A program made the position numbers and the translations under genes. Positions 1 to 50,190 of a DNA stretch of 50,190 bases are shown one piece after another. A model generated the notes under the pieces. That model saw only the letters and a list, made by a program, of their open reading frames with translations, did not search any database and had not been told where the DNA came from. Location: the NCBI GenBank assembly GCA_025351825.1, contig JANXVE010000066.1:1-50190 (forward strand), written 5' to 3'. The number at the start of each line of letters is the position of its first letter. Position 1 is the stretch's first letter. The DNA comes from Chamaesiphon sp. 341R_metabat_111. GTDB taxonomy: Bacteria; Cyanobacteriota; Cyanobacteriia; Cyanobacteriales; Chamaesiphonaceae.

Positions 1-131
1 GACCTCTTGCGTGAATCCAGAATTGCTCATACTTTGACCAGTTAATTAAAATCTAAAAGTCGTATTGCCAACAACTAACAACTAGTAACTAACAACTAAA
101 ACACTATGATTTGACATTCGCGCAAGAGGTC
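1..131. mobile_element. MITE-like element with 16-bp terminal inverted repeats
   Basis: Bases 1-16 (gacctcttgcgtgaat) and 116-131 form an inverted repeat matching at 15 of 16 positions. The 99 bp between them have no open frame and contain an AT-rich tract of aacaacta-like short repeats (about 68-105). The ends resemble those I associate with cyanobacterial insertion sequences of the IS5 group, but that assignment is from memory. The left end coincides with the window start, so a target-site duplication cannot be checked and the element could be the end of something larger. Confidence 0.5.
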
Positions 132-315
132 TAATAGTTAAACCATGATTTAGACAGTCGTATCGTTGGCGAACCCTACCGTAGGTAATCGCCCACTCTG
201 GCATTGATGACACGATCGAGACTACCACCCGACTTTTCAGATTTGCCTGCTGCTACCAATAGTTTTGAATTAAGATTGAGTAGTATAGGTCTTTAACAAC
301 CAGGGTTATTTTCTG
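132..315. other. Intergenic leader of the first histidine kinase
   Basis: No gene is visible here. It holds a short palindromic motif (cctaccgtagg, about 175-185) and the presumed promoter region of the downstream kinase. I see no convincing -35/-10 pair or riboswitch fold. Confidence 0.4.
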
Positions 316-3141
316 ATGTCTTCAGACCAGCAAATGGCTAGCATTTTTGTCAAGGGTAGTGAAATCGCCAAGCTGATGGACGATCGTCTGAAAATTATCA
401 TCGCTGATGACGATGCTGTGATGCGGGATTATTTACAGCAGTTGTTGAGTGAGTCTTATCGGGTAGAGACTGTGGCGGATGGTGTGGAAGCGATCGCGGC
501 GATTCGGCAGAGCCGACGCTACGAGATCGATCTTCAGCCACCAGATTTGGTATTGACAGATGTGGTGATGCCCAATCTAGATGGCTTGGAGTTGTTGCGA
601 TCGATCCGCGCTAATCCATCAACTCATGATCTACCCGTCATCCTGTTATCCGCCCATGCTGATGAAGACTCCCGCATCGCTGGACTCGAAGCTGGTGCGG
701 ATGATTATATAACCAAGCCTTTTTCCGCGCGCGAACTAGTAGCGCGGGTGGCTGCTACGCTCAAATTAGCTCGACTTCGCCGGAGTGTACGCGATCGATC
801 CAGCAGCCCACAGGACAACGCCGAATTGGGCGACTCGCTCGACCGATGGCGATCGACCGATATTGGCGATCGCCAGCAGACCGAAGCTGCCCTGCGAATA
901 TCGGAGCAGAAATATCGATCGCTGTTTGATTCGATCGATGAAGGCTTTTGCACGATCGAAGTTTTGTTTGACGAAAACGAAACCGCCTATGACTACCGCT
1001 TTCTAGAGGTCAATGCAGCATTTGAAGCGCAAAGTGGGTTAGTCGCTGCTGCTGGGAAAACGAGTCTCGAACTCGTCCCCGATCTCGAACCTCAGTGGGC
1101 AGAGCAATACGGTCGGGTGGCGAAATCTGGCAATGCAGACAGATTTGAAGCCAAAGTGCCTTCGATGAACCGGATCTTTGATATTTTCGCCTTTCCCAGC
1201 AACGCATCTGGTGAGAATGTCATCGCCGTTGTGTTTAACGACATCACCGATCGCAAACGCACCGAGATCGACACCCAAACCAATTTGGCGATCGCCCTCG
1301 AAGCCGCACACATGGGAACCTGGTATCTGGATGTCCAGCGAGATCCCTATCCCGTCCGCTCCCTGCGCCACGATCGGATTTTTGGCTATGATTCGATCCA
1401 ACCGAAATGGGGGCAGGAAATTGCCAGACGGAACGTATTCCCTGACGATCTGCCGATTTTCGATGCCGCTTTCGATCGGGCGATGGCAACGGGAGAACTC
1501 GATTGTGAAGTCCGCATCTGCTGGTCGGATGGGAGCATTCATTGGATGTCCGCGCGGGGAATATTTGAACTCGATGGAGAGGGCGAGATCGTCTCTGGTT
1601 GCGGCGTAAATTTTGACATTACCGATCGCAAACTAGCCGAACAAAAAATCCAACAGCAAGCCAGCTTACTAGATATTGCCTCTGATGCGATTTTCGTGCA
1701 TGACTTAGAACACCAGATCCTGTACTGGAACCAAGGATCAGAGCGATTGTACGGGTGGACGGCGGCAGAAGCAAGCGGTCGAGATGCGCGCGAACTGTTG
1801 CGGGAAGATCCCGCCCAAATGGCGGAAGTTAAACGATTGCTCCTAACTGTGGGCGAGTGGCGCGGCGAGATCGACAAAGTGACTAAAGCAGGTGCCCAAG
1901 TCATCGTCGAGGGACGCTTGACGTTAATGCGGGATGAGTTGGGACAACCCAAATGGATTCTGTGTGTCAATACCAATATTACTGCCAAAAAAAGCCTAGA
2001 AAGCCAGTTTTACCACGCTCAACGCCTAGAGAGTTTGGGCACCCTCGCTAGCGGCATCGCTCACGATCTCAACAATGTCCTCACCCCAATACTAGCCTTT
2101 GCCCAAATCCTCCGAATGCAGCCAGGGCGAGACACCAAAACCCAAGAGCGGCTGCAAATTATCGAAGATAGTGCCCGTCGCGGTGCGGAGATGGTCGCGC
2201 AAATCCTCACCTTCGCACGGGGAGCTATCGGCAAACCGATCGTGCTCCAGGTAAATCATCTGCTGCGAGATCTCGTGACAGTCGCCCGCCAAACTTTCCC
2301 CAAATCGATCGACATCAGCTATTATCTCCCCGAACAGCTCTGGCTGGTAACAGGCGATGCCACCCAGTTGCATCAAGTCTTTCTCAACCTCTGCGTCAAT
2401 GCCCGCGATGCCATGCCGCACGGCGGCAGACTGCGGATTACTGCCGAAAACCACCCGATCGACGAAATGTTCGCACGGCTCAATCTCAACGTCAGTGCTG
2501 GCAACTACATCTTAGTAAAGATCTCCGATACGGGAACTGGCATTCCACCAGAAATCCTCGATCGGATTTTCGATCCCTTTTTTACCACCAAACCGATCGG
2601 CGAAGGGACTGGACTAGGATTGGCTACCGTCATGGGCATCGTCAACAACCACGGCGGTTTCGTCCGCGTCGATAGTACTGTCGGACAAGGCACCGAGTTT
2701 AAAATTTATCTACCTGCCACTACTGACGGCAAAACCACTGACACTCGATCGAGTTCGGAGCTACCCACTGGTAACGGCGAACCGATCCTGATTGTAGACG
2801 ACGACCCCGCCGTGCGCGATGCCAATCGATCGCTCCTCGAAGAGTATAACTACCGGACGCTCATTGCCAACGATGGCATCGAAGCAATAGCTCTCTACGC
2901 TCAACAGATCCAGGCGATCGATCTAGTCTTAATCGATGCGATGATGCCCAATGCTGGCGGCACGATCGCCATCCGCGCCATCCGCCAGATGAATCCCCAG
3001 GTCAAAGTCGTGGCGATGAGTGGACTATCATCCAACCAAGCATCGACGATCGAAGCTGGGGCAAAGGTATTTTTATCCAAGCCTTACCAGCTCGCCGATC
3101 TGTTGAGAGCGATCTCTGAATTGTTGACTGGTGGGGGGTGA
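316..3141 (+). CDS. Hybrid sensor histidine kinase: receiver-PAS-PAS-PAS-HisKA-HATPase-receiver
   Basis: This is a cytoplasmic phosphorelay protein of 941 aa with no membrane segment. The N-terminal receiver (about 26-150) has the acidic pair at D31/D32, phosphoacceptor D82 in LTDVVMPNLDG and K134 in YITKPF. Three PAS domains follow (about 197-315, 325-445, 450-565), each ending in the linker DIT/NIT-D/A-(R/K)K typical of PAS-PAC units. The kinase core has the H box GIAHDLNNVLTPI, an N box (NLCVNARDAMP), G1 SDTGTGIP and G2 GEGTGLGLA, the HK4-like hybrid type. A second receiver lies at about 800-940 (ILIVDDDPAVRD, LIDAMMPN). The ATG at 316 has only a weak ribosome site; Met7 and Met21 are alternatives, and Met21 lies just before the receiver. 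Its N-terminal receiver is close at DNA level to that of the kinase at 4291, indicating duplication. The signal sensed is not evident. Confidence 0.93.
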   Translation: MSSDQQMASIFVKGSEIAKLMDDRLKIIIADDDAVMRDYLQQLLSESYRVETVADGVEAIAAIRQSRRYEIDLQPPDLVLTDVVMPNLDGLELLRSIRANPSTHDLPVILLSAHADEDSRIAGLEAGADDYITKPFSARELVARVAATLKLARLRRSVRDRSSSPQDNAELGDSLDRWRSTDIGDRQQTEAALRISEQKYRSLFDSIDEGFCTIEVLFDENETAYDYRFLEVNAAFEAQSGLVAAAGKTSLELVPDLEPQWAEQYGRVAKSGNADRFEAKVPSMNRIFDIFAFPSNASGENVIAVVFNDITDRKRTEIDTQTNLAIALEAAHMGTWYLDVQRDPYPVRSLRHDRIFGYDSIQPKWGQEIARRNVFPDDLPIFDAAFDRAMATGELDCEVRICWSDGSIHWMSARGIFELDGEGEIVSGCGVNFDITDRKLAEQKIQQQASLLDIASDAIFVHDLEHQILYWNQGSERLYGWTAAEASGRDARELLREDPAQMAEVKRLLLTVGEWRGEIDKVTKAGAQVIVEGRLTLMRDELGQPKWILCVNTNITAKKSLESQFYHAQRLESLGTLASGIAHDLNNVLTPILAFAQILRMQPGRDTKTQERLQIIEDSARRGAEMVAQILTFARGAIGKPIVLQVNHLLRDLVTVARQTFPKSIDISYYLPEQLWLVTGDATQLHQVFLNLCVNARDAMPHGGRLRITAENHPIDEMFARLNLNVSAGNYILVKISDTGTGIPPEILDRIFDPFFTTKPIGEGTGLGLATVMGIVNNHGGFVRVDSTVGQGTEFKIYLPATTDGKTTDTRSSSELPTGNGEPILIVDDDPAVRDANRSLLEEYNYRTLIANDGIEAIALYAQQIQAIDLVLIDAMMPNAGGTIAIRAIRQMNPQVKVVAMSGLSSNQASTIEAGAKVFLSKPYQLADLLRAISELLTGGG

Positions 3142-3251
3142 TGCAATACTGCTCGGTTAAGCCAAAATCATAGATTAACCTCAGTTCAGGATCGGAAAAG
3201 CCTAGAGACTGGAAATCGGCAGCGGGTCAAGAACGAAGCCAATATCCTTAA

Positions 3252-3284
3252 CCCGTTGGCGTAGCCTCTCCGACAGGAGAAACT
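3252..3284 (-). repeat. Dispersed cyanobacterial repeat, tacgccaacg family
   Basis: On the minus strand this reads gtcggagaggctacgccaac, matching a family also present at 25810-25840, 26758-26793, 26838-26880 and (diverged) 42975-43020. The core is a short palindrome (tctccgacaggaga) followed by the conserved ggctacgccaacg word. It lies in the gap between the kinase and mazE and is not part of a gene. Confidence 0.55.
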
Positions 3285-3344
3285 GACGTTAGATTAAGCC
3301 CAGCAGCGCATCAGCTTCAACTAGTTGCTTTAGAGCAAATTAGT

Positions 3345-3374
3345 ATTTACAATGTAATTACTCTAACTGTAAAT
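3345..3374 (+). promoter_or_regulatory. Candidate operator/promoter of mazEF
   Basis: An inverted repeat atttaca (3345-3351) ... tgtaaat (3368-3374) sits directly in front of the antitoxin start at 3377. MazE-type antitoxins usually autorepress by binding palindromes in their own promoter, so this is the natural operator candidate. The symmetry is seen in the sequence; the function is inferred. Confidence 0.35.
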
Positions 3375-3376
3375 CC

Positions 3377-3628
3377 ATGGCCACCGTAATTAATGGACGA
3401 GTAATTAAAATCGGCAATTCTCAAGGAATTAGAATCCCCAAACTTTTGCTAGAGCAGAGCGGGATTAAGGAACATGTCAAGATCGAGGTTCGAGATGGTC
3501 GAATCTCGATTGTCCCAGCCGCTCGCGCTCGTAAAGGTTGGGGCAAAGCATTTGCAGCAGAGCCTGACGATCTAAATCTCGATGCTGTTACTGGTACTGC
3601 CTGGGATGCGGAAGAATGGGAATGGTAG
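3377..3628 (+). CDS. mazE: MazE-like antitoxin (AbrB/SpoVT fold)
   Basis: An 83-aa protein. Residues 1-50 match the swapped-hairpin AbrB DNA-binding fold of MazE (VIKIGNSQGIRIPKLLLEQ, then VKIEVRDGRISIVPA). The acidic, tryptophan-rich C-terminus (about 55-83, ending AEEWEW) is the part that in MazE proteins wraps and inhibits the toxin. The gene overlaps the toxin gene by 13 bp, a typical translational coupling of toxin-antitoxin pairs. It should bind its own promoter (see the inverted repeat just upstream). The pair sits between two related histidine kinases. Confidence 0.9.
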   Translation: MATVINGRVIKIGNSQGIRIPKLLLEQSGIKEHVKIEVRDGRISIVPAARARKGWGKAFAAEPDDLNLDAVTGTAWDAEEWEW

Positions 3629-3948
3629 TAGTCAGATTTGATGTGTTTTTGGTGGTGCTAGATCCTACTGTTGGCAGTGAGATTCAAAAAACTCGCCCGT
3701 GCGTGGTAATTTCTCCCGATGAGATGAATCTGCATTTGGCGACCGCGATTGTCGCGCCGATGACGACGAAAGGAAAGCTTTACCCCAGTAGAGTTCCGGT
3801 TTGTTTTGAAGGTAAAGATGGGCTGATTGTGCTAGACCAAATTCGCACGGTAGACAAGACTAGATTAGTCAAAAAACTGGGTACGATTGACGGCGACGAA
3901 CAAAAGGCTCTTTTGAATATCTTGGTGGAGATGTTTAGCGAGGAGTGA
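3616..3948 (+). CDS. mazF: MazF/PemK-family toxin, mRNA interferase
   Basis: A 110-aa protein of the usual MazF length. It has the PemK-like beta-barrel motifs: FDVFLVVLDPTVGSEIQKTRPCVVISPDEMN near the N-terminus (given here as the stretch about residues 8-38, with the RPCVV core), then APMTTKGKLYPSRVPV and LDQIRTVDKTRLVKKLG. Family members cleave single-stranded RNA at short motifs when the antitoxin is degraded; the cleavage motif of this one cannot be predicted. ATG at 3616 lies inside the 3' end of mazE; a second in-frame ATG at 3622 is also possible. Confidence 0.92.
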   Translation: MGMVVVRFDVFLVVLDPTVGSEIQKTRPCVVISPDEMNLHLATAIVAPMTTKGKLYPSRVPVCFEGKDGLIVLDQIRTVDKTRLVKKLGTIDGDEQKALLNILVEMFSEE

Positions 3949-4290
3949 GAGGGTGTTTGAAAAGTACGATCGTAGGTTATTAATCCCCCTGTCTTGTTGC
4001 GCTGTCTTGTCGTTTTTTTATTCGGGGGAACCCCCGAATAAAAACGCCGCTTTTATGTGCGGGGGAACCCCGCCCATAGCGCACCGCTAAATCCCCCTTA
4101 AAAAGGGGGACTTTGACTCTTAAAAGATCGCCATCGTCTATCTCTGATGGGGAAGGGAGCAATTTCTTGAAGTGAGCCTACATATTAGTGGATAATTAGA
4201 AGAATGTTATTTTAGCTATACTCATGCTATCTGCTCCACCGATTCGGGGGAGGCGATCGAGATTTTTGAATTTTGCGAGGATACTGCTAA
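3949..4290. other. Gene-free gap holding repeats
   Basis: This 342-bp gap between mazF and the second kinase holds one copy of the 50-kb window's palindromic repeat family (about 3991-4058), a second small hairpin (gcgggg...ccccgc, about 4059-4072) and a common cyanobacterial hairpin aatcccccttaaaaaggggg (4090-4109). A ribosome-binding sequence gagga lies at about 4276-4280, in front of the ATG at 4291. No coding sequence is apparent. Confidence 0.6.
3991..4058 (-). repeat. Dispersed palindromic repeat, copy A (inverted relative to copies B and C)
   Basis: The core is ttattcggggg aa cccccgaataa, flanked by gtcttgtcg on the left and cgccgcttttatg on the right. Read on the minus strand this is the same order as copies at 18519-18627 and 32656-32750: cataaa-agcggcg, stem, ataaaa, cgacaagac. 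The outer arms seen in the other two copies are not preserved here; only weak G/C pairing remains. The copy follows the mazF stop and could act as a transcription terminator. Confidence 0.65.
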
Positions 4291-7200
4291 ATGTCCGATC
4301 GACAGCTCGAAATGCTCCACGAACTAACCGCGCAATCGTTGAAGATCGACATCGAAGACGCTAATACTGGCGAACGGGCAACCACAGACCAAAATGTCAA
4401 AACTGTAGCCTCACCAGCCCGATTTGGTACCACTGGCACGATCGATGGAGTGGGTGTAGTGCGGCTAGATCCTATCAATCTACTGCCGCCGACCTCGATC
4501 GATCGTTCGAGCATTATCGTCGCGGATGACGATCCGATGATGTGCGATTGTCTACAGCAGTTGTTGAGTCCGGCTTATCAGGTAGAAACTGTAGCCAATG
4601 GTGTAGCTGCGATAGCGGCGATCGATCGCCAGCCGCCGGATTTGGTGCTGGCAGATGTAATGATGCCAAATCTGGATGGCTTGGAGCTGTTGCGATCGAT
4701 CCGTGCTAATCCGGCAACTCAGGATCTACCCGTCATCTTGATATCTGGCTATACGGACGAAGCATCACGGATCGCTGGACTCGAAGCTGGAGCTGATGAT
4801 TATATCGTTAAGCCGTTTTCTGCGAACGAACTAGTCGCGCGGGTGGACGCGACGCTCAAACTAGCCCGACTCCGCCGGAGTGGTAGAGATCGCGAACGGG
4901 CATTACAACAGGAAACCGATACAGCCAGAGCCAATCTCGATCGGATTGTCGCGAATATTAACAATGGCTTTGCAACTGTCGATCGGCAGTGGCGGTATAC
5001 ATACGTCAATAATCGTCTGTTAGAAATCTTCGAGCTGCCGCGTGAGGCAGTTTTGGGCAGACAAGCTTGGGAAGTATTTCCCTCTCAGGTGGGGGTCGAA
5101 TTTTTCGATCTCCTCAGTCAGGCGATGACCGATCGAGTAGAGGCGCAGTTCGAGTATTATTATCACCAGATCGAGTGCTGGGTGGAGCATCGCGTCTATC
5201 CGATCGATGACGGACTGGCGATCTTGATGGCGGATGTGACCGAGCGCAAGCACGCCCAAGAGTCGGTGCGCCAAAGTGAAGAACGGCTGCGGGGCGTGCT
5301 AGATGGTATGGGTGAGGGCTTTGCACTGCTCGCACCCGATTTTACTATTCTCGAACACAACCGCGAAGCCCTTCGCCTCGATGGCCGCCCCCGCGAGGAG
5401 ATCGTCGGCGGCTCGCACTGGGAAGTATTTCCTGGCAGCGAAACCTCGGAACTCGGTCGCCTCCTCAAACAAGCGATGGCCGAGCGCGTGTCAGTGTCGC
5501 TAGAACACCTCTACGCCTGGGAAGAGAATCGCGCCCTCTGGCTCGAAATGCGCGCCTACCCGACAGATGACGGCTTGCTGGCGGTGTTTTGGCGAGATGT
5601 GACCGACCGCCGGAAGGTGCAAGAATCCTTGCGTGAGTCGGAAGCAAACTACCGCACGCTGTTTGATTCGATCGATGAGGGCTTCTGTATTGTGGAAATG
5701 CTGTTTGATGCCCAGGATCGACCAGTCGATTATCGATTCATACAAGCAAATCCCGCATTTATCGGGCTGACGGGATTTCCCGCAGACGCACTGGGCAAAA
5801 GGGTGCGCGAACTAGTGCCCGATCTCGAAGAATTTTGGTTTGAAACTTATGGCAAGGTTGCGCTGACGGGGGAAGGGGTGCGATTTGAGAACTATTCCGC
5901 ACCGATGAACCGTTGGTTTGATGTTTATGCTACACGGGTTGGCGATGTTGCTAGCCGCCGCGTCGCGATCGTGTTTGACAACATCACGGAGCGCAAACAA
6001 TTAGAAAAAATTTCGCAGCTCGCTGCGAAATTGGATGCTTTTCGGATCGCCCTCGCCGATGCTCTGCGCCCACTTGCCAATCCAGTCGAGATTCAAGCTA
6101 CTGCTAGTCGCATATTGGGCGAGTACCTGGGTGCGAATCGGGTGGTGTACTTTGAGATTCGCGGTACCGATTATGTAGTCGAGCGCGATTATGTCAATGG
6201 TGTGATGCCACTGAGCGGCAGCTATCCGATCGATTCGTTCAGCCCCAAGGTACTAGCGGCACACCGCGCGGGACGCACTGTAGCCGTATTCGATCTAGCT
6301 GCCGATTCCGACCTGTCCCCAGAGCAGCAAGCGGCCTATGCGGCGATTGGGAATGCTGCTCTGATCGATGTTCCCCTAGTCAAAAACGGCGAATTCATCG
6401 CGGGATTGGCAGTTCACGTATCCCAGCCGCGCGAGTGGACACCAGACGAGATAACCCTGTGTGAAGAGGTTGCCGAGCGGACGTTGGCAGCGATCGAACG
6501 CGCTCGTGCCGAAGCCGCAGTTGCCGCCAATCTCCGCGATACCCAACTGCTGCGCGAACTCGGCGCACAACTGGTAAGCGAAGACGATATCGACACCCTC
6601 TATCGCGAGATTTTGGCTACCGCGATCGCCCTGACTGGTGCAGATGCTGGCACGATGCAAATGCTCGACGAGAACACTCAAGATCTGTGCTTCCTTGCCT
6701 CCCAAAACATCGAGCCAGCCATAATCGAACATTTCGCGCGAGTGAATGTCAGTTCGGATACCTCCTGCGGGCGCGCCCTGCGGCAGGGGACTCGGATATT
6801 TGTGGACTTCGACGCACCCGACAGCCCAGATCCTGACGGTTCGATGCGGCTGCATCTAGAGGCAGGCTTATTATGCGCTCAGTCTACCCCCTTAATTTCC
6901 CGCACGGGCAAACCGATCGGCATGGTTTCCACCCATTGGCGCACTCGCCACCAACCGAGCGTTCGCGAATCACAGTTGCTAGATTTACTCGCCCGTCAAG
7001 CCACCGATCTCATCGAACAGCGACAAACTACCCTAGCATTGCGCGATCGCGAAGCACAGTTGCGCCTAGCCACCGAAGCATCCAAATTGGGCATGTGGTT
7101 TTGGAATCTCGAAAGCGACACCCTCACCTGGACGGAACAGTGTAAAGCGATCTTTGGTTTACCTGCTGATGCGGAGATGTCATACGAAATTTTTCTCGCC

Positions 7201-8175
7201 GCGCTCCATCCCGACGATCGTCAGCCCACGCAGGATGCCGTAACTCGATCGATCGTCGAGCGTATAGATTACGATATCGAATTCCGCACCTGTTGGCCGG
7301 ATGGGACGGTACGATGGGCCGCGTCTAAAGGTTCTTGCACCTACGATCCGGCTGGTACGCCGATCCAGATGCTAGGGGTCGCGCTCGATATCACCGATCG
7401 CAAACGGGCTGAGGAAGCTCTTGCCGAACGCGCTCGCCAACTCGCCGATCTCAATAGTCGCCTCGCCCAATCCGAGATCCAGCTCCAAGAGCGCAATCAA
7501 GAGCTAAATAGCTTCGTCCACATCGTCTCCCACGACCTCAAAGCACCCCTGCGCGCCGTTAGCAATCTGTCCGTCTGGATCGAAGAAGATTTGGAAGGCA
7601 CAGTTTCGGCAAATACCACCGAGCAGATTCATCTGCTCAGAGGTCGGGTGCAGCGGATGGAAGGGATGATCGATGGACTGCTCGAATATGCTCGCCTCGG
7701 TCGCCAAGATAGTCAGCTAGAGCTAGTCTCAGTTGCCGATTTAGTGACTGAAGTTATCGAATCAATCGCACCACCACCGACATTTGCGATTAGTATTGCC
7801 GCCGAGCTGCCCACCCTCGCCGCCAATCGACTGCTACTATCTCAAGTCTTCGCCAACCTGATTAGCAATGCCTTCAAACATCACAACAGATCCGATGGTT
7901 CCATCCGCATCTCCAGTCGAGAGCTAGGCGAACTTTATGAATTTGCCGTAACTGATGATGGCCCAGGCATCGCACCCGAATATCGCGATCGAGTCTTCGT
8001 GATTTTCCAATCCGCAAACGCTCAAAAACATCCCGACAGCACAGGTATCGGTCTAAGCATCGTCAAAAAAATCGTCGAAACCGCTGGCGGTCGGATTTGG
8101 CTAGAGTCAGAACTGGGTCGGGGTACCACCTTTTACTTTACTTGGCCGAGGGATTATGATTCGATTGGTGGTTGA
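4291..8175 (+). CDS. Receiver-PAS3-GAF2-PAS histidine kinase (phytochrome-type kinase core)
   Basis: A 1294-aa soluble sensor kinase. After about 65 poorly conserved residues comes a receiver (VADDDPMM, phosphoacceptor in LADVMMPNLDG, lysine in YIVKPF). Then three PAS domains begin at about 215, 335 and 450, the third sharing FDSIDEGFC with the first PAS of the kinase at 316. Two GAF domains lie at about 585-740 and 755-905, followed by a PAS_3-like domain (about 920-1045, MWFWNLESDTLTW) and a kinase core with H box FVHIVSHDLKAPLRA, N box VFANLISNAFKH, G1 DDGPGIAP and G2 TGIGLSIVKK. No output domain follows. A gagga ribosome site precedes ATG 4291. The 3' end overlaps the convergent ycf66-like gene by 22 bp. 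No chromophore-binding cysteine motif stands out, so light sensing is not claimed. Confidence 0.93.
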   Translation: MSDRQLEMLHELTAQSLKIDIEDANTGERATTDQNVKTVASPARFGTTGTIDGVGVVRLDPINLLPPTSIDRSSIIVADDDPMMCDCLQQLLSPAYQVETVANGVAAIAAIDRQPPDLVLADVMMPNLDGLELLRSIRANPATQDLPVILISGYTDEASRIAGLEAGADDYIVKPFSANELVARVDATLKLARLRRSGRDRERALQQETDTARANLDRIVANINNGFATVDRQWRYTYVNNRLLEIFELPREAVLGRQAWEVFPSQVGVEFFDLLSQAMTDRVEAQFEYYYHQIECWVEHRVYPIDDGLAILMADVTERKHAQESVRQSEERLRGVLDGMGEGFALLAPDFTILEHNREALRLDGRPREEIVGGSHWEVFPGSETSELGRLLKQAMAERVSVSLEHLYAWEENRALWLEMRAYPTDDGLLAVFWRDVTDRRKVQESLRESEANYRTLFDSIDEGFCIVEMLFDAQDRPVDYRFIQANPAFIGLTGFPADALGKRVRELVPDLEEFWFETYGKVALTGEGVRFENYSAPMNRWFDVYATRVGDVASRRVAIVFDNITERKQLEKISQLAAKLDAFRIALADALRPLANPVEIQATASRILGEYLGANRVVYFEIRGTDYVVERDYVNGVMPLSGSYPIDSFSPKVLAAHRAGRTVAVFDLAADSDLSPEQQAAYAAIGNAALIDVPLVKNGEFIAGLAVHVSQPREWTPDEITLCEEVAERTLAAIERARAEAAVAANLRDTQLLRELGAQLVSEDDIDTLYREILATAIALTGADAGTMQMLDENTQDLCFLASQNIEPAIIEHFARVNVSSDTSCGRALRQGTRIFVDFDAPDSPDPDGSMRLHLEAGLLCAQSTPLISRTGKPIGMVSTHWRTRHQPSVRESQLLDLLARQATDLIEQRQTTLALRDREAQLRLATEASKLGMWFWNLESDTLTWTEQCKAIFGLPADAEMSYEIFLAALHPDDRQPTQDAVTRSIVERIDYDIEFRTCWPDGTVRWAASKGSCTYDPAGTPIQMLGVALDITDRKRAEEALAERARQLADLNSRLAQSEIQLQERNQELNSFVHIVSHDLKAPLRAVSNLSVWIEEDLEGTVSANTTEQIHLLRGRVQRMEGMIDGLLEYARLGRQDSQLELVSVADLVTEVIESIAPPPTFAISIAAELPTLAANRLLLSQVFANLISNAFKHHNRSDGSIRISSRELGELYEFAVTDDGPGIAPEYRDRVFVIFQSANAQKHPDSTGIGLSIVKKIVETAGGRIWLESELGRGTTFYFTWPRDYDSIGG

Positions 8176-8729
8176 ATTGCGATACCGAGCGGTTTAGCAG
8201 GAGCCGAAGCTGGCTTCACTTCTAGTTTGATCCAGGCTTCTTCTGCCACTTCCACCACAGGATCGGGGGTAGCAGGCTGGGAAATTTGTCGAACTGGTTC
8301 TACTCTACGATTCTCTACAGGTGGCACTTCCTGGCGCATTGATGGTCGAATGGTGGGAGTTTTTGCTGGCGGTTGTGGGACTGGAGTGAAGGTTTCTGCT
8401 GATTTTGGAGCTGATGGCTTGACACCTAGCTTTTCTTTGAGCTTAGTTGTGCTGGGAATCGGTGTTTGCTGGCTGATGGGCACTAATTGACGACGGAGCA
8501 TGAGGGTTTGCCATCCCAACCAACTCAAGAGCGCGACACTAGTTGTTTGCCCCAGCAAAATTCCACCCGTTTCCTGACGCGCATAAATCCAGAGCACTAG
8601 GGCATAGAAAAACCCAACCCCACTCCAGATGAAATCTTGTTTGCGATGGATTTCGGGAAAGAAGAAGGCGGAGATATATAAACCAACGCTACCCGTACCT
8701 ACTAGGACAGCTAAGATATATGCCAGCAT
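8154..8729 (-). CDS. ycf66: Ycf66-family membrane protein
   Basis: A 191-aa protein. Residues 1-85 hold three hydrophobic segments (AYILAVLVGTGSVGLYISAF, a second beginning FIWSGVGFFYALVLWIYA, a third around SVALLSWLGWQTLML), the pattern of the cyanobacterial/plastid Ycf66 family. The rest is a proline- and lysine-rich soluble tail of low complexity. The family's function is unknown. The stop lies 22 bp inside the 3' end of the convergent kinase gene, so each gene's terminal codons are shared in opposite strands. Confidence 0.8.
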   Translation of the reverse strand: MLAYILAVLVGTGSVGLYISAFFFPEIHRKQDFIWSGVGFFYALVLWIYARQETGGILLGQTTSVALLSWLGWQTLMLRRQLVPISQQTPIPSTTKLKEKLGVKPSAPKSAETFTPVPQPPAKTPTIRPSMRQEVPPVENRRVEPVRQISQPATPDPVVEVAEEAWIKLEVKPASAPAKPLGIAIQPPIES

Positions 8730-8756
8730 TTTTTATAGGGGGGTTGGGGACGGGGG

Positions 8757-8833
8757 ATGGGGGGACTGGGAGGTGTGGGAGGTGTGGGAGGAAAGAATAT
8801 AGGTATTCGCCCAACTCCCAACTCCCAACTCCT
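8757..8833. repeat. Short tandem repeats between ycf66-like and DUF3386 genes
   Basis: Two blocks: ggtgtggga units at about 8769-8792 and ctcccaa units at about 8813-8832. These are low-complexity tandem repeats of a kind common in cyanobacterial spacers. The two blocks are partly complementary (G-rich then C-rich) and could fold back on each other as a terminator of the DUF3386 gene. Confidence 0.5.
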
Positions 8834-8836
8834 AAT

Positions 8837-9511
8837 TTAAACTGCTGCGGCTGCTGCTTCTACTTTGGCTGGTAATAGCTCAAAATTGGAGAAGCTAAAC
8901 TCCGTAGTGCTGGGTTTGCCATCTTCTTCGACACCTTCGACGATCCGCTGACTCAAGAGTTGGAATCCGCCGACTTTTTGATAGTTGTCCTCAAAGACGA
9001 TTTTCGCGCTTTTGACTACGCCAGTTTCGGGATCGGCGTAGATGGAATCATACCGATGGGAGAGATAGCCTTCGCCAGTATCGTGACTGCTGAAGGTGTC
9101 GATCGTCACCATGATGCCGTGCAGATGACGATGGACGTGACATACTTCATTATTGCGGAGTTTGTACCGATCGCCCATTGGTTTCTCTGGCATCTTGATT
9201 TCAACGGCACCTGTAGCATCGGTTTCACCATAGGCAAAAGTATTCATGCTGTGGGTTTCAGCAAAAGTCCGGCGGACGCGGTGAATGGCGACTTCGCGCA
9301 GTTGTCCGATGATTGATTTCCGCACTTCTTCGTTGTCGATGCCTGTGACTTCAGCACTCAAATTGGCTTTGACTAAGATGTTACCAGTCAAAACTTCATC
9401 ACCATGCTGATATTTAATTGCAGCGGTGTAACCAGGAAAACCAGGTCCCCAAGTGTAACGATTTTCGTAGGCAGCCTGAAATAATTCTTGAGCCGATCTT
9501 GATTCTGCCAT
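8837..9511 (-). CDS. DUF3386 family protein
   Basis: A 224-aa soluble protein. The whole length matches my recollection of the cyanobacterial DUF3386 family, including the starting ARELFQAAYENRYTW-like segment (here SAQELFQAAYENRYTWGPGF), the HRVRRTFAETHSMNTFAYG region and the VCHVHRHLHGIMVTIDTF segment. Family function is unknown. An alanine-rich tail (VEAAAAAV) ends the protein. The ATG at 9511 is divergent from the next gene. Confidence 0.85.
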   Translation of the reverse strand: MAESRSAQELFQAAYENRYTWGPGFPGYTAAIKYQHGDEVLTGNILVKANLSAEVTGIDNEEVRKSIIGQLREVAIHRVRRTFAETHSMNTFAYGETDATGAVEIKMPEKPMGDRYKLRNNEVCHVHRHLHGIMVTIDTFSSHDTGEGYLSHRYDSIYADPETGVVKSAKIVFEDNYQKVGGFQLLSQRIVEGVEEDGKPSTTEFSFSNFELLPAKVEAAAAAV

Positions 9512-9610
9512 CTTGCCTAACGGTGTTATTTGGTATTTAATCCTATTTTAGAGATTTTTTACTGGATTTTCGGATTAGGGCGAACGGATGATGATAAATT
9601 GGCAAATAAG

Positions 9611-10321
9611 ATGACTAGCTTCGATCGACCATTCTCAAATCCAGACATCCAGCAAGTTTCCACAGCTTTCGATGTGGAACGTCAAGTACTGACACCAGAG
9701 CTATCCCAGCTACTTGAGGATAAGGAAAAAATCGCGGCTGGATTATTATTGTGTCTGTCGATGATTGTCGGTCAAAAGATTGCTGTCGTAGCGGCGCGTG
9801 AGCCGGAGGTTTCCTCCGGCGTAGAACGCGACAAGACAGACGGCAAGCCGTTCGAGGATGTTAAGATCGAACGACTCGATCGCATCTATCCGCCAGGACG
9901 CAATCAAGGGTTAATCGACTTTAAGCTAGTTTGCCGCCTACCCACTCAGGTTCAGGTGCAACTTGGAATTTGTATTTTGCCATTCACCGATCCACAGGTC
10001 GTTAGGGATGCTTGTACCAAGCTATTAGTCTACAAGGATTTTGGACTCGATCGATTGTGTTTGCTCCGTCAAAGTGATTTGATGACCAATGTGCGCCAGT
10101 TACCTGCCTGTCTACCAAAGTTGTTATCCACTGATATTGGTGGTAATTTTATTCCACTTAAATCGAAGGATGTGCTGTTTCTACTGACAACACTATCGGT
10201 ATTTCAACATAAGCAGCAACACGGTATCACCACCGATCTCATGGTTGCTTATCTGCTGCAATCGGAATTATTGACTAAAAATGAGCTGATTAAAAGTATT
10301 TCGATCGCCGCACAGTTTTAG
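9611..10321 (+). CDS. Hypothetical protein with an in-frame palindromic insertion
   Basis: I do not recognise this family. The ATG at 9611 gives 237 aa. An upstream TTG at 9530 would add 27 residues including a hydrophobic stretch (ILEIFYWIFGLG), but would leave only 18 bp to the divergent DUF3386 gene and therefore no room for promoters. A near-perfect hairpin at 9796-9829 lies in frame and encodes roughly AREPEVSSGVER, interrupting an otherwise compact alpha/beta-like sequence (hydrophobic helix LLLCLSMIVG before, VKIERLDRIYPPGRNQGLIDFKL-like segment after, of which the core is ERLDRIYPPGRN). No signal peptide or membrane anchor is present in the shorter form. Confidence 0.65.
   Translation: MTSFDRPFSNPDIQQVSTAFDVERQVLTPELSQLLEDKEKIAAGLLLCLSMIVGQKIAVVAAREPEVSSGVERDKTDGKPFEDVKIERLDRIYPPGRNQGLIDFKLVCRLPTQVQVQLGICILPFTDPQVVRDACTKLLVYKDFGLDRLCLLRQSDLMTNVRQLPACLPKLLSTDIGGNFIPLKSKDVLFLLTTLSVFQHKQQHGITTDLMVAYLLQSELLTKNELIKSISIAAQF
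9796..9829. repeat. Palindrome inside a coding region
   Basis: The stem gccggagg / cctccggc (9802-9809 and 9813-9820) is perfect with a ttt loop, and gcgt / acgc extend it at the outside. Length and position keep the reading frame open. It looks like a small palindromic repeat that inserted into the gene. Confidence 0.6.
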
Positions 10322-10368
10322 TTCACCCGTGCTAGAATAAATACTAAGCACGCGAAGTAATTTGCAAA

Positions 10369-10836
10369 ATGAACGCTAGATCGATCGATGTATCATTCGC
10401 GCCCCAGCCAGAACTTAGGGCACCACACAGCACGGGATACCGGATCAAGCTCTTGTCCCAATTACTTTATCGCAAGTTTGGCGATCGATTGGAGCCATTT
10501 GGACTCACTCCTTTTCATTGGCTGGTACTGTGCTGCTTGTGGCAAGAGGATGGCTTGCCGACTTCAGGGATTGGCGAAAAGTTGCAACAGGTGGGCGGCA
10601 CCTTGACTGGAGTCTTGGATCGGATGACAGAGCGGGGTTTGGTTCGGCGGGAGCGAGATTCAGTAGATCGGCGCATCTGTCGGATTTGGCTAACTGAATC
10701 CGGCAAAGATTTAGAGGATGTATTACCGCAAATCGCCGCCGACTTACACGCCGAAACTTGGGTGGGTGTGTCTGCTCAAGCCCAAGCAGAGTTTTCACAA
10801 TCATTAAACCAGGCGATCGCCAATTTGACTAGATAA
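10369..10836 (+). CDS. MarR-family transcriptional regulator
   Basis: A 155-aa winged-helix regulator. The HTH and wing are seen at about residues 50-110 (FHWLVLCCLWQEDGLPTSGI, then GGTLTGVLDRMTERGLVRRE followed by RDSVDRRICRIWLTESG with the conserved D-R-R wing). MarR proteins are dimers that bind palindromes and release them on binding phenolic or other ligands. It lies 184 bp upstream of, and codirectional with, the emrA/emrB-like efflux genes, which it most likely represses. A small hairpin (tcctcctaaaggaggg, about 10838-10853) follows the stop. Confidence 0.92.
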   Translation: MNARSIDVSFAPQPELRAPHSTGYRIKLLSQLLYRKFGDRLEPFGLTPFHWLVLCCLWQEDGLPTSGIGEKLQQVGGTLTGVLDRMTERGLVRRERDSVDRRICRIWLTESGKDLEDVLPQIAADLHAETWVGVSAQAQAEFSQSLNQAIANLTR

Positions 10837-10868
10837 TCCTCCTAAAGGAGGGCGATTTGGATCTCTTA

Positions 10869-10894
10869 TTTTTGCTAACTTAAATTAACAAAAA
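10869..10894. promoter_or_regulatory. Candidate MarR operator
   Basis: A palindrome with arms tttttgctaa (10869-10878) and ttaacaaaaa (10885-10894), 9 of 10 bases complementary, lies between marR and emrA. Its size and AT-rich symmetrical form fit MarR binding sites. The symmetry is seen; binding is inferred. Confidence 0.4.
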
Positions 10895-11020
10895 TGATTC
10901 ACTGCAAACGATCTTGTCTAGTTAAAAATCACCAAATATTTATTTTTACAAAATACTACGCATCCTAAATAATTAGCTTTCGATCGTCATCATCAGTAAT
11001 TTAGTCAGGTAAAAAAAATT

Positions 11021-12490
11021 ATGAACTCCCAGAAGACAAATCACAAAGATCGCAATGGAGATCGGATTAAACACCGCGATCTAGATTCAACAATTGTAAC
11101 CGGAGCCGCAGCCACACCATCGCCAGATCTAGACTCAGAAACCACTTTGCGCCCAGAGTCAGAACTGCCAGTAACATCCGCACCACGACGCAAAAAACCG
11201 ATCGCGCTAATTTTAGGTGGATTGGGAATTGGGGCAATTGTCGCGGGTGTAGCTGGGTATCATTATTGGGAATATAGCTCTGCTCACCAAGCCACAGATA
11301 ATGCGATCGTGGCTGGACACATTCACCAAATTAGTAGCAAAATCGTTGGTACTGTCGCTAATGTCCTCGTCAAAGATAACCAGCTAGTCCAACCAGGACA
11401 ACTATTAGTCCAGCTCGATCCGAGTGACTACCAGAACAAAGTGCAGCAAGCACAAGCCGCACTAGCATCAGCCCGCTTGCAAGCCAATGCAGCCCAGGCA
11501 ACTATTGCCTTAGCCGCTCAAACTGCCAACGGCAAGACAACTCAAGCCCAGGGCGATGTCAGCACCGCTCAAGCCGCGATTACCACAGCCCAGGCGGCAG
11601 TGCAAGAAGCCCAGGCTGGCATCCCCGCCGCCCAAGCAGTCGTCCAGGAATCGATCGCGGGGATATCGGTAGCTCGATCTCAAGTAGCCCAAGCCAATGC
11701 CAACTTAGCCAGAGCCAAATCTGATTTCGATCGATACAATACCCTAGCCCAACAAGGCGCAGTCGCTCGTCAACAGTTAGACACCGCCAGAGCCGCCTAT
11801 GATGTCGCTCAAGCTCAACAAAGTTCGGCGACTCAGGGCGTACAGCAAGCCCAAGCCCGACTAGCCGCAGCCAAAGTCGGAGTCGCCAGAGCAAAATCCC
11901 AGCTAGCCCAAGCTCAAGCTGGCATCACCACCGCTCAAGCCAAACTTGCAGCATCTAGAGGTGGATTGCAACAGGCGACAGCTAGTGGACAACAAACCGC
12001 CGTCAATCGCAGTCAATACGCCGCTGCCCAATCGGAGATCGATCGATCTCAAGTCGCGCTCAAGAATGCCCAATTGCAGCTATCGTATCTGAATATCACC
12101 GCCCCCAGTAGTGGACGGATCGGCAAAAAAACTGCTGAAGTCGGCAACCAGATCCAAGTCGGCGCACCATTAATGGTAGTTGTCGATAATGATTATTGGG
12201 TAATTGCCAACTTTAAGGAAACCCAATTGGGTAAGATGAAAGCCAAGCAGCCAGTCGAGGTGAAGTTAGACGCTATCCCCAGCCATGTTTTTAGAGGCTA
12301 TGTCGATAGTGTTTCACCTGCTTCTGGTGCTCAATTTTCCTTGTTACCACCCGATAATGCCACTGGCAACTTCACCAAAATCGTCCAGCGGATTCCAGTC
12401 AAAATTAGCTTAGATCCTCAAAGTATTAAGGGCTATGAATCACGGATTGCGCCAGGAATGTCTGCTGAAGTTAGTGTGGAAATAAAGTAA
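11021..12490 (+). CDS. HlyD/EmrA-family membrane fusion protein
   Basis: This is the periplasmic adaptor of a tripartite drug exporter, 489 aa. A charged cytoplasmic N-terminus is followed by one membrane segment (about 61-80), a first lipoyl half (about 95-135, KIVGTVANVLVKDNQLVQPG), a very Ala/Gln-rich coiled-coil hairpin (about 137-345) made of repeated AQA-type heptads, and a second lipoyl/beta-barrel half (about 346-489, NITAPSSGRIGKKTAEVGNQ). The hairpin is longer and more repetitive than usual for EmrA. It is 19 bp upstream of the EmrB-like permease and surely cotranscribed with it. Confidence 0.92.
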   Translation: MNSQKTNHKDRNGDRIKHRDLDSTIVTGAAATPSPDLDSETTLRPESELPVTSAPRRKKPIALILGGLGIGAIVAGVAGYHYWEYSSAHQATDNAIVAGHIHQISSKIVGTVANVLVKDNQLVQPGQLLVQLDPSDYQNKVQQAQAALASARLQANAAQATIALAAQTANGKTTQAQGDVSTAQAAITTAQAAVQEAQAGIPAAQAVVQESIAGISVARSQVAQANANLARAKSDFDRYNTLAQQGAVARQQLDTARAAYDVAQAQQSSATQGVQQAQARLAAAKVGVARAKSQLAQAQAGITTAQAKLAASRGGLQQATASGQQTAVNRSQYAAAQSEIDRSQVALKNAQLQLSYLNITAPSSGRIGKKTAEVGNQIQVGAPLMVVVDNDYWVIANFKETQLGKMKAKQPVEVKLDAIPSHVFRGYVDSVSPASGAQFSLLPPDNATGNFTKIVQRIPVKISLDPQSIKGYESRIAPGMSAEVSVEIK

Positions 12491-12509
12491 GTAATCTGGA
12501 GTTAACACC

Positions 12510-14090
12510 GTGGCAAATCCAAGTGCGATCGCGAATCAACGCTCACCAGATGATGTACCATTCAGAACCTGGATTGGTGTGGCTGCCAGTATGCTCGGTG
12601 CATTTATGGCAGTACTAGATATTCAGATTACCAACTCATCACTCCAAGATATTCAAGCAGCTTTAGGTGCGACATTGGAGGAAGGTTCGTGGATTTCTAC
12701 CGCTTACTTAGTGGCAGAAATTGTCGTGATTCCGTTGACTGGTTGGCTGTCCCAAGTATTTTCGGTGCGTCGCTATATTTTAGTAAATGCGGCGTTATTT
12801 ATTTTCTTTTCAATCTGTTGTGCTTCGGCATGGGATTTGTCATCAATGATTACCTTTCGTGCTTTTCAGGGCGCAACGGGGGGGATTTTGATTCCGATGG
12901 CATTTACCAATATGTTAATCAGTTTACCGCCATCCAAACAGCCGATCGGGATGGCATTATTTGGGATTACGGCTACATTTGCACCATCGATCGGGCCGAC
13001 ACTCGGCGGCTGGCTGACAAACAATTTAAGCTGGCATTATATCTTCTATATCAATGTAATTCCTGGTCTGTTGTTGCTGGCTGGTATTTGGTATGGCATC
13101 AAACAACTACCGCCCAAACCAGAGTTATTGCAGCAAGGTGACTGGTGGGGAATTGGTTCAATGGCGATCGGTTTAGCAGCTCTACAGGTAGTTTTAGAAG
13201 AAGGTAGCCGCAAGGATTGGTTTAACTCTTTCTTTATTGTGAGCTTGGGTGCGACTGCGGTAATTTGCCTATCAATCTTTCTCTGGATTGAATTAACTCG
13301 CAAGCAGCCATTTATTAATTTGCGACTACTTCAGAATCAAAACTTTGGGCTGGCTAGTATTGTGAATATCTCGATGGGTGTGGGATTATATGGTTCGATT
13401 TATATCCTGCCATTGTATCTAGTCCAGATTCAAAAATATAATGCTCTGCAAATTGGTGAGGTATTGATGTGGGCGGGAATACCCCAATTATTTCTGATTC
13501 CATTTGTCCCGAAGCTGCTTCAGCGGTTTGATACTCGATTGGTAGTTGCGGTGGGCATTAGTCTATTTTCGATTAGTTGTTTTATGAATGCCGATCTGAC
13601 TAATCTCACCGGAATCGACCAGTTACGGTGGTCGCAATTAGTCCGCGCTATGGGTCAACCGTTGATTATGGTACCGTTGTCTGGTGTGGCGACTGCGGGG
13701 TTAGCCCGCTCTCAAGCTGGTTCGGCGAGTGGTTTGTTTAATATGATGCGAAATTTAGGCGGTTCGTTTGGGATTGCGATTTTGGCAACTCTATTGACGC
13801 AGCGAGAACAGTTTCACTCCAATCGCTTGGGTGAGGGTGTATCATTGTTCGATCCAGCGACACAGCAGCGGGTGGATGAATTGACTCAATTGTTTGTCAG
13901 TCAGGGGCTAGATTCCGCTACAGCCCAATCTCAGGCATTTAGATCGATCGCTGGCATTGTCAGTCGCGAATCTTATGTGATGGCTTTTAATGATTGCTTT
14001 CACTTTATCGGCTTTGCGTTGCTATTGAGCGGTGTCGCAGTTTTGTTCTTTAAAAAGGTCAATCCAAACGCTGGCGCAGGTGGTCATTAA
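12510..14090 (+). CDS. EmrB/QacA-type (DHA2) MFS multidrug exporter
   Basis: A 526-aa inner-membrane drug/proton antiporter with about 14 hydrophobic segments. Seen are the motif-D1-like FMAVLDIQITNSSLQDIQ in TM1 and the motif-C region around TM5 (FAPSIGPTLGGWLTNNLSW), both hallmarks of DHA2 transporters. The start is GTG at 12510, supported by a ctggag ribosome site 8-9 bp upstream. It pairs with the HlyD-like adaptor for export across both membranes. Substrate is unknown. The stop is followed directly by a heptanucleotide repeat. Confidence 0.94.
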   Translation: MANPSAIANQRSPDDVPFRTWIGVAASMLGAFMAVLDIQITNSSLQDIQAALGATLEEGSWISTAYLVAEIVVIPLTGWLSQVFSVRRYILVNAALFIFFSICCASAWDLSSMITFRAFQGATGGILIPMAFTNMLISLPPSKQPIGMALFGITATFAPSIGPTLGGWLTNNLSWHYIFYINVIPGLLLLAGIWYGIKQLPPKPELLQQGDWWGIGSMAIGLAALQVVLEEGSRKDWFNSFFIVSLGATAVICLSIFLWIELTRKQPFINLRLLQNQNFGLASIVNISMGVGLYGSIYILPLYLVQIQKYNALQIGEVLMWAGIPQLFLIPFVPKLLQRFDTRLVVAVGISLFSISCFMNADLTNLTGIDQLRWSQLVRAMGQPLIMVPLSGVATAGLARSQAGSASGLFNMMRNLGGSFGIAILATLLTQREQFHSNRLGEGVSLFDPATQQRVDELTQLFVSQGLDSATAQSQAFRSIAGIVSRESYVMAFNDCFHFIGFALLLSGVAVLFFKKVNPNAGAGGH

Positions 14091-14093
14091 ATT

Positions 14094-14128
14094 AGTTGAT
14101 AGTTGATAGTTGATAGTTGATAGTTGAT
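14094..14128. repeat. Heptanucleotide tandem repeat (STRR), agttgat x5
   Basis: Five perfect direct copies of agttgat begin four bases after the emrB stop codon and run into the leader of the DUF2358 gene. Such short tandemly repeated repetitive sequences are characteristic of cyanobacterial spacers; copy number often differs between strains. Confidence 0.85.
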
Positions 14129-14143
14129 AATTGGGTTGTTCAG

Positions 14144-14533
14144 ATGGATATTATGACAATTTTGCGGGAAGATTATGTGAAGTTTCCGATCGATCAAAGC
14201 TATCAGATTTACGATCGGGATGTGTATTTTCAAGATCCGTTGAGTAAATTTCGGGGACTCGATCGTTATAAAAAGACGATCGAATTTATTCAGACTTGGT
14301 TCAAAGATCCGCACCTAGAATTGTATGAAATCGATCGACTGGAACAATCGATCGTCACTCGTTGGTCATTGAGCTGGAACACGCCTCTACCTTGGTATCC
14401 ACGGATTGAGATTACTGGTAAAAGTGAGATGTTATTAAATGAGGCAGAGTTAATTATCAGTCACATTGACTACTGGGATTGCGCTCCTTTAGATGTATTG
14501 AAACAACATTTTAAATCAGGCGTTAGGCTTTAA
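14144..14533 (+). CDS. DUF2358 family protein
   Basis: A 129-aa protein when started at ATG 14144; an upstream in-frame ATG at 14117 lies inside the heptanucleotide repeat and is unlikely to be used. The pattern ILREDYVKFPIDQSYQIYD, then VYFQDPLSKFRGLDRYK and a WSLSWNTPLPWYPRIEI segment matches the DUF2358 family of cyanobacteria and plastids, an NTF2-like alpha+beta fold of unknown function. The last residues (GVRL) are encoded by the arm of a terminator-like inverted repeat. Confidence 0.82.
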   Translation: MDIMTILREDYVKFPIDQSYQIYDRDVYFQDPLSKFRGLDRYKKTIEFIQTWFKDPHLELYEIDRLEQSIVTRWSLSWNTPLPWYPRIEITGKSEMLLNEAELIISHIDYWDCAPLDVLKQHFKSGVRL

Positions 14534-14580
14534 GCTTTAGAGGAACGAAAGCGTTCTAAATTTCCCTAAAGCCTAACGCC
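14519..14580. terminator. Bidirectional terminator-like inverted repeat
   Basis: Perfect 14-bp arms ggcgttaggcttta (14519-14532) and taaagcctaacgcc (14567-14580) lie between the convergent DUF2358 and argG genes. The left arm overlaps the DUF2358 stop codon. The same cctaaagccc words recur around 15830-15992. Confidence 0.6.
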
Positions 14581-14593
14581 TAAAGCCCAAAGC

Positions 14594-15796
14594 CTAGATC
14601 CGATTCCGTTGTGACCACACTCGTGTAGGTAAGCCCCAAACGTAGATGAATCCTTCCGCTGCCTTGTGATCGAACCGATCGTCCTCACCATAGGTAGCCA
14701 AGTCCATATCATACAGACTATACTCCGACTGCCGCCCCACGATCGTCGCATTGCCCTTAAATAGCTTGATCCGAATGTTGCCAGTGACTCGCGCTTGGGT
14801 TTGCTCGACAAAGGCATCTAAGGCAGTCTTAAGCGGCGAATACCATAAGCCGTTGTAAACGAGTTTGCTGTATGTTTCTTCGATACCGCGCTTGTATTGG
14901 GTGACATCACCAGTGAGGGTGAGACTTTCTAGTTCGCGGTGAGCTTGGATTAGTACAGATAATGCTGGAACTTCATAGATCTCGCGGGATTTAATGCCGA
15001 CGAGACGATTTTCAACCATGTCGATGCGCCCAATCCCATGATTACCCACAAGCTGATTTAAGCGGCTAATCAGGCTAACTGGATCGAGGGCAATACCATT
15101 AATGCTAGTTGGCGAACCACAAGTAAAGCCAAGCTCAATGTATTCTGGCGTATTGGGGGTATCTTCGATCGCTTTAGTCATTGCGTACACTTCTTCCAGC
15201 GGCTCTACCCAAGGATCTTCCAGGGGTCCTGCTTCAACGCTGCGTCCGAGTAGGTTTAAATCTACGCTGTAGGGTGAGGATTTTTTCACGGGTGAGGGAA
15301 TACCGCATTTCTCGCCATAGGCGATCGTTTGTTCGCGGCTCATCCCCCATTCCCGTGCGGGGGCGAGTACTTTGAGGTTAGGATTGAGAGCAGCGATCGA
15401 TACATCAAATCGCACTTGATCGTTACCCTTACCCGTACAACCATGCGCCACCGCATCCGCGCCGTACTCCGCCGCAGCTTCGACTAGCAATTTAGCAATC
15501 AGTGGGCGGGCTAGTGCGGTAGATAGCGGATACCGATTTTCGTACAGGGCATTCGCCTTGAGTGCGGGAAAAGCATAGTCAGTGATAAAACTCTCTGTGG
15601 CTTTAGCAACCAGCGATACACTCGCACCAGAGTTGAGAGCCTTGAGCCGAATCGGTTCCAATTCATCCCCCTGTCCCAAATCTGCGGCGAGGGTAATCAC
15701 TTCTTCCACACCCCATTCCTGCTTGAGATAAGGAATACAAACGGAGGTGTCTACTCCACCAGAGTAAGCAAGTACAACTTTTTTAGCGCGACCCAT
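14594..15796 (-). CDS. argG: Argininosuccinate synthase
   Basis: A 400-aa enzyme that joins citrulline and aspartate with ATP to give argininosuccinate, the penultimate step of arginine synthesis. The N-terminal ATP-pyrophosphatase loop AYSGGVDTS (10-18) and further family signatures ([33 protein letters not shown]) are seen. Length is normal for the family. It supplies the arginine that the cyanophycin genes 20 kb downstream store and break down. It is monocistronic, with psbO upstream in the same direction but separated by a hairpin. Confidence 0.97.
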
Positions 15797-15829
15797 AACG
15801 TAGTTTTAGCTTGATAACGAGTTTTATTA

Positions 15830-15992
15830 TAGGCTTTAGGGGTTGGGCTTTAGGCTTTAGGTTCAAATTTTTAGTTTGGCGCACAAAATCTAAAGTACAA
15901 TTCCTAAAAAAGGTGTCATATCTAATCGATACAACACCTATCTAAATATTTAACTCTAAACCCAAAGCCTAAAGCCCAAAGCCTAAAAGCCT
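15830..15992. terminator. Long inverted repeat downstream of psbO
   Basis: Arms at about 15830-15864 and 15956-15992 consist of repeated taggctttagg / cctaaagccc words and are imperfectly complementary over about 35 bases. A smaller hairpin (aggtgt ... acacct, about 15911-15939) lies in the loop. It probably ends psbO transcription; the argG promoter must lie within or just after it. Confidence 0.5.
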
Positions 15993-15995
15993 AGA

Positions 15996-16823
15996 TTAAG
16001 ATTTAGCTTCCAACCGAGCGTAGAACAAACCGCGAATTTTGACTTCTTTGGGATCTAGAGCACCCAAATCTGTATCAGAAGGCTGTTCGCTTTCAAAAAT
16101 ACCAGCGATTTCGCCAGTTTCGCTGTTGACTTTGGCAACTTCAAAGTTGATTTTGCCTTTACCAGTTTGGGCGCGTTTGGTGTTCTTGCGATTGCCTTGA
16201 CGATTTACGGATTCGGCTTGGAGTGCATTGGCATCAACGTAGCCACTGGCAACACCACGACCTTTAGGATCGAGGAAAACGTTACCACGGTAGGATGGGA
16301 CTTTATATTCACCCGCAAAGTCAGTCGATGTATTGATATTTTCGACACCAGGTTTGCTGGTAGCAACTAGTTCCTTGATCGTGAATAGGAACGGTACCAA
16401 TTCACCACCAGGCATTTTGACGGTGACGGCTTGGAAATCCAGTCCATCTTCTTCTTTGAAAGTTAGCACCCGATCTTCGGAGAGGCTGACGGAACCTCTG
16501 ATCTGATCGAGACTGGAAGTCGCGCGCGTAACCAGTTTACCTGCCACAAATTCAGCTTCCTGACGTTTGTTTTGAGGTTCTTCTTTGACAAAATAATTGG
16601 TAGGTTGAATGCACATATCTACCAACTGATAGCCTTTGGCAGCATCCAGCGGAATGGAACCCCGACTGGTATCGTCGATAACTGGACAATTGTTGGCCAT
16701 CCCAGTGCCTCTAATGTCCTCGTAAGTCAGTACCGTTGTTGCCGATACGGGAGCATCACTACAAGCCGTCAACAAGCCAACACAGATGGCGAGTAGAGCA
16801 GCGACTAATCCGCGAAATTTCAT
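15996..16823 (-). CDS. psbO: Photosystem II manganese-stabilising protein PsbO
   Basis: The extrinsic lumenal subunit that stabilises the oxygen-evolving Mn4CaO5 cluster. ATG 16823 gives 275 aa; the frame extends to a TTG at 16835, but that codon overlaps the gagg ribosome site of the ATG. A signal peptide (MKFRGLVAALLAICVGLLTAC) precedes the mature protein. The mature region shows LTYEDIRGTGMANNCP and the Cys46/Cys71 pair expected to form the conserved disulfide, GGELVPFLFTIKELVA and GRGVASGYVDANALQAE-type beta-barrel segments. The signal sequence ends in LLTAC, which resembles a lipobox. Confidence 0.97.
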   Translation of the reverse strand: MKFRGLVAALLAICVGLLTACSDAPVSATTVLTYEDIRGTGMANNCPVIDDTSRGSIPLDAAKGYQLVDMCIQPTNYFVKEEPQNKRQEAEFVAGKLVTRATSSLDQIRGSVSLSEDRVLTFKEEDGLDFQAVTVKMPGGELVPFLFTIKELVATSKPGVENINTSTDFAGEYKVPSYRGNVFLDPKGRGVASGYVDANALQAESVNRQGNRKNTKRAQTGKGKINFEVAKVNSETGEIAGIFESEQPSDTDLGALDPKEVKIRGLFYARLEAKS

Positions 16824-17110
16824 ATTTAACCTCAAGCTTCGATATATTTTATGTTATTACAGTATTTGGCTGTCAGTCAGCTTCGATCGAATTTAATTGA
16901 ACGAATCTTCAAAAATGTGTTCGATCGTCGCAGCAGACACAGTAAGATAATTGTCTTGTCGATCGGTATCTTACCAAAAAATAGGGTCTAGAGCACCGCT
17001 TTTCCAAGATGGCTTTCGATTCGATCTGTGGAGTTGCTTTTTGTTCTCGACGCAAACCCTGAAACCCAAAGTATAAATTTATATTAAAAGTATTTGACAA
17101 ATTAAGTTAA

Positions 17111-17446
17111 ATGAACATGGAAAAAGACTTCTCCTCAGATTCAAAATCAACATCAACAGAATTGCCATCTTTAATGCAAACCCTCACAAATATTACCGAT
17201 CGAATCAACGAACTTGCCGAGCAAAATCGCGAGGATCCGATCGCACTCCTTCATCTACTCCGCACTCTAGAACAACTCCATCGCGAAATTCAACAAAATT
17301 ACTTTCAACCAGCTCTGCCAGATAGCCGTCAAGCTTTATACGCACTCCTCCGAGACATCGAAGAAAATGGCGGCTGGCCATACGTTCAGCGATGGAAGCT
17401 CCAAGCTTTATTTGCCAATCTCCCAGAAGCGGAGAGCGGACAATAA
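17111..17446 (+). CDS. Conserved cyanobacterial hypothetical protein
   Basis: A 111-aa protein, mostly helical. The C-terminal half (HREIQQNYFQPALPDSRQAL then ALLRDIEENGGWPYVQRWKL) looks like a small conserved cyanobacterial family I have no function for. There is no signal peptide or membrane segment. It is divergent from psbO, with about 290 bp between their starts that must hold both promoters. A tandem-repeat spacer follows. Confidence 0.7.
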   Translation: MNMEKDFSSDSKSTSTELPSLMQTLTNITDRINELAEQNREDPIALLHLLRTLEQLHREIQQNYFQPALPDSRQALYALLRDIEENGGWPYVQRWKLQALFANLPEAESGQ

Positions 17447-17942
17447 GCAGGGGTGCTGAAAAGAGATGGGGACGGGGGGACGAGGAGACGGGGGGACTGA
17501 GGGATTTGTAAGTTTCACAAATGGAAAGCCATACATATTAAATCAATAACCATCTAAATCAAATTCCCCAAGTCTCCCGTGCTCCCGTACTCCCGTGCTC
17601 CCGTGCTCCCGTGCTCCCAGTCCCCCAGTCCCCCACACCCCACACCCCAGTCCCCCGCTCCTCACTCTCCAAATACATACCAATCCAAGCTGTATCGCTG
17701 TGTCATCTTCAGCAATTCGGCTGGACTTTGCGGCAGAAATACCAACCAATTTATTGAAACTGGTAGAATTCTGAGTGTGAATATTCTGCTCTGAGCTGCG
17801 AAGGTAAGCGGCATTCTGTCTGCATTGGCACAGCCTAGACTTCGCACTCACATGAGATTTTGGCAATCTTTAATAAACGATCGTCGCAGCTAATCGTTTA
17901 CCAGTTTCGAGCAGAAGTGGTATTGCGTTGCTATGAATCGAG
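17447..17942. other. Gene-free gap with tandem repeats
   Basis: This 496-bp gap starts with G-rich sequence (ggggacggggggacgagg, about 17465-17500), then the C-rich tandem repeat at 17573-17655. The G-rich and C-rich parts could pair as a large fold-back. The remainder (17690-17942) shows no gene I trust; frames there are short and composed of repeat. Confidence 0.5.
17573..17655. repeat. C-rich tandem repeat, ctcccgtg unit
   Basis: Five near-perfect copies of an 8-bp unit (ctcccgtg/ctcccgta) are followed by cagtcccc and cacacccc units. This is typical low-complexity cyanobacterial spacer DNA. It yields artificial open frames on both strands. Confidence 0.75.
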
Positions 17943-18497
17943 ATGACATCAAAGTATGAAACTATGCCTGACAATTTAAATAATCAACCAGAGATTCCGA
18001 TCGATTCTCAACCCGATCTGCAACTACACCCTCAAGATGCCCGTGAGTATTACAATAGAGGTCGATCTCGCGATCTTGGTGGCGATCGGGAGGGGGCTTT
18101 GGCTGACTACAATTGTACGATTCAGATCGACCCGATTTATGCCAAAGCATTTGTCAATCGCGGGCTACTGCGCGATCGAATGGGGGATAGACAGGGCGCG
18201 CTCTCTGATTACGATCGAGCAATCGAGCTAGAAAGCCGCAATACAACTAGCTACTACAATAGAGGTAATGTCCGCTATCGATTGGAAGATAGGCAGGGGG
18301 CGTTGCGCGATTATAGTCGCGCGATTCAACTGGATCCGACTTATGCCAAGGCTTATTATAATCGAGGTTTAGTCTCTGCTTACTTGGGCGATCGGGAAGG
18401 TGCTCAAGAGGATCTTCAGGCTGCTGCTGAGTTGTTCTTGCAGCAAGGTAGGGAGTGGGATCGAGATCGGACACTGGAGAAGATTCGGGAATTGTAG
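17943..18497 (+). CDS. Tetratricopeptide repeat protein
   Basis: A 184-aa soluble protein. After a short N-terminal tail come four TPR units of 34 residues starting near residue 32: AREYYNRGRSRDLGGDREGA, AKAFVNRGLLRDRMGDRQGA, TTSYYNRGNVRYRLEDRQGA and AKAYYNRGLVSAYLGDREGA, each followed by the ADYxxxIQLDP-type second helix. TPR arrays bind other proteins; no catalytic domain is attached. A second possible start is Met8 at 17964. It is convergent with hisZ, with palindromic repeat B between them. Confidence 0.9.
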   Translation: MTSKYETMPDNLNNQPEIPIDSQPDLQLHPQDAREYYNRGRSRDLGGDREGALADYNCTIQIDPIYAKAFVNRGLLRDRMGDRQGALSDYDRAIELESRNTTSYYNRGNVRYRLEDRQGALRDYSRAIQLDPTYAKAYYNRGLVSAYLGDREGAQEDLQAAAELFLQQGREWDRDRTLEKIREL

Positions 18498-18518
18498 AGA
18501 AGCTTATTTAATATTAAG

Positions 18519-18627
18519 CCTGTCAAAATGCGAGGTAGGGGTAATTCATGAAGCGTCGGTTTTATTCTGGGGTTCCCCCAGAATAAAAAACCGACAAGAC
18601 ATTACCCCTACCTCCCATTTTGATAGG
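18519..18627 (+). repeat. Dispersed palindromic repeat, copy B
   Basis: A nested palindrome. The outer arms 18519-18545 and 18601-18627 are complementary at 25 of 27 positions. The inner stem (18555-18572 against 18576-18595) includes ttctgggg / ccccagaa with a short loop. Unpaired tcatgaagc and aagac separate the two stems. It sits between the convergent TPR and hisZ genes and ends five bases before the hisZ stop, so it can serve as a bidirectional terminator. Copy C at 32656 shares the core but has different outer arms. Confidence 0.75.
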
Positions 18628-18631
18628 TTTT

Positions 18632-19882
18632 TTATGCCAGATCTTCGATCCTCTCACCATCGGCACTAATCCAGGCAATTTTGGCAATCCCACGATCGAT
18701 CGCAATTTGTCTAATATCACCTGGTTCGCCGTCATTGAGGTACATCTCGACGCGGACTGATTCAGGATTCGATCGTAATTTTTGACAGTAGGCTAATGCC
18801 GGATCGATCGCCGTCGATGCCATTGCCACTACCAACCAGTCCGATTTGGGGGCTGTACGCGGCATGGCGGGGTTGATTTGCAGGACTTGCTGCAACTCCT
18901 CGATATTTAGGGCAAAGCCGATCCCAGGGTAATTTTGCCCCTGTGGGTGATAGAGTGCGAGTAACCGATCGTACCGTCCGCCTTTGCCCAGTACATAAGC
19001 GCGATCTTCGGTGATAGTTACCGCTTCAAACACGATCCCCGTGTAGTAATCAAAGGTTTGGATCAGGCTCAGATCCAAAATTAGTGGTAGTGGATTTTGA
19101 CTGGTATTTGCTAATAATTCGACCAATGTTTGGAGATGTACAATTGTCGCCTGACTAGCTGGATCGAGTTCTAGCTGTGCTAGTTGGGCAAGGACTAGAT
19201 TAGGTTTGCCGCGTAGATCTATTAATGAGAGAGCTAATGCTTGCTGTGGGTGAGTGAGCGGTAGCTGTTCTAGAGCTACCCTGTCGAGATGTGCCCAACA
19301 ATGTCTAATTTGAGTCTGAAATTCGGCAGGGAATTGAGCCAACAAAGCGCGGCTTAACCCTGCTTCCCCCAAGATGATCTGGAAATTTGGTACCCCTAGC
19401 GATTTCAAACAATCCATCATCAACAGGATTGCTTCGACATCTGCTAAGGTTCCACCCACACCTAATAATTCAATTCCAGCCTGGTAAAATTCTTGTTGTC
19501 TACCGTGATGTTCGATATCAGCTTTGCGAAAGACATTGGCGTTGTAATATAGCCGCTGGGGATAGAGATCGTCCATTCTCGATACCGCAGCACGAGCGAT
19601 CGAGGCTGTCAATTCAGGTCGTAACCCAAGTGTACCACCTTCTGCTGATGGGATTTGGATCACTGTTTCTCGATCGACTGCTCCACCCGCAATCAATGTA
19701 TCTAAACGTTCTAGCGTGGAAGTAATAATCCGCTGATAACCCCAGCGATGGAACACGTCTTGAATTCCTCTCTCCACCCACCGTTTTTGAGCGACATCTA
19801 GAGGGAGCAGATCCCGCGCACCTGGAACATAGAAGTTTGTCGATGTGCTAGAAGTGGGTGCGGTGAGTGGAGTTGAGATCAT
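18632..19882 (-). CDS. hisZ: ATP phosphoribosyltransferase regulatory subunit HisZ
   Basis: A 416-aa paralogue of histidyl-tRNA synthetase that activates and feedback-regulates the short form of HisG, the first enzyme of histidine synthesis. The class II synthetase-like core is seen: motif-2-like YYNANVFRKADIEHHGRQQE, GVGGTLADVEAILLMMDCL and DLSLIQTFDYYTGIVFEAV, with GGRYDRLL and PGIGFALNIEEL near the end of the core. The divergence from true HisS (no RRYDNL-type tRNA context, shortened anticodon domain) and its length favour HisZ. No hisG is nearby. Confidence 0.9.
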   Translation of the reverse strand: MISTPLTAPTSSTSTNFYVPGARDLLPLDVAQKRWVERGIQDVFHRWGYQRIITSTLERLDTLIAGGAVDRETVIQIPSAEGGTLGLRPELTASIARAAVSRMDDLYPQRLYYNANVFRKADIEHHGRQQEFYQAGIELLGVGGTLADVEAILLMMDCLKSLGVPNFQIILGEAGLSRALLAQFPAEFQTQIRHCWAHLDRVALEQLPLTHPQQALALSLIDLRGKPNLVLAQLAQLELDPASQATIVHLQTLVELLANTSQNPLPLILDLSLIQTFDYYTGIVFEAVTITEDRAYVLGKGGRYDRLLALYHPQGQNYPGIGFALNIEELQQVLQINPAMPRTAPKSDWLVVAMASTAIDPALAYCQKLRSNPESVRVEMYLNDGEPGDIRQIAIDRGIAKIAWISADGERIEDLA

Positions 19883-20375
19883 GAGGACTTGTGAGTGTGT
19901 GGGATGTGCGCTTACATGCGATTCGTTTTGGGTTGCTGCGGAGATCTTTACCCCACCCCAGCCCTCCCCTTGGAAAGGCTACCGTGTATACACAAGTTTT
20001 ATTTGCTTCGTTTCTAGGTTAATTGCCCCCTAAATCCCCCAATTCTGGGGGACTTTCCAGAGATTGGCTCCCCCAGTATTGGGGGCTGGGGGGCGAATCG
20101 ATCGAGTATTCACCAGATTCTCGACTTGTGTATACACGGTAGCCTTTTTAAGGGGGGCTAGGGGGGATCTAGATCTCGAAACGAAGTCCAGCAGACTTGT
20201 GTATACACGGTAGCTTTATAAGGGGGGTTGGGGGGTAAGCCCAGCGAAAATGAAGTCTAGCCAACTTGTGTATATACGGTAGCCCCTTAGAAAGGGGAGG
20301 TTGGGTGGGGTATGGATCTACGCATCATCTCTAGGCTCTGCCAATAACTATCCACCATCCACCATTCACCATCCT
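19883..20375. repeat. Composite repeat cluster
   Basis: This 493-bp gap between the divergent hisZ and the CheB/CheR pseudogene is almost entirely repeats. Four copies of the 20-mer acttgtgtatacacggtagc occur: one inverted at 19978-19997 and three direct at 20124-20143, 20195-20214 and 20264-20283 (one base different in the last). Each is followed by a G-rich aaggggggctagggggg-type tract. Between them lie hairpins built from cccccaattctggggg (20036-20051) and gctcccccagtattgggggc (20066-20085). A related 20-mer lies at 47148-47167. Confidence 0.75.
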
Positions 20376-22947
20376 ATGACTTCGGCATCTTTTCCCGAGC
20401 TACAACCACATGAATCCAATTTCCCGATCGTCGGTGTGGCTGCTTCTGCTGGAGGCTTAGAGGCTTTTACGCAATTGCTGGCACATCTGCCTGTGGATAC
20501 GGGGATGGCATTTGTGCTGATTCAGCACTTATCGCCCGACCATCAGAGTCTCTTGACCGAGATTCTGGCGCGAGTGACTAAAATGGTCGTGCTTGAGGCT
20601 CAAAATGGGATGAGGATCGAGCCGAACCAGGTGTATGTAATTCCACCCAACGTCAAGATGGTGCTAGAGGATGGCGTACTCAGACTATCGCCCCGTGAGA
20701 AGATTTTTGGTAAATACATGCCTGGAGATGCCTTCTTGACCTCTCTGGCTGCCGATTCGCTGTCTGAGCGGCAGGGACAATGGGGGCATCAAGCGATCGC
20801 CGTGGTATTGTCGGGTGGTGATGGTGATGGCGCGCTAGGTTTGACGGCGATTAAGGCAGCGGGTGGAGTGACATTTGCTCAGTGTGAAGATACTGCCAAG
20901 TTTGATAGTATGCCGAATGCGGCGGTGGCGACGGGGAATGTTGACTTTGTACTCACGCCGGAAAAAATTGCCGAGGAGTTGGTGAAGCTGAGTCGAAATC
21001 CGCTGTGGATCAGTCCCCAGCCCTTAATTTCGCCAGATCCAGCGACGACACCGCCTGATGCGCTGATGACGATTTTCTTGTTGTTAAGATCGGCTACTGG
21101 GGTTGATTTTAGTCATTACAAGTCCAAGACGATCGATCGACGGATTCAACGGCGGATGTTGTTGTCCAAGCGTGAAAATTTAGTAGATTATGTCACATAC
21201 CTGCAAGCGCATCCGGTAGAAGTTAAGGCACTATATGAGGAAATTCTGATTCACGTCACCAGCTTTTTTCGGGATCCTGAAGCTTTTGAACTGCTCACAT
21301 CCAGAGTTTTCCCAGTAATTGTCCAAAATAAGTCGGTTGAATTTCCGATTCGGATTTGGATTGCTGGTTGTTCGACGGGGGAGGAAGTATATTCGCTCGC
21401 GATCTGTCTGTTAGAATTTTTGGAAGATCTGGTGACACCGCCACCAGTTCAGATTTTTGCAACGGATATCAGTGACTTATCGATCGATAAAGCACGGGCG
21501 GGTATCTATACTGAAAATCAGATGAGTGATGTCTCCCCAGAGCGTCGTCGTCGCTTTTTTTATCCGGTGGAGGGCGGCTATCACATTAGTAAAGCAGTGC
21601 GAGAACTATGTGTGTTTGCCCGTCAAGATTTGAGTAGCGATCCGCCATTTTCTAATGTCGATTTGATTAGCTGTCGGAATGTGCTGATCTATTTGGGTGA
21701 GTCGCTGCAACAGCGGATCATGCCGATTTTTCATTACAGTCTCAATGGGACTGGCTTTCTATTACTGGGCACATCGGAAAGTACCGGAAAACATGCAGAT
21801 TTATTTACAGTAGTTGATAAAAAACACCGAATTTATACCAAGAATTCGAGAGCAAATCAGTCCACATTTTCGTTTACGCCCAGTAATTATCCAATCCTAC
21901 CATCGGTTGATAATATTAAGCCTAATGCGCCTAGTCGTCGATCGATACCTGCTGTACCCGAAGAGTTTGACCTTCAGAAAAAAGTCGATCGACTAATTGC
22001 CGATCGCTATACACCGATCGGCGTAGTAGTTGATGATAAAATGCAGGTGTTGCAACTGCGGGGCGAAGTCGATCGCTATCTCAAATTAGTATCTGGAGCT
22101 GCCAATCTCAATTTATTTAACCTGGTGCGATCGGGCTTATTAATCGAATTGCGCGCAGCTATTTACCAAGCCCAACAGCAGAATTCAACCGTTACTAAAA
22201 ATGGACTGTGCCTAGAAGAAAGCGACAGATCCAGCCTGTTCAATCTTCAGGTAATTCCGTTCAATATTCCGACTACTCAAGAACGTCGCTTGCCGATCTT
22301 ATTTGAAGATGCCCCAATTTTTCCGGCTTATCCACCCCAAATCCTCCCCGTTGACGATTTAGCTCGAGAAAATATGCGGATGGGGCAAGAACTGACCAGT
22401 GCAATTCAGGAGCGGACGGCAACTCAAGAGTACCTGCGAGCAGTGGAATATTCCTGGCTTGCGATCGATTCTAGAGGATATTATCACCCACGATCGAACG
22501 CTCCAAAACTTTGAAGTCGCCCATCTATTCGAGAAAATCGGTCAGAAAACGATGCGAATCACTGGTTGGAAAATTATCGAAGGCGGTGATACGCCCCGCA
22601 TTCTATTATCGATCGAAGATATCACCCAGCAAAAGCAATTTGAAGCCGAACGCGCACATCTGCTCAGCCAAGAACAGATCGCCCGCCAAGAAGCTGAGAC
22701 AGCCAACCGCGCCAAAGATGATTTCCTCTCCAACCTCTCCCACGAACTCCGCAACCCGCTCACGGCAATTATCGGCTGGGCACAACCGATCCAGAGTCAC
22801 AAATTAGATTCAGCCCAGATCGATCGTGGTTTGGAAGTAATCTACCACAGTGCCCAGGCTCAATCGCAACTAATCGAGGACATGCTCGATCTGTCCCGCA
22901 TCGCCAGTGGTAAACTGCACCTCAATCTCCAGCAACTCAATATTTAG
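20376..22947 (+). pseudogene. CheB/CheR fusion with PAS and histidine kinase, broken by deletion and frameshift
   Basis: The first frame (20376-22514) encodes a CheB methylesterase domain (VGVAASAGGLEAF with S24, H51 in IQHLSPDHQ, Asp in LSGGDGDGA) and a CheR methyltransferase domain (about 235-500: VTSFFRDPEAF, AGCSTGEEVYSLAI, FATDIS, ISCRNVLIYL). It then reaches a TQEYLRAV segment and goes out of frame after about residue 688. In the next frame (about 22443-22947) the sequence continues as the end of a PAS domain (EQWNIPGLRSILEDI, FEKIGQKTM) and a HisKA (NLSHELRNPLTAIIGW), ending in LQQLNI before any ATPase domain. In intact relatives a long coiled coil and most of the PAS domain lie between those points. 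So there is an internal deletion with frameshift plus a 3' truncation. The frame opens earlier at 20301, but ATG 20376 fits the domain start. Confidence 0.85.
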
Positions 22948-23007
22948 TCCAAATGGTGGCAAATCTGACAAGCAGAGTTAAAAAAGCCTAATACTTCTGA
23001 GCCTGTT

Positions 23008-23031
23008 ATTGTGTACTAATGTGCATACAAT
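23008..23031. promoter_or_regulatory. Candidate brnTA operator/promoter
   Basis: The sequence attgtgt ... atacaat (23008-23031) is an imperfect palindrome 7 bp before the brnT start. BrnA antitoxins are DNA-binding repressors of their own operon in the characterised Brucella system, so this is the likely site. tacaat at 23026-23031 could be the -10 element, which would make the mRNA nearly leaderless. Confidence 0.3.
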
Positions 23032-23037
23032 AAAGGC

Positions 23038-23304
23038 ATGGCATATCAGTGGGATCACAACAAAGCGGCTAGCAACCTCAACAAACATGGTGTCGATTTC
23101 GCTGATGCCGTATCGGTGTTCTCTGATGATTTTTCAACAACAGTTAATGATGAGCGGTTTGAGGAAGAGCGATTCATCACCATTGGTATCGATGCATTTG
23201 GTCGAGTTCTCGTAGTGGTATATACATGGCGGGACAATGAGATTCGGTTAATTTCCGCTCGAACAGCAACTCGCTCGGAACGAAAGCAATATAAAGAGGG
23301 ATAA
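23038..23304 (+). CDS. brnT: BrnT family toxin (DUF497)
   Basis: An 88-aa ribonuclease toxin of a type II toxin-antitoxin system. The family signature is clear: YQWDHNKAASNLNKHGVDFADA near the start (core WDHNKAASNLNKHGVDF), RFITIGIDAFGRVLVVVYTW in the middle and IRLISARTATRSERKQY at the end. BrnT has a RelE-like fold and inhibits translation. The toxin-first order with antitoxin 3 bp downstream is the standard BrnTA arrangement. The pair lies directly downstream of the truncated kinase pseudogene. Confidence 0.93.
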   Translation: MAYQWDHNKAASNLNKHGVDFADAVSVFSDDFSTTVNDERFEEERFITIGIDAFGRVLVVVYTWRDNEIRLISARTATRSERKQYKEG

Positions 23305-23307
23305 AAA

Positions 23308-23565
23308 ATGGACGCAGAATATGATTTTAGTCAGGGGAAACGAGGCGCGATCGATCCGATTCCACCAGGAAAGACTCGCATCACAATTCGGTTAGATGAT
23401 GAAGTCCTCGATTGGTTTCGGACACAAGTTCATGCAGCAGGAGGAGGTAACTATCAAAGTTTAATTAATGAAGCATTATGCCAACACATTCAACAGCAAC
23501 ACGAACCGTTAGAAACGACGTTACGCAGGGTGCTACGTGAGGAGTTAGAGCGGGTGGCAAAGTAG
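23308..23565 (+). CDS. brnA: BrnA family antitoxin
   Basis: An 85-aa partner of the upstream toxin. Residues 25-65 form a ribbon-helix-helix domain (KTRITIRLDDEVLDWFRTQV, then GGGNYQSLINEALCQHIQQ), which both neutralises the toxin and binds the operator. An aaagaggg ribosome site precedes ATG 23308, overlapping the 3' end of brnT. Confidence 0.92.
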   Translation: MDAEYDFSQGKRGAIDPIPPGKTRITIRLDDEVLDWFRTQVHAAGGGNYQSLINEALCQHIQQQHEPLETTLRRVLREELERVAK

Positions 23566-23746
23566 TCGATCTCGCAGTCTGTGTTGCTGTTCTAGTGAAA
23601 GCGCATTCCATCGAGATAATTCTATCCAAGATGATAACAGGCAAGTTCTGAGTGTTTATATTATACAACGACACGATCTTCTCACGAGGCGATGCGATCG
23701 ATAATATATAATCGTCACACGGTGCCAAATCATAGCTAATACCTGG

Positions 23747-25066
23747 ATGACTAATATTAACCCGCGAGATATCGAACATATATTTGAACGACTGCGATCG
23801 GGTGTAGTACCAGAGCGGGGACTAGAAGCATTTGCTGTTGGGATCGATCGGGCTAGAGGTGAGATTGGGCGACAATTAGACTTAGCGGGTAATAACGAGG
23901 GCGTGTTCAAATTCCTGCGGGGTGGCTATGGTTGTGGTAAAACCTTCATGGCACGGTTGGCACTGCTGGATGCTCAGGCTCAGGGCTTTGCAACTAGCTT
24001 TGTCGTAGTGTCGGATAACGATCTGCACTTCCATCGGTTCGATGATGTCTATCGCAAAGTCGTTCAGGAATTGGCAACCGATCGTTGCGATCGAGGGGCG
24101 TTGGGATTTATCATCGATCGATGGATTGCCAGGATCGAAGATGCGACGATCGATGGTGGTGCCAATCCTGAAGCCGAAGATTTTGATGCTCAAGTCCAGC
24201 AGCGGCTCGAAGAAGATTTAGCCTCCCTCACAGGCGGCAAAGCACCCGAAGATATGGCACGGGTGTTGCGATCGATCTTTGCCCTCAAACAGCAAAATGA
24301 TTTTGCCCAAGCCAGCGCACTCCTCTCCTGGCTCTCCGGTAGTGAAAACGTCGCCGCAGCCTCCAAAAGAATCGCTGGGATCAAGGGCGATATTGGCTCT
24401 AAAGAGGCGATGGACTATCTTCAGGGCATTTTAGCCATTACCAAAGCTTCCGGCTACAAGGGGCTAGTCATCGTCATCGACGAAGCTGAAACTATGCTGC
24501 GAATGAAGTCCGATATTCGTGCCAAATCTCTGAATGGCATTCGCCAAATTTGCGACGCAGCCGATCGCTATCCTGGGTTATTCTGGGTATTCACAGGTAC
24601 TCCCGAATTCTTCGACACCAATCGGGGTGTAGCTGGTTTAGCACCCTTACACGACAGATTAAAACTAATTAAAACGGGTAACTTTGCCAATCCCCGCCAA
24701 CCGCAACTAGTCTTGACACCATTCGATCGCGATCGATTAAAAGATGTCGCTCTCAAATTGCGAGAATTATATCCTACCAAACAACGCAAACAATTGAATA
24801 AGAAAGTCACCCCCGAATTTATCGATTTACTAGTAGCAAAAGTCAGCGAAGGCTTTGGCGGTGATGTCGGAATAGTACCGCGTCAATTCTTGCGTCAACT
24901 AGTCAATATTTTAGATTTAGCCGCCACCGAACCAGAATTCGATCCGATGACAGATGGGGGCTATGAGTTTACCGAACTCAATTCCGAGGAAGCTAGAATC
25001 AGAGATGGTTTACCCTATTTTGAACCAGAATCCGCCGACGCAGAACAATATGCGGTTACTTTCTAG
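23747..25066 (+). CDS. BREX-type ATP-binding protein, BrxD-like (orphan)
   Basis: A 439-aa P-loop ATPase. The Walker A loop is RGGYGCGKTFMAR (G59-T66) and the Walker B strand is VIVIDEAETM (241-250), with WVFTGTPEFF as a sensor-1-like strand and an arginine-rich C-terminal helical part (VPRQFLRQLVNILD). This pattern is that of the BREX ATP-binding protein BrxD (DUF2791). In type 2 BREX, brxD is found with pglX, pglZ, pglW/pglY and the helicase gene brxHI. None of these is present within this window: the next genes are an antitoxin and a nucleotidyltransferase-like gene on the other strand. CGATCG density is as high as in core genes, so it is not a very recent arrival. It may be a remnant, may work with a partner elsewhere, or may have another role. 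Confidence 0.8.
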   Translation: MTNINPRDIEHIFERLRSGVVPERGLEAFAVGIDRARGEIGRQLDLAGNNEGVFKFLRGGYGCGKTFMARLALLDAQAQGFATSFVVVSDNDLHFHRFDDVYRKVVQELATDRCDRGALGFIIDRWIARIEDATIDGGANPEAEDFDAQVQQRLEEDLASLTGGKAPEDMARVLRSIFALKQQNDFAQASALLSWLSGSENVAAASKRIAGIKGDIGSKEAMDYLQGILAITKASGYKGLVIVIDEAETMLRMKSDIRAKSLNGIRQICDAADRYPGLFWVFTGTPEFFDTNRGVAGLAPLHDRLKLIKTGNFANPRQPQLVLTPFDRDRLKDVALKLRELYPTKQRKQLNKKVTPEFIDLLVAKVSEGFGGDVGIVPRQFLRQLVNILDLAATEPEFDPMTDGGYEFTELNSEEARIRDGLPYFEPESADAEQYAVTF

Positions 25067-25109
25067 ATTGCGGTCGATCTGAATAATTCGTGTAAATCAA
25101 GCGGTTTCT

Positions 25110-25514
25110 TTAGACCAGAAATAGGGTTGAAGGAAGATTAAATCGATCGCTTAATTTCTGAGCCTGACTTTTATCGATCGATTGTCTCCCGTCTATTACC
25201 TCAACGACAAGATCGCTAGAACCAAACACACCTATTAAATCGGCTGGCTGAAGATGATTAGCTTCCATCAAATGTATCAATCTGCTGTGAGGAGTCGATA
25301 AATTTTGGGATGGATAATGTTCTGATTCAAATTTCTCTACCAAGATGACAAATAAGTCAAGTAGTCGATCTTCTTCCAAGCTAGTCGTCTCTTTATTTAT
25401 CAACACTTCGACAATGGTTAGTACTCGTTGATATTCTGCTTCAGTTGCAATCGGCTGTGGCAGAACTTCAGCTAAAAGATTTGCGTATGTTTTGCGATTA
25501 AAAGTAAGGGTCAT
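25110..25514 (-). CDS. HigA-like antitoxin / XRE-type regulator, no toxin partner seen
   Basis: A 134-aa protein. The N-terminal half (LTFNRKTYANLLAEVLPQP, then TEAEYQRVLTIVEVLINK and EEDRLLDLFVILVEKFE) and the C-terminal HTH (ADLIGVFGSSDLVVEVIDGR then LSDRFNLPSTLF) are the arrangement of cyanobacterial HigA-type antitoxins. Its toxin (HigB, RelE fold) would normally be encoded just upstream, on the minus strand above 25514. That space is only 50 bp and has no complete gene, so the antitoxin looks orphaned. An immunity-only or regulatory role is possible. Confidence 0.8.
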   Translation of the reverse strand: MTLTFNRKTYANLLAEVLPQPIATEAEYQRVLTIVEVLINKETTSLEEDRLLDLFVILVEKFESEHYPSQNLSTPHSRLIHLMEANHLQPADLIGVFGSSDLVVEVIDGRQSIDKSQAQKLSDRFNLPSTLFLV

Positions 25515-25564
25515 TATTTAGAGACTTTCTAGATTTAGCAGCACCCAAAAAAGTAGAACCTGCA

Positions 25565-26356
25565 CTAGACAATGATACCAGCTTCAACCTTCGCTCGTTG
25601 CCAATCATCCTCTAATCTAAACCGCTCTACCCAACCTTGCAAATAGACAAAATCCAATTTTTCCTGCTGCACCTTGAGAATACCTAAAATATCCCGCCAT
25701 TGCTTGTCAGACTGACTTTCGCGCCGCCAAACTAACTTACTAATAATCACATCTTCTGGTGAGGCAATAGCTACCTCGCCACTTCCAGGTAATGTGTAAA
25801 ATCGAGATCGATTCGCCAAAGGCGAGGCTACGCCAACGAACTTAATCAGATCGTACTCCTCCCTACCTGAAATCATTAAATCGATATTCTCAACTGTTTC
25901 TAAATGGGTGATATTTAGACACCGCAAACTACCCATTATCACATCTACCAAGCCAGCCACATAGAACCCATTGGCTTCAAAATTGGCGGCGAGGGTGGGT
26001 AAATCTGCTAGATCGATCGAGATAACCACATCTAGATCGATCGTTGCTTTTGGCTCACCATGAGCGATCGCCGCAACTCCGCCCGTAATATAGTAGGGAA
26101 TATTCGCAGCATTGAGGATTTGGGCTAATAACGATGCAATGGCAGTAGGATCTTGACTCCAACTCATCAGGTTTGGGGGGATATAACCAGGTGGGCATTT
26201 CTCTTGTAACCAAGCAATAGCAATCTTCTTCGCGAATGTATCAGCCTTCAATTCGGGAAAACTCTGGCGCAGGCACTCAAGTGATAACTTTCTGGCACTC
26301 TGTCGATATTTGGCACCCAAAATCAGCCGCTCTACTGTGGTGCGTTGGCGATACAA
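25565..26356 (-). CDS. Nucleotidyltransferase-fold protein with an in-frame repeat insertion
   Basis: A 263-aa protein. The central part, IPYYITGGVAAIAHGEPK then TIDLDVVISI, is a minimal nucleotidyltransferase motif (GG-x-A ... D-x-D), of the kind seen in MNT/AbiEii-like proteins; a substrate cannot be named. The first 65 residues (VERLILGAKYRQSARKLSLE and onwards) are a helical leader seen in cyanobacterial members. The stretch KFVGVASPLANRSRF is encoded by a dispersed cyanobacterial repeat (25810-25840) inserted in frame. The frame opens at a TTG (26356) with no good ribosome site; the next Met is residue 64, within the conserved region. The 5' end may therefore have been altered by the element immediately upstream. 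Confidence 0.7.
   Translation of the reverse strand: MYRQRTTVERLILGAKYRQSARKLSLECLRQSFPELKADTFAKKIAIAWLQEKCPPGYIPPNLMSWSQDPTAIASLLAQILNAANIPYYITGGVAAIAHGEPKATIDLDVVISIDLADLPTLAANFEANGFYVAGLVDVIMGSLRCLNITHLETVENIDLMISGREEYDLIKFVGVASPLANRSRFYTLPGSGEVAIASPEDVIISKLVWRRESQSDKQWRDILGILKVQQEKLDFVYLQGWVERFRLEDDWQRAKVEAGIIV
25810..25840. repeat. tacgccaacg-family repeat inside a coding region
   Basis: attcgccaaaggcgaggcta followed by cgccaacgaa is nearly the same as 26761-26790 in the same orientation and as the reverse complement of 26838-26880. Here it lies in frame within the nucleotidyltransferase-like gene. The palindromic core is cgccaaaggcg. Confidence 0.65.
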
Positions 26357-26366
26357 ATGAAAGCGG

Positions 26367-26740
26367 AGTGACGTACTCCCAACACCAACCGAAGCGGTAT
26401 GGTGTGGGCATCCCTAGAGTCCAGCAAAGGATATCAAGGGCTTCCTTCAAGGTACTCCAATTGTTTCCCTCTACGGCGGTTTATAGTGAGGAACACGACC
26501 AGCCCCACTTGTTGGATGAAAAAGCTTTTCACTCAGACCTAGATTGTTATTCTGCGATCGGAGATGTGAATACTTTACCAGAATTATTGTACTTTTGCTC
26601 GTCTCGTCATCCGCCTCCGCGTTGTCAAGATCTACGATTTGTCGATTCACTTGAGGCAGAATCCTCGCCTTGCTCGTTTCTCATCCCACGCCAACCCGAA
26701 ACGGGTATGGACGTGGGGATTCCCAACTGTCTAGCTAAAT
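26367..26740. mobile_element. Hairpin-bounded non-coding block, possible miniature IS200/IS605-type element
   Basis: Two related imperfect palindromes in the same orientation bound this block. The first (about 26378-26414) pairs ccaacacca with tggtgtggg and continues to gcatccc. The second (about 26687-26729) pairs cccacg with cgtggg and continues to gattcccaac. Both share the words ccaacc, gaa-cgg and tatgg in the same order. Direct-oriented subterminal hairpins are a property of IS200/IS605 ends. The sequence between them has no recognisable TnpA or TnpB, and its one open frame (part of 26236-26793, plus strand) matches nothing I know. Confidence 0.35.
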
Positions 26741-26757
26741 CGGCAGTGATGTTAGTA

Positions 26758-26880
26758 TCGATTCACCGAAGGCGACGCTACGCGAACGATTGAGCGCAAT
26801 ATCCTGGAGGTGCAGCATCGTAAGCGCAAAGCGCAGGCGTTGCCAACGCGAAGTGTCGCCTCTGGTGAATCGATAACTGA
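26758..26880. repeat. Inverted pair of tacgccaacg-family repeats
   Basis: One copy (26758-26793, attcaccgaaggcgacgcta then cgcgaacgat) is in the same orientation as that inside the neighbouring nucleotidyltransferase gene. A second (26838-26880) is its diverged inverse, ending ctggtgaatcgat. About 45 bp of unique sequence separates them. No gene is seen between here and the isoaspartyl peptidase gene end at 26961. Confidence 0.6.
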
Positions 26881-26960
26881 GTTGGTAATGACATTCCTTT
26901 ATGCTAGGAATAGAGTGGTGATTCGATCTAGATCGATTATAACTGGCAAAATTATCTCAG

Positions 26961-27884
26961 CTATCCTAACTTACACTGAGATTCACCGCCCAGCTCGATC
27001 CAACCACGAATCAGCCCAGAAGTAGACTGCGCCGCCGCACAATGTCCGGCACGATCGATTACAATTACCCCACCCTCTCCATTCACCTTCGCAACCAAAT
27101 AATCAATCCCCGCTTGCGCTGCACCTGCTGCATCCATGCTCCTAAACTGGACGAAATCAGAAATTGTCTTCGCTAACACCGTCCGTAGAAACTGCTCACC
27201 ATAGCCCGTTGCAGACACCGCACAAGTCTCATTATCAGCAAATACTCCCGCTCCGACGATCGGAGTATCGCCCACCCGTCCCCAGCGTTTATTCACCAAT
27301 CCACCTGTAGATGTCGCCGCAGCCAGATTGCCGTGCATGTCTCGCGCCACGGCTCCAATCGTGCCCAGTTTTTGAGATGGTTTAATCCGCTCATGATCTA
27401 GCGTCATTCGCCCTGCTACCCGTGCTTCGGCTAGCTGCTTAATTCGTGCCTCGGTGATAAAGTAATCATCGGGATAAGTTTCGATCTGACAGAACTTGGC
27501 AAACTCCAACGCACCATCGCCCATTAGCAGCACATGTTCGCCACGCTCTAGCACCTGCCGAGCCAGGGAAATCGGATTTTTGATATTGCGAAGACAAGCC
27601 ACCGCCCCCGCTTGAAGGTTGCGTCCATCCATCAGGGCGGCATCCATTTCGACTTTGCCCTCGGCATTTAGCACCGAGCCACAGCCAGCATTGTACAGTT
27701 TGTCGTCTTCGAGCAGGCTGGCGCAGTATTCTACTACGTCTAGGGCACTGTCACCGTGTTCTAGCCGTTCGCGTCCCTGCTCTAAGATGGCGAGGATACT
27801 CTGCCTAAAGGCTGCTTCGCTGGCTTCGTATTTGAGATCTTCGAGGGCACCAGCACCACCATGAATCATCAGGGAATAGGACAT
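26961..27884 (-). CDS. iaaA: Isoaspartyl peptidase / plant-type L-asparaginase
   Basis: A 307-aa Ntn-hydrolase when started at ATG 27884 (MSYSLMIHGGAGAL); the open frame extends 17 codons upstream to 27935, but those residues do not fit the family. The proenzyme self-cleaves before the nucleophile Thr175 in KLGTIGAVARD, followed by the conserved GNLAAATSTGG. Substrate-binding signatures GGAG, NAGCGSVL and MDAALMDG are present. In cyanobacteria this enzyme splits beta-Asp-Arg dipeptides released from cyanophycin by CphB, which is encoded 10 kb downstream. It is the last step before aspartate and arginine become available. Confidence 0.94.
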   Translation of the reverse strand: MSYSLMIHGGAGALEDLKYEASEAAFRQSILAILEQGRERLEHGDSALDVVEYCASLLEDDKLYNAGCGSVLNAEGKVEMDAALMDGRNLQAGAVACLRNIKNPISLARQVLERGEHVLLMGDGALEFAKFCQIETYPDDYFITEARIKQLAEARVAGRMTLDHERIKPSQKLGTIGAVARDMHGNLAAATSTGGLVNKRWGRVGDTPIVGAGVFADNETCAVSATGYGEQFLRTVLAKTISDFVQFRSMDAAGAAQAGIDYLVAKVNGEGGVIVIDRAGHCAAAQSTSGLIRGWIELGGESQCKLG

Positions 27885-27989
27885 AAAATAAGAGAATAAT
27901 GGATGGTCGATCGTAAATATATTGTAGTAATACATTAACGCTCCAGCTCTATTAAGAACAGCCCGATCGTCAGCTTTGGTTGTAAAAAG

Positions 27990-28904
27990 CTAGTTTTTGC
28001 GACGGAACTCATGGCGGCTCGAGCGATGCGAACCATATTTACGGGTATATACTTGCGTAAATTCTGCTCCAAACAACATAATTTGGACAGCATAGTAAAT
28101 CCAAGCCAAAATAGTAACCACAGAGCCAGCAGCCCCATAAGCCGAACCAAAACTACCATTACCTAAATAAAATCCCAGTAATTCCTTGCCCATACTAAAT
28201 AGGATCGAAGTAAAGAATGCACCGACGAAAACATCTTTCCAGGCAATATAAATATCGGGGAGATACTTGTAAATCAGTGCAAATAATAACGTAAAGACCC
28301 CCAATGAGATCCCAATATTCACCAGTCGCCACAAGCTTTCTAACGCTGGAAATAATTGGTTGGCAAATGTGCTCAAGGCTGCCAAAGTCGTGCTGACTAT
28401 CAATGAAACCATTAAAATAAAACCGATCGTAATTACCATTGCGAACGAGAAAATTCGCTTGCGAACTACTGCTTTGACTCCGGCTTGTGGGGACGGCTCG
28501 ACATTCCAAACCGCATTGAGCGAGTCTTGGAGTTGGATGAAAACTCCAGAAGCTCCAAATATTAACGCCAGTGTACTAATGATAAAGGGCACGATCCCAT
28601 TCCCAGACTGAGGATTTTGGGTATTCGCTAGAGCCGTCTGTACCACCTCTGCACCCGCCTTGCCCAACAAACCCTGGATTTGGGCGACAACTTCACCCCT
28701 CGCCGCTTCTTGCCCAAATACCGCTCCAGCGACAGCTACCGCAATCACTAACAACGGCGCGATCGAAAACAGTGTATAGTACGCCAGAGCCGCTGCCATT
28801 TGACTAACTTTATCCCGTTGCCACTCCTCGACAGTTTCTTTCAATAAGCTCCAGATGGTTCTCCAATTCATATTACTGCTCGACGACGATGGTTTATCAT
28901 CCAT
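27990..28904 (-). CDS. YihY/BrkB-family inner membrane protein
   Basis: A 304-aa integral membrane protein with about six hydrophobic segments. The family signatures seen are KVSQMAAALAYYTLFSIAPL at the first segment, FGASGVFIQLQDSLNAVWNV in the middle and AYGAAGSVVTILAWIYYAVQ near the end. The family was once called ribonuclease BN but is now taken as membrane proteins of unclear function. The basic C-terminal tail (YTRKYGSHRSSRHEFRRKN) is presumably cytoplasmic. It is upstream of iaaA in the same direction, with about 105 bp between. Confidence 0.92.
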   Translation of the reverse strand: MDDKPSSSSSNMNWRTIWSLLKETVEEWQRDKVSQMAAALAYYTLFSIAPLLVIAVAVAGAVFGQEAARGEVVAQIQGLLGKAGAEVVQTALANTQNPQSGNGIVPFIISTLALIFGASGVFIQLQDSLNAVWNVEPSPQAGVKAVVRKRIFSFAMVITIGFILMVSLIVSTTLAALSTFANQLFPALESLWRLVNIGISLGVFTLLFALIYKYLPDIYIAWKDVFVGAFFTSILFSMGKELLGFYLGNGSFGSAYGAAGSVVTILAWIYYAVQIMLFGAEFTQVYTRKYGSHRSSRHEFRRKN

Positions 28905-29071
28905 TTGTAGCAGTTTTTGATGAATTTACCCTCTCTCTAGAGGATGATATTAAGGAAAGGTAAGAGTAATTGCTCTCGATCGATACTACCCAACGAGATC
29001 GAACCCATTTAAGATCTTTTCAGGTGCTAGGTGTCGCAGCTAATATTTTTGGTCGAATTCTACAGCTTTCA

Positions 29072-30718
29072 TCAAATATTTCCAGGGATTAGCTCGTCTA
29101 AGATCCGAAAGCGAATGTGGTTGATGGCTAGATCTCCCATTGAAATATGTTCGGGTTTGTCGCTTGCCTTCATTTTTTCAAACGAGATTCCCTTGCCGAT
29201 TTCGGTATGGTACCAGGCTAAACCCATGAAAAACCGCTGGGGATATGGTCCCCGCTCGATCGTATCGTCCATATTTGATTCCATTGGTAGCCAGCCGACT
29301 CCAGGTACATAAAACTCCAGCCAGACGTGGTTAAAATCGGGCTGAAGGGGCATGTTTCGTCGATCGGGATAAGCAGGACATTTATATCGTCCGATCGTCC
29401 GACAGGCGATTCCATTCAGGCGGGAGAGGGCGAGCAGCACGCCGACATATTCACCACAAGAACCAACGCCACGGGCGAGGGCGACATCGGGGGTATCGAT
29501 TCGGGGTTGGATGCCGTAGGAAAGTCTGTCGTAGACATAGTTGCGAATCTTCAGCATCTTCCGCAACACGTTTGTTTCGGTACCAGCGGCTTCCTTGGCT
29601 GCTGCGCGCATGGTTTCGGTGTCCATTGCTAAATCGTCGTCATCAACTAAATAGTGCGCTAGCTCAGTTGGGAGGGTGAGGCTATCATCAATATCGAATG
29701 GAGCGAGGGAATACTTGAGTCCATACATTTCGATAACTGCTTTCCAGCCAATCAAGCCACCTTGATGGGGGTTAATGCGATCGAATTTGAAGACAGCTAC
29801 TTTTTGCCCTTCTTTTTCTTCGATCTCAAATTCATGCCCGATTGGTTCAAAATGGCGCACCCGCTGACGGAGGGTATCGGAGGGTAAGGCAATTCGCCAC
29901 TCGACATTATTCAATGTGACAGCTTCGAGGGGGAGCAATTCTTCAACGTAGGACATTTCTACGAGGAAGCCGTTGGAGCGGGTGTAGTGGGCGGCGGCGT
30001 GGTGGTGGATGTAGAGTGGATGGATGAAGGTGCGATCTCGGAATGTCAACTGATATGGTGATTTAGCATTCGGATCGTCGCGAATATAGGGTTCTTCATC
30101 TGCATAGGCAACATAGCAAGTTGGCTCCTCCTCTCCAGATGCGTAGAAGGTAATTCCCGTCGGCGAGGCAAAGGGGGTGAGCGCGCTAAATTGAATCACG
30201 CCAGTGGTACGATCGAGGCAATAGACAGTTTGCTCGGCTCGATCGCATACCCAGAGTGCATCTTTGTACACTGTCAGGGTTTCAGTGCCCACTCCAGGCT
30301 GAGGCAGCTTATGTAGCAATTCGCCCGTATTTCGATCGAACACATGGATATAGCCAGATTTCTGACAGCTCACATATAGATTTGACTCCCAGACAGCAAC
30401 ACCCGTCACTGGATAGGGCAGCCGCGTAAAGACAGTCGGTGTGAGGGTTTGACGATTGCACGATAGTACTTCCTGTCCCTTGGCAAACCAGAATGTATCT
30501 TCCCATAAAGTTAAACCTGTCACCCCAATCCAATCGGCAACATGGTGGGGATTGAGAATAGTTGTATTATTTGTAGCTGGCTCGATCGAGACGAGATATC
30601 CCCGCACAGTATCGATCGCCAGCAGTCGATTTCCTTCAGCCGCAAGTCCTGACAGCGCATACACACCGATCGGTAAAATAGTAGGATGTGGCGATAATGT
30701 GCCTTCAGACTTGAGCAT
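29072..30718 (-). CDS. Beta-propeller-like domain fused to a transglutaminase-like domain
   Basis: A 548-aa protein. Residues about 15-210 form successive short beta repeats of the sort NLYVSCQKSGYIHVFDRNTG and ALWVCDRAEQTVYCLDRTTG, suggesting a five- or six-bladed NHL/Vgb-like propeller. A middle region (about 210-385) is unassigned. The C-terminal transglutaminase-like fold has the nucleophile Cys421 in GVGSCGEYVGVLL, His464 in FNHVWLEFY and, where an Asp is usual, Glu480 in LPMESN. The superfamily includes peptidases and amidases as well as cross-linking enzymes. There is no signal peptide, so a cytoplasmic role is likely. The substrate is unknown. Confidence 0.82.
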   Translation of the reverse strand: MLKSEGTLSPHPTILPIGVYALSGLAAEGNRLLAIDTVRGYLVSIEPATNNTTILNPHHVADWIGVTGLTLWEDTFWFAKGQEVLSCNRQTLTPTVFTRLPYPVTGVAVWESNLYVSCQKSGYIHVFDRNTGELLHKLPQPGVGTETLTVYKDALWVCDRAEQTVYCLDRTTGVIQFSALTPFASPTGITFYASGEEEPTCYVAYADEEPYIRDDPNAKSPYQLTFRDRTFIHPLYIHHHAAAHYTRSNGFLVEMSYVEELLPLEAVTLNNVEWRIALPSDTLRQRVRHFEPIGHEFEIEEKEGQKVAVFKFDRINPHQGGLIGWKAVIEMYGLKYSLAPFDIDDSLTLPTELAHYLVDDDDLAMDTETMRAAAKEAAGTETNVLRKMLKIRNYVYDRLSYGIQPRIDTPDVALARGVGSCGEYVGVLLALSRLNGIACRTIGRYKCPAYPDRRNMPLQPDFNHVWLEFYVPGVGWLPMESNMDDTIERGPYPQRFFMGLAWYHTEIGKGISFEKMKASDKPEHISMGDLAINHIRFRILDELIPGNI

Positions 30719-30719
30719 G

Positions 30720-30756
30720 GTGTCGATTCTGCTTCGCAGACACTCTGTTAACGAGA
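30720..30756. repeat. Small hairpin repeat in the 5' region of the transglutaminase gene
   Basis: gtgtcgattctgcttcgcag followed by acactctgttaacga contains a tctgc ttc gcaga stem immediately upstream of the start codon on the minus strand. It resembles a diverged copy of the tacgccaacg repeat family. Confidence 0.35.
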
Positions 30757-30811
30757 TATTTATCAGTTAAGTATATCCTCTTATGCTGCGTGGAAGAATC
30801 GCATACTATTG

Positions 30812-31057
30812 TCAACTCAATGGGTAGTAATCAATCTCACTTAATTGCCGATGATGAGTTGTATGTTCCCAGTTAGGATAAGTTTTAAATCCTAATTGCC
30901 GATAAAACTCATCGGCTACTAATGTATGGGTTCGTAACGTCAATAGTTGGTAATGATGCGCTGCTTCTTGACTAAATTGAAATCCCTGAGATAAACTTTC
31001 ATCAACTAGATGATTAAGCGACACCGATTTAATCTGTGAAATCCGATCTAGATTCAT
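30812..31057 (-). pseudogene. GNAT acetyltransferase with internal in-frame deletion
   Basis: The 81-aa frame starts like a GNAT N-terminus (ISQIKSVSLNHLVDESLSQGFQF) and ends like a GNAT C-terminus (YQLLTLRTHTLVADEFYRQL followed by GFKTYPNW). The acetyl-CoA-binding core (the R/Q-x-x-G-x-G/A loop region), some 70 residues, is missing between about residues 29 and 34. The reading frame survived the deletion. Without the cofactor site it cannot be an active acetyltransferase. It is placed alone, downstream of the Rpn-like gene on the same strand. Confidence 0.65.
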
Positions 31058-31157
31058 CTATCCGAAAACATAGTAAAATTGAGATGGGTAGGAAATTTAT
31101 CTGCTCAGGCAGAGATCCTACTTGTGAAAATGATATTTGCGGTCGATCTTTTAATTA

Positions 31158-32144
31158 CTAATTAACTGAGTTGAGCCACTCTTCCATTTGAGCTGCTACC
31201 TGCCAACTAAACAACCCGACGATAAAGTCATCTAACTGCTGTTCATTCAACGCAGCGAGTTGACTCGTCACATTCTCCGTTGGCATATATCCCTGAAACT
31301 TCACGCCAATAGCTCTGGTAGCAGATTCTAGCTTGCCTTGAAGTTTACCTTCTAGCTTGCCTCTTTGTTCTGCTTTATCCATTTCAGCGTCGTACCAAGC
31401 ATCGATCTGTGCCATCGTTCTCATAAACTCTTGCTCCTCTAAACTTAAACTGTCTACTGGTAAATCTTTGAGATACACACAATATTTGAGGCTTGCTCGT
31501 ATTGTATCATTTTTCTCTCGTCTGTCTGGCGATAATTGTTCAATCGATTCAAACGCTCGTCTGGCAGATTCCTTGTTTCCCAACATTTTTAACCAGATGG
31601 TTTCAGGGCTATATTCTAACTGTTCGATAACGACTATTCCCATGCGCCAAATTCCGGCTAATTCATACACGCCGTGACCAAATTGGGGATGAGGTGTCGC
31701 TTGGCACAAATGCAGTAATTCAGGATTACAATTGACAGTTAGAATCCAAGTGAATGGATTTTGGTTGTCGATCAGTTCGGTTGATTCGGGTGAGAGCCTT
31801 TGATAGCTAGCTATCTGTTGTTCTCGTTTGAGATTTTCGACTAACTCTAATTGTTTCGGTTCCCAATATAAGTTTTTACGAGTAACAGATTTTTGGATGT
31901 GTTTATCTTGAAGATAGCCACTATAATGCTCGATGATAATCGTCGGGTGAATCTGCATTAGGGCATCAAATAATCCTAGCTGTTCTTGCTGCCAGCCAAA
32001 TTTATCTGAGTGAGCGATAAACATGAAATCGATCTCTAGATCTTCATCGTTTCTGACTTGGATATTCTGAATTGTTTCACCTTTCGACTGATATAAGGAA
32101 CGCAGGTAAAATTTAAAAAATCTGTCGTGTTTGTACTGAGCCAT
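31158..32144 (-). CDS. Rpn/PD-(D/E)XK nuclease-family transposase-like protein
   Basis: A 328-aa protein of a family abundant in cyanobacteria. The N-terminus (YKHDRFFKFYLRSLYQ, then DEDLEIDFMFIA) and IHPTIIIEHYSGYLQD form the degenerate nuclease-like core. EQRGKLEGKLQGKLESATRA and the tail GLFSWQVAAQMEEWLNSV are the usual helical C-terminal elements. Rpn proteins in enterobacteria are recombination-promoting nucleases. Whether this one retains activity is uncertain, as the E-x-K motif is not clean. Confidence 0.75.
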   Translation of the reverse strand: MAQYKHDRFFKFYLRSLYQSKGETIQNIQVRNDEDLEIDFMFIAHSDKFGWQQEQLGLFDALMQIHPTIIIEHYSGYLQDKHIQKSVTRKNLYWEPKQLELVENLKREQQIASYQRLSPESTELIDNQNPFTWILTVNCNPELLHLCQATPHPQFGHGVYELAGIWRMGIVVIEQLEYSPETIWLKMLGNKESARRAFESIEQLSPDRREKNDTIRASLKYCVYLKDLPVDSLSLEEQEFMRTMAQIDAWYDAEMDKAEQRGKLEGKLQGKLESATRAIGVKFQGYMPTENVTSQLAALNEQQLDDFIVGLFSWQVAAQMEEWLNSVN

Positions 32145-32419
32145 TAATTTTTATTGCCGATACTGACGATCGTCTCACTCAGAGTAAACGTCTCAATCTA
32201 TCCTTGCTGTAGATTTTACCACCCATCAAAGCGTCCCTAACACCCTTCACAAGCGATCCAGGCATTGGACAGATTTAGCCAGAAGAAACTATCCGAACTT
32301 TTGTCGCCCGTGATACATTGGATCGGGAGCACTTATGGCTAGGATTAAAGCAGTAAATTTTTCCATCCACATACGATCGATGAGTTGAGTCATCGTCACC
32401 GCAAAGGATACAGCGTGCA

Positions 32420-32656
32420 ATGAAAGTTATTTATGACCCAGACAAGGATATTTTACAAATTACTTTCATCGAAATGACCGTTGAGGAAACGGCACAAATC
32501 GCGCCAGGATTGGTATTAGATTACGACGGCGATGGCAATGCGATCGGGTTGGAGATTGCCAATGCCTCGAAGAAGATGGATAATCCACGGGCTATTTCAT
32601 ACGTTGTAGGCGAGGCGAATGTTGATAAGCCGCAAATTAAAAGTTGCAGGATCTAG
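32420..32656 (+). CDS. DUF2283 family protein
   Basis: A 78-aa protein. The pattern MKVIYDPDKDILQITFIEMT, then APGLVLDYDGDGNAIGLEI and the helix IANASKKM match DUF2283, small proteins often encoded next to DUF4258 or toxin-antitoxin-like genes. The ATG overlaps the stop of an upstream residual frame as atga (32420-32423). Its own stop (tag, 32654-32656) is the first base triplet of palindromic repeat C. Confidence 0.85.
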   Translation: MKVIYDPDKDILQITFIEMTVEETAQIAPGLVLDYDGDGNAIGLEIANASKKMDNPRAISYVVGEANVDKPQIKSCRI

Positions 32657-32750
32657 CCACCTGTGTCGGGGTAATTCATAAAGCGGCGATTTTATTCGGA
32701 GGGAACCTCCGAATAAAAAACCGACAAGACATTGCCCCGACACAGGTGGC
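32656..32750 (+). repeat. Dispersed palindromic repeat, copy C
   Basis: Outer arms gccacctgtgtcggggtaat (32656-32675) and 32731-32750 are complementary at 19 of 20 positions, the exception being a G-T pair. The inner stem ttcggagg ... cctccgaa lies at about 32695-32713, and the unpaired tcataaagc and aagac words are shared with copy B. It begins at the DUF2283 stop codon and would act as its terminator. The outer arms differ from those of copy B outside the ggggtaat / att-cccc base. Confidence 0.75.
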
Positions 32751-32863
32751 GTAGCAGATTTTTAGCCTTTGATTTGTAGCGTAGATCTACCCACCCCGCC
32801 CTACGGGCACCCCTCCACGGAGGGGATTTTACATCTTATTTGCCCCCCATTAGCCCCTAAACT

Positions 32864-34960
32864 ATGACTGATAAAATGCGAATCTTGATGTGTGCGCCCG
32901 ATCATTATGATGTGGATTATGTGATTAATCCGTGGATGGAGGGCAATATCCATCGATCGAGTCGAGAGCTGGCTGAGGCTCAATGGGATAAGCTGTATCA
33001 AGTATTGCAGACCTATGCGACGATCGATCTAGTAGAGCCGCAAAAGGGTTCGCCGGATATGGTATTTACCGCAAACGCAGGGCTAATATTAGGAGATACT
33101 GTTGTCCTCAGTCGCTTTTTTCATCCCGAACGGCAGGGTGAGGAGCCTCATTTTCAAGCGTGGTTTGAAAGTCAGGGATACAAGGTACATTTGTTGCCGA
33201 AGAATCTACCGTTTGAGGGTGCGGGTGATGCGCTGATGGATCGAGCTGGCGGTTGGCTCTGGGCGGGTTATGGCTTTCGATCGCAATTAGATTCTCATCC
33301 CTATTTAGCTGAATGGCTGGATGTTGAAGTATTATCATTACGATTGGTCGATCGCAGATTTTATCACTTGGATACTTGCTTTTGTCCGTTAACTGATGGA
33401 TATTTATTATATTATCCAGCGGCGTTTGATACTTATTCCAATCGATCGATCGAACTTCGAGTTCCGGCAGAAAAACGGATTGCGATCGAGGAAGCAGATG
33501 CGGTGAATTTTGCTTGCAATACGGTGAATATCGATCGAGTGGTGGTGATGAATAAAGTCAGTGATGGCTTAAAGCAAACACTGAAAGGGCACGGTTTTAG
33601 CGTAGTTGAAACACCGCTGACGGAATTTCTCAAAGCGGGCGGGGCAGCTAAATGTTTGACGTTAAGAGTAACTGAACCACATCAAGAATCACCCCAATTA
33701 TCTACAGTCCAAAACCGCACGATTAGGCTAGAAGGACATTTGCTCGACTCTGGGTTGGTAAATCGTGCTCTAGATACGATCGTTGCAGGGGGCGGTAGTT
33801 TTCAAGTTGCCAATTTTAAGCTGGGCGAACAGCGGTTGGATACATCGGTGGCGGAGGTGAAAGTTTCTGCACCCGATTCGATCGTCATGGCGGACATTAT
33901 GGGGCAATTAATCGACCTCGGTGCGATCGATACGGCTCCAGACATTTCAGAGGCGAAGCTAGCCCCTGTGACTCAGCCAGGGGTTGCGGCGGATGATTTT
34001 TATGCAACTACTATCTATCCCACCGAAATCTCGATCGCGGGTGAGTGGATTTTGGTGCAGGGACAGCGGATGGATGGGGCAATTGCCGTGACGCAGACTG
34101 CTACAGGTGCGGTGGCTCAGTGTAAGTTGCTGCGAGATTTGCAGGTGGGTGAATCAGTAGTAGTTGGGAGTGCTGGAATTCGGACAAAACGCGCTACTAC
34201 CACTCTGAAAAAGAACACCGAAGAATTTAGCTTTATGGGTGCGGGTGTCTCCAGTGAACGGCGGGTAGAACTAGTCGTGGAGCAGGTTGCCTGGGACTTG
34301 CGCCGGATTCGCGATCGAGGTGGTAAAGTTGCCGTAGTAGCTGGCCCCGTTGTGATCCATACTGGGGGTAGTGAGCACCTGAATCAACTGATTCGGGAGG
34401 GTTACGTTCACGCCTTATTAGGCGGAAATGCCATCGCCGTTCACGATATTGAACAATCATTAATGGGCACCTCGTTGGGCGTAGATATGCAGCTCGGCGT
34501 ATCCGTCCACGGTGGACACCGCCACCACCTCAAAGCAATTAATACAATTCGTCGCTGTGGGAGTATTGCCAAGGCAGTCGAACAGGGCGTACTCCGCAGC
34601 GGGGTGATGTATGAATGCGTCAAACACAATGTCCCCTTCTCCCTCGCCGGATCGATTCGGGATGATGGTCCTCTGCCAGATACCAAGATGGATCTGATCG
34701 AAGCCCAAGCAGAATATGCCCGCCTGATCGAAGGTGCCGACTTGATTTTGATGCTATCGAGTATGCTCCACTCGATCGGGGTCGGAAATATGACTCCCGC
34801 AGGTGTGAAAATGGTCTGTATCGATATTAATCCCGCCGTAGTGACCAAGTTAAGCGATCGCGGTTCGATCGAGTCGATCGGCGTTGTCACCGATGTGGGG
34901 CTATTCCTGAGCCTATTGGTACAACAGCTAAATAAGCTAGCAGGATTAGTCGAAAGTTGA
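32864..34960 (+). CDS. agrE: Arginine dihydrolase ArgZ/AgrE (TIGR00300/LOR-SDH family)
   Basis: A 698-aa enzyme. The N-terminal guanidine-modifying domain (about 1-275) converts arginine to ornithine, CO2 and two ammonia. Its nucleophile position is Cys264 in GGAAKCLTLRV, and the family signatures CAPDHYDVDYVINPWMEGN and GSPDMVFTANAGL are present. The C-terminal part (about 280-690) is the LOR/SDH domain (LEGHLLDSGLVNRALDTIV, GPVVIHTGGSEHLNQLIREG, HSIGVGNMTPAGVKMVCIDI). In Anabaena AgrE it acts as an ornithine cyclodeaminase giving proline; in Synechocystis ArgZ that activity is disputed, so the second activity is not claimed here. It is the arginine-consuming arm of cyanophycin use, upstream of cphB and cphA. 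Confidence 0.93.
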   Translation: MTDKMRILMCAPDHYDVDYVINPWMEGNIHRSSRELAEAQWDKLYQVLQTYATIDLVEPQKGSPDMVFTANAGLILGDTVVLSRFFHPERQGEEPHFQAWFESQGYKVHLLPKNLPFEGAGDALMDRAGGWLWAGYGFRSQLDSHPYLAEWLDVEVLSLRLVDRRFYHLDTCFCPLTDGYLLYYPAAFDTYSNRSIELRVPAEKRIAIEEADAVNFACNTVNIDRVVVMNKVSDGLKQTLKGHGFSVVETPLTEFLKAGGAAKCLTLRVTEPHQESPQLSTVQNRTIRLEGHLLDSGLVNRALDTIVAGGGSFQVANFKLGEQRLDTSVAEVKVSAPDSIVMADIMGQLIDLGAIDTAPDISEAKLAPVTQPGVAADDFYATTIYPTEISIAGEWILVQGQRMDGAIAVTQTATGAVAQCKLLRDLQVGESVVVGSAGIRTKRATTTLKKNTEEFSFMGAGVSSERRVELVVEQVAWDLRRIRDRGGKVAVVAGPVVIHTGGSEHLNQLIREGYVHALLGGNAIAVHDIEQSLMGTSLGVDMQLGVSVHGGHRHHLKAINTIRRCGSIAKAVEQGVLRSGVMYECVKHNVPFSLAGSIRDDGPLPDTKMDLIEAQAEYARLIEGADLILMLSSMLHSIGVGNMTPAGVKMVCIDINPAVVTKLSDRGSIESIGVVTDVGLFLSLLVQQLNKLAGLVES

Positions 34961-35048
34961 TAGTGAACTGAGATTTGGCGTGCGATCGGGCTAATTAAAT
35001 TCGTGCTCAATTAGTGATACGATAGTACTTTCGTACGCTAAATTGGTC

Positions 35049-35888
35049 ATGGCAAAAAACAAGTTGGTAGCACCATTTTTAAAATGGGTAGGAGGTAAAC
35101 GACAAATAATGCCGGAGATCGAGCAGCATTTACCGAAGGGAATCAAGACATATATTGAACCCTTTATTGGCGGAGGTGCTGTACTCTTTCATCTCCAGCC
35201 TAAAAATGCGATTATCAATGACTTCAATTCTGAACTTGTCAATGTTTATCGGGTGATTAAGGACGATCTTGAAGATCTGATTGTAGATTTACAACAGCAC
35301 AAAAATGAATCAGATTACTTCTATGAAATACGTGCTTTGGATAGAACAAAAGCATTTGAAAAATTGACTGATGTAGAGAGAGCCTCAAGAATTATCTACC
35401 TAAACAAGACTTGTTACAACGGATTGTATCGGGTGAATAACTCTGGTGAATTTAATTCACCGTTTGGAAAGTACAAAAATCCAAATATAGTAAATGAACC
35501 AACGCTCAGGGCTGTAAGCTCTTACCTTAATTCTAACGATATTCGGATTGAAAACACTGATTATGAAACAATCTTGAAAGCAGCAGACAAAAATTCTTTT
35601 GTATATTTAGATCCCCCCTATCATCCTGTTTCTGGCAGTGCTAACTTTACTGGATATATCCAAGGTGGATGGAATGAGTCCGATCAAATTAGATTAAAAG
35701 AAGCGTGCGACAGGCTAACTAGACAAGGCATTAAATTTATGCAATCTAATTCTTGCGTGGATTTTATCAAAGATCTCTATTCAGAGTATCAGATTCATAT
35801 CATCAAAGCCAATCGTGCCATAAATTCAGATGGTGAAAAACGAGGTGAAGTAGAAGAAGTCTTAATAGAGAATTATGAGCGAGTCTAA
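35049..35888 (+). CDS. Dam-family DNA adenine-N6 methyltransferase
   Basis: A 279-aa methylase from ATG 35049 (the frame opens at TTG 35043). It has the class alpha order: APFLKWVGGKRQ and YIEPFIGGGAVLFHL (SAM binding) near the start, and the catalytic DPPY at residues 188-191 in VYLDPPYHPVSG, followed by FTGYIQGGW, as in the DpnM/MboI group that modifies GATC. The target is therefore probably GATC, but the recognition loop was not tested. The gene overlaps the nuclease gene by 14 bp. It is AT-rich and almost lacks the CGATCG words that fill its neighbours, indicating recent acquisition. Confidence 0.92.
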   Translation: MAKNKLVAPFLKWVGGKRQIMPEIEQHLPKGIKTYIEPFIGGGAVLFHLQPKNAIINDFNSELVNVYRVIKDDLEDLIVDLQQHKNESDYFYEIRALDRTKAFEKLTDVERASRIIYLNKTCYNGLYRVNNSGEFNSPFGKYKNPNIVNEPTLRAVSSYLNSNDIRIENTDYETILKAADKNSFVYLDPPYHPVSGSANFTGYIQGGWNESDQIRLKEACDRLTRQGIKFMQSNSCVDFIKDLYSEYQIHIIKANRAINSDGEKRGEVEEVLIENYERV

Positions 35889-37170
35889 AAATGATTCAGC
35901 CTGGGGAAAACTATTTGAAAAGTATCAGATATTAGCTCGGCTAGAAAATTCAGATTATTTCTCAATATCATCTAGAGAGATAAAGGAATTTCGAGAAGCT
36001 AGATTGATGACAAAATTTGACCATCGATCGCAGATGCCCAAAATATTCAACGATAACAAACTATCCATCTTACCAGTGTCCAGGGGTGACTATATTATTG
36101 GTAGATTTGAGACGTTTCATAATTTCACTCAAGTTAAAGATAAGATTGAAACGAAGAAGATAAATTTTCCTACTTTCATAGAAAGTTTGAATCCTGAAGA
36201 TATCACAAGTGAGGCAACTGCAATAAATTGTGCATTTATATCGGGCATCATTCAAGACTTTACAGGTGAATCTGAATTACATCCAACAATAAGCGGTCGG
36301 ATGAGTTCACTATCTTTTGACTTCAACATTGATATGGATGCAGAGAAAAAATTGCTTCGCGTAAAAGCTTGTAATTCTCAAATTGAAATTGATGGGGGAT
36401 ATGAAGGTGATGACTCTCTAATTATAATTGAGGCGAAAAATGATATATCTGACGATTTTATTGTGAGGCAGTTATTCTATCCATACAAATTATGGATAGA
36501 AAAAGTAACAAAAAAGGTACGCCCTGTCTTTCTGGCATATACCAACGGTGTTTTTCATCTAAGAGAATATATTTTTTCAGACAGAGATCACTATAATTCG
36601 ATCCAACTTGTCAAGCAAAAAAGATATGAGATTCAAGAAGAAAGCACTATAAATATTGAAGTTATTCAAAAAATCTTAGCCAGCATTGTAATAAAGAAAG
36701 AGCCAGTCGTTGCTTTCCCGCAAGCAGATTTATTTCCACGCATAATTAATTTATGCGAACTTTTAAAACAGAAGTTTATATTGAACAAAGAAGAGATAAC
36801 CCAAGAATATGATTTTAGTTGGAGACAAGCAGGCTATTATTCTGATGCTGCTATCTATCTAGGTCTAATAGAGCGTAAGCAGGAAAACGGAATGTCGGTG
36901 TATCAACTATCGGAAAGAGGGCTGGAGTTATTTGGACTTTCTATTTTTGATAGAAAAATTAAATTAATTGAATCGATCTTAGGCCATACAATTTTTCATA
37001 AGACTTTGGATTTATACTTTAGTAAAGGGAATATCCCAAGCAAAGAAGAAATCATCGAAATGATGCGTAAGGCTGATTTGCATAATGTAAAGTCTTCCGA
37101 GACTTACAAGCGAAGATCTTCAACAGTTAGTGCTTGGATTAAATGGATCGTAAGTCTTGTTGAAGAATAA
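35875..37170 (+). CDS. Type II restriction endonuclease, PD-(D/E)XK-like
   Basis: A 431-aa protein that overlaps the upstream methylase and is thus its likely restriction partner. The catalytic motif is EIDGGYEG (E171, D173) followed by SLIIIEAKND (E186, K188), a PD-(D/E)XK arrangement, then DDFIVRQLFYPYKLW. A C-terminal winged-helix-like region (about 305-425) may contact DNA. I recall related proteins listed as type II restriction enzymes with DUF6996/DUF6997-like domains, without being certain. It is not the classical DpnII sequence, so its cut site is unproven. Base use is AT-rich, like the methylase. Confidence 0.8.
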   Translation: MSESKNDSAWGKLFEKYQILARLENSDYFSISSREIKEFREARLMTKFDHRSQMPKIFNDNKLSILPVSRGDYIIGRFETFHNFTQVKDKIETKKINFPTFIESLNPEDITSEATAINCAFISGIIQDFTGESELHPTISGRMSSLSFDFNIDMDAEKKLLRVKACNSQIEIDGGYEGDDSLIIIEAKNDISDDFIVRQLFYPYKLWIEKVTKKVRPVFLAYTNGVFHLREYIFSDRDHYNSIQLVKQKRYEIQEESTINIEVIQKILASIVIKKEPVVAFPQADLFPRIINLCELLKQKFILNKEEITQEYDFSWRQAGYYSDAAIYLGLIERKQENGMSVYQLSERGLELFGLSIFDRKIKLIESILGHTIFHKTLDLYFSKGNIPSKEEIIEMMRKADLHNVKSSETYKRRSSTVSAWIKWIVSLVEE

Positions 37171-37286
37171 GTGAATTAGACCCCCGTGATTTGTTAAACT
37201 GGACTAGGCTCTGGGTTGACGTTGACTCCCATAGACTTCGATCTTGCTTTCCCACGGTGACATGTATGCTAGACGTAAAGCCGATT

Positions 37287-38117
37287 ATGGCTCAACAATC
37301 GATGGTAACTTCTACCCACTATCCAGTGATGGTGATTGGTGGAGCAGAAGACAAGGTGAATGGCTGTGGTATCTTAGCAGCCTTTTTTGAGAGTGCGGGT
37401 GGGAAAAAAGCAACAATCGGCATCGTCCCCTGCGCCTCCCAAGAACCTAGCGTTGTGGGCGACAGATATTACCAAATCTTCAAAGGGATGGGTGCCAAAC
37501 AAGTGCAGATCCTCGATATTCGACAGCCGAAAGAATGCGATGAATCTCGCTGGCTGAGTACATTAGCCGACTGTACGGGTATTTTCTTTACTGGCGGCGA
37601 TCAGATGCGTCTGTGTGACTTGCTGGGTAGTAGTAAGTTTATGGCAGCGATTCAAGCGCGAATTCAATCTGGCGATCTTGTCTTTGCTGGCACTAGCGCG
37701 GGGGCAGCAATTGTGGGGGAACGGATGATTTCTGGGGGAATTAGTGGCGAATCGCCAAATCGATCGTTAGTAGATTTAACTGACGGCTTGGGTATTTTCC
37801 CAGAACTACTGGTAGATCAACATTTTCACAACCGCAATCGGATGGCAAGATTGATGAGTGCGATCGCGGCTAATCCTGATAAATTAGGGATTGGGATCGA
37901 TGAGGATACCTGTGCGGCTTTTAGCGATGATGGCACTTTTGAAGTCCTCGGGAAGGGCACGATTACGATTATCGATCCAGGTAAATTAAGCCATACAAAT
38001 TATTTAGATTCCAGCCAAACTTCACCCCTGAGTCTGCATAATCTCACCGTACATTTATTGAGTCAAGGCGATCGATATGACTATCAAACTCGCACTGTAA
38101 TTTCAAATCATGGCTAA
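37287..38117 (+). CDS. cphB: Cyanophycinase
   Basis: A serine peptidase of family S51 that cuts multi-L-arginyl-poly-L-aspartate into beta-Asp-Arg dipeptides. From ATG 37287 the protein has 276 aa, close to the usual 270; earlier in-frame starts at 37266 and 37191 add residues with no family match. The nucleophile is S137 in FAGTSAGAAIVGE. FTGGDQMRL and DQHFHNRNRMARL, characteristic of the family, are also seen. The gene follows the restriction-modification pair, from which it is separated by a short spacer, and its last 8 bp overlap the xisH start. The dipeptides produced are substrates of the isoaspartyl peptidase gene at 26961. Confidence 0.95.
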   Translation: MAQQSMVTSTHYPVMVIGGAEDKVNGCGILAAFFESAGGKKATIGIVPCASQEPSVVGDRYYQIFKGMGAKQVQILDIRQPKECDESRWLSTLADCTGIFFTGGDQMRLCDLLGSSKFMAAIQARIQSGDLVFAGTSAGAAIVGERMISGGISGESPNRSLVDLTDGLGIFPELLVDQHFHNRNRMARLMSAIAANPDKLGIGIDEDTCAAFSDDGTFEVLGKGTITIIDPGKLSHTNYLDSSQTSPLSLHNLTVHLLSQGDRYDYQTRTVISNHG

Positions 38118-38523
38118 AGATCTATTTCATCAAGTCGTCAAAGATGCACTGATTAAAGATGGCTGGAATATTACCCACGATCCTTTTCCTGTGGACTATG
38201 GAGATGTTCAGATGCAGATCGATTTGGGTGCCCAAAGGCTGTTGGCGGCAACCAAAGATCGATCGATTATCGCAGTAGAAATCAAAAGTTTCGTCAGACC
38301 TTCGGCCATTTCTGAATTTCATACTGCTGTTGGTCAGTATCTCAACTATCGACGGGCACTACGCGCTCAAGAACCAAATCGAATTTTATATTTAGCAGTC
38401 CCGAAACAAACCTACGATGAATTCTTTCGACTCAGATTCATCGAAGAAGGGATCGAAGAATATCAAATATATTTACTTGTATATGATGTAGAAGAACGGA
38501 GCATAATCAAGTGGAAAAAATAA
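38110..38523 (+). CDS. xisH: XisH family protein
   Basis: A 137-aa protein matching XisH, first known as a factor for excision of the Anabaena fdxN element. The sequence KDLFHQVVKDALIKDGW, DLGAQRLLAATK and IIAVEIKSFVRPSAISEF shows a PD-(D/E)XK-type E-x-K core, and the family is grouped with nuclease folds. Many cyanobacteria have dozens of copies not linked to fdxN elements, often beside xisI as here. The start overlaps the cphB stop by 8 bp and the end overlaps xisI by 13 bp. Confidence 0.93.
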   Translation: MAKDLFHQVVKDALIKDGWNITHDPFPVDYGDVQMQIDLGAQRLLAATKDRSIIAVEIKSFVRPSAISEFHTAVGQYLNYRRALRAQEPNRILYLAVPKQTYDEFFRLRFIEEGIEEYQIYLLVYDVEERSIIKWKK

Positions 38524-38846
38524 GTAACTATCGCCAAATCATTCAAGAGACTCTCACCGCCCATAGCCAAATTCAACCTGCTTATGGTGAGATTGAAATG
38601 GGGCTGTTATTTGACACAGCCCGCGATAGATACCAGGTGCTTCGAGCTGGTTGGTTGCAAAAAAAACGGGTATATGGAGTGTTAATTCATATCGATCTTA
38701 AAGGTGAAACTATCTGGATTCAATATGATGGTACCGAAGTTGGAGTTGCTAATGAATTAGTCGAACAAGGCATTCCCAAGGAGGATATTGTGCTGGCATA
38801 CCATTCTGAGTTTATTCGTCAGTATGATGGTTTTGCGGTGGGATAG
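38511..38846 (+). CDS. xisI: XisI family protein
   Basis: A 111-aa partner of XisH, begun at GTG 38511. The family pattern is clear: NYRQIIQETLTAHSQIQPAY, DTARDRYQVLRAGWLQKKRV and HIDLKGETIWIQYDGTE with LAYHSEFIRQYDGFAV. The two genes are translationally coupled and have been proposed to work as a pair; the molecular role is unsettled. The pair stands between cyanophycinase and cyanophycin synthetase and is probably transcribed with cphB. Confidence 0.93.
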   Translation: MEKISNYRQIIQETLTAHSQIQPAYGEIEMGLLFDTARDRYQVLRAGWLQKKRVYGVLIHIDLKGETIWIQYDGTEVGVANELVEQGIPKEDIVLAYHSEFIRQYDGFAVG

Positions 38847-39018
38847 GACTATAGCGTCTGCTCTGCTAGTGTATCCGCCGATACAGAATACGTGATTTGA
38901 TTTGAAATTTACTTAGGGTAAGATCTTTTTGAGCCATTTGCTTTAGCATCGCAAGGTAAGATTAAATTTCAGGTTGTTATTGACTTTTGTTCGATCGGCT
39001 AGAACTTCCTCCATCATT

Positions 39019-41742
39019 ATGAAAATCCTCCAAACTCAAACGCTGCGCGGCCCTAATTATTGGAGCATTCGTCGATCGAAGCTGATTATCGTGCGGTTGG
39101 ATTTGGAGGATCTAGCAGACACGCCTTCTGATGCTATTCCTGGCTTTTACGATAGTCTAGTGGCGGTTTTGCCTAGCTTGGAGGAGCACTATTGCTCGCC
39201 TGGATGTAAGGGGGGCTTCCTCAGTCGGGTGCGGGAAGGGACGATGATGGGGCATATCATCGAGCATGTGGCTTTGGAGTTGCAAACCTTGGCGTGGATG
39301 CCTGTGGGGTTTGGACGCACTCGTGAGACTGCTACTCTGGGCACTTATCAGGTGGTGGTTGAGTATCAGCTCGAAACAGCGGGGCGATATGCGATGAGGG
39401 CTGCGCTGCGGTTGTGTGAGAGTATTATTGAGGCGGGGACGTATCCCCAAGCTGAACTAGAAAAGGATTTGGCGGATTTAGTCAAAATGCGGACGGATGC
39501 GGCATTGGGCGCGAGTACGGAGGCGTTGGTAAAAGAAGCCCAAACGATGGGGATTCCCTGGATTCATCTGGAGTCGTGCGACATTTTTCAGCTTGGCTAT
39601 GGTAAACATCAAAAGCGGATTCAGGCAGCTCTGACTTCGCGCACCAATATTCTGGGGGTGGAGCTGGCTTGCGATAAGGAAAAAACCAAGAAAATCTTGG
39701 CAGGGATGGGCGCACCCGTGCCCTTGGGGATGACGATTTATTCGTTTGGTGAATTAGAGGATGCGATCGACAGGCTTGGTTATCCGATCGTGATTAAGCC
39801 GTTAAATGGCAATCACGGGAGGGGAATTACGATCGATATTAAGGATTGGGAGCACGCGGGCATCGGTTACGACAGGGCGCGGGAGATTTCCAAGGGCGTG
39901 ATTGTCGAGCATTTCTACCAGGGTAGAGATCATCGGATTTTGGTTGTCAATCATCAGGTGGTGGCGGTAGCGGAACGGGTGCCCGCCCATGTGGTGGGGA
40001 ATGGGGTGGACACGATTGCGGCATTAGTCGATCTCGAAAACCAAGATCCGCGTCGGGGTGAAGGTCATGATAATATGTTGACCAAAATCGAGCTGGATGA
40101 TTCAACTGCGGAAATGTTGAACAATCACGGTTTTAGTCTGAGTACGATTTTGCGATCGGGTGAGGTTTGTTATCTGCGAGCGACTGCTAATCTGAGTACG
40201 GGTGGGATTGCGATCGATCGGACTGATGAAATCCACCCCGATACTGTCTGGCTAGCCGAACGGGTATCGCGGATTATCGATCTAGATGTTGCTGGCATCG
40301 ATGTAATTACCACCGACATTACCAAAACTCTGGCTGAAGTGGATGGCACGATTGTCGAAGTCAATGCTGCACCTGGCTTGCGGATGCATATCTCACCCTG
40401 TGAAGGGGTGGGGCGGAATGTGGCTGCGCCGATTCTCCAAATGCTATTTCCCGCTGGAACGACGACGCGGATTCCAATTGTGGCAATTACAGGTACAAAT
40501 GGTAAAACTACTACCACGCGGCTGATTGCCCATATTTTTAGTCAGGTATACGATAGCGTCGGTTTTACCACCACTGACGGGATCTATATCGGCGATCGAT
40601 TAATCGAAAAAGGCGATACTACCGGACCCCAAAGTGCCCTGATGATTCTCCAAGATCCGACGGTGGATATTGCGATCTTAGAGACTGCCAGAGGCGGGAT
40701 ATTGCGATCGGGTTTGGCGTTCCAGCACTGCGATGTCGGGGTAGTATTAAACGTCGCTGCCGATCATTTAGGTTTAGGTGATATCGAAACGATCGACCAA
40801 TTAGCCAGAGTCAAAGGCGTAATTGCTGAAACCGTCCATCCCGATGGTTATGCAGTGCTAAATGCCGATGATGAGCGAGTTGCCGCGATGGCAAAAGATG
40901 TGCCTGGAAAAGTCGCTTACTTCTCGATGGATGCGGACAATCCATTAGTCCGCTCCCACGTCCAACGGGGTGGAATAGCCGCCGTTTACGCCGATGAATA
41001 CATCACAATCTTGCAACAGGATTGGGTACACCGGATCGAAAAAGTCGATCGTGTCCCCCTCACCCTCGGCGGACGGGCACCATTTATGATTGCCAACGCC
41101 CTAGCTGCCTGTCTAGCCGCCTTTGTCCAAGGCGTGAACGTCGAACACCTTCGCGCCGCTTTACGCAGCTTCAAAGCCTCTGTCGCCCAGACTCCAGGGC
41201 GGATGAATCTATTTAACATGGGACGATATCACGTCCTGGTAGACTATGCCCACAATCCCGCTGGCTATAAAGCCGTCGGTAGCTTTGTCAATAACTGGAC
41301 TGGCGCGGCAATTGGGGTAGTCGGGGGACCAGGCGATCGCCGCGATGAGGATCTGATCGAACTGGGTAAGCTGTCAGCCACATTCTTCGATCGAATTATC
41401 GTCAAAGAAGATGATGATAATCGGGGTCGCCCCTGGGGAGATACCGCCGAACTCATCGTCCAAGGGATCGAGCAAGTCGTAACTGAAATACCAGTGCCGC
41501 ACACGATTATGCTCAACGAAGTCGAAGCGATCGAATGGGCACTAGACAATGCGCCAGACAATAGTTTAGTAGCAATGTTTCCCGATAATGTCAGTCGAGC
41601 GATCGCGCTGATTATGTCCCGCAATCCAATTTTAGACGATTCAGAAGTGGCGACTTCAGTAGAGTTGAAACCAGATAATTTACCAAAATTAGATCCAGTT
41701 TCAGTGAGCAATAACGGCACCTATAAGCTGTCGAATATTTAA
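39019..41742 (+). CDS. cphA: Cyanophycin synthetase
   Basis: A 907-aa ATP-dependent ligase that adds aspartate and arginine to the growing cyanophycin polymer. ATG 39019 (MKILQTQTLRGPNYWSIRR) is the family start; the frame is open 15 codons further upstream without match. The N-terminal CphA domain (to about 160) includes GTMMGHIIEHVALELQTLAW. The ATP-grasp domain (about 210-475) extends Asp side chains with PIVIKPLNGNHGRGITIDI. The Mur-ligase-like domain has the P loop ITGTNGKTTTTRLI at about 489-502, ETARGGILRSGLAF and DYAHNPAGYKAV. The gene has its own 170-bp leader after xisI. Confidence 0.97.
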   Translation: MKILQTQTLRGPNYWSIRRSKLIIVRLDLEDLADTPSDAIPGFYDSLVAVLPSLEEHYCSPGCKGGFLSRVREGTMMGHIIEHVALELQTLAWMPVGFGRTRETATLGTYQVVVEYQLETAGRYAMRAALRLCESIIEAGTYPQAELEKDLADLVKMRTDAALGASTEALVKEAQTMGIPWIHLESCDIFQLGYGKHQKRIQAALTSRTNILGVELACDKEKTKKILAGMGAPVPLGMTIYSFGELEDAIDRLGYPIVIKPLNGNHGRGITIDIKDWEHAGIGYDRAREISKGVIVEHFYQGRDHRILVVNHQVVAVAERVPAHVVGNGVDTIAALVDLENQDPRRGEGHDNMLTKIELDDSTAEMLNNHGFSLSTILRSGEVCYLRATANLSTGGIAIDRTDEIHPDTVWLAERVSRIIDLDVAGIDVITTDITKTLAEVDGTIVEVNAAPGLRMHISPCEGVGRNVAAPILQMLFPAGTTTRIPIVAITGTNGKTTTTRLIAHIFSQVYDSVGFTTTDGIYIGDRLIEKGDTTGPQSALMILQDPTVDIAILETARGGILRSGLAFQHCDVGVVLNVAADHLGLGDIETIDQLARVKGVIAETVHPDGYAVLNADDERVAAMAKDVPGKVAYFSMDADNPLVRSHVQRGGIAAVYADEYITILQQDWVHRIEKVDRVPLTLGGRAPFMIANALAACLAAFVQGVNVEHLRAALRSFKASVAQTPGRMNLFNMGRYHVLVDYAHNPAGYKAVGSFVNNWTGAAIGVVGGPGDRRDEDLIELGKLSATFFDRIIVKEDDDNRGRPWGDTAELIVQGIEQVVTEIPVPHTIMLNEVEAIEWALDNAPDNSLVAMFPDNVSRAIALIMSRNPILDDSEVATSVELKPDNLPKLDPVSVSNNGTYKLSNI

Positions 41743-41861
41743 ATCACATATTCGACGGCTGATGGTTGGTAGCCATTAGTTAGTAGCCTACACCACGAAT
41801 TTTAGTACTATTTTGAAAATAAATGCTATTCTAATTGCTGCTGTCTACTACTCGCAATAAC

Positions 41862-42938
41862 ATGTTAAAAGCTGTTTGGTTGACTAATATCGATAGTCAA
41901 GTGATGAACTCTCGCAAAAATCTGGCGGCAGGGATGCAGCGGTTAGCAGGTTTAGGCTTTAACACGATTTATCCGGCAGTGTGGCAACGGGGCTATACTT
42001 TGCATCCGAGTGAAGTTGCCAAGCAGTGGACTGGATCTGCTGTACTGCCAAATAGTCCATTTGTCGGGCGAGATGTGTTGACAGAAATTATTGAATTAGC
42101 TCGACCATTAAAGATGCGAGTGATTCCGTGGTTTGAATATGGATTGATGGTGCCGCCACAGTCTTCGATCGCCCGTCAAAACAAGGATTTAATCACGCTC
42201 GATATCAATGAAACCCCCCAACGAATCATGGGAGCTAATGGTGAATTAGATCCGAATGTTTGGTTGAATCCCTGTCATTTTCGCGTTCGGAAATTCATGG
42301 TGGATTTAATTACTGAAGTTGTCAAAAAGTATCCAGTAGCAGGGATTCAGTTGGACGATCACTTTGCCTTCCCTCAAGAGCTAGGTTACGATAAATTTAG
42401 TCAAACATTGTTTCAACAAAATAACTTTGGTGAAATCGCCCCGATCGAGCATGATAGTGAAGTCTGGATCGCATGGGGTGCAGAGCGGATGACAGAACTG
42501 TTGCAACAGATTGTGAGTGGTGTCAAATCGGTGCGACGGGATTGTATTGTCTCAATTTCACCAAATCCACTGGGATTTTCTCGCTCTCGCTACTTAGCCG
42601 ACTGGCACAGGTGGCAAGAACTGGGGTTGATGGATGAATTAGTATTGCAAGTTTATCGTGACAAATTAGAAGCGTTTGAACTCGAATTGAGTAAGCCCGA
42701 AGTGGTAGCTGCTCGTGCGAAGATTCCTACCTCGATCGGCATTTTGGCAGGCTTGAAAACTCGACCGATTGCTAGCCAAATTATCAAAGAACAAGTCGCC
42801 ACGATCTATGCCCAGCAATTTGGCGGATTAGCCTGCTTTTTCTACGAAACCTTATTTCACGAACAGCTTGTCCCTACCCCCGTGAGTCGGAGTCAATCGC
42901 AACTATCCGATATTTTCAGTTTAGCCCCATTGTCCTAA
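41862..42938 (+). CDS. Glycoside hydrolase-like protein, GHL10 family
   Basis: A 358-aa TIM-barrel-like protein from ATG 41862 (MLKAVWLTNIDSQVM). The family signatures are AGLGFNTIYPAVWQRGYTLH, RDVLTEIIELARPLKMRVIP followed by WFEYGLM, DLITEVVKKYPVAGIQLDDH and VSISPNPLGFSRSRYLADW. The Asp in LDDH is the likely catalytic or metal-site residue. Relatives often carry a signal peptide; here none is evident. The substrate (probably a peptidoglycan- or exopolysaccharide-type sugar) is not known. Confidence 0.85.
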   Translation: MLKAVWLTNIDSQVMNSRKNLAAGMQRLAGLGFNTIYPAVWQRGYTLHPSEVAKQWTGSAVLPNSPFVGRDVLTEIIELARPLKMRVIPWFEYGLMVPPQSSIARQNKDLITLDINETPQRIMGANGELDPNVWLNPCHFRVRKFMVDLITEVVKKYPVAGIQLDDHFAFPQELGYDKFSQTLFQQNNFGEIAPIEHDSEVWIAWGAERMTELLQQIVSGVKSVRRDCIVSISPNPLGFSRSRYLADWHRWQELGLMDELVLQVYRDKLEAFELELSKPEVVAARAKIPTSIGILAGLKTRPIASQIIKEQVATIYAQQFGGLACFFYETLFHEQLVPTPVSRSQSQLSDIFSLAPLS

Positions 42939-42974
42939 ATAGCCTTGTTGATGTTTGATTCCTTCGAGGGGAAG

Positions 42975-43020
42975 GGAGTCGGCGATTCTCCAGGGGAGAT
43001 GGCTCTCCGCCAACGATTGC
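42975..43020. repeat. tacgccaacg-family repeat, diverged
   Basis: gtcggcgattctccaggggag, then atggctctccgccaacgatt, is a diverged copy of the repeat family seen at 3252, 25810 and 26758. It lies in the spacer between the GHL10 gene and the methyltransferase gene. The core ctccaggggag is a short palindrome. Confidence 0.45.
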
Positions 43021-43121
43021 GATAAGACCGATCCAACGCCTGACCGATCGAAACTGCTATAGTAAACAGTCAGCCTAAATATTTAGGTTTCAAGTTCCCA
43101 CCCATATTTTAGGAAACCGCA

Positions 43122-43826
43122 GTGCTCAGAACCGACGTAATTCAAAAAATAATCGACAAGAAAAAAGCCACTAGATATCTAGAAATCGGCGTAAACAATG
43201 GCGATAGTTTCTTCCCGATCGAGATCGCTCACAAGGTAGGTGTCGATCCTAGTTTTGCATTTTCCCCAGAGCGTAAGCTAGAGTGGGCTGGTAAAAATCC
43301 TTGCAATGTTACCGCCGACTATATCGATGCAACTAGTGATGCTTTCTTTGCCAAGCAGCCAATTGAAAAGTTTGATGTTGCATTTATCGATGGATTACAT
43401 ACTTATGAGCAGTCCTTGCAAGATGTCCTAAATACCCTAGACAATCTCAACGACAATGGCGTAATCGTCATGCACGATTGCAAACCACCCCATGTTCCCG
43501 CTGCCTTTCCAGCACCATCACTTCAAGCTGCGATCGATCTAAATATGGGTGCGCCTGGATGGGATGGGATCTGGTGTGGTGATGTCTGGAAGACGATTTG
43601 CCACCTCAGAAGCAATCGCAAGGACTTGCGAGTTTTCACGTTAGATTGCGATTTTGGCTTGGGAATAGTAATGAAAGGCAAGCCAGATATCGATCTAAAT
43701 TTGACCAAGGAAGCATTAGATAAAATGACTTTTGCTGATATTGAAGCAGGTATTAAAAACGGCACCGAAAATTTTCTCAATCTAAAAGATGAAAGCTATT
43801 TGTTTGAATTTTTAGAAACAATTTAA
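43122..43826 (+). CDS. Class I SAM-dependent methyltransferase
   Basis: A 234-aa protein starting at GTG 43122, supported by an agga ribosome site 8 bp upstream. The SAM-binding motif is YLEIGVNNGDSFFPI and the post-motif acidic strand FDVAFIDGLHTYEQSLQDV followed by GVIVMHDCKPP is the Methyltransf_24 pattern. The substrate is unknown. The neighbouring glycosyltransferase suggests a role in modifying a surface sugar, though the two are 123 bp apart. Confidence 0.88.
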   Translation: MLRTDVIQKIIDKKKATRYLEIGVNNGDSFFPIEIAHKVGVDPSFAFSPERKLEWAGKNPCNVTADYIDATSDAFFAKQPIEKFDVAFIDGLHTYEQSLQDVLNTLDNLNDNGVIVMHDCKPPHVPAAFPAPSLQAAIDLNMGAPGWDGIWCGDVWKTICHLRSNRKDLRVFTLDCDFGLGIVMKGKPDIDLNLTKEALDKMTFADIEAGIKNGTENFLNLKDESYLFEFLETI

Positions 43827-43949
43827 ACACAAGTTGTTTGACTCGATCGATACATAAAAGATGACTGGTGGGCAGTGCCTACCCTACACTATCTGTTTAG
43901 CTATCAACGATCGACGATCGACTAATTTACCCACGCGCCGATATTTTTT

Positions 43950-44915
43950 ATGAAGATGGCATTTGTCGCAGGTGGTTATATTCCGACACCACCTGCATCT
44001 AGTTCGATTCTAAATCTAATTCAAGAATACAAATTCCACTCAGAAAAAAATGGGCATCAGGTAGATATTTTTAACGATCCAGATGTTGGGCAGACAATCG
44101 CCACAATTAATGCTGGTAACTATGACTTTGTACATCTCCATGCAGGTGGCTTTGTCAGTGAATTTAATCAATATCTCCAGCAGAGATTTTGCTTTACTTC
44201 TCACGCCGGACATCTATTTCAATTGGATCGGTGGGATGACGTATTTAAGCAAGAATTTCAAGGCTATTTGCAAGCTCCAGGGATTATTGCACTATCGCCA
44301 GCATCAAAAAAGCTCTTTGTCGATGCTGGTTATACAGGCTATATCTCTACCCAAATTAATGGCGTCGATCCGACTAAAGTCAATTACCAACAGCAAGGAA
44401 ATGGTAAAGCTATTTGTCTAGGATGGATTCAACCTCGAAAACAACAAAGGTTGTTATCTAAAATCTTAGATGGCAAAATTGCGATCGATTTTGTCGGTCC
44501 TCTAGACGATCCTGATTTTGTCGAAGGTGAGACGACTAAATATTTGGGGGTATGGAGCCTAAATGATGTTTATCGACGACTGACAGAATATAGCTGTTTG
44601 GTGTTGATTAGTAGCGGTGAAGTTGCGCCACTAGTTGTATTGGAAGCAATGGCGGCTGGTTTGTGTCTAGTTGTGTCCGAATCAGCTAGTGCTAATTTAG
44701 CTACCAAAGATTTCATCAAGGTTTTACCCGACAATATCCTCACCGATGCTACTCCGATACATCAACAAATTGTGAATGATTCGATCGCCCAATTAATTAA
44801 ATGCAATCATTCATATCGTCAAGAAATTGTAGATTATGCTAAAGAGACTTTTGATTTTAGGCATATTATCAGCAATTACGATCGAATCATTCACGAGTTT
44901 ATCAATCTTCATTAA
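43950..44915 (+). CDS. Glycosyltransferase, GT4-like
   Basis: A 321-aa retaining glycosyltransferase of the GT-B fold. N-terminal Rossmann elements (AFVAGGYIPTPPASSSI, YDFVHLHAGGF) are followed by the GT4 acceptor/donor signatures INGVDPTKVN, AICLGWIQPRKQQRLLSKIL and the E-x7-E motif SSGEVAPLVVLEAMAAGLCL. Short for the family, and soluble. It lies downstream of the methyltransferase on the same strand and is convergent with typA. Confidence 0.9.
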   Translation: MKMAFVAGGYIPTPPASSSILNLIQEYKFHSEKNGHQVDIFNDPDVGQTIATINAGNYDFVHLHAGGFVSEFNQYLQQRFCFTSHAGHLFQLDRWDDVFKQEFQGYLQAPGIIALSPASKKLFVDAGYTGYISTQINGVDPTKVNYQQQGNGKAICLGWIQPRKQQRLLSKILDGKIAIDFVGPLDDPDFVEGETTKYLGVWSLNDVYRRLTEYSCLVLISSGEVAPLVVLEAMAAGLCLVVSESASANLATKDFIKVLPDNILTDATPIHQQIVNDSIAQLIKCNHSYRQEIVDYAKETFDFRHIISNYDRIIHEFINLH

Positions 44916-45025
44916 ATCCAATCATAATGTCCTGGCAATCGATCGAAGTAATTAGTTTCTACTGTGATTTTACCGTTTGAGGATCGATTATCAAAAATTG
45001 GTGGATGAAAAACTATGGTGAAGAC

Positions 45026-45058
45026 AAAAACCCGACTTCTTCAAGAAGTCGGGTTTTT
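45026..45058. terminator. Rho-independent terminator, bidirectional
   Basis: aaaaacccgacttctt (45026-45041) and aagaagtcgggttttt (45043-45058) form a perfect stem, with a poly-T on each strand. It lies between the convergent glycosyltransferase and typA genes and fits a strong bidirectional intrinsic terminator. Confidence 0.85.
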
Positions 45059-45078
45059 AGCAGCTTATCTCTAAAAGT

Positions 45079-46869
45079 TTAGCGTCTGGCTAATTTTTTG
45101 TTGATTTTGCGTAACCGAATCGATAGCGGTGTGACTTCTACCAATTCATCACCATTGATATACTCTAGAGCGCGTTCTAGGGTCATATCGATCGGTGTTT
45201 TGAGCTGTACTAGTTCTTCCCCACCAGAGGCACGGTGGTTAGTCAATTGCTTGCTCTTACAGATGTTTAGTTCGAGATCCTGGGGACGATTGTTTTCGCC
45301 GACGATCATCCCTTTATAGACCTTTGTACCAGGCTTGATGAAGAAGGTCCCGCGATCTTCTGCACCCATCAGCGCGTAGTCAGTAGCCGTACCTTCTTCA
45401 AACGAAATCAGGACACCATTCCGACGGGCGGAGATGTCACCGCAGGCTGGACGATATTCGAGGAAGCTGTGATTCATGATCCCAGCACCACGAGTCATCC
45501 GCATGAATTCACCTCGGAAACCAATCAAACCACGGGCGGGAACGACGAATTCAAGGTTGGAACGACCGTTTGCGCCTACTACCATATCTTGCATTTCACC
45601 CTTGCGCTGACCGAGACGTTCGATACAGCTACCGACGGCTTCTTCAGGGACATCGAGGGCAAGCAATTCAAATGGTTCGCACTTTTGACCGTTTAGTTCA
45701 CGGTAGATTACCTGCGGTTGGGAAACTTGGAATTCAAATCCTTCCCGACGCATATTCTCAATCAGGATACCGAGGTGAAGTTCTCCACGTCCAGCTACCG
45801 CAAATTTGTCGGCTTCGTCGGTTTCTTCCACCCGCAGAGCCACGTTAGTTTCCAACTCGCGGAAGAGTCTGTCGCGGACTTGGCGAGAGGTGACACTCTT
45901 ACCTTCTGTACCTGCAAATGGGGAATCATTGACGCAGAAAGTCATTTGCAAAGTAGGTTCGTCTACTTTGATCATGGGTAGAGCTGTTGGCTCGTTGGGG
46001 CAAGTGATCGTTTCACCGATGTTGGCATCGGCAAAACCAGTTACTGCCACGATATTACCAGCAGTTGCACTAGCGATTTCGACTCGCTTTAGTCCATCGA
46101 AGCCCAAGAGTTTGGTAACTCGTGCTTTAACGATCGAACCGTCCTCTTTAATCAGCGCAGCTTGTTGACCCATATTGATGGTGCCATTGTGAATCTTGCC
46201 AATCACAATCCGGCCCAGATAATCAGAATAATCGAGGGTGGTTACTTGCAGTTGCAAGGGCTTCTCCGCATCACCAATTGGAGGTGGAACATGGCGTAAG
46301 ATCGCCTCAAACATGGGCACCATGTCGGTACCTTTGGTTTCCATTGTGTTCTGGGCATAGCCAGCCATACCGGAAGCAAATAGGTGAGGGAAGTCGCACT
46401 GATCGTCATCTGCACCGAGTTCGAGGAAGAGGTCTAGCACTTTGTCTACGGCGACGTGGGGTGATGCTAGTTCCCGATCGATCTTGTTGACTACCACAAT
46501 CGGGCGTAAACCCTTTTCTAGGGCTTTCTTCAGTACGAACCGAGTTTGAGGCATCGGGCCTTCATTGGCATCCACAATCAAGATACAGCCATCAACCATG
46601 CCCAATACCCGCTCGACTTCACCACCGAAGTCCGCGTGTCCAGGGGTATCGATAATATTGATTAGCGTCTCTTTGTACTTGACTGCGGTATTCTTGGATA
46701 AAATTGTGATTCCACGCTCGCGTTCGATGTCGTTGGAGTCCATCACACAAATAGGCACGTCTTCCCCTTCGCGGAAAACACCGGATTGTTTCAAAAGTGC
46801 ATCAACAAGGGTGGTTTTACCGTGATCTACGTGAGCGATGATAGCTACGTTACGAATGGGAATGCTCAT
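45079..46869 (-). CDS. typA: Ribosome-associated GTPase TypA/BipA
   Basis: A 596-aa translational GTPase involved in ribosome assembly and stress adaptation. The G motifs are G1 AHVDHGKTT (12-20), G2 region [12 protein letters not shown]3 [12 protein letters not shown] and G4 VVNKIDRE. The C-terminal TypA-specific part ([38 protein letters not shown]-like here as [20 protein letters not shown]) is complete. Length is normal. ATG 46869 follows a 325-bp repeat-rich leader. Confidence 0.96.
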
Positions 46870-47194
46870 AAATTGTGGAGTTAAAACTCTAATTGTCTCG
46901 ATCGAGATTTACTAAAATTTGTAAATATCTGTTAATATTCTACCCGATCGTGGGCATTCTTGTTGGTTCGGATTCCAACTGGATCGCGTAGATTTACCCC
47001 ACCCAACCTCCCCTTAGAAAGGGGAGGAGCAGGTTATAAGTGGGACTCTTGTCCCATAGAGGAGCAGGTAATGAGTGGGACTCTTGTCCCCTCCCCTTTC
47101 CAAGGGGAGGGTTAGGGTGGGGTAAATCTACGCATCATCTCAAACGAACTTGTGTATACGCAGTACCTCTCCCAAGCGGGGATTTTGCTAGATA
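46870..47194. other. Gene-free gap of repeats between typA and a phosphoesterase gene
   Basis: It holds an inverted pair of ccccacccaacctcccctt-like segments (about 46996-47017 and 47092-47122), two direct copies of a unit ggagcaggt ... gtgggactcttgtccc (about 47026-47055 and 47061-47090), then aaatctacgcatcatctc and the 20-mer acttgtgtatacgcagtacc (47148-47167). The same G-rich, atctacgcatcatctc and acttgtgtatac words occur at 20124-20335, so these are scattered copies of one composite family. Confidence 0.65.
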
Positions 47195-48109
47195 CTATGC
47201 GAGATTGACTAGTCCTCGATCGATTATTTCGCCCTTACTATTCATGCCTGTGAGCAGAATCTGGTCTTGGTAAACTTCGACGACACCGAAGCTGTGGACA
47301 CTTTGGGCGAAAGCTGTCCAGCTTTGCGGCTTAACTGGGTATAGACCCGCGCCACCACCGCCGCAGACCATATAGGTGGTACCGTCGATCGGATTCGATC
47401 GTTGATAATTGTGATCGTGACCGTTGATCCACAGCCGGACGTTGTGTTTTTTCAAGATCGGGGTGACAGCGGTTTTCATCGCCTGATTGACTTCATACAC
47501 CCCAGCGGAGTAGATGTTGTGATGTCCATAGACGATATTCCATTTAGCTTTACTAGCTGCCAATGCTCGATCGAGCCAGTCTAATTGTTTCAATCGTTCG
47601 GGCGATTCGATCTTAATTAAATCGTTAGTATTTAAGACAAAAAATCTCACATCGCCTTGACCATGCATGTAGTACCGCTGACCCTTCATATTAAACTCAG
47701 GATAGGCAACCTGGAGATCGCCATTCATGCTCCGCACGTCATGATTGCCCAAGGAAGCATAAAACTTTACGCCCCGTTGGAGTAAGTCCTGATAGGGAAC
47801 AGTAAAAACTGGTTTAATCTTGGTGAACTCGCCGTTGGTGTAGATATTATCACCAGCTAAGAGGACGGTATCGAACGGATTTTTCTCATGATACTGCGCC
47901 AGTGCGCGACCGACAGCATATTGATTGACACTGCCCGTGCCTGTATCTGCCAGCACCGCAAATCGCTGTAATAACTTAGATGTGGGAATCGCAACTGCGG
48001 CTACTCGATCGGTAAAATTAAAACCATCAAGGAGTAATTTACCTACCCCAGCTACTCCTAAGCCAGTCAAGCCAGCTCCAATTAAAAATTGACGACGGTT
48101 AGTACTCAT
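47195..48109 (-). CDS. Tat-exported metallophosphoesterase (purple-acid-phosphatase-like)
   Basis: A 304-aa phosphatase. The N-terminus MSTNRRQFLIGAGLTGLGVA carries a twin-arginine motif, RRQFL, so the protein is exported folded. The calcineurin-like metal-binding motifs follow in order: FAVLADTGTG, TVLLAGDNIY, ASLGNHD, IVYGHHN and INGHDHNYQR. The family hydrolyses phosphate esters using a dinuclear metal centre; phosphate acquisition in the periplasm is the likely job but not proven. It is divergent from the gene at 48187. Confidence 0.9.
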   Translation of the reverse strand: MSTNRRQFLIGAGLTGLGVAGVGKLLLDGFNFTDRVAAVAIPTSKLLQRFAVLADTGTGSVNQYAVGRALAQYHEKNPFDTVLLAGDNIYTNGEFTKIKPVFTVPYQDLLQRGVKFYASLGNHDVRSMNGDLQVAYPEFNMKGQRYYMHGQGDVRFFVLNTNDLIKIESPERLKQLDWLDRALAASKAKWNIVYGHHNIYSAGVYEVNQAMKTAVTPILKKHNVRLWINGHDHNYQRSNPIDGTTYMVCGGGGAGLYPVKPQSWTAFAQSVHSFGVVEVYQDQILLTGMNSKGEIIDRGLVNLA

Positions 48110-48186
48110 AAATTTTGGTGATTTGTAATGGGCTGACCTAGATTAAAGATGATAAATTAGAGAGAAGTGAAACTATCCCTACTGCA

Positions 48187-49260
48187 ATGGCACCCCGATC
48201 GAGGACAGGTAAACTAATGCAAGGATTGTTCGGGCGGTTTGGGAAAAAGCAGCCAGAGCAGCCAGCCGTCTCTGCTGCATATTCACGCCATAACAGTACT
48301 CAATCCCAGACCGAAATTGATGACAGGGAGTTTCCGAGCGCGAATAGATTTGATGATGATGAGGAAACCAATTGGGATGATGCCGAAACATTGGCTGATG
48401 AAAATAGCCCTATTGTCTATGCTCAACCGATTGTACCAGTAGTCGCACCACTACCAATAAGTACGACTCCAGATATCGAAGAGTGGGATGAGGCTCTTCC
48501 CGCCGCCACCGTTAAAAATAGCAATATTCAGGAAGTGCGTCGCAGCAAAAAAACACCTGTACTGACTACATCCACTCCCCAAAATGAAGATGTCTGGGAT
48601 GATAACCTCCCCAGTCGCAATTTCTCAGCGAGTAGTGGTGTCGATCCCACTCCAGCTAAATCCAGTCAGGTCGTTGGCATAGCCTCTCTGGAAGAGAATC
48701 GAGCTATCGGTCTGTGGAATACCCTATTACAGCAATTCCGTCGGTCATTACCCACGCCGCTACGGCAGCTCTCAAACGCGATCCTGACCGCCATTGTGGT
48801 GATGTTGGTAACGGTAAGCATCTGGATTATTGATGGCTTATTCGTACTTGGAGTCGATCCCGTTGTCGCGAATCAACCGACAGCAGTTGTGTCCACTCCG
48901 GCTGATGTGGTAACTGGCTCGAATGGTAGTCCCGAACAGGCATTTATCGAAGCAATTCAGAGCCAATTGAGCGATATTACCAGCCAATATTCAGACGATT
49001 TGATTCAAACTCTGAGTGTCGATATCGCTGGCGGAGCCTCTCCCGTGGAGAATCGCAATTTATTAATTGTGCAGCTCAATCCCAGTTGGTATCAAATTAG
49101 TGATAGTGAGCAAGATCGAATCACAGATCGAATGTGGCTTCAAGCCAAGGCAAACAAGTTTAGCAAACTAGAAATCCAAGATGCTCAGGGTGTATCGATC
49201 GGTCGTAGTCCGGTAGTCGGCAATCATCCAATTATTTTACAACGAAGACAGGTTAGTTAG
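48187..49260 (+). CDS. Conserved hypothetical membrane-anchored protein
   Basis: A 357-aa protein of no family I can name. The first 170 residues are acidic, low-complexity and include repeated short patterns (ETNWDDAE, IEEWDEALP, EDVWDDNLP). A single hydrophobic segment follows (about 201-220, LTAIVVMLVTVSIWIIDGLF). After it comes a small alpha/beta domain (about 250-357: SPEQAFIEAIQSQLSDITSQ, RNLLIVQLNPSWYQIS, DRITDRMWLQAKANKFSKLE), presumably on the outer side of the membrane. The three W-D-(D/E)-containing motifs may be binding sites for a partner. Confidence 0.7.
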   Translation: MAPRSRTGKLMQGLFGRFGKKQPEQPAVSAAYSRHNSTQSQTEIDDREFPSANRFDDDEETNWDDAETLADENSPIVYAQPIVPVVAPLPISTTPDIEEWDEALPAATVKNSNIQEVRRSKKTPVLTTSTPQNEDVWDDNLPSRNFSASSGVDPTPAKSSQVVGIASLEENRAIGLWNTLLQQFRRSLPTPLRQLSNAILTAIVVMLVTVSIWIIDGLFVLGVDPVVANQPTAVVSTPADVVTGSNGSPEQAFIEAIQSQLSDITSQYSDDLIQTLSVDIAGGASPVENRNLLIVQLNPSWYQISDSEQDRITDRMWLQAKANKFSKLEIQDAQGVSIGRSPVVGNHPIILQRRQVS

Positions 49261-49288
49261 GGTTTAGTGGTTTAGCGGTTTAGCGATC

Positions 49289-49340
49289 GATAGTTCCAGT
49301 CTCCCAGTCTTTCAGTCTCCCAGTCTCCCAGTCTCCCCGC
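49289..49340. repeat. Tandem repeat, cagtctcc unit
   Basis: Five or six copies of an 8-bp unit (cagtctcc, one read as cagtcttt) stand in the spacer after the gene at 48187. This resembles the C-rich tandem block at 17573. Confidence 0.7.
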
Positions 49341-49469
49341 TTTCATCCATTCAGCACCGCTCAGTCTAATTTACTCCAACTCTAAAGAAAGTATTATATA
49401 GCTGTTTTTGCTAACAATAAGTATTGGATGATAGTAAATAGACGCTGTTAGAAAAAAGGGTTGGTATTT

Positions 49470-49955
49470 ATGCTACTCACCACATTGTTGAAATCTATTC
49501 GTAACAGCAAAAAACTGTGGTTCGTTAGTGGATCGATCGCAATCCTGGCGACCATTGTTGGTGGTAGTACTACGGTAGCAGATGTTCCCAGTAGACTGAG
49601 CGGAACTCCGGCTACTAATGGAGTATACCTATATGGTGAATCCGATCGACCAGAAACGATCGGCAAAGAATATATTATTTTTGAGCGGACTGGCAACAAA
49701 ACTGTCGGGGCTTTTTATCTACCTCGATCGGAGTTTAATTGTTTCAAGGGACAGTTTCAAGGATCGCGACTAAATGTGACTCTAACAGATGCATTCGATC
49801 GACAAAAGTACAATTTCAGCCTAAATCTTAATCCTCGTGGTTTGACAGCCAGCAAATCACAGATGATGGGCGAACCCACCTATCAACCACTTGGTAAAAT
49901 TAGCGATAACGATCGGCGAATTTTGAATGATTGTAAACGTCAACTGCCAAATTAG
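49470..49955 (+). CDS. Hypothetical exported protein
   Basis: A 161-aa protein from ATG 49470; a TTG at 49461 with an aaaaaaggg sequence before it is also possible. Residues 15-38 are a signal-peptide-like hydrophobic segment (KLWFVSGSIAILATIVGGST). The mature part has GVYLYGESDRPETIGKEYI and KTVGAFYLPRSEFNCFKGQF, a beta-rich pattern, and two cysteines (one in FNCFKG, one in LNDCKR) that may form a disulfide. I do not recognise a characterised family. Confidence 0.7.
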   Translation: MLLTTLLKSIRNSKKLWFVSGSIAILATIVGGSTTVADVPSRLSGTPATNGVYLYGESDRPETIGKEYIIFERTGNKTVGAFYLPRSEFNCFKGQFQGSRLNVTLTDAFDRQKYNFSLNLNPRGLTASKSQMMGEPTYQPLGKISDNDRRILNDCKRQLPN

Positions 49956-49973
49956 GAATTTTCTAGCATTAGC

Positions 49974-50183
49974 CTAGTCGATATCGATCGATTTGGGCTT
50001 TTGTTTATCATTCGATTCGTTGGGATTACTAGTAGGGGTAAATCCGGCTTGCTTCTGTAACCATGTTTTGACAGGATCGTCAGTCAGATTCAGTCGGAGC
50101 GCGCCAGAAATAAAACCACTGCAAAAAGCAACTGGTTCCTTTGCTAGTTCCTTGAGAATAGGTGTCAGTTCGTTCAAAAGCAT
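49974..50183 (-). CDS. Small conserved cyanobacterial protein
   Basis: A 69-aa protein. The core EPVAFCSGFISGALRLNLTD, followed by DPVKTWLQKQAG, looks conserved among cyanobacteria as I recall it, with no known function. A hydrophobic half-helix (FCSGFISGALRL) may associate with membrane. The tail (TPTSNPNESNDKQKPK) is polar. It is convergent with the exported protein gene, 18 bp away. Confidence 0.65.
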   Translation of the reverse strand: MLLNELTPILKELAKEPVAFCSGFISGALRLNLTDDPVKTWLQKQAGFTPTSNPNESNDKQKPKSIDID

Positions 50184-50190
50184 AAAATTT

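Follow-up and report, generated by a model that had tools for sequence, protein, structure and literature searches.

The window analysed here, a stretch of 50,190 nucleotides from Chamaesiphon sp. 341R_metabat_111 (G000), carries a gene for a DNA adenine methylase and a gene for a predicted restriction endonuclease between agrE and cphB. Both open reading frames were found where a first-pass annotation of this DNA had placed them, and they overlap by 14 bp. In the list of features, relatives of this genome bear G numbers; G008 is Chamaesiphon sp. CAN_BIN19.

32864..34960, + strand: agrE (ArgZ-like), left neighbour of the pair, with 17 CGATCG
34961..35048, + strand: left flank between agrE and the methylase gene, alike in G008 and, in G001, alike up to ~25 bp before the ATG
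35049..35888, + strand: DNA adenine methylase gene, 279 aa, N6-adenine methyltransferase of the Dam/DpnM type, GATC predicted
35875..37170, + strand: nuclease gene, 431 aa, predicted type II restriction endonuclease; DUF6996 and DUF6997 form the nuclease part and DUF7226 the winged-helix C-terminus (Pfam)
36025..36030, + strand: sole CGATCG of the pair, at an identical offset in G008
36379..36438, + strand: predicted catalytic PD-(D/E)XK motif of the nuclease, Q169-x-E171-I-D173 ... E186-A187-K188
37171..37265, + strand: right flank between the nuclease gene and cphB, GTGAATTAGACCCC...TTGTTAAACTGG, native, as it is common to G004, which is without the pair
37266..38117, + strand: cphB (peptidase S51, cyanophycinase), right neighbour, start set by comparison with relatives

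Comparing sequences by eye, we saw no counterpart of the left flank (34961..35048) in G002 or G004.

The pair had been described as poor in CGATCG and AT-rich, and both descriptions held. We counted one CGATCG in its 2,122 bp (35049-37170) versus 17 in agrE, and a mean of 9.2 (sd 3.3) per 2,122-bp segment across the stretch (step 50); the only segments with one or none start at 35001-35601. At the genome-wide rate 7.7 would be expected in the pair, and the Poisson probability of one or fewer is 0.004, a descriptive figure for a region that was picked by eye. The G+C content of the pair, 34.9% (0.349), is the minimum among segments of this length, which average 0.472. Depletion of GATC is milder than that of CGATCG, with 12 in the pair versus 25 in agrE. 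A search around the pair returned 11 promoter-like sites, versus 8.7 in shuffles, and no terminator. An assembly chimera was rejected, since the arrangement is common to two assemblies.

The nuclease and the methylase

The nuclease matches the PADLOC model REase_II PDLC03513 over its full length (5.6e-135). A Pfam scan to E 1 gave DUF6996, DUF6997 and DUF7226 plus two weak unrelated matches, with no match to a named restriction-enzyme family or a known GATC nuclease family, and sequence searches gave no believable solved relative. Residues Q169, E171, D173, E186, A187 and K188 are invariant in 23 cyanobacterial rows and 35 wider rows, both sets hand-picked and with broken copies left out, so that the acidic pair (E171, D173) and the E-x-K element (E186, K188) of a PD-(D/E)XK nuclease are in place. 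The AlphaFold2 model has a pLDDT of 89.4 for the whole protein and 93.6 for residues 1-259. The top fold neighbour of residues 96-255 of this model is 3fov, an unknown protein (Z 7.5), followed at middling scores (Z 5-7.5) by Holliday resolvases, BsaXI, BpuSI, NucS and Cas4-like proteins, many of which we take to be PD-(D/E)XK nucleases; Foldseek returned no match with E under 0.001. The modelled C-terminus matches MarR-like winged-helix proteins up to Z 8.2. Matches to the full-length model are likewise chiefly MarR-like and confined to the C-terminus, in a list that holds no known restriction enzymes, an absence that excludes nothing. The pair resembles DpnII/MboI systems in having a Dam-family methylase beside a nuclease and in its predicted GATC target, but differs from them in its DUF6996/DUF6997/DUF7226 nuclease, to which no named restriction-enzyme Pfam model corresponds, and in having one methylase gene. 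The nuclease is predicted to cut GATC that lacks the methyl mark, and may be remotely akin to DpnII/MboI-type nucleases.

The nucleases of G000 and G008 are 75% identical, and dN/dS between the two genomes is 0.174 for the nuclease versus 0.045 for the methylase, 0.045 for agrE and 0.051 for cphB. The nuclease value may be what restriction genes commonly show, or it may mark the start of decay, and its faster change would also fit relaxed constraint. We considered whether the methylase alone works, with the nuclease decaying and the pair becoming an orphan methylase. The difference in dN/dS fits such a course, as do split nuclease frames elsewhere (L045, L060) and a 99-aa nuclease frame beside a full-length methylase frame in G209 (L208). 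However, the nuclease is full length and free of stops, with intact motif residues, in both Chamaesiphon copies, and its dN/dS is well below 1. We consider decay unlikely.

The methylase matches PF02086 (7.9e-77) and TIGR00571 dam (7.4e-97), and its best solved relative is DpnM (2dpm; E 1.4e-79), as its earlier assignment to the Dam/DpnM group would lead one to expect. In the alignment with DpnM, KW.GGK, NGLYRVN...FN.P.G.Y and DPPY line up; the methylase retains DPPY and a loop reading NGLYRVN...FNSPFGKY. All of the residues by which we take E. coli Dam to contact GATC (K9, N120, L122, R124, P134, Y138) are retained. The TIGR00571 match and the GATC-type loop, aligned with DpnM and E. coli Dam, place the enzyme in the Dam family (class D12, GATC). 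GATC specificity is likely on this evidence, and the predicted product is G(m6A)TC. Some D12 methylases of the Dam family do have other sites, and the loop has FNSPFG in place of the FNVP of DpnM and E. coli Dam; both points would suit a pair whose two enzymes target a different site, such as a longer one containing GAT. Given that the nearest solved relative is a GATC enzyme and that the contact residues are all kept, we consider another target quite improbable and retain GATC as the predicted site.

Origin and age of the pair

We scanned 84,980 species genomes for the nuclease, confirmed 445 relatives and took the best 80. In 75 of these best 80 of 445 loci a methylase gene adjoins the nuclease gene (within 400 bp), as is typical of type II systems, and it always comes first; 67 of the 75 have one identical 8-bp overlap, versus 14 bp in the window. 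Three of the other five loci begin at a contig end, and L245 and L266 show no methylase. The earlier reading of the two genes as a restriction-modification pair is upheld: with a Dam-family methylase gene overlapping a predicted nuclease gene, the pair looks like a type II system. The nuclease also occurs in 23 plasmid records, mostly of Bacillota, and the methylase stands in front of it on the three plasmids examined (Megamonas, Stanieria, Lactiplantibacillus); a phage collection yielded no match. On plasmids of staphylococci and their relatives the same nuclease is labelled 'translation elongation factor', which is likely a misannotation. Systems of the PDLC03513 type with DUF6997 occur in Bacteroidota as well as on plasmids of Bacillota and Stanieria. 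Unlike these, the pair lies on a contig with native chromosomal genes and occupies one locus in two Chamaesiphon species, and its methylase is the only full one of Dam type that was found in the genome. Our literature search found no paper that mentions DUF6997.

The nuclease tree (SH-aLRT support) omits L061, which is short, and four of the 80 loci that the motif filter missed. In it the window and G008 copies are sisters (100). The group around them (95) has 37 rows from Bacteroidota and one from Pseudomonadota, and it sits inside a larger group (98) that has 47 Bacteroidota rows. A separate clade (99) holds 20 other cyanobacterial nucleases. The methylase tree was built from L210-L235, the even-numbered loci of L250-L288 and 36 Dam genes that come from genomes lacking the nuclease. 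Here the pair falls in a group of 31 rows (99) that is made up of Bacteroidota plus single rows of Pseudomonadota and Campylobacterota. Support for the pair with its nearest 19 rows is only 83, the window and G008 copies are mutually nearest (100), and the other cyanobacterial restriction methylases fall outside the group without forming one clade. Descent of the methylase from the Dam genes of the Chamaesiphonaceae themselves was rejected on this tree. Since both trees place the pair among Bacteroidota and apart from the other cyanobacterial copies, we conclude that it is, by its sequence affinities, foreign and of bacteroidete type, in line with the foreign origin first proposed for it. The 80 loci are those nearest to the query, and a broader sample could reveal further donors.

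Throughout the family agrE and cphB lie side by side, and the pair does part them, as had been noted. In six members of the family the distance between their matched ends ranges from 94 to 471 bp: it is 94 bp in G009 and G010, which belong to another genus, 118 bp in G002, 198 bp in G005, 344 bp in G003 and 471 bp in G006. In G004 the gap is taken up by a PsiE gene together with an NMT1_2/ABC transporter operon. In G008, whose nuclease is identical to that in JAJAYU010000403.1, the pair has the same place, order and orientation as in G000, with similar left flanks and with 35 extra bp between the nuclease stop and the right flank. The contigs of G001 end at the site, where the left flank gives way to other sequence, and neither a methylase nor a nuclease gene of the pair was found in this genome (82% complete). 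The gap (34961-37265; L089 2844-9537; L090; L093-L095) is variable in Chamaesiphon; the contig break in G001 comes with a palindromic stretch, and short tandem repeats occur in G003, G005 and G006. Directly after cphB lie xisH and xisI (38110-38846); G004 has an XisI-like ORF and no XisH-like one in its ORF list.

Between G000 and G008, dS is 0.874 for the methylase, 0.874 for the nuclease, 0.695 for agrE and 0.593 for cphB (Nei-Gojobori with Jukes-Cantor), values near saturation of which only the order of size counts. cphA was left out here, its alignment being out of frame. A tree of agrE and cphB from nine genomes groups G000 with G008 and G001 (97), and G008 with G001 (100). The shared locus, together with a dS of the pair no lower than that of the flanking genes, indicates that the pair entered no later than the species split. 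The first-pass annotation had called the pair recently acquired and had proposed comparing agrE-cphB spacing in relatives. That comparison went against recent entry: the site is occupied by the same pair in a second Chamaesiphon species, and its divergence is not below that of its neighbours.

The case for acquisition by this strain alone would be that the pair has the lowest G+C and CGATCG content of the stretch and a foreign position in the trees, with too little time having passed for it to ameliorate. However, the copy in G008 has a single CGATCG too, and a low count is usual in these methylases. CGATCG is present in 2 of 27 nuclease-paired methylase frames of the order, versus 30 of 54 Dam genes in nuclease-free genomes (Fisher 2e-5, kinship ignored); flanks of the nuclease-paired methylases have 1.25 CGATCG per kb, versus 2.02 for the other set, and also a lower G+C. 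The Dam genes of G003, G005, G006, G007, G009 and G010 contain 2-6 CGATCG, that of G004 three, that of G002 none and the methylase of the pair none. Since low CGATCG is habitual for these methylases wherever they are located, it is a mark of origin rather than of recency. CGATCG within a gene may mark long residence in such genomes, but its absence is no proof of recency, and we would caution that a low word count or a low G+C tells of a gene's origin and is no clock. Recent acquisition is very improbable, and entry before the species split is the reading that we retain. Separate insertion of related pairs into a single hot spot in each species, for which the variable gap and its different content in G004 might be cited, is likewise very improbable, as the two copies are mutually nearest in both trees (100), have diverged like their neighbours and share similar left flanks. 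Shared and unshared CGATCG between G000 and G008 number 1 and 0 in the pair, 12 and 7 in agrE, 9 and 9 in cphA, and 2 and 1 in cphB, and one-off precursors of the word number 10 in the pair and 10 in agrE. A row of this comparison labelled 'left ncf', poorly aligned at 55% identity, was set aside. Dating by this turnover was dropped, because a rough reckoning gives about two expected gains in the pair, which is too few.

CGATCG and GATC methylases in the host

The first-pass annotation had described the genome as saturated with CGATCG and as rich in HIP1. Saturation stands, with 14,711 CGATCG in 4.06 Mb versus 1,032 for the word read backwards, but the HIP1 label does not, as the commonest palindromic octamer of the stretch is TCGATCGA (41) rather than classical HIP1, GCGATCGC (13). 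The predominance of TCGATCGA over GCGATCGC agrees with the description of Chamaesiphon minutus (Elhai 2015, PMC4390886). GATC occurs 504 times in the stretch (10 per kb), without depletion. In Calothrix PCC 7103 the same report connects the loss of GATC with a GATC nuclease (Elhai 2015, PMC4390886). The contrast with that pattern counts against the account that we favour below, and 14,711 CGATCG beside a long-resident pair run against the idea, drawn from Calothrix PCC 7103, that such a nuclease drives the words down.

A family search of the genome, which is 99.6% complete, found one full-length D12 methylase gene, that of the pair, and a further marginal match of 50 residues in a 985-aa frame. 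A search of the genome for PF01555 methylases found none; three cytosine-5 methylase genes are present. The assembly is in 202 contigs, and a missed methylase gene is possible. The Dam gene of G004 follows what we take to be cmk, and those of G003, G005, G006 and G007 lie downstream of what we take to be chlD, whose domain type was seen by domain search. Reading of these two loci in the present genome revealed no Dam gene; neither locus is a universal home of Dam. G002 and G004 each carry a GATC-type methylase gene, and G008 carries, besides the pair, a contig-edge piece of another Dam-like gene that is cut before the loop. A resident second GATC methylase, as suggested earlier, was thus not encountered in the present genome, where the count of GATC methylases that had been called for ends with the pair's own. 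Immediately downstream of the Dam gene in G003, G005, G006 and G007 comes an AT-rich ORF of ~147 aa that either overlaps or adjoins it (L079 3456-3899; L076, L078, L081); the ORF of G006 has a PDDEXK_11 domain, so that this 'orphan' Dam may itself have a nuclease partner.

The nuclease is present in 39 of 291 genomes of the order. A second GATC-type Dam gene or piece was found in 8 of the 39 (six intact, the contig-cut one of G008 and a broken one in G258), among D12 matches above ~80 bits. By contrast, 54 of 55 nuclease-free relatives, the exception being G001, have a Dam gene with a GATC-type loop, counting the best D12 match of each and leaving other nuclease partners out of the count; their lack of the nuclease is taken from the scan of the 291, most being among its unlisted genomes. 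The difference is strong (Fisher 2.6e-16, shared ancestry ignored), and by genus a second gene occurs in 7 of 26 nuclease-bearing genera. The GATC-type motif used was wide and did not require the PxG aromatic; a narrower form missed four intact genes and one broken gene. In two of the 39 genomes (G249, G284) methylase and nuclease lie on different contigs. At least three of the 54 Dam genes (L023, L024, L026) fall among restriction-type methylases in the methylase tree, and some 'orphan' Dam genes may be remnants of restriction pairs or have other partners.

The orphan cyanobacterial GATC methylase DmtA occurs in almost all cyanobacteria outside one group, and GATC nucleases in 10 of 97 genomes, with transfer among DmtA genes, according to a published survey (Elhai 2015, PMC4390886). 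The near-exclusion of nuclease and second Dam gene is consistent with that survey and goes further. The methylase of the pair resembles DmtA in its predicted product, G(m6A)TC, and apparently in its slot in the methylase set. It differs from that orphan in that a nuclease gene overlaps it and no CGATCG lies within it, and most of the Dam genes from genomes lacking the nuclease, which stood in for DmtA in this comparison, belong to another clade. As the only full D12 gene found here, and given the near-exclusion across the order, the methylase appears from these gene counts to fill the housekeeping GATC-methylation role.

The GATC-methylation slot

The account that we favour, and think probable as a whole, is that a type II operon of bacteroidete type with predicted GATC specificity entered before the CAN_BIN19 split, and that its methylase now serves in an orphan's role. 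A complete restriction-modification operon would have entered an ancestor within Chamaesiphon and settled in the variable agrE-cphB gap before the lineage separated from that of Chamaesiphon sp. CAN_BIN19. Its methylase, which is translated first, would mark GATC as G(m6A)TC, and the nuclease would cut unmarked GATC of incoming DNA. Having presumably taken over from the usual orphan GATC methylase, the enzyme would now alone guard at least 14,711 GATC sites, those inside CGATCG, and its loss while the nuclease persists should kill the cell, which would help to retain the pair. As the search turned up no other Dam-type gene, the host would have to rely on this methylase, and the methylase dN/dS, equal to that of agrE, fits such dependence. 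Orphan methylases are reported often to leave unmethylated sites, and restriction methylases almost none (PMC4752239).

The first-pass annotation had also suggested that an earlier GATC methylase eased the entry of the pair. This is reasonable, as G002 and G004 carry such a methylase and G008 a piece of one beside the pair; if present at entry, the earlier enzyme would since have been lost in this lineage. It is possible, though we advance it only tentatively, that restriction-modification operons repeatedly seize the GATC-methylation slot of cyanobacteria, with loss of the orphan and with the nuclease locking the replacement in place, here without purging CGATCG. Among the titles and abstracts listed by our literature search, none dealt with the pair or with loss of an orphan methylase beside a GATC restriction system, the nearest report being Elhai 2015.

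Judged from its sequence, the pair is a foreign but not recent restriction-modification pair of a kind already known, and its interest lies in the methylase slot rather than in the insertion. Why cyanobacteria keep a GATC methylase together with palindromes iterated around GATC is debated, and genomes with a restriction methylase in the orphan's stead amount to natural replacement experiments. If iterated words, repair or regulation are normal in such genomes, it would be the mark that matters and not the orphan enzyme.

Two further features of the stretch lie outside the pair. A 328-aa ORF on the minus strand (31158-32144) contains no CGATCG and has, at its C-terminus, a DUF4351 match too weak to pass the curated cut-off (E 0.018). 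Across 1-50190, GGCC is strongly avoided (17 versus 155 expected from trinucleotides), as is CCGG (46 versus 127 expected likewise), which hints at further restriction or methylation pressure.
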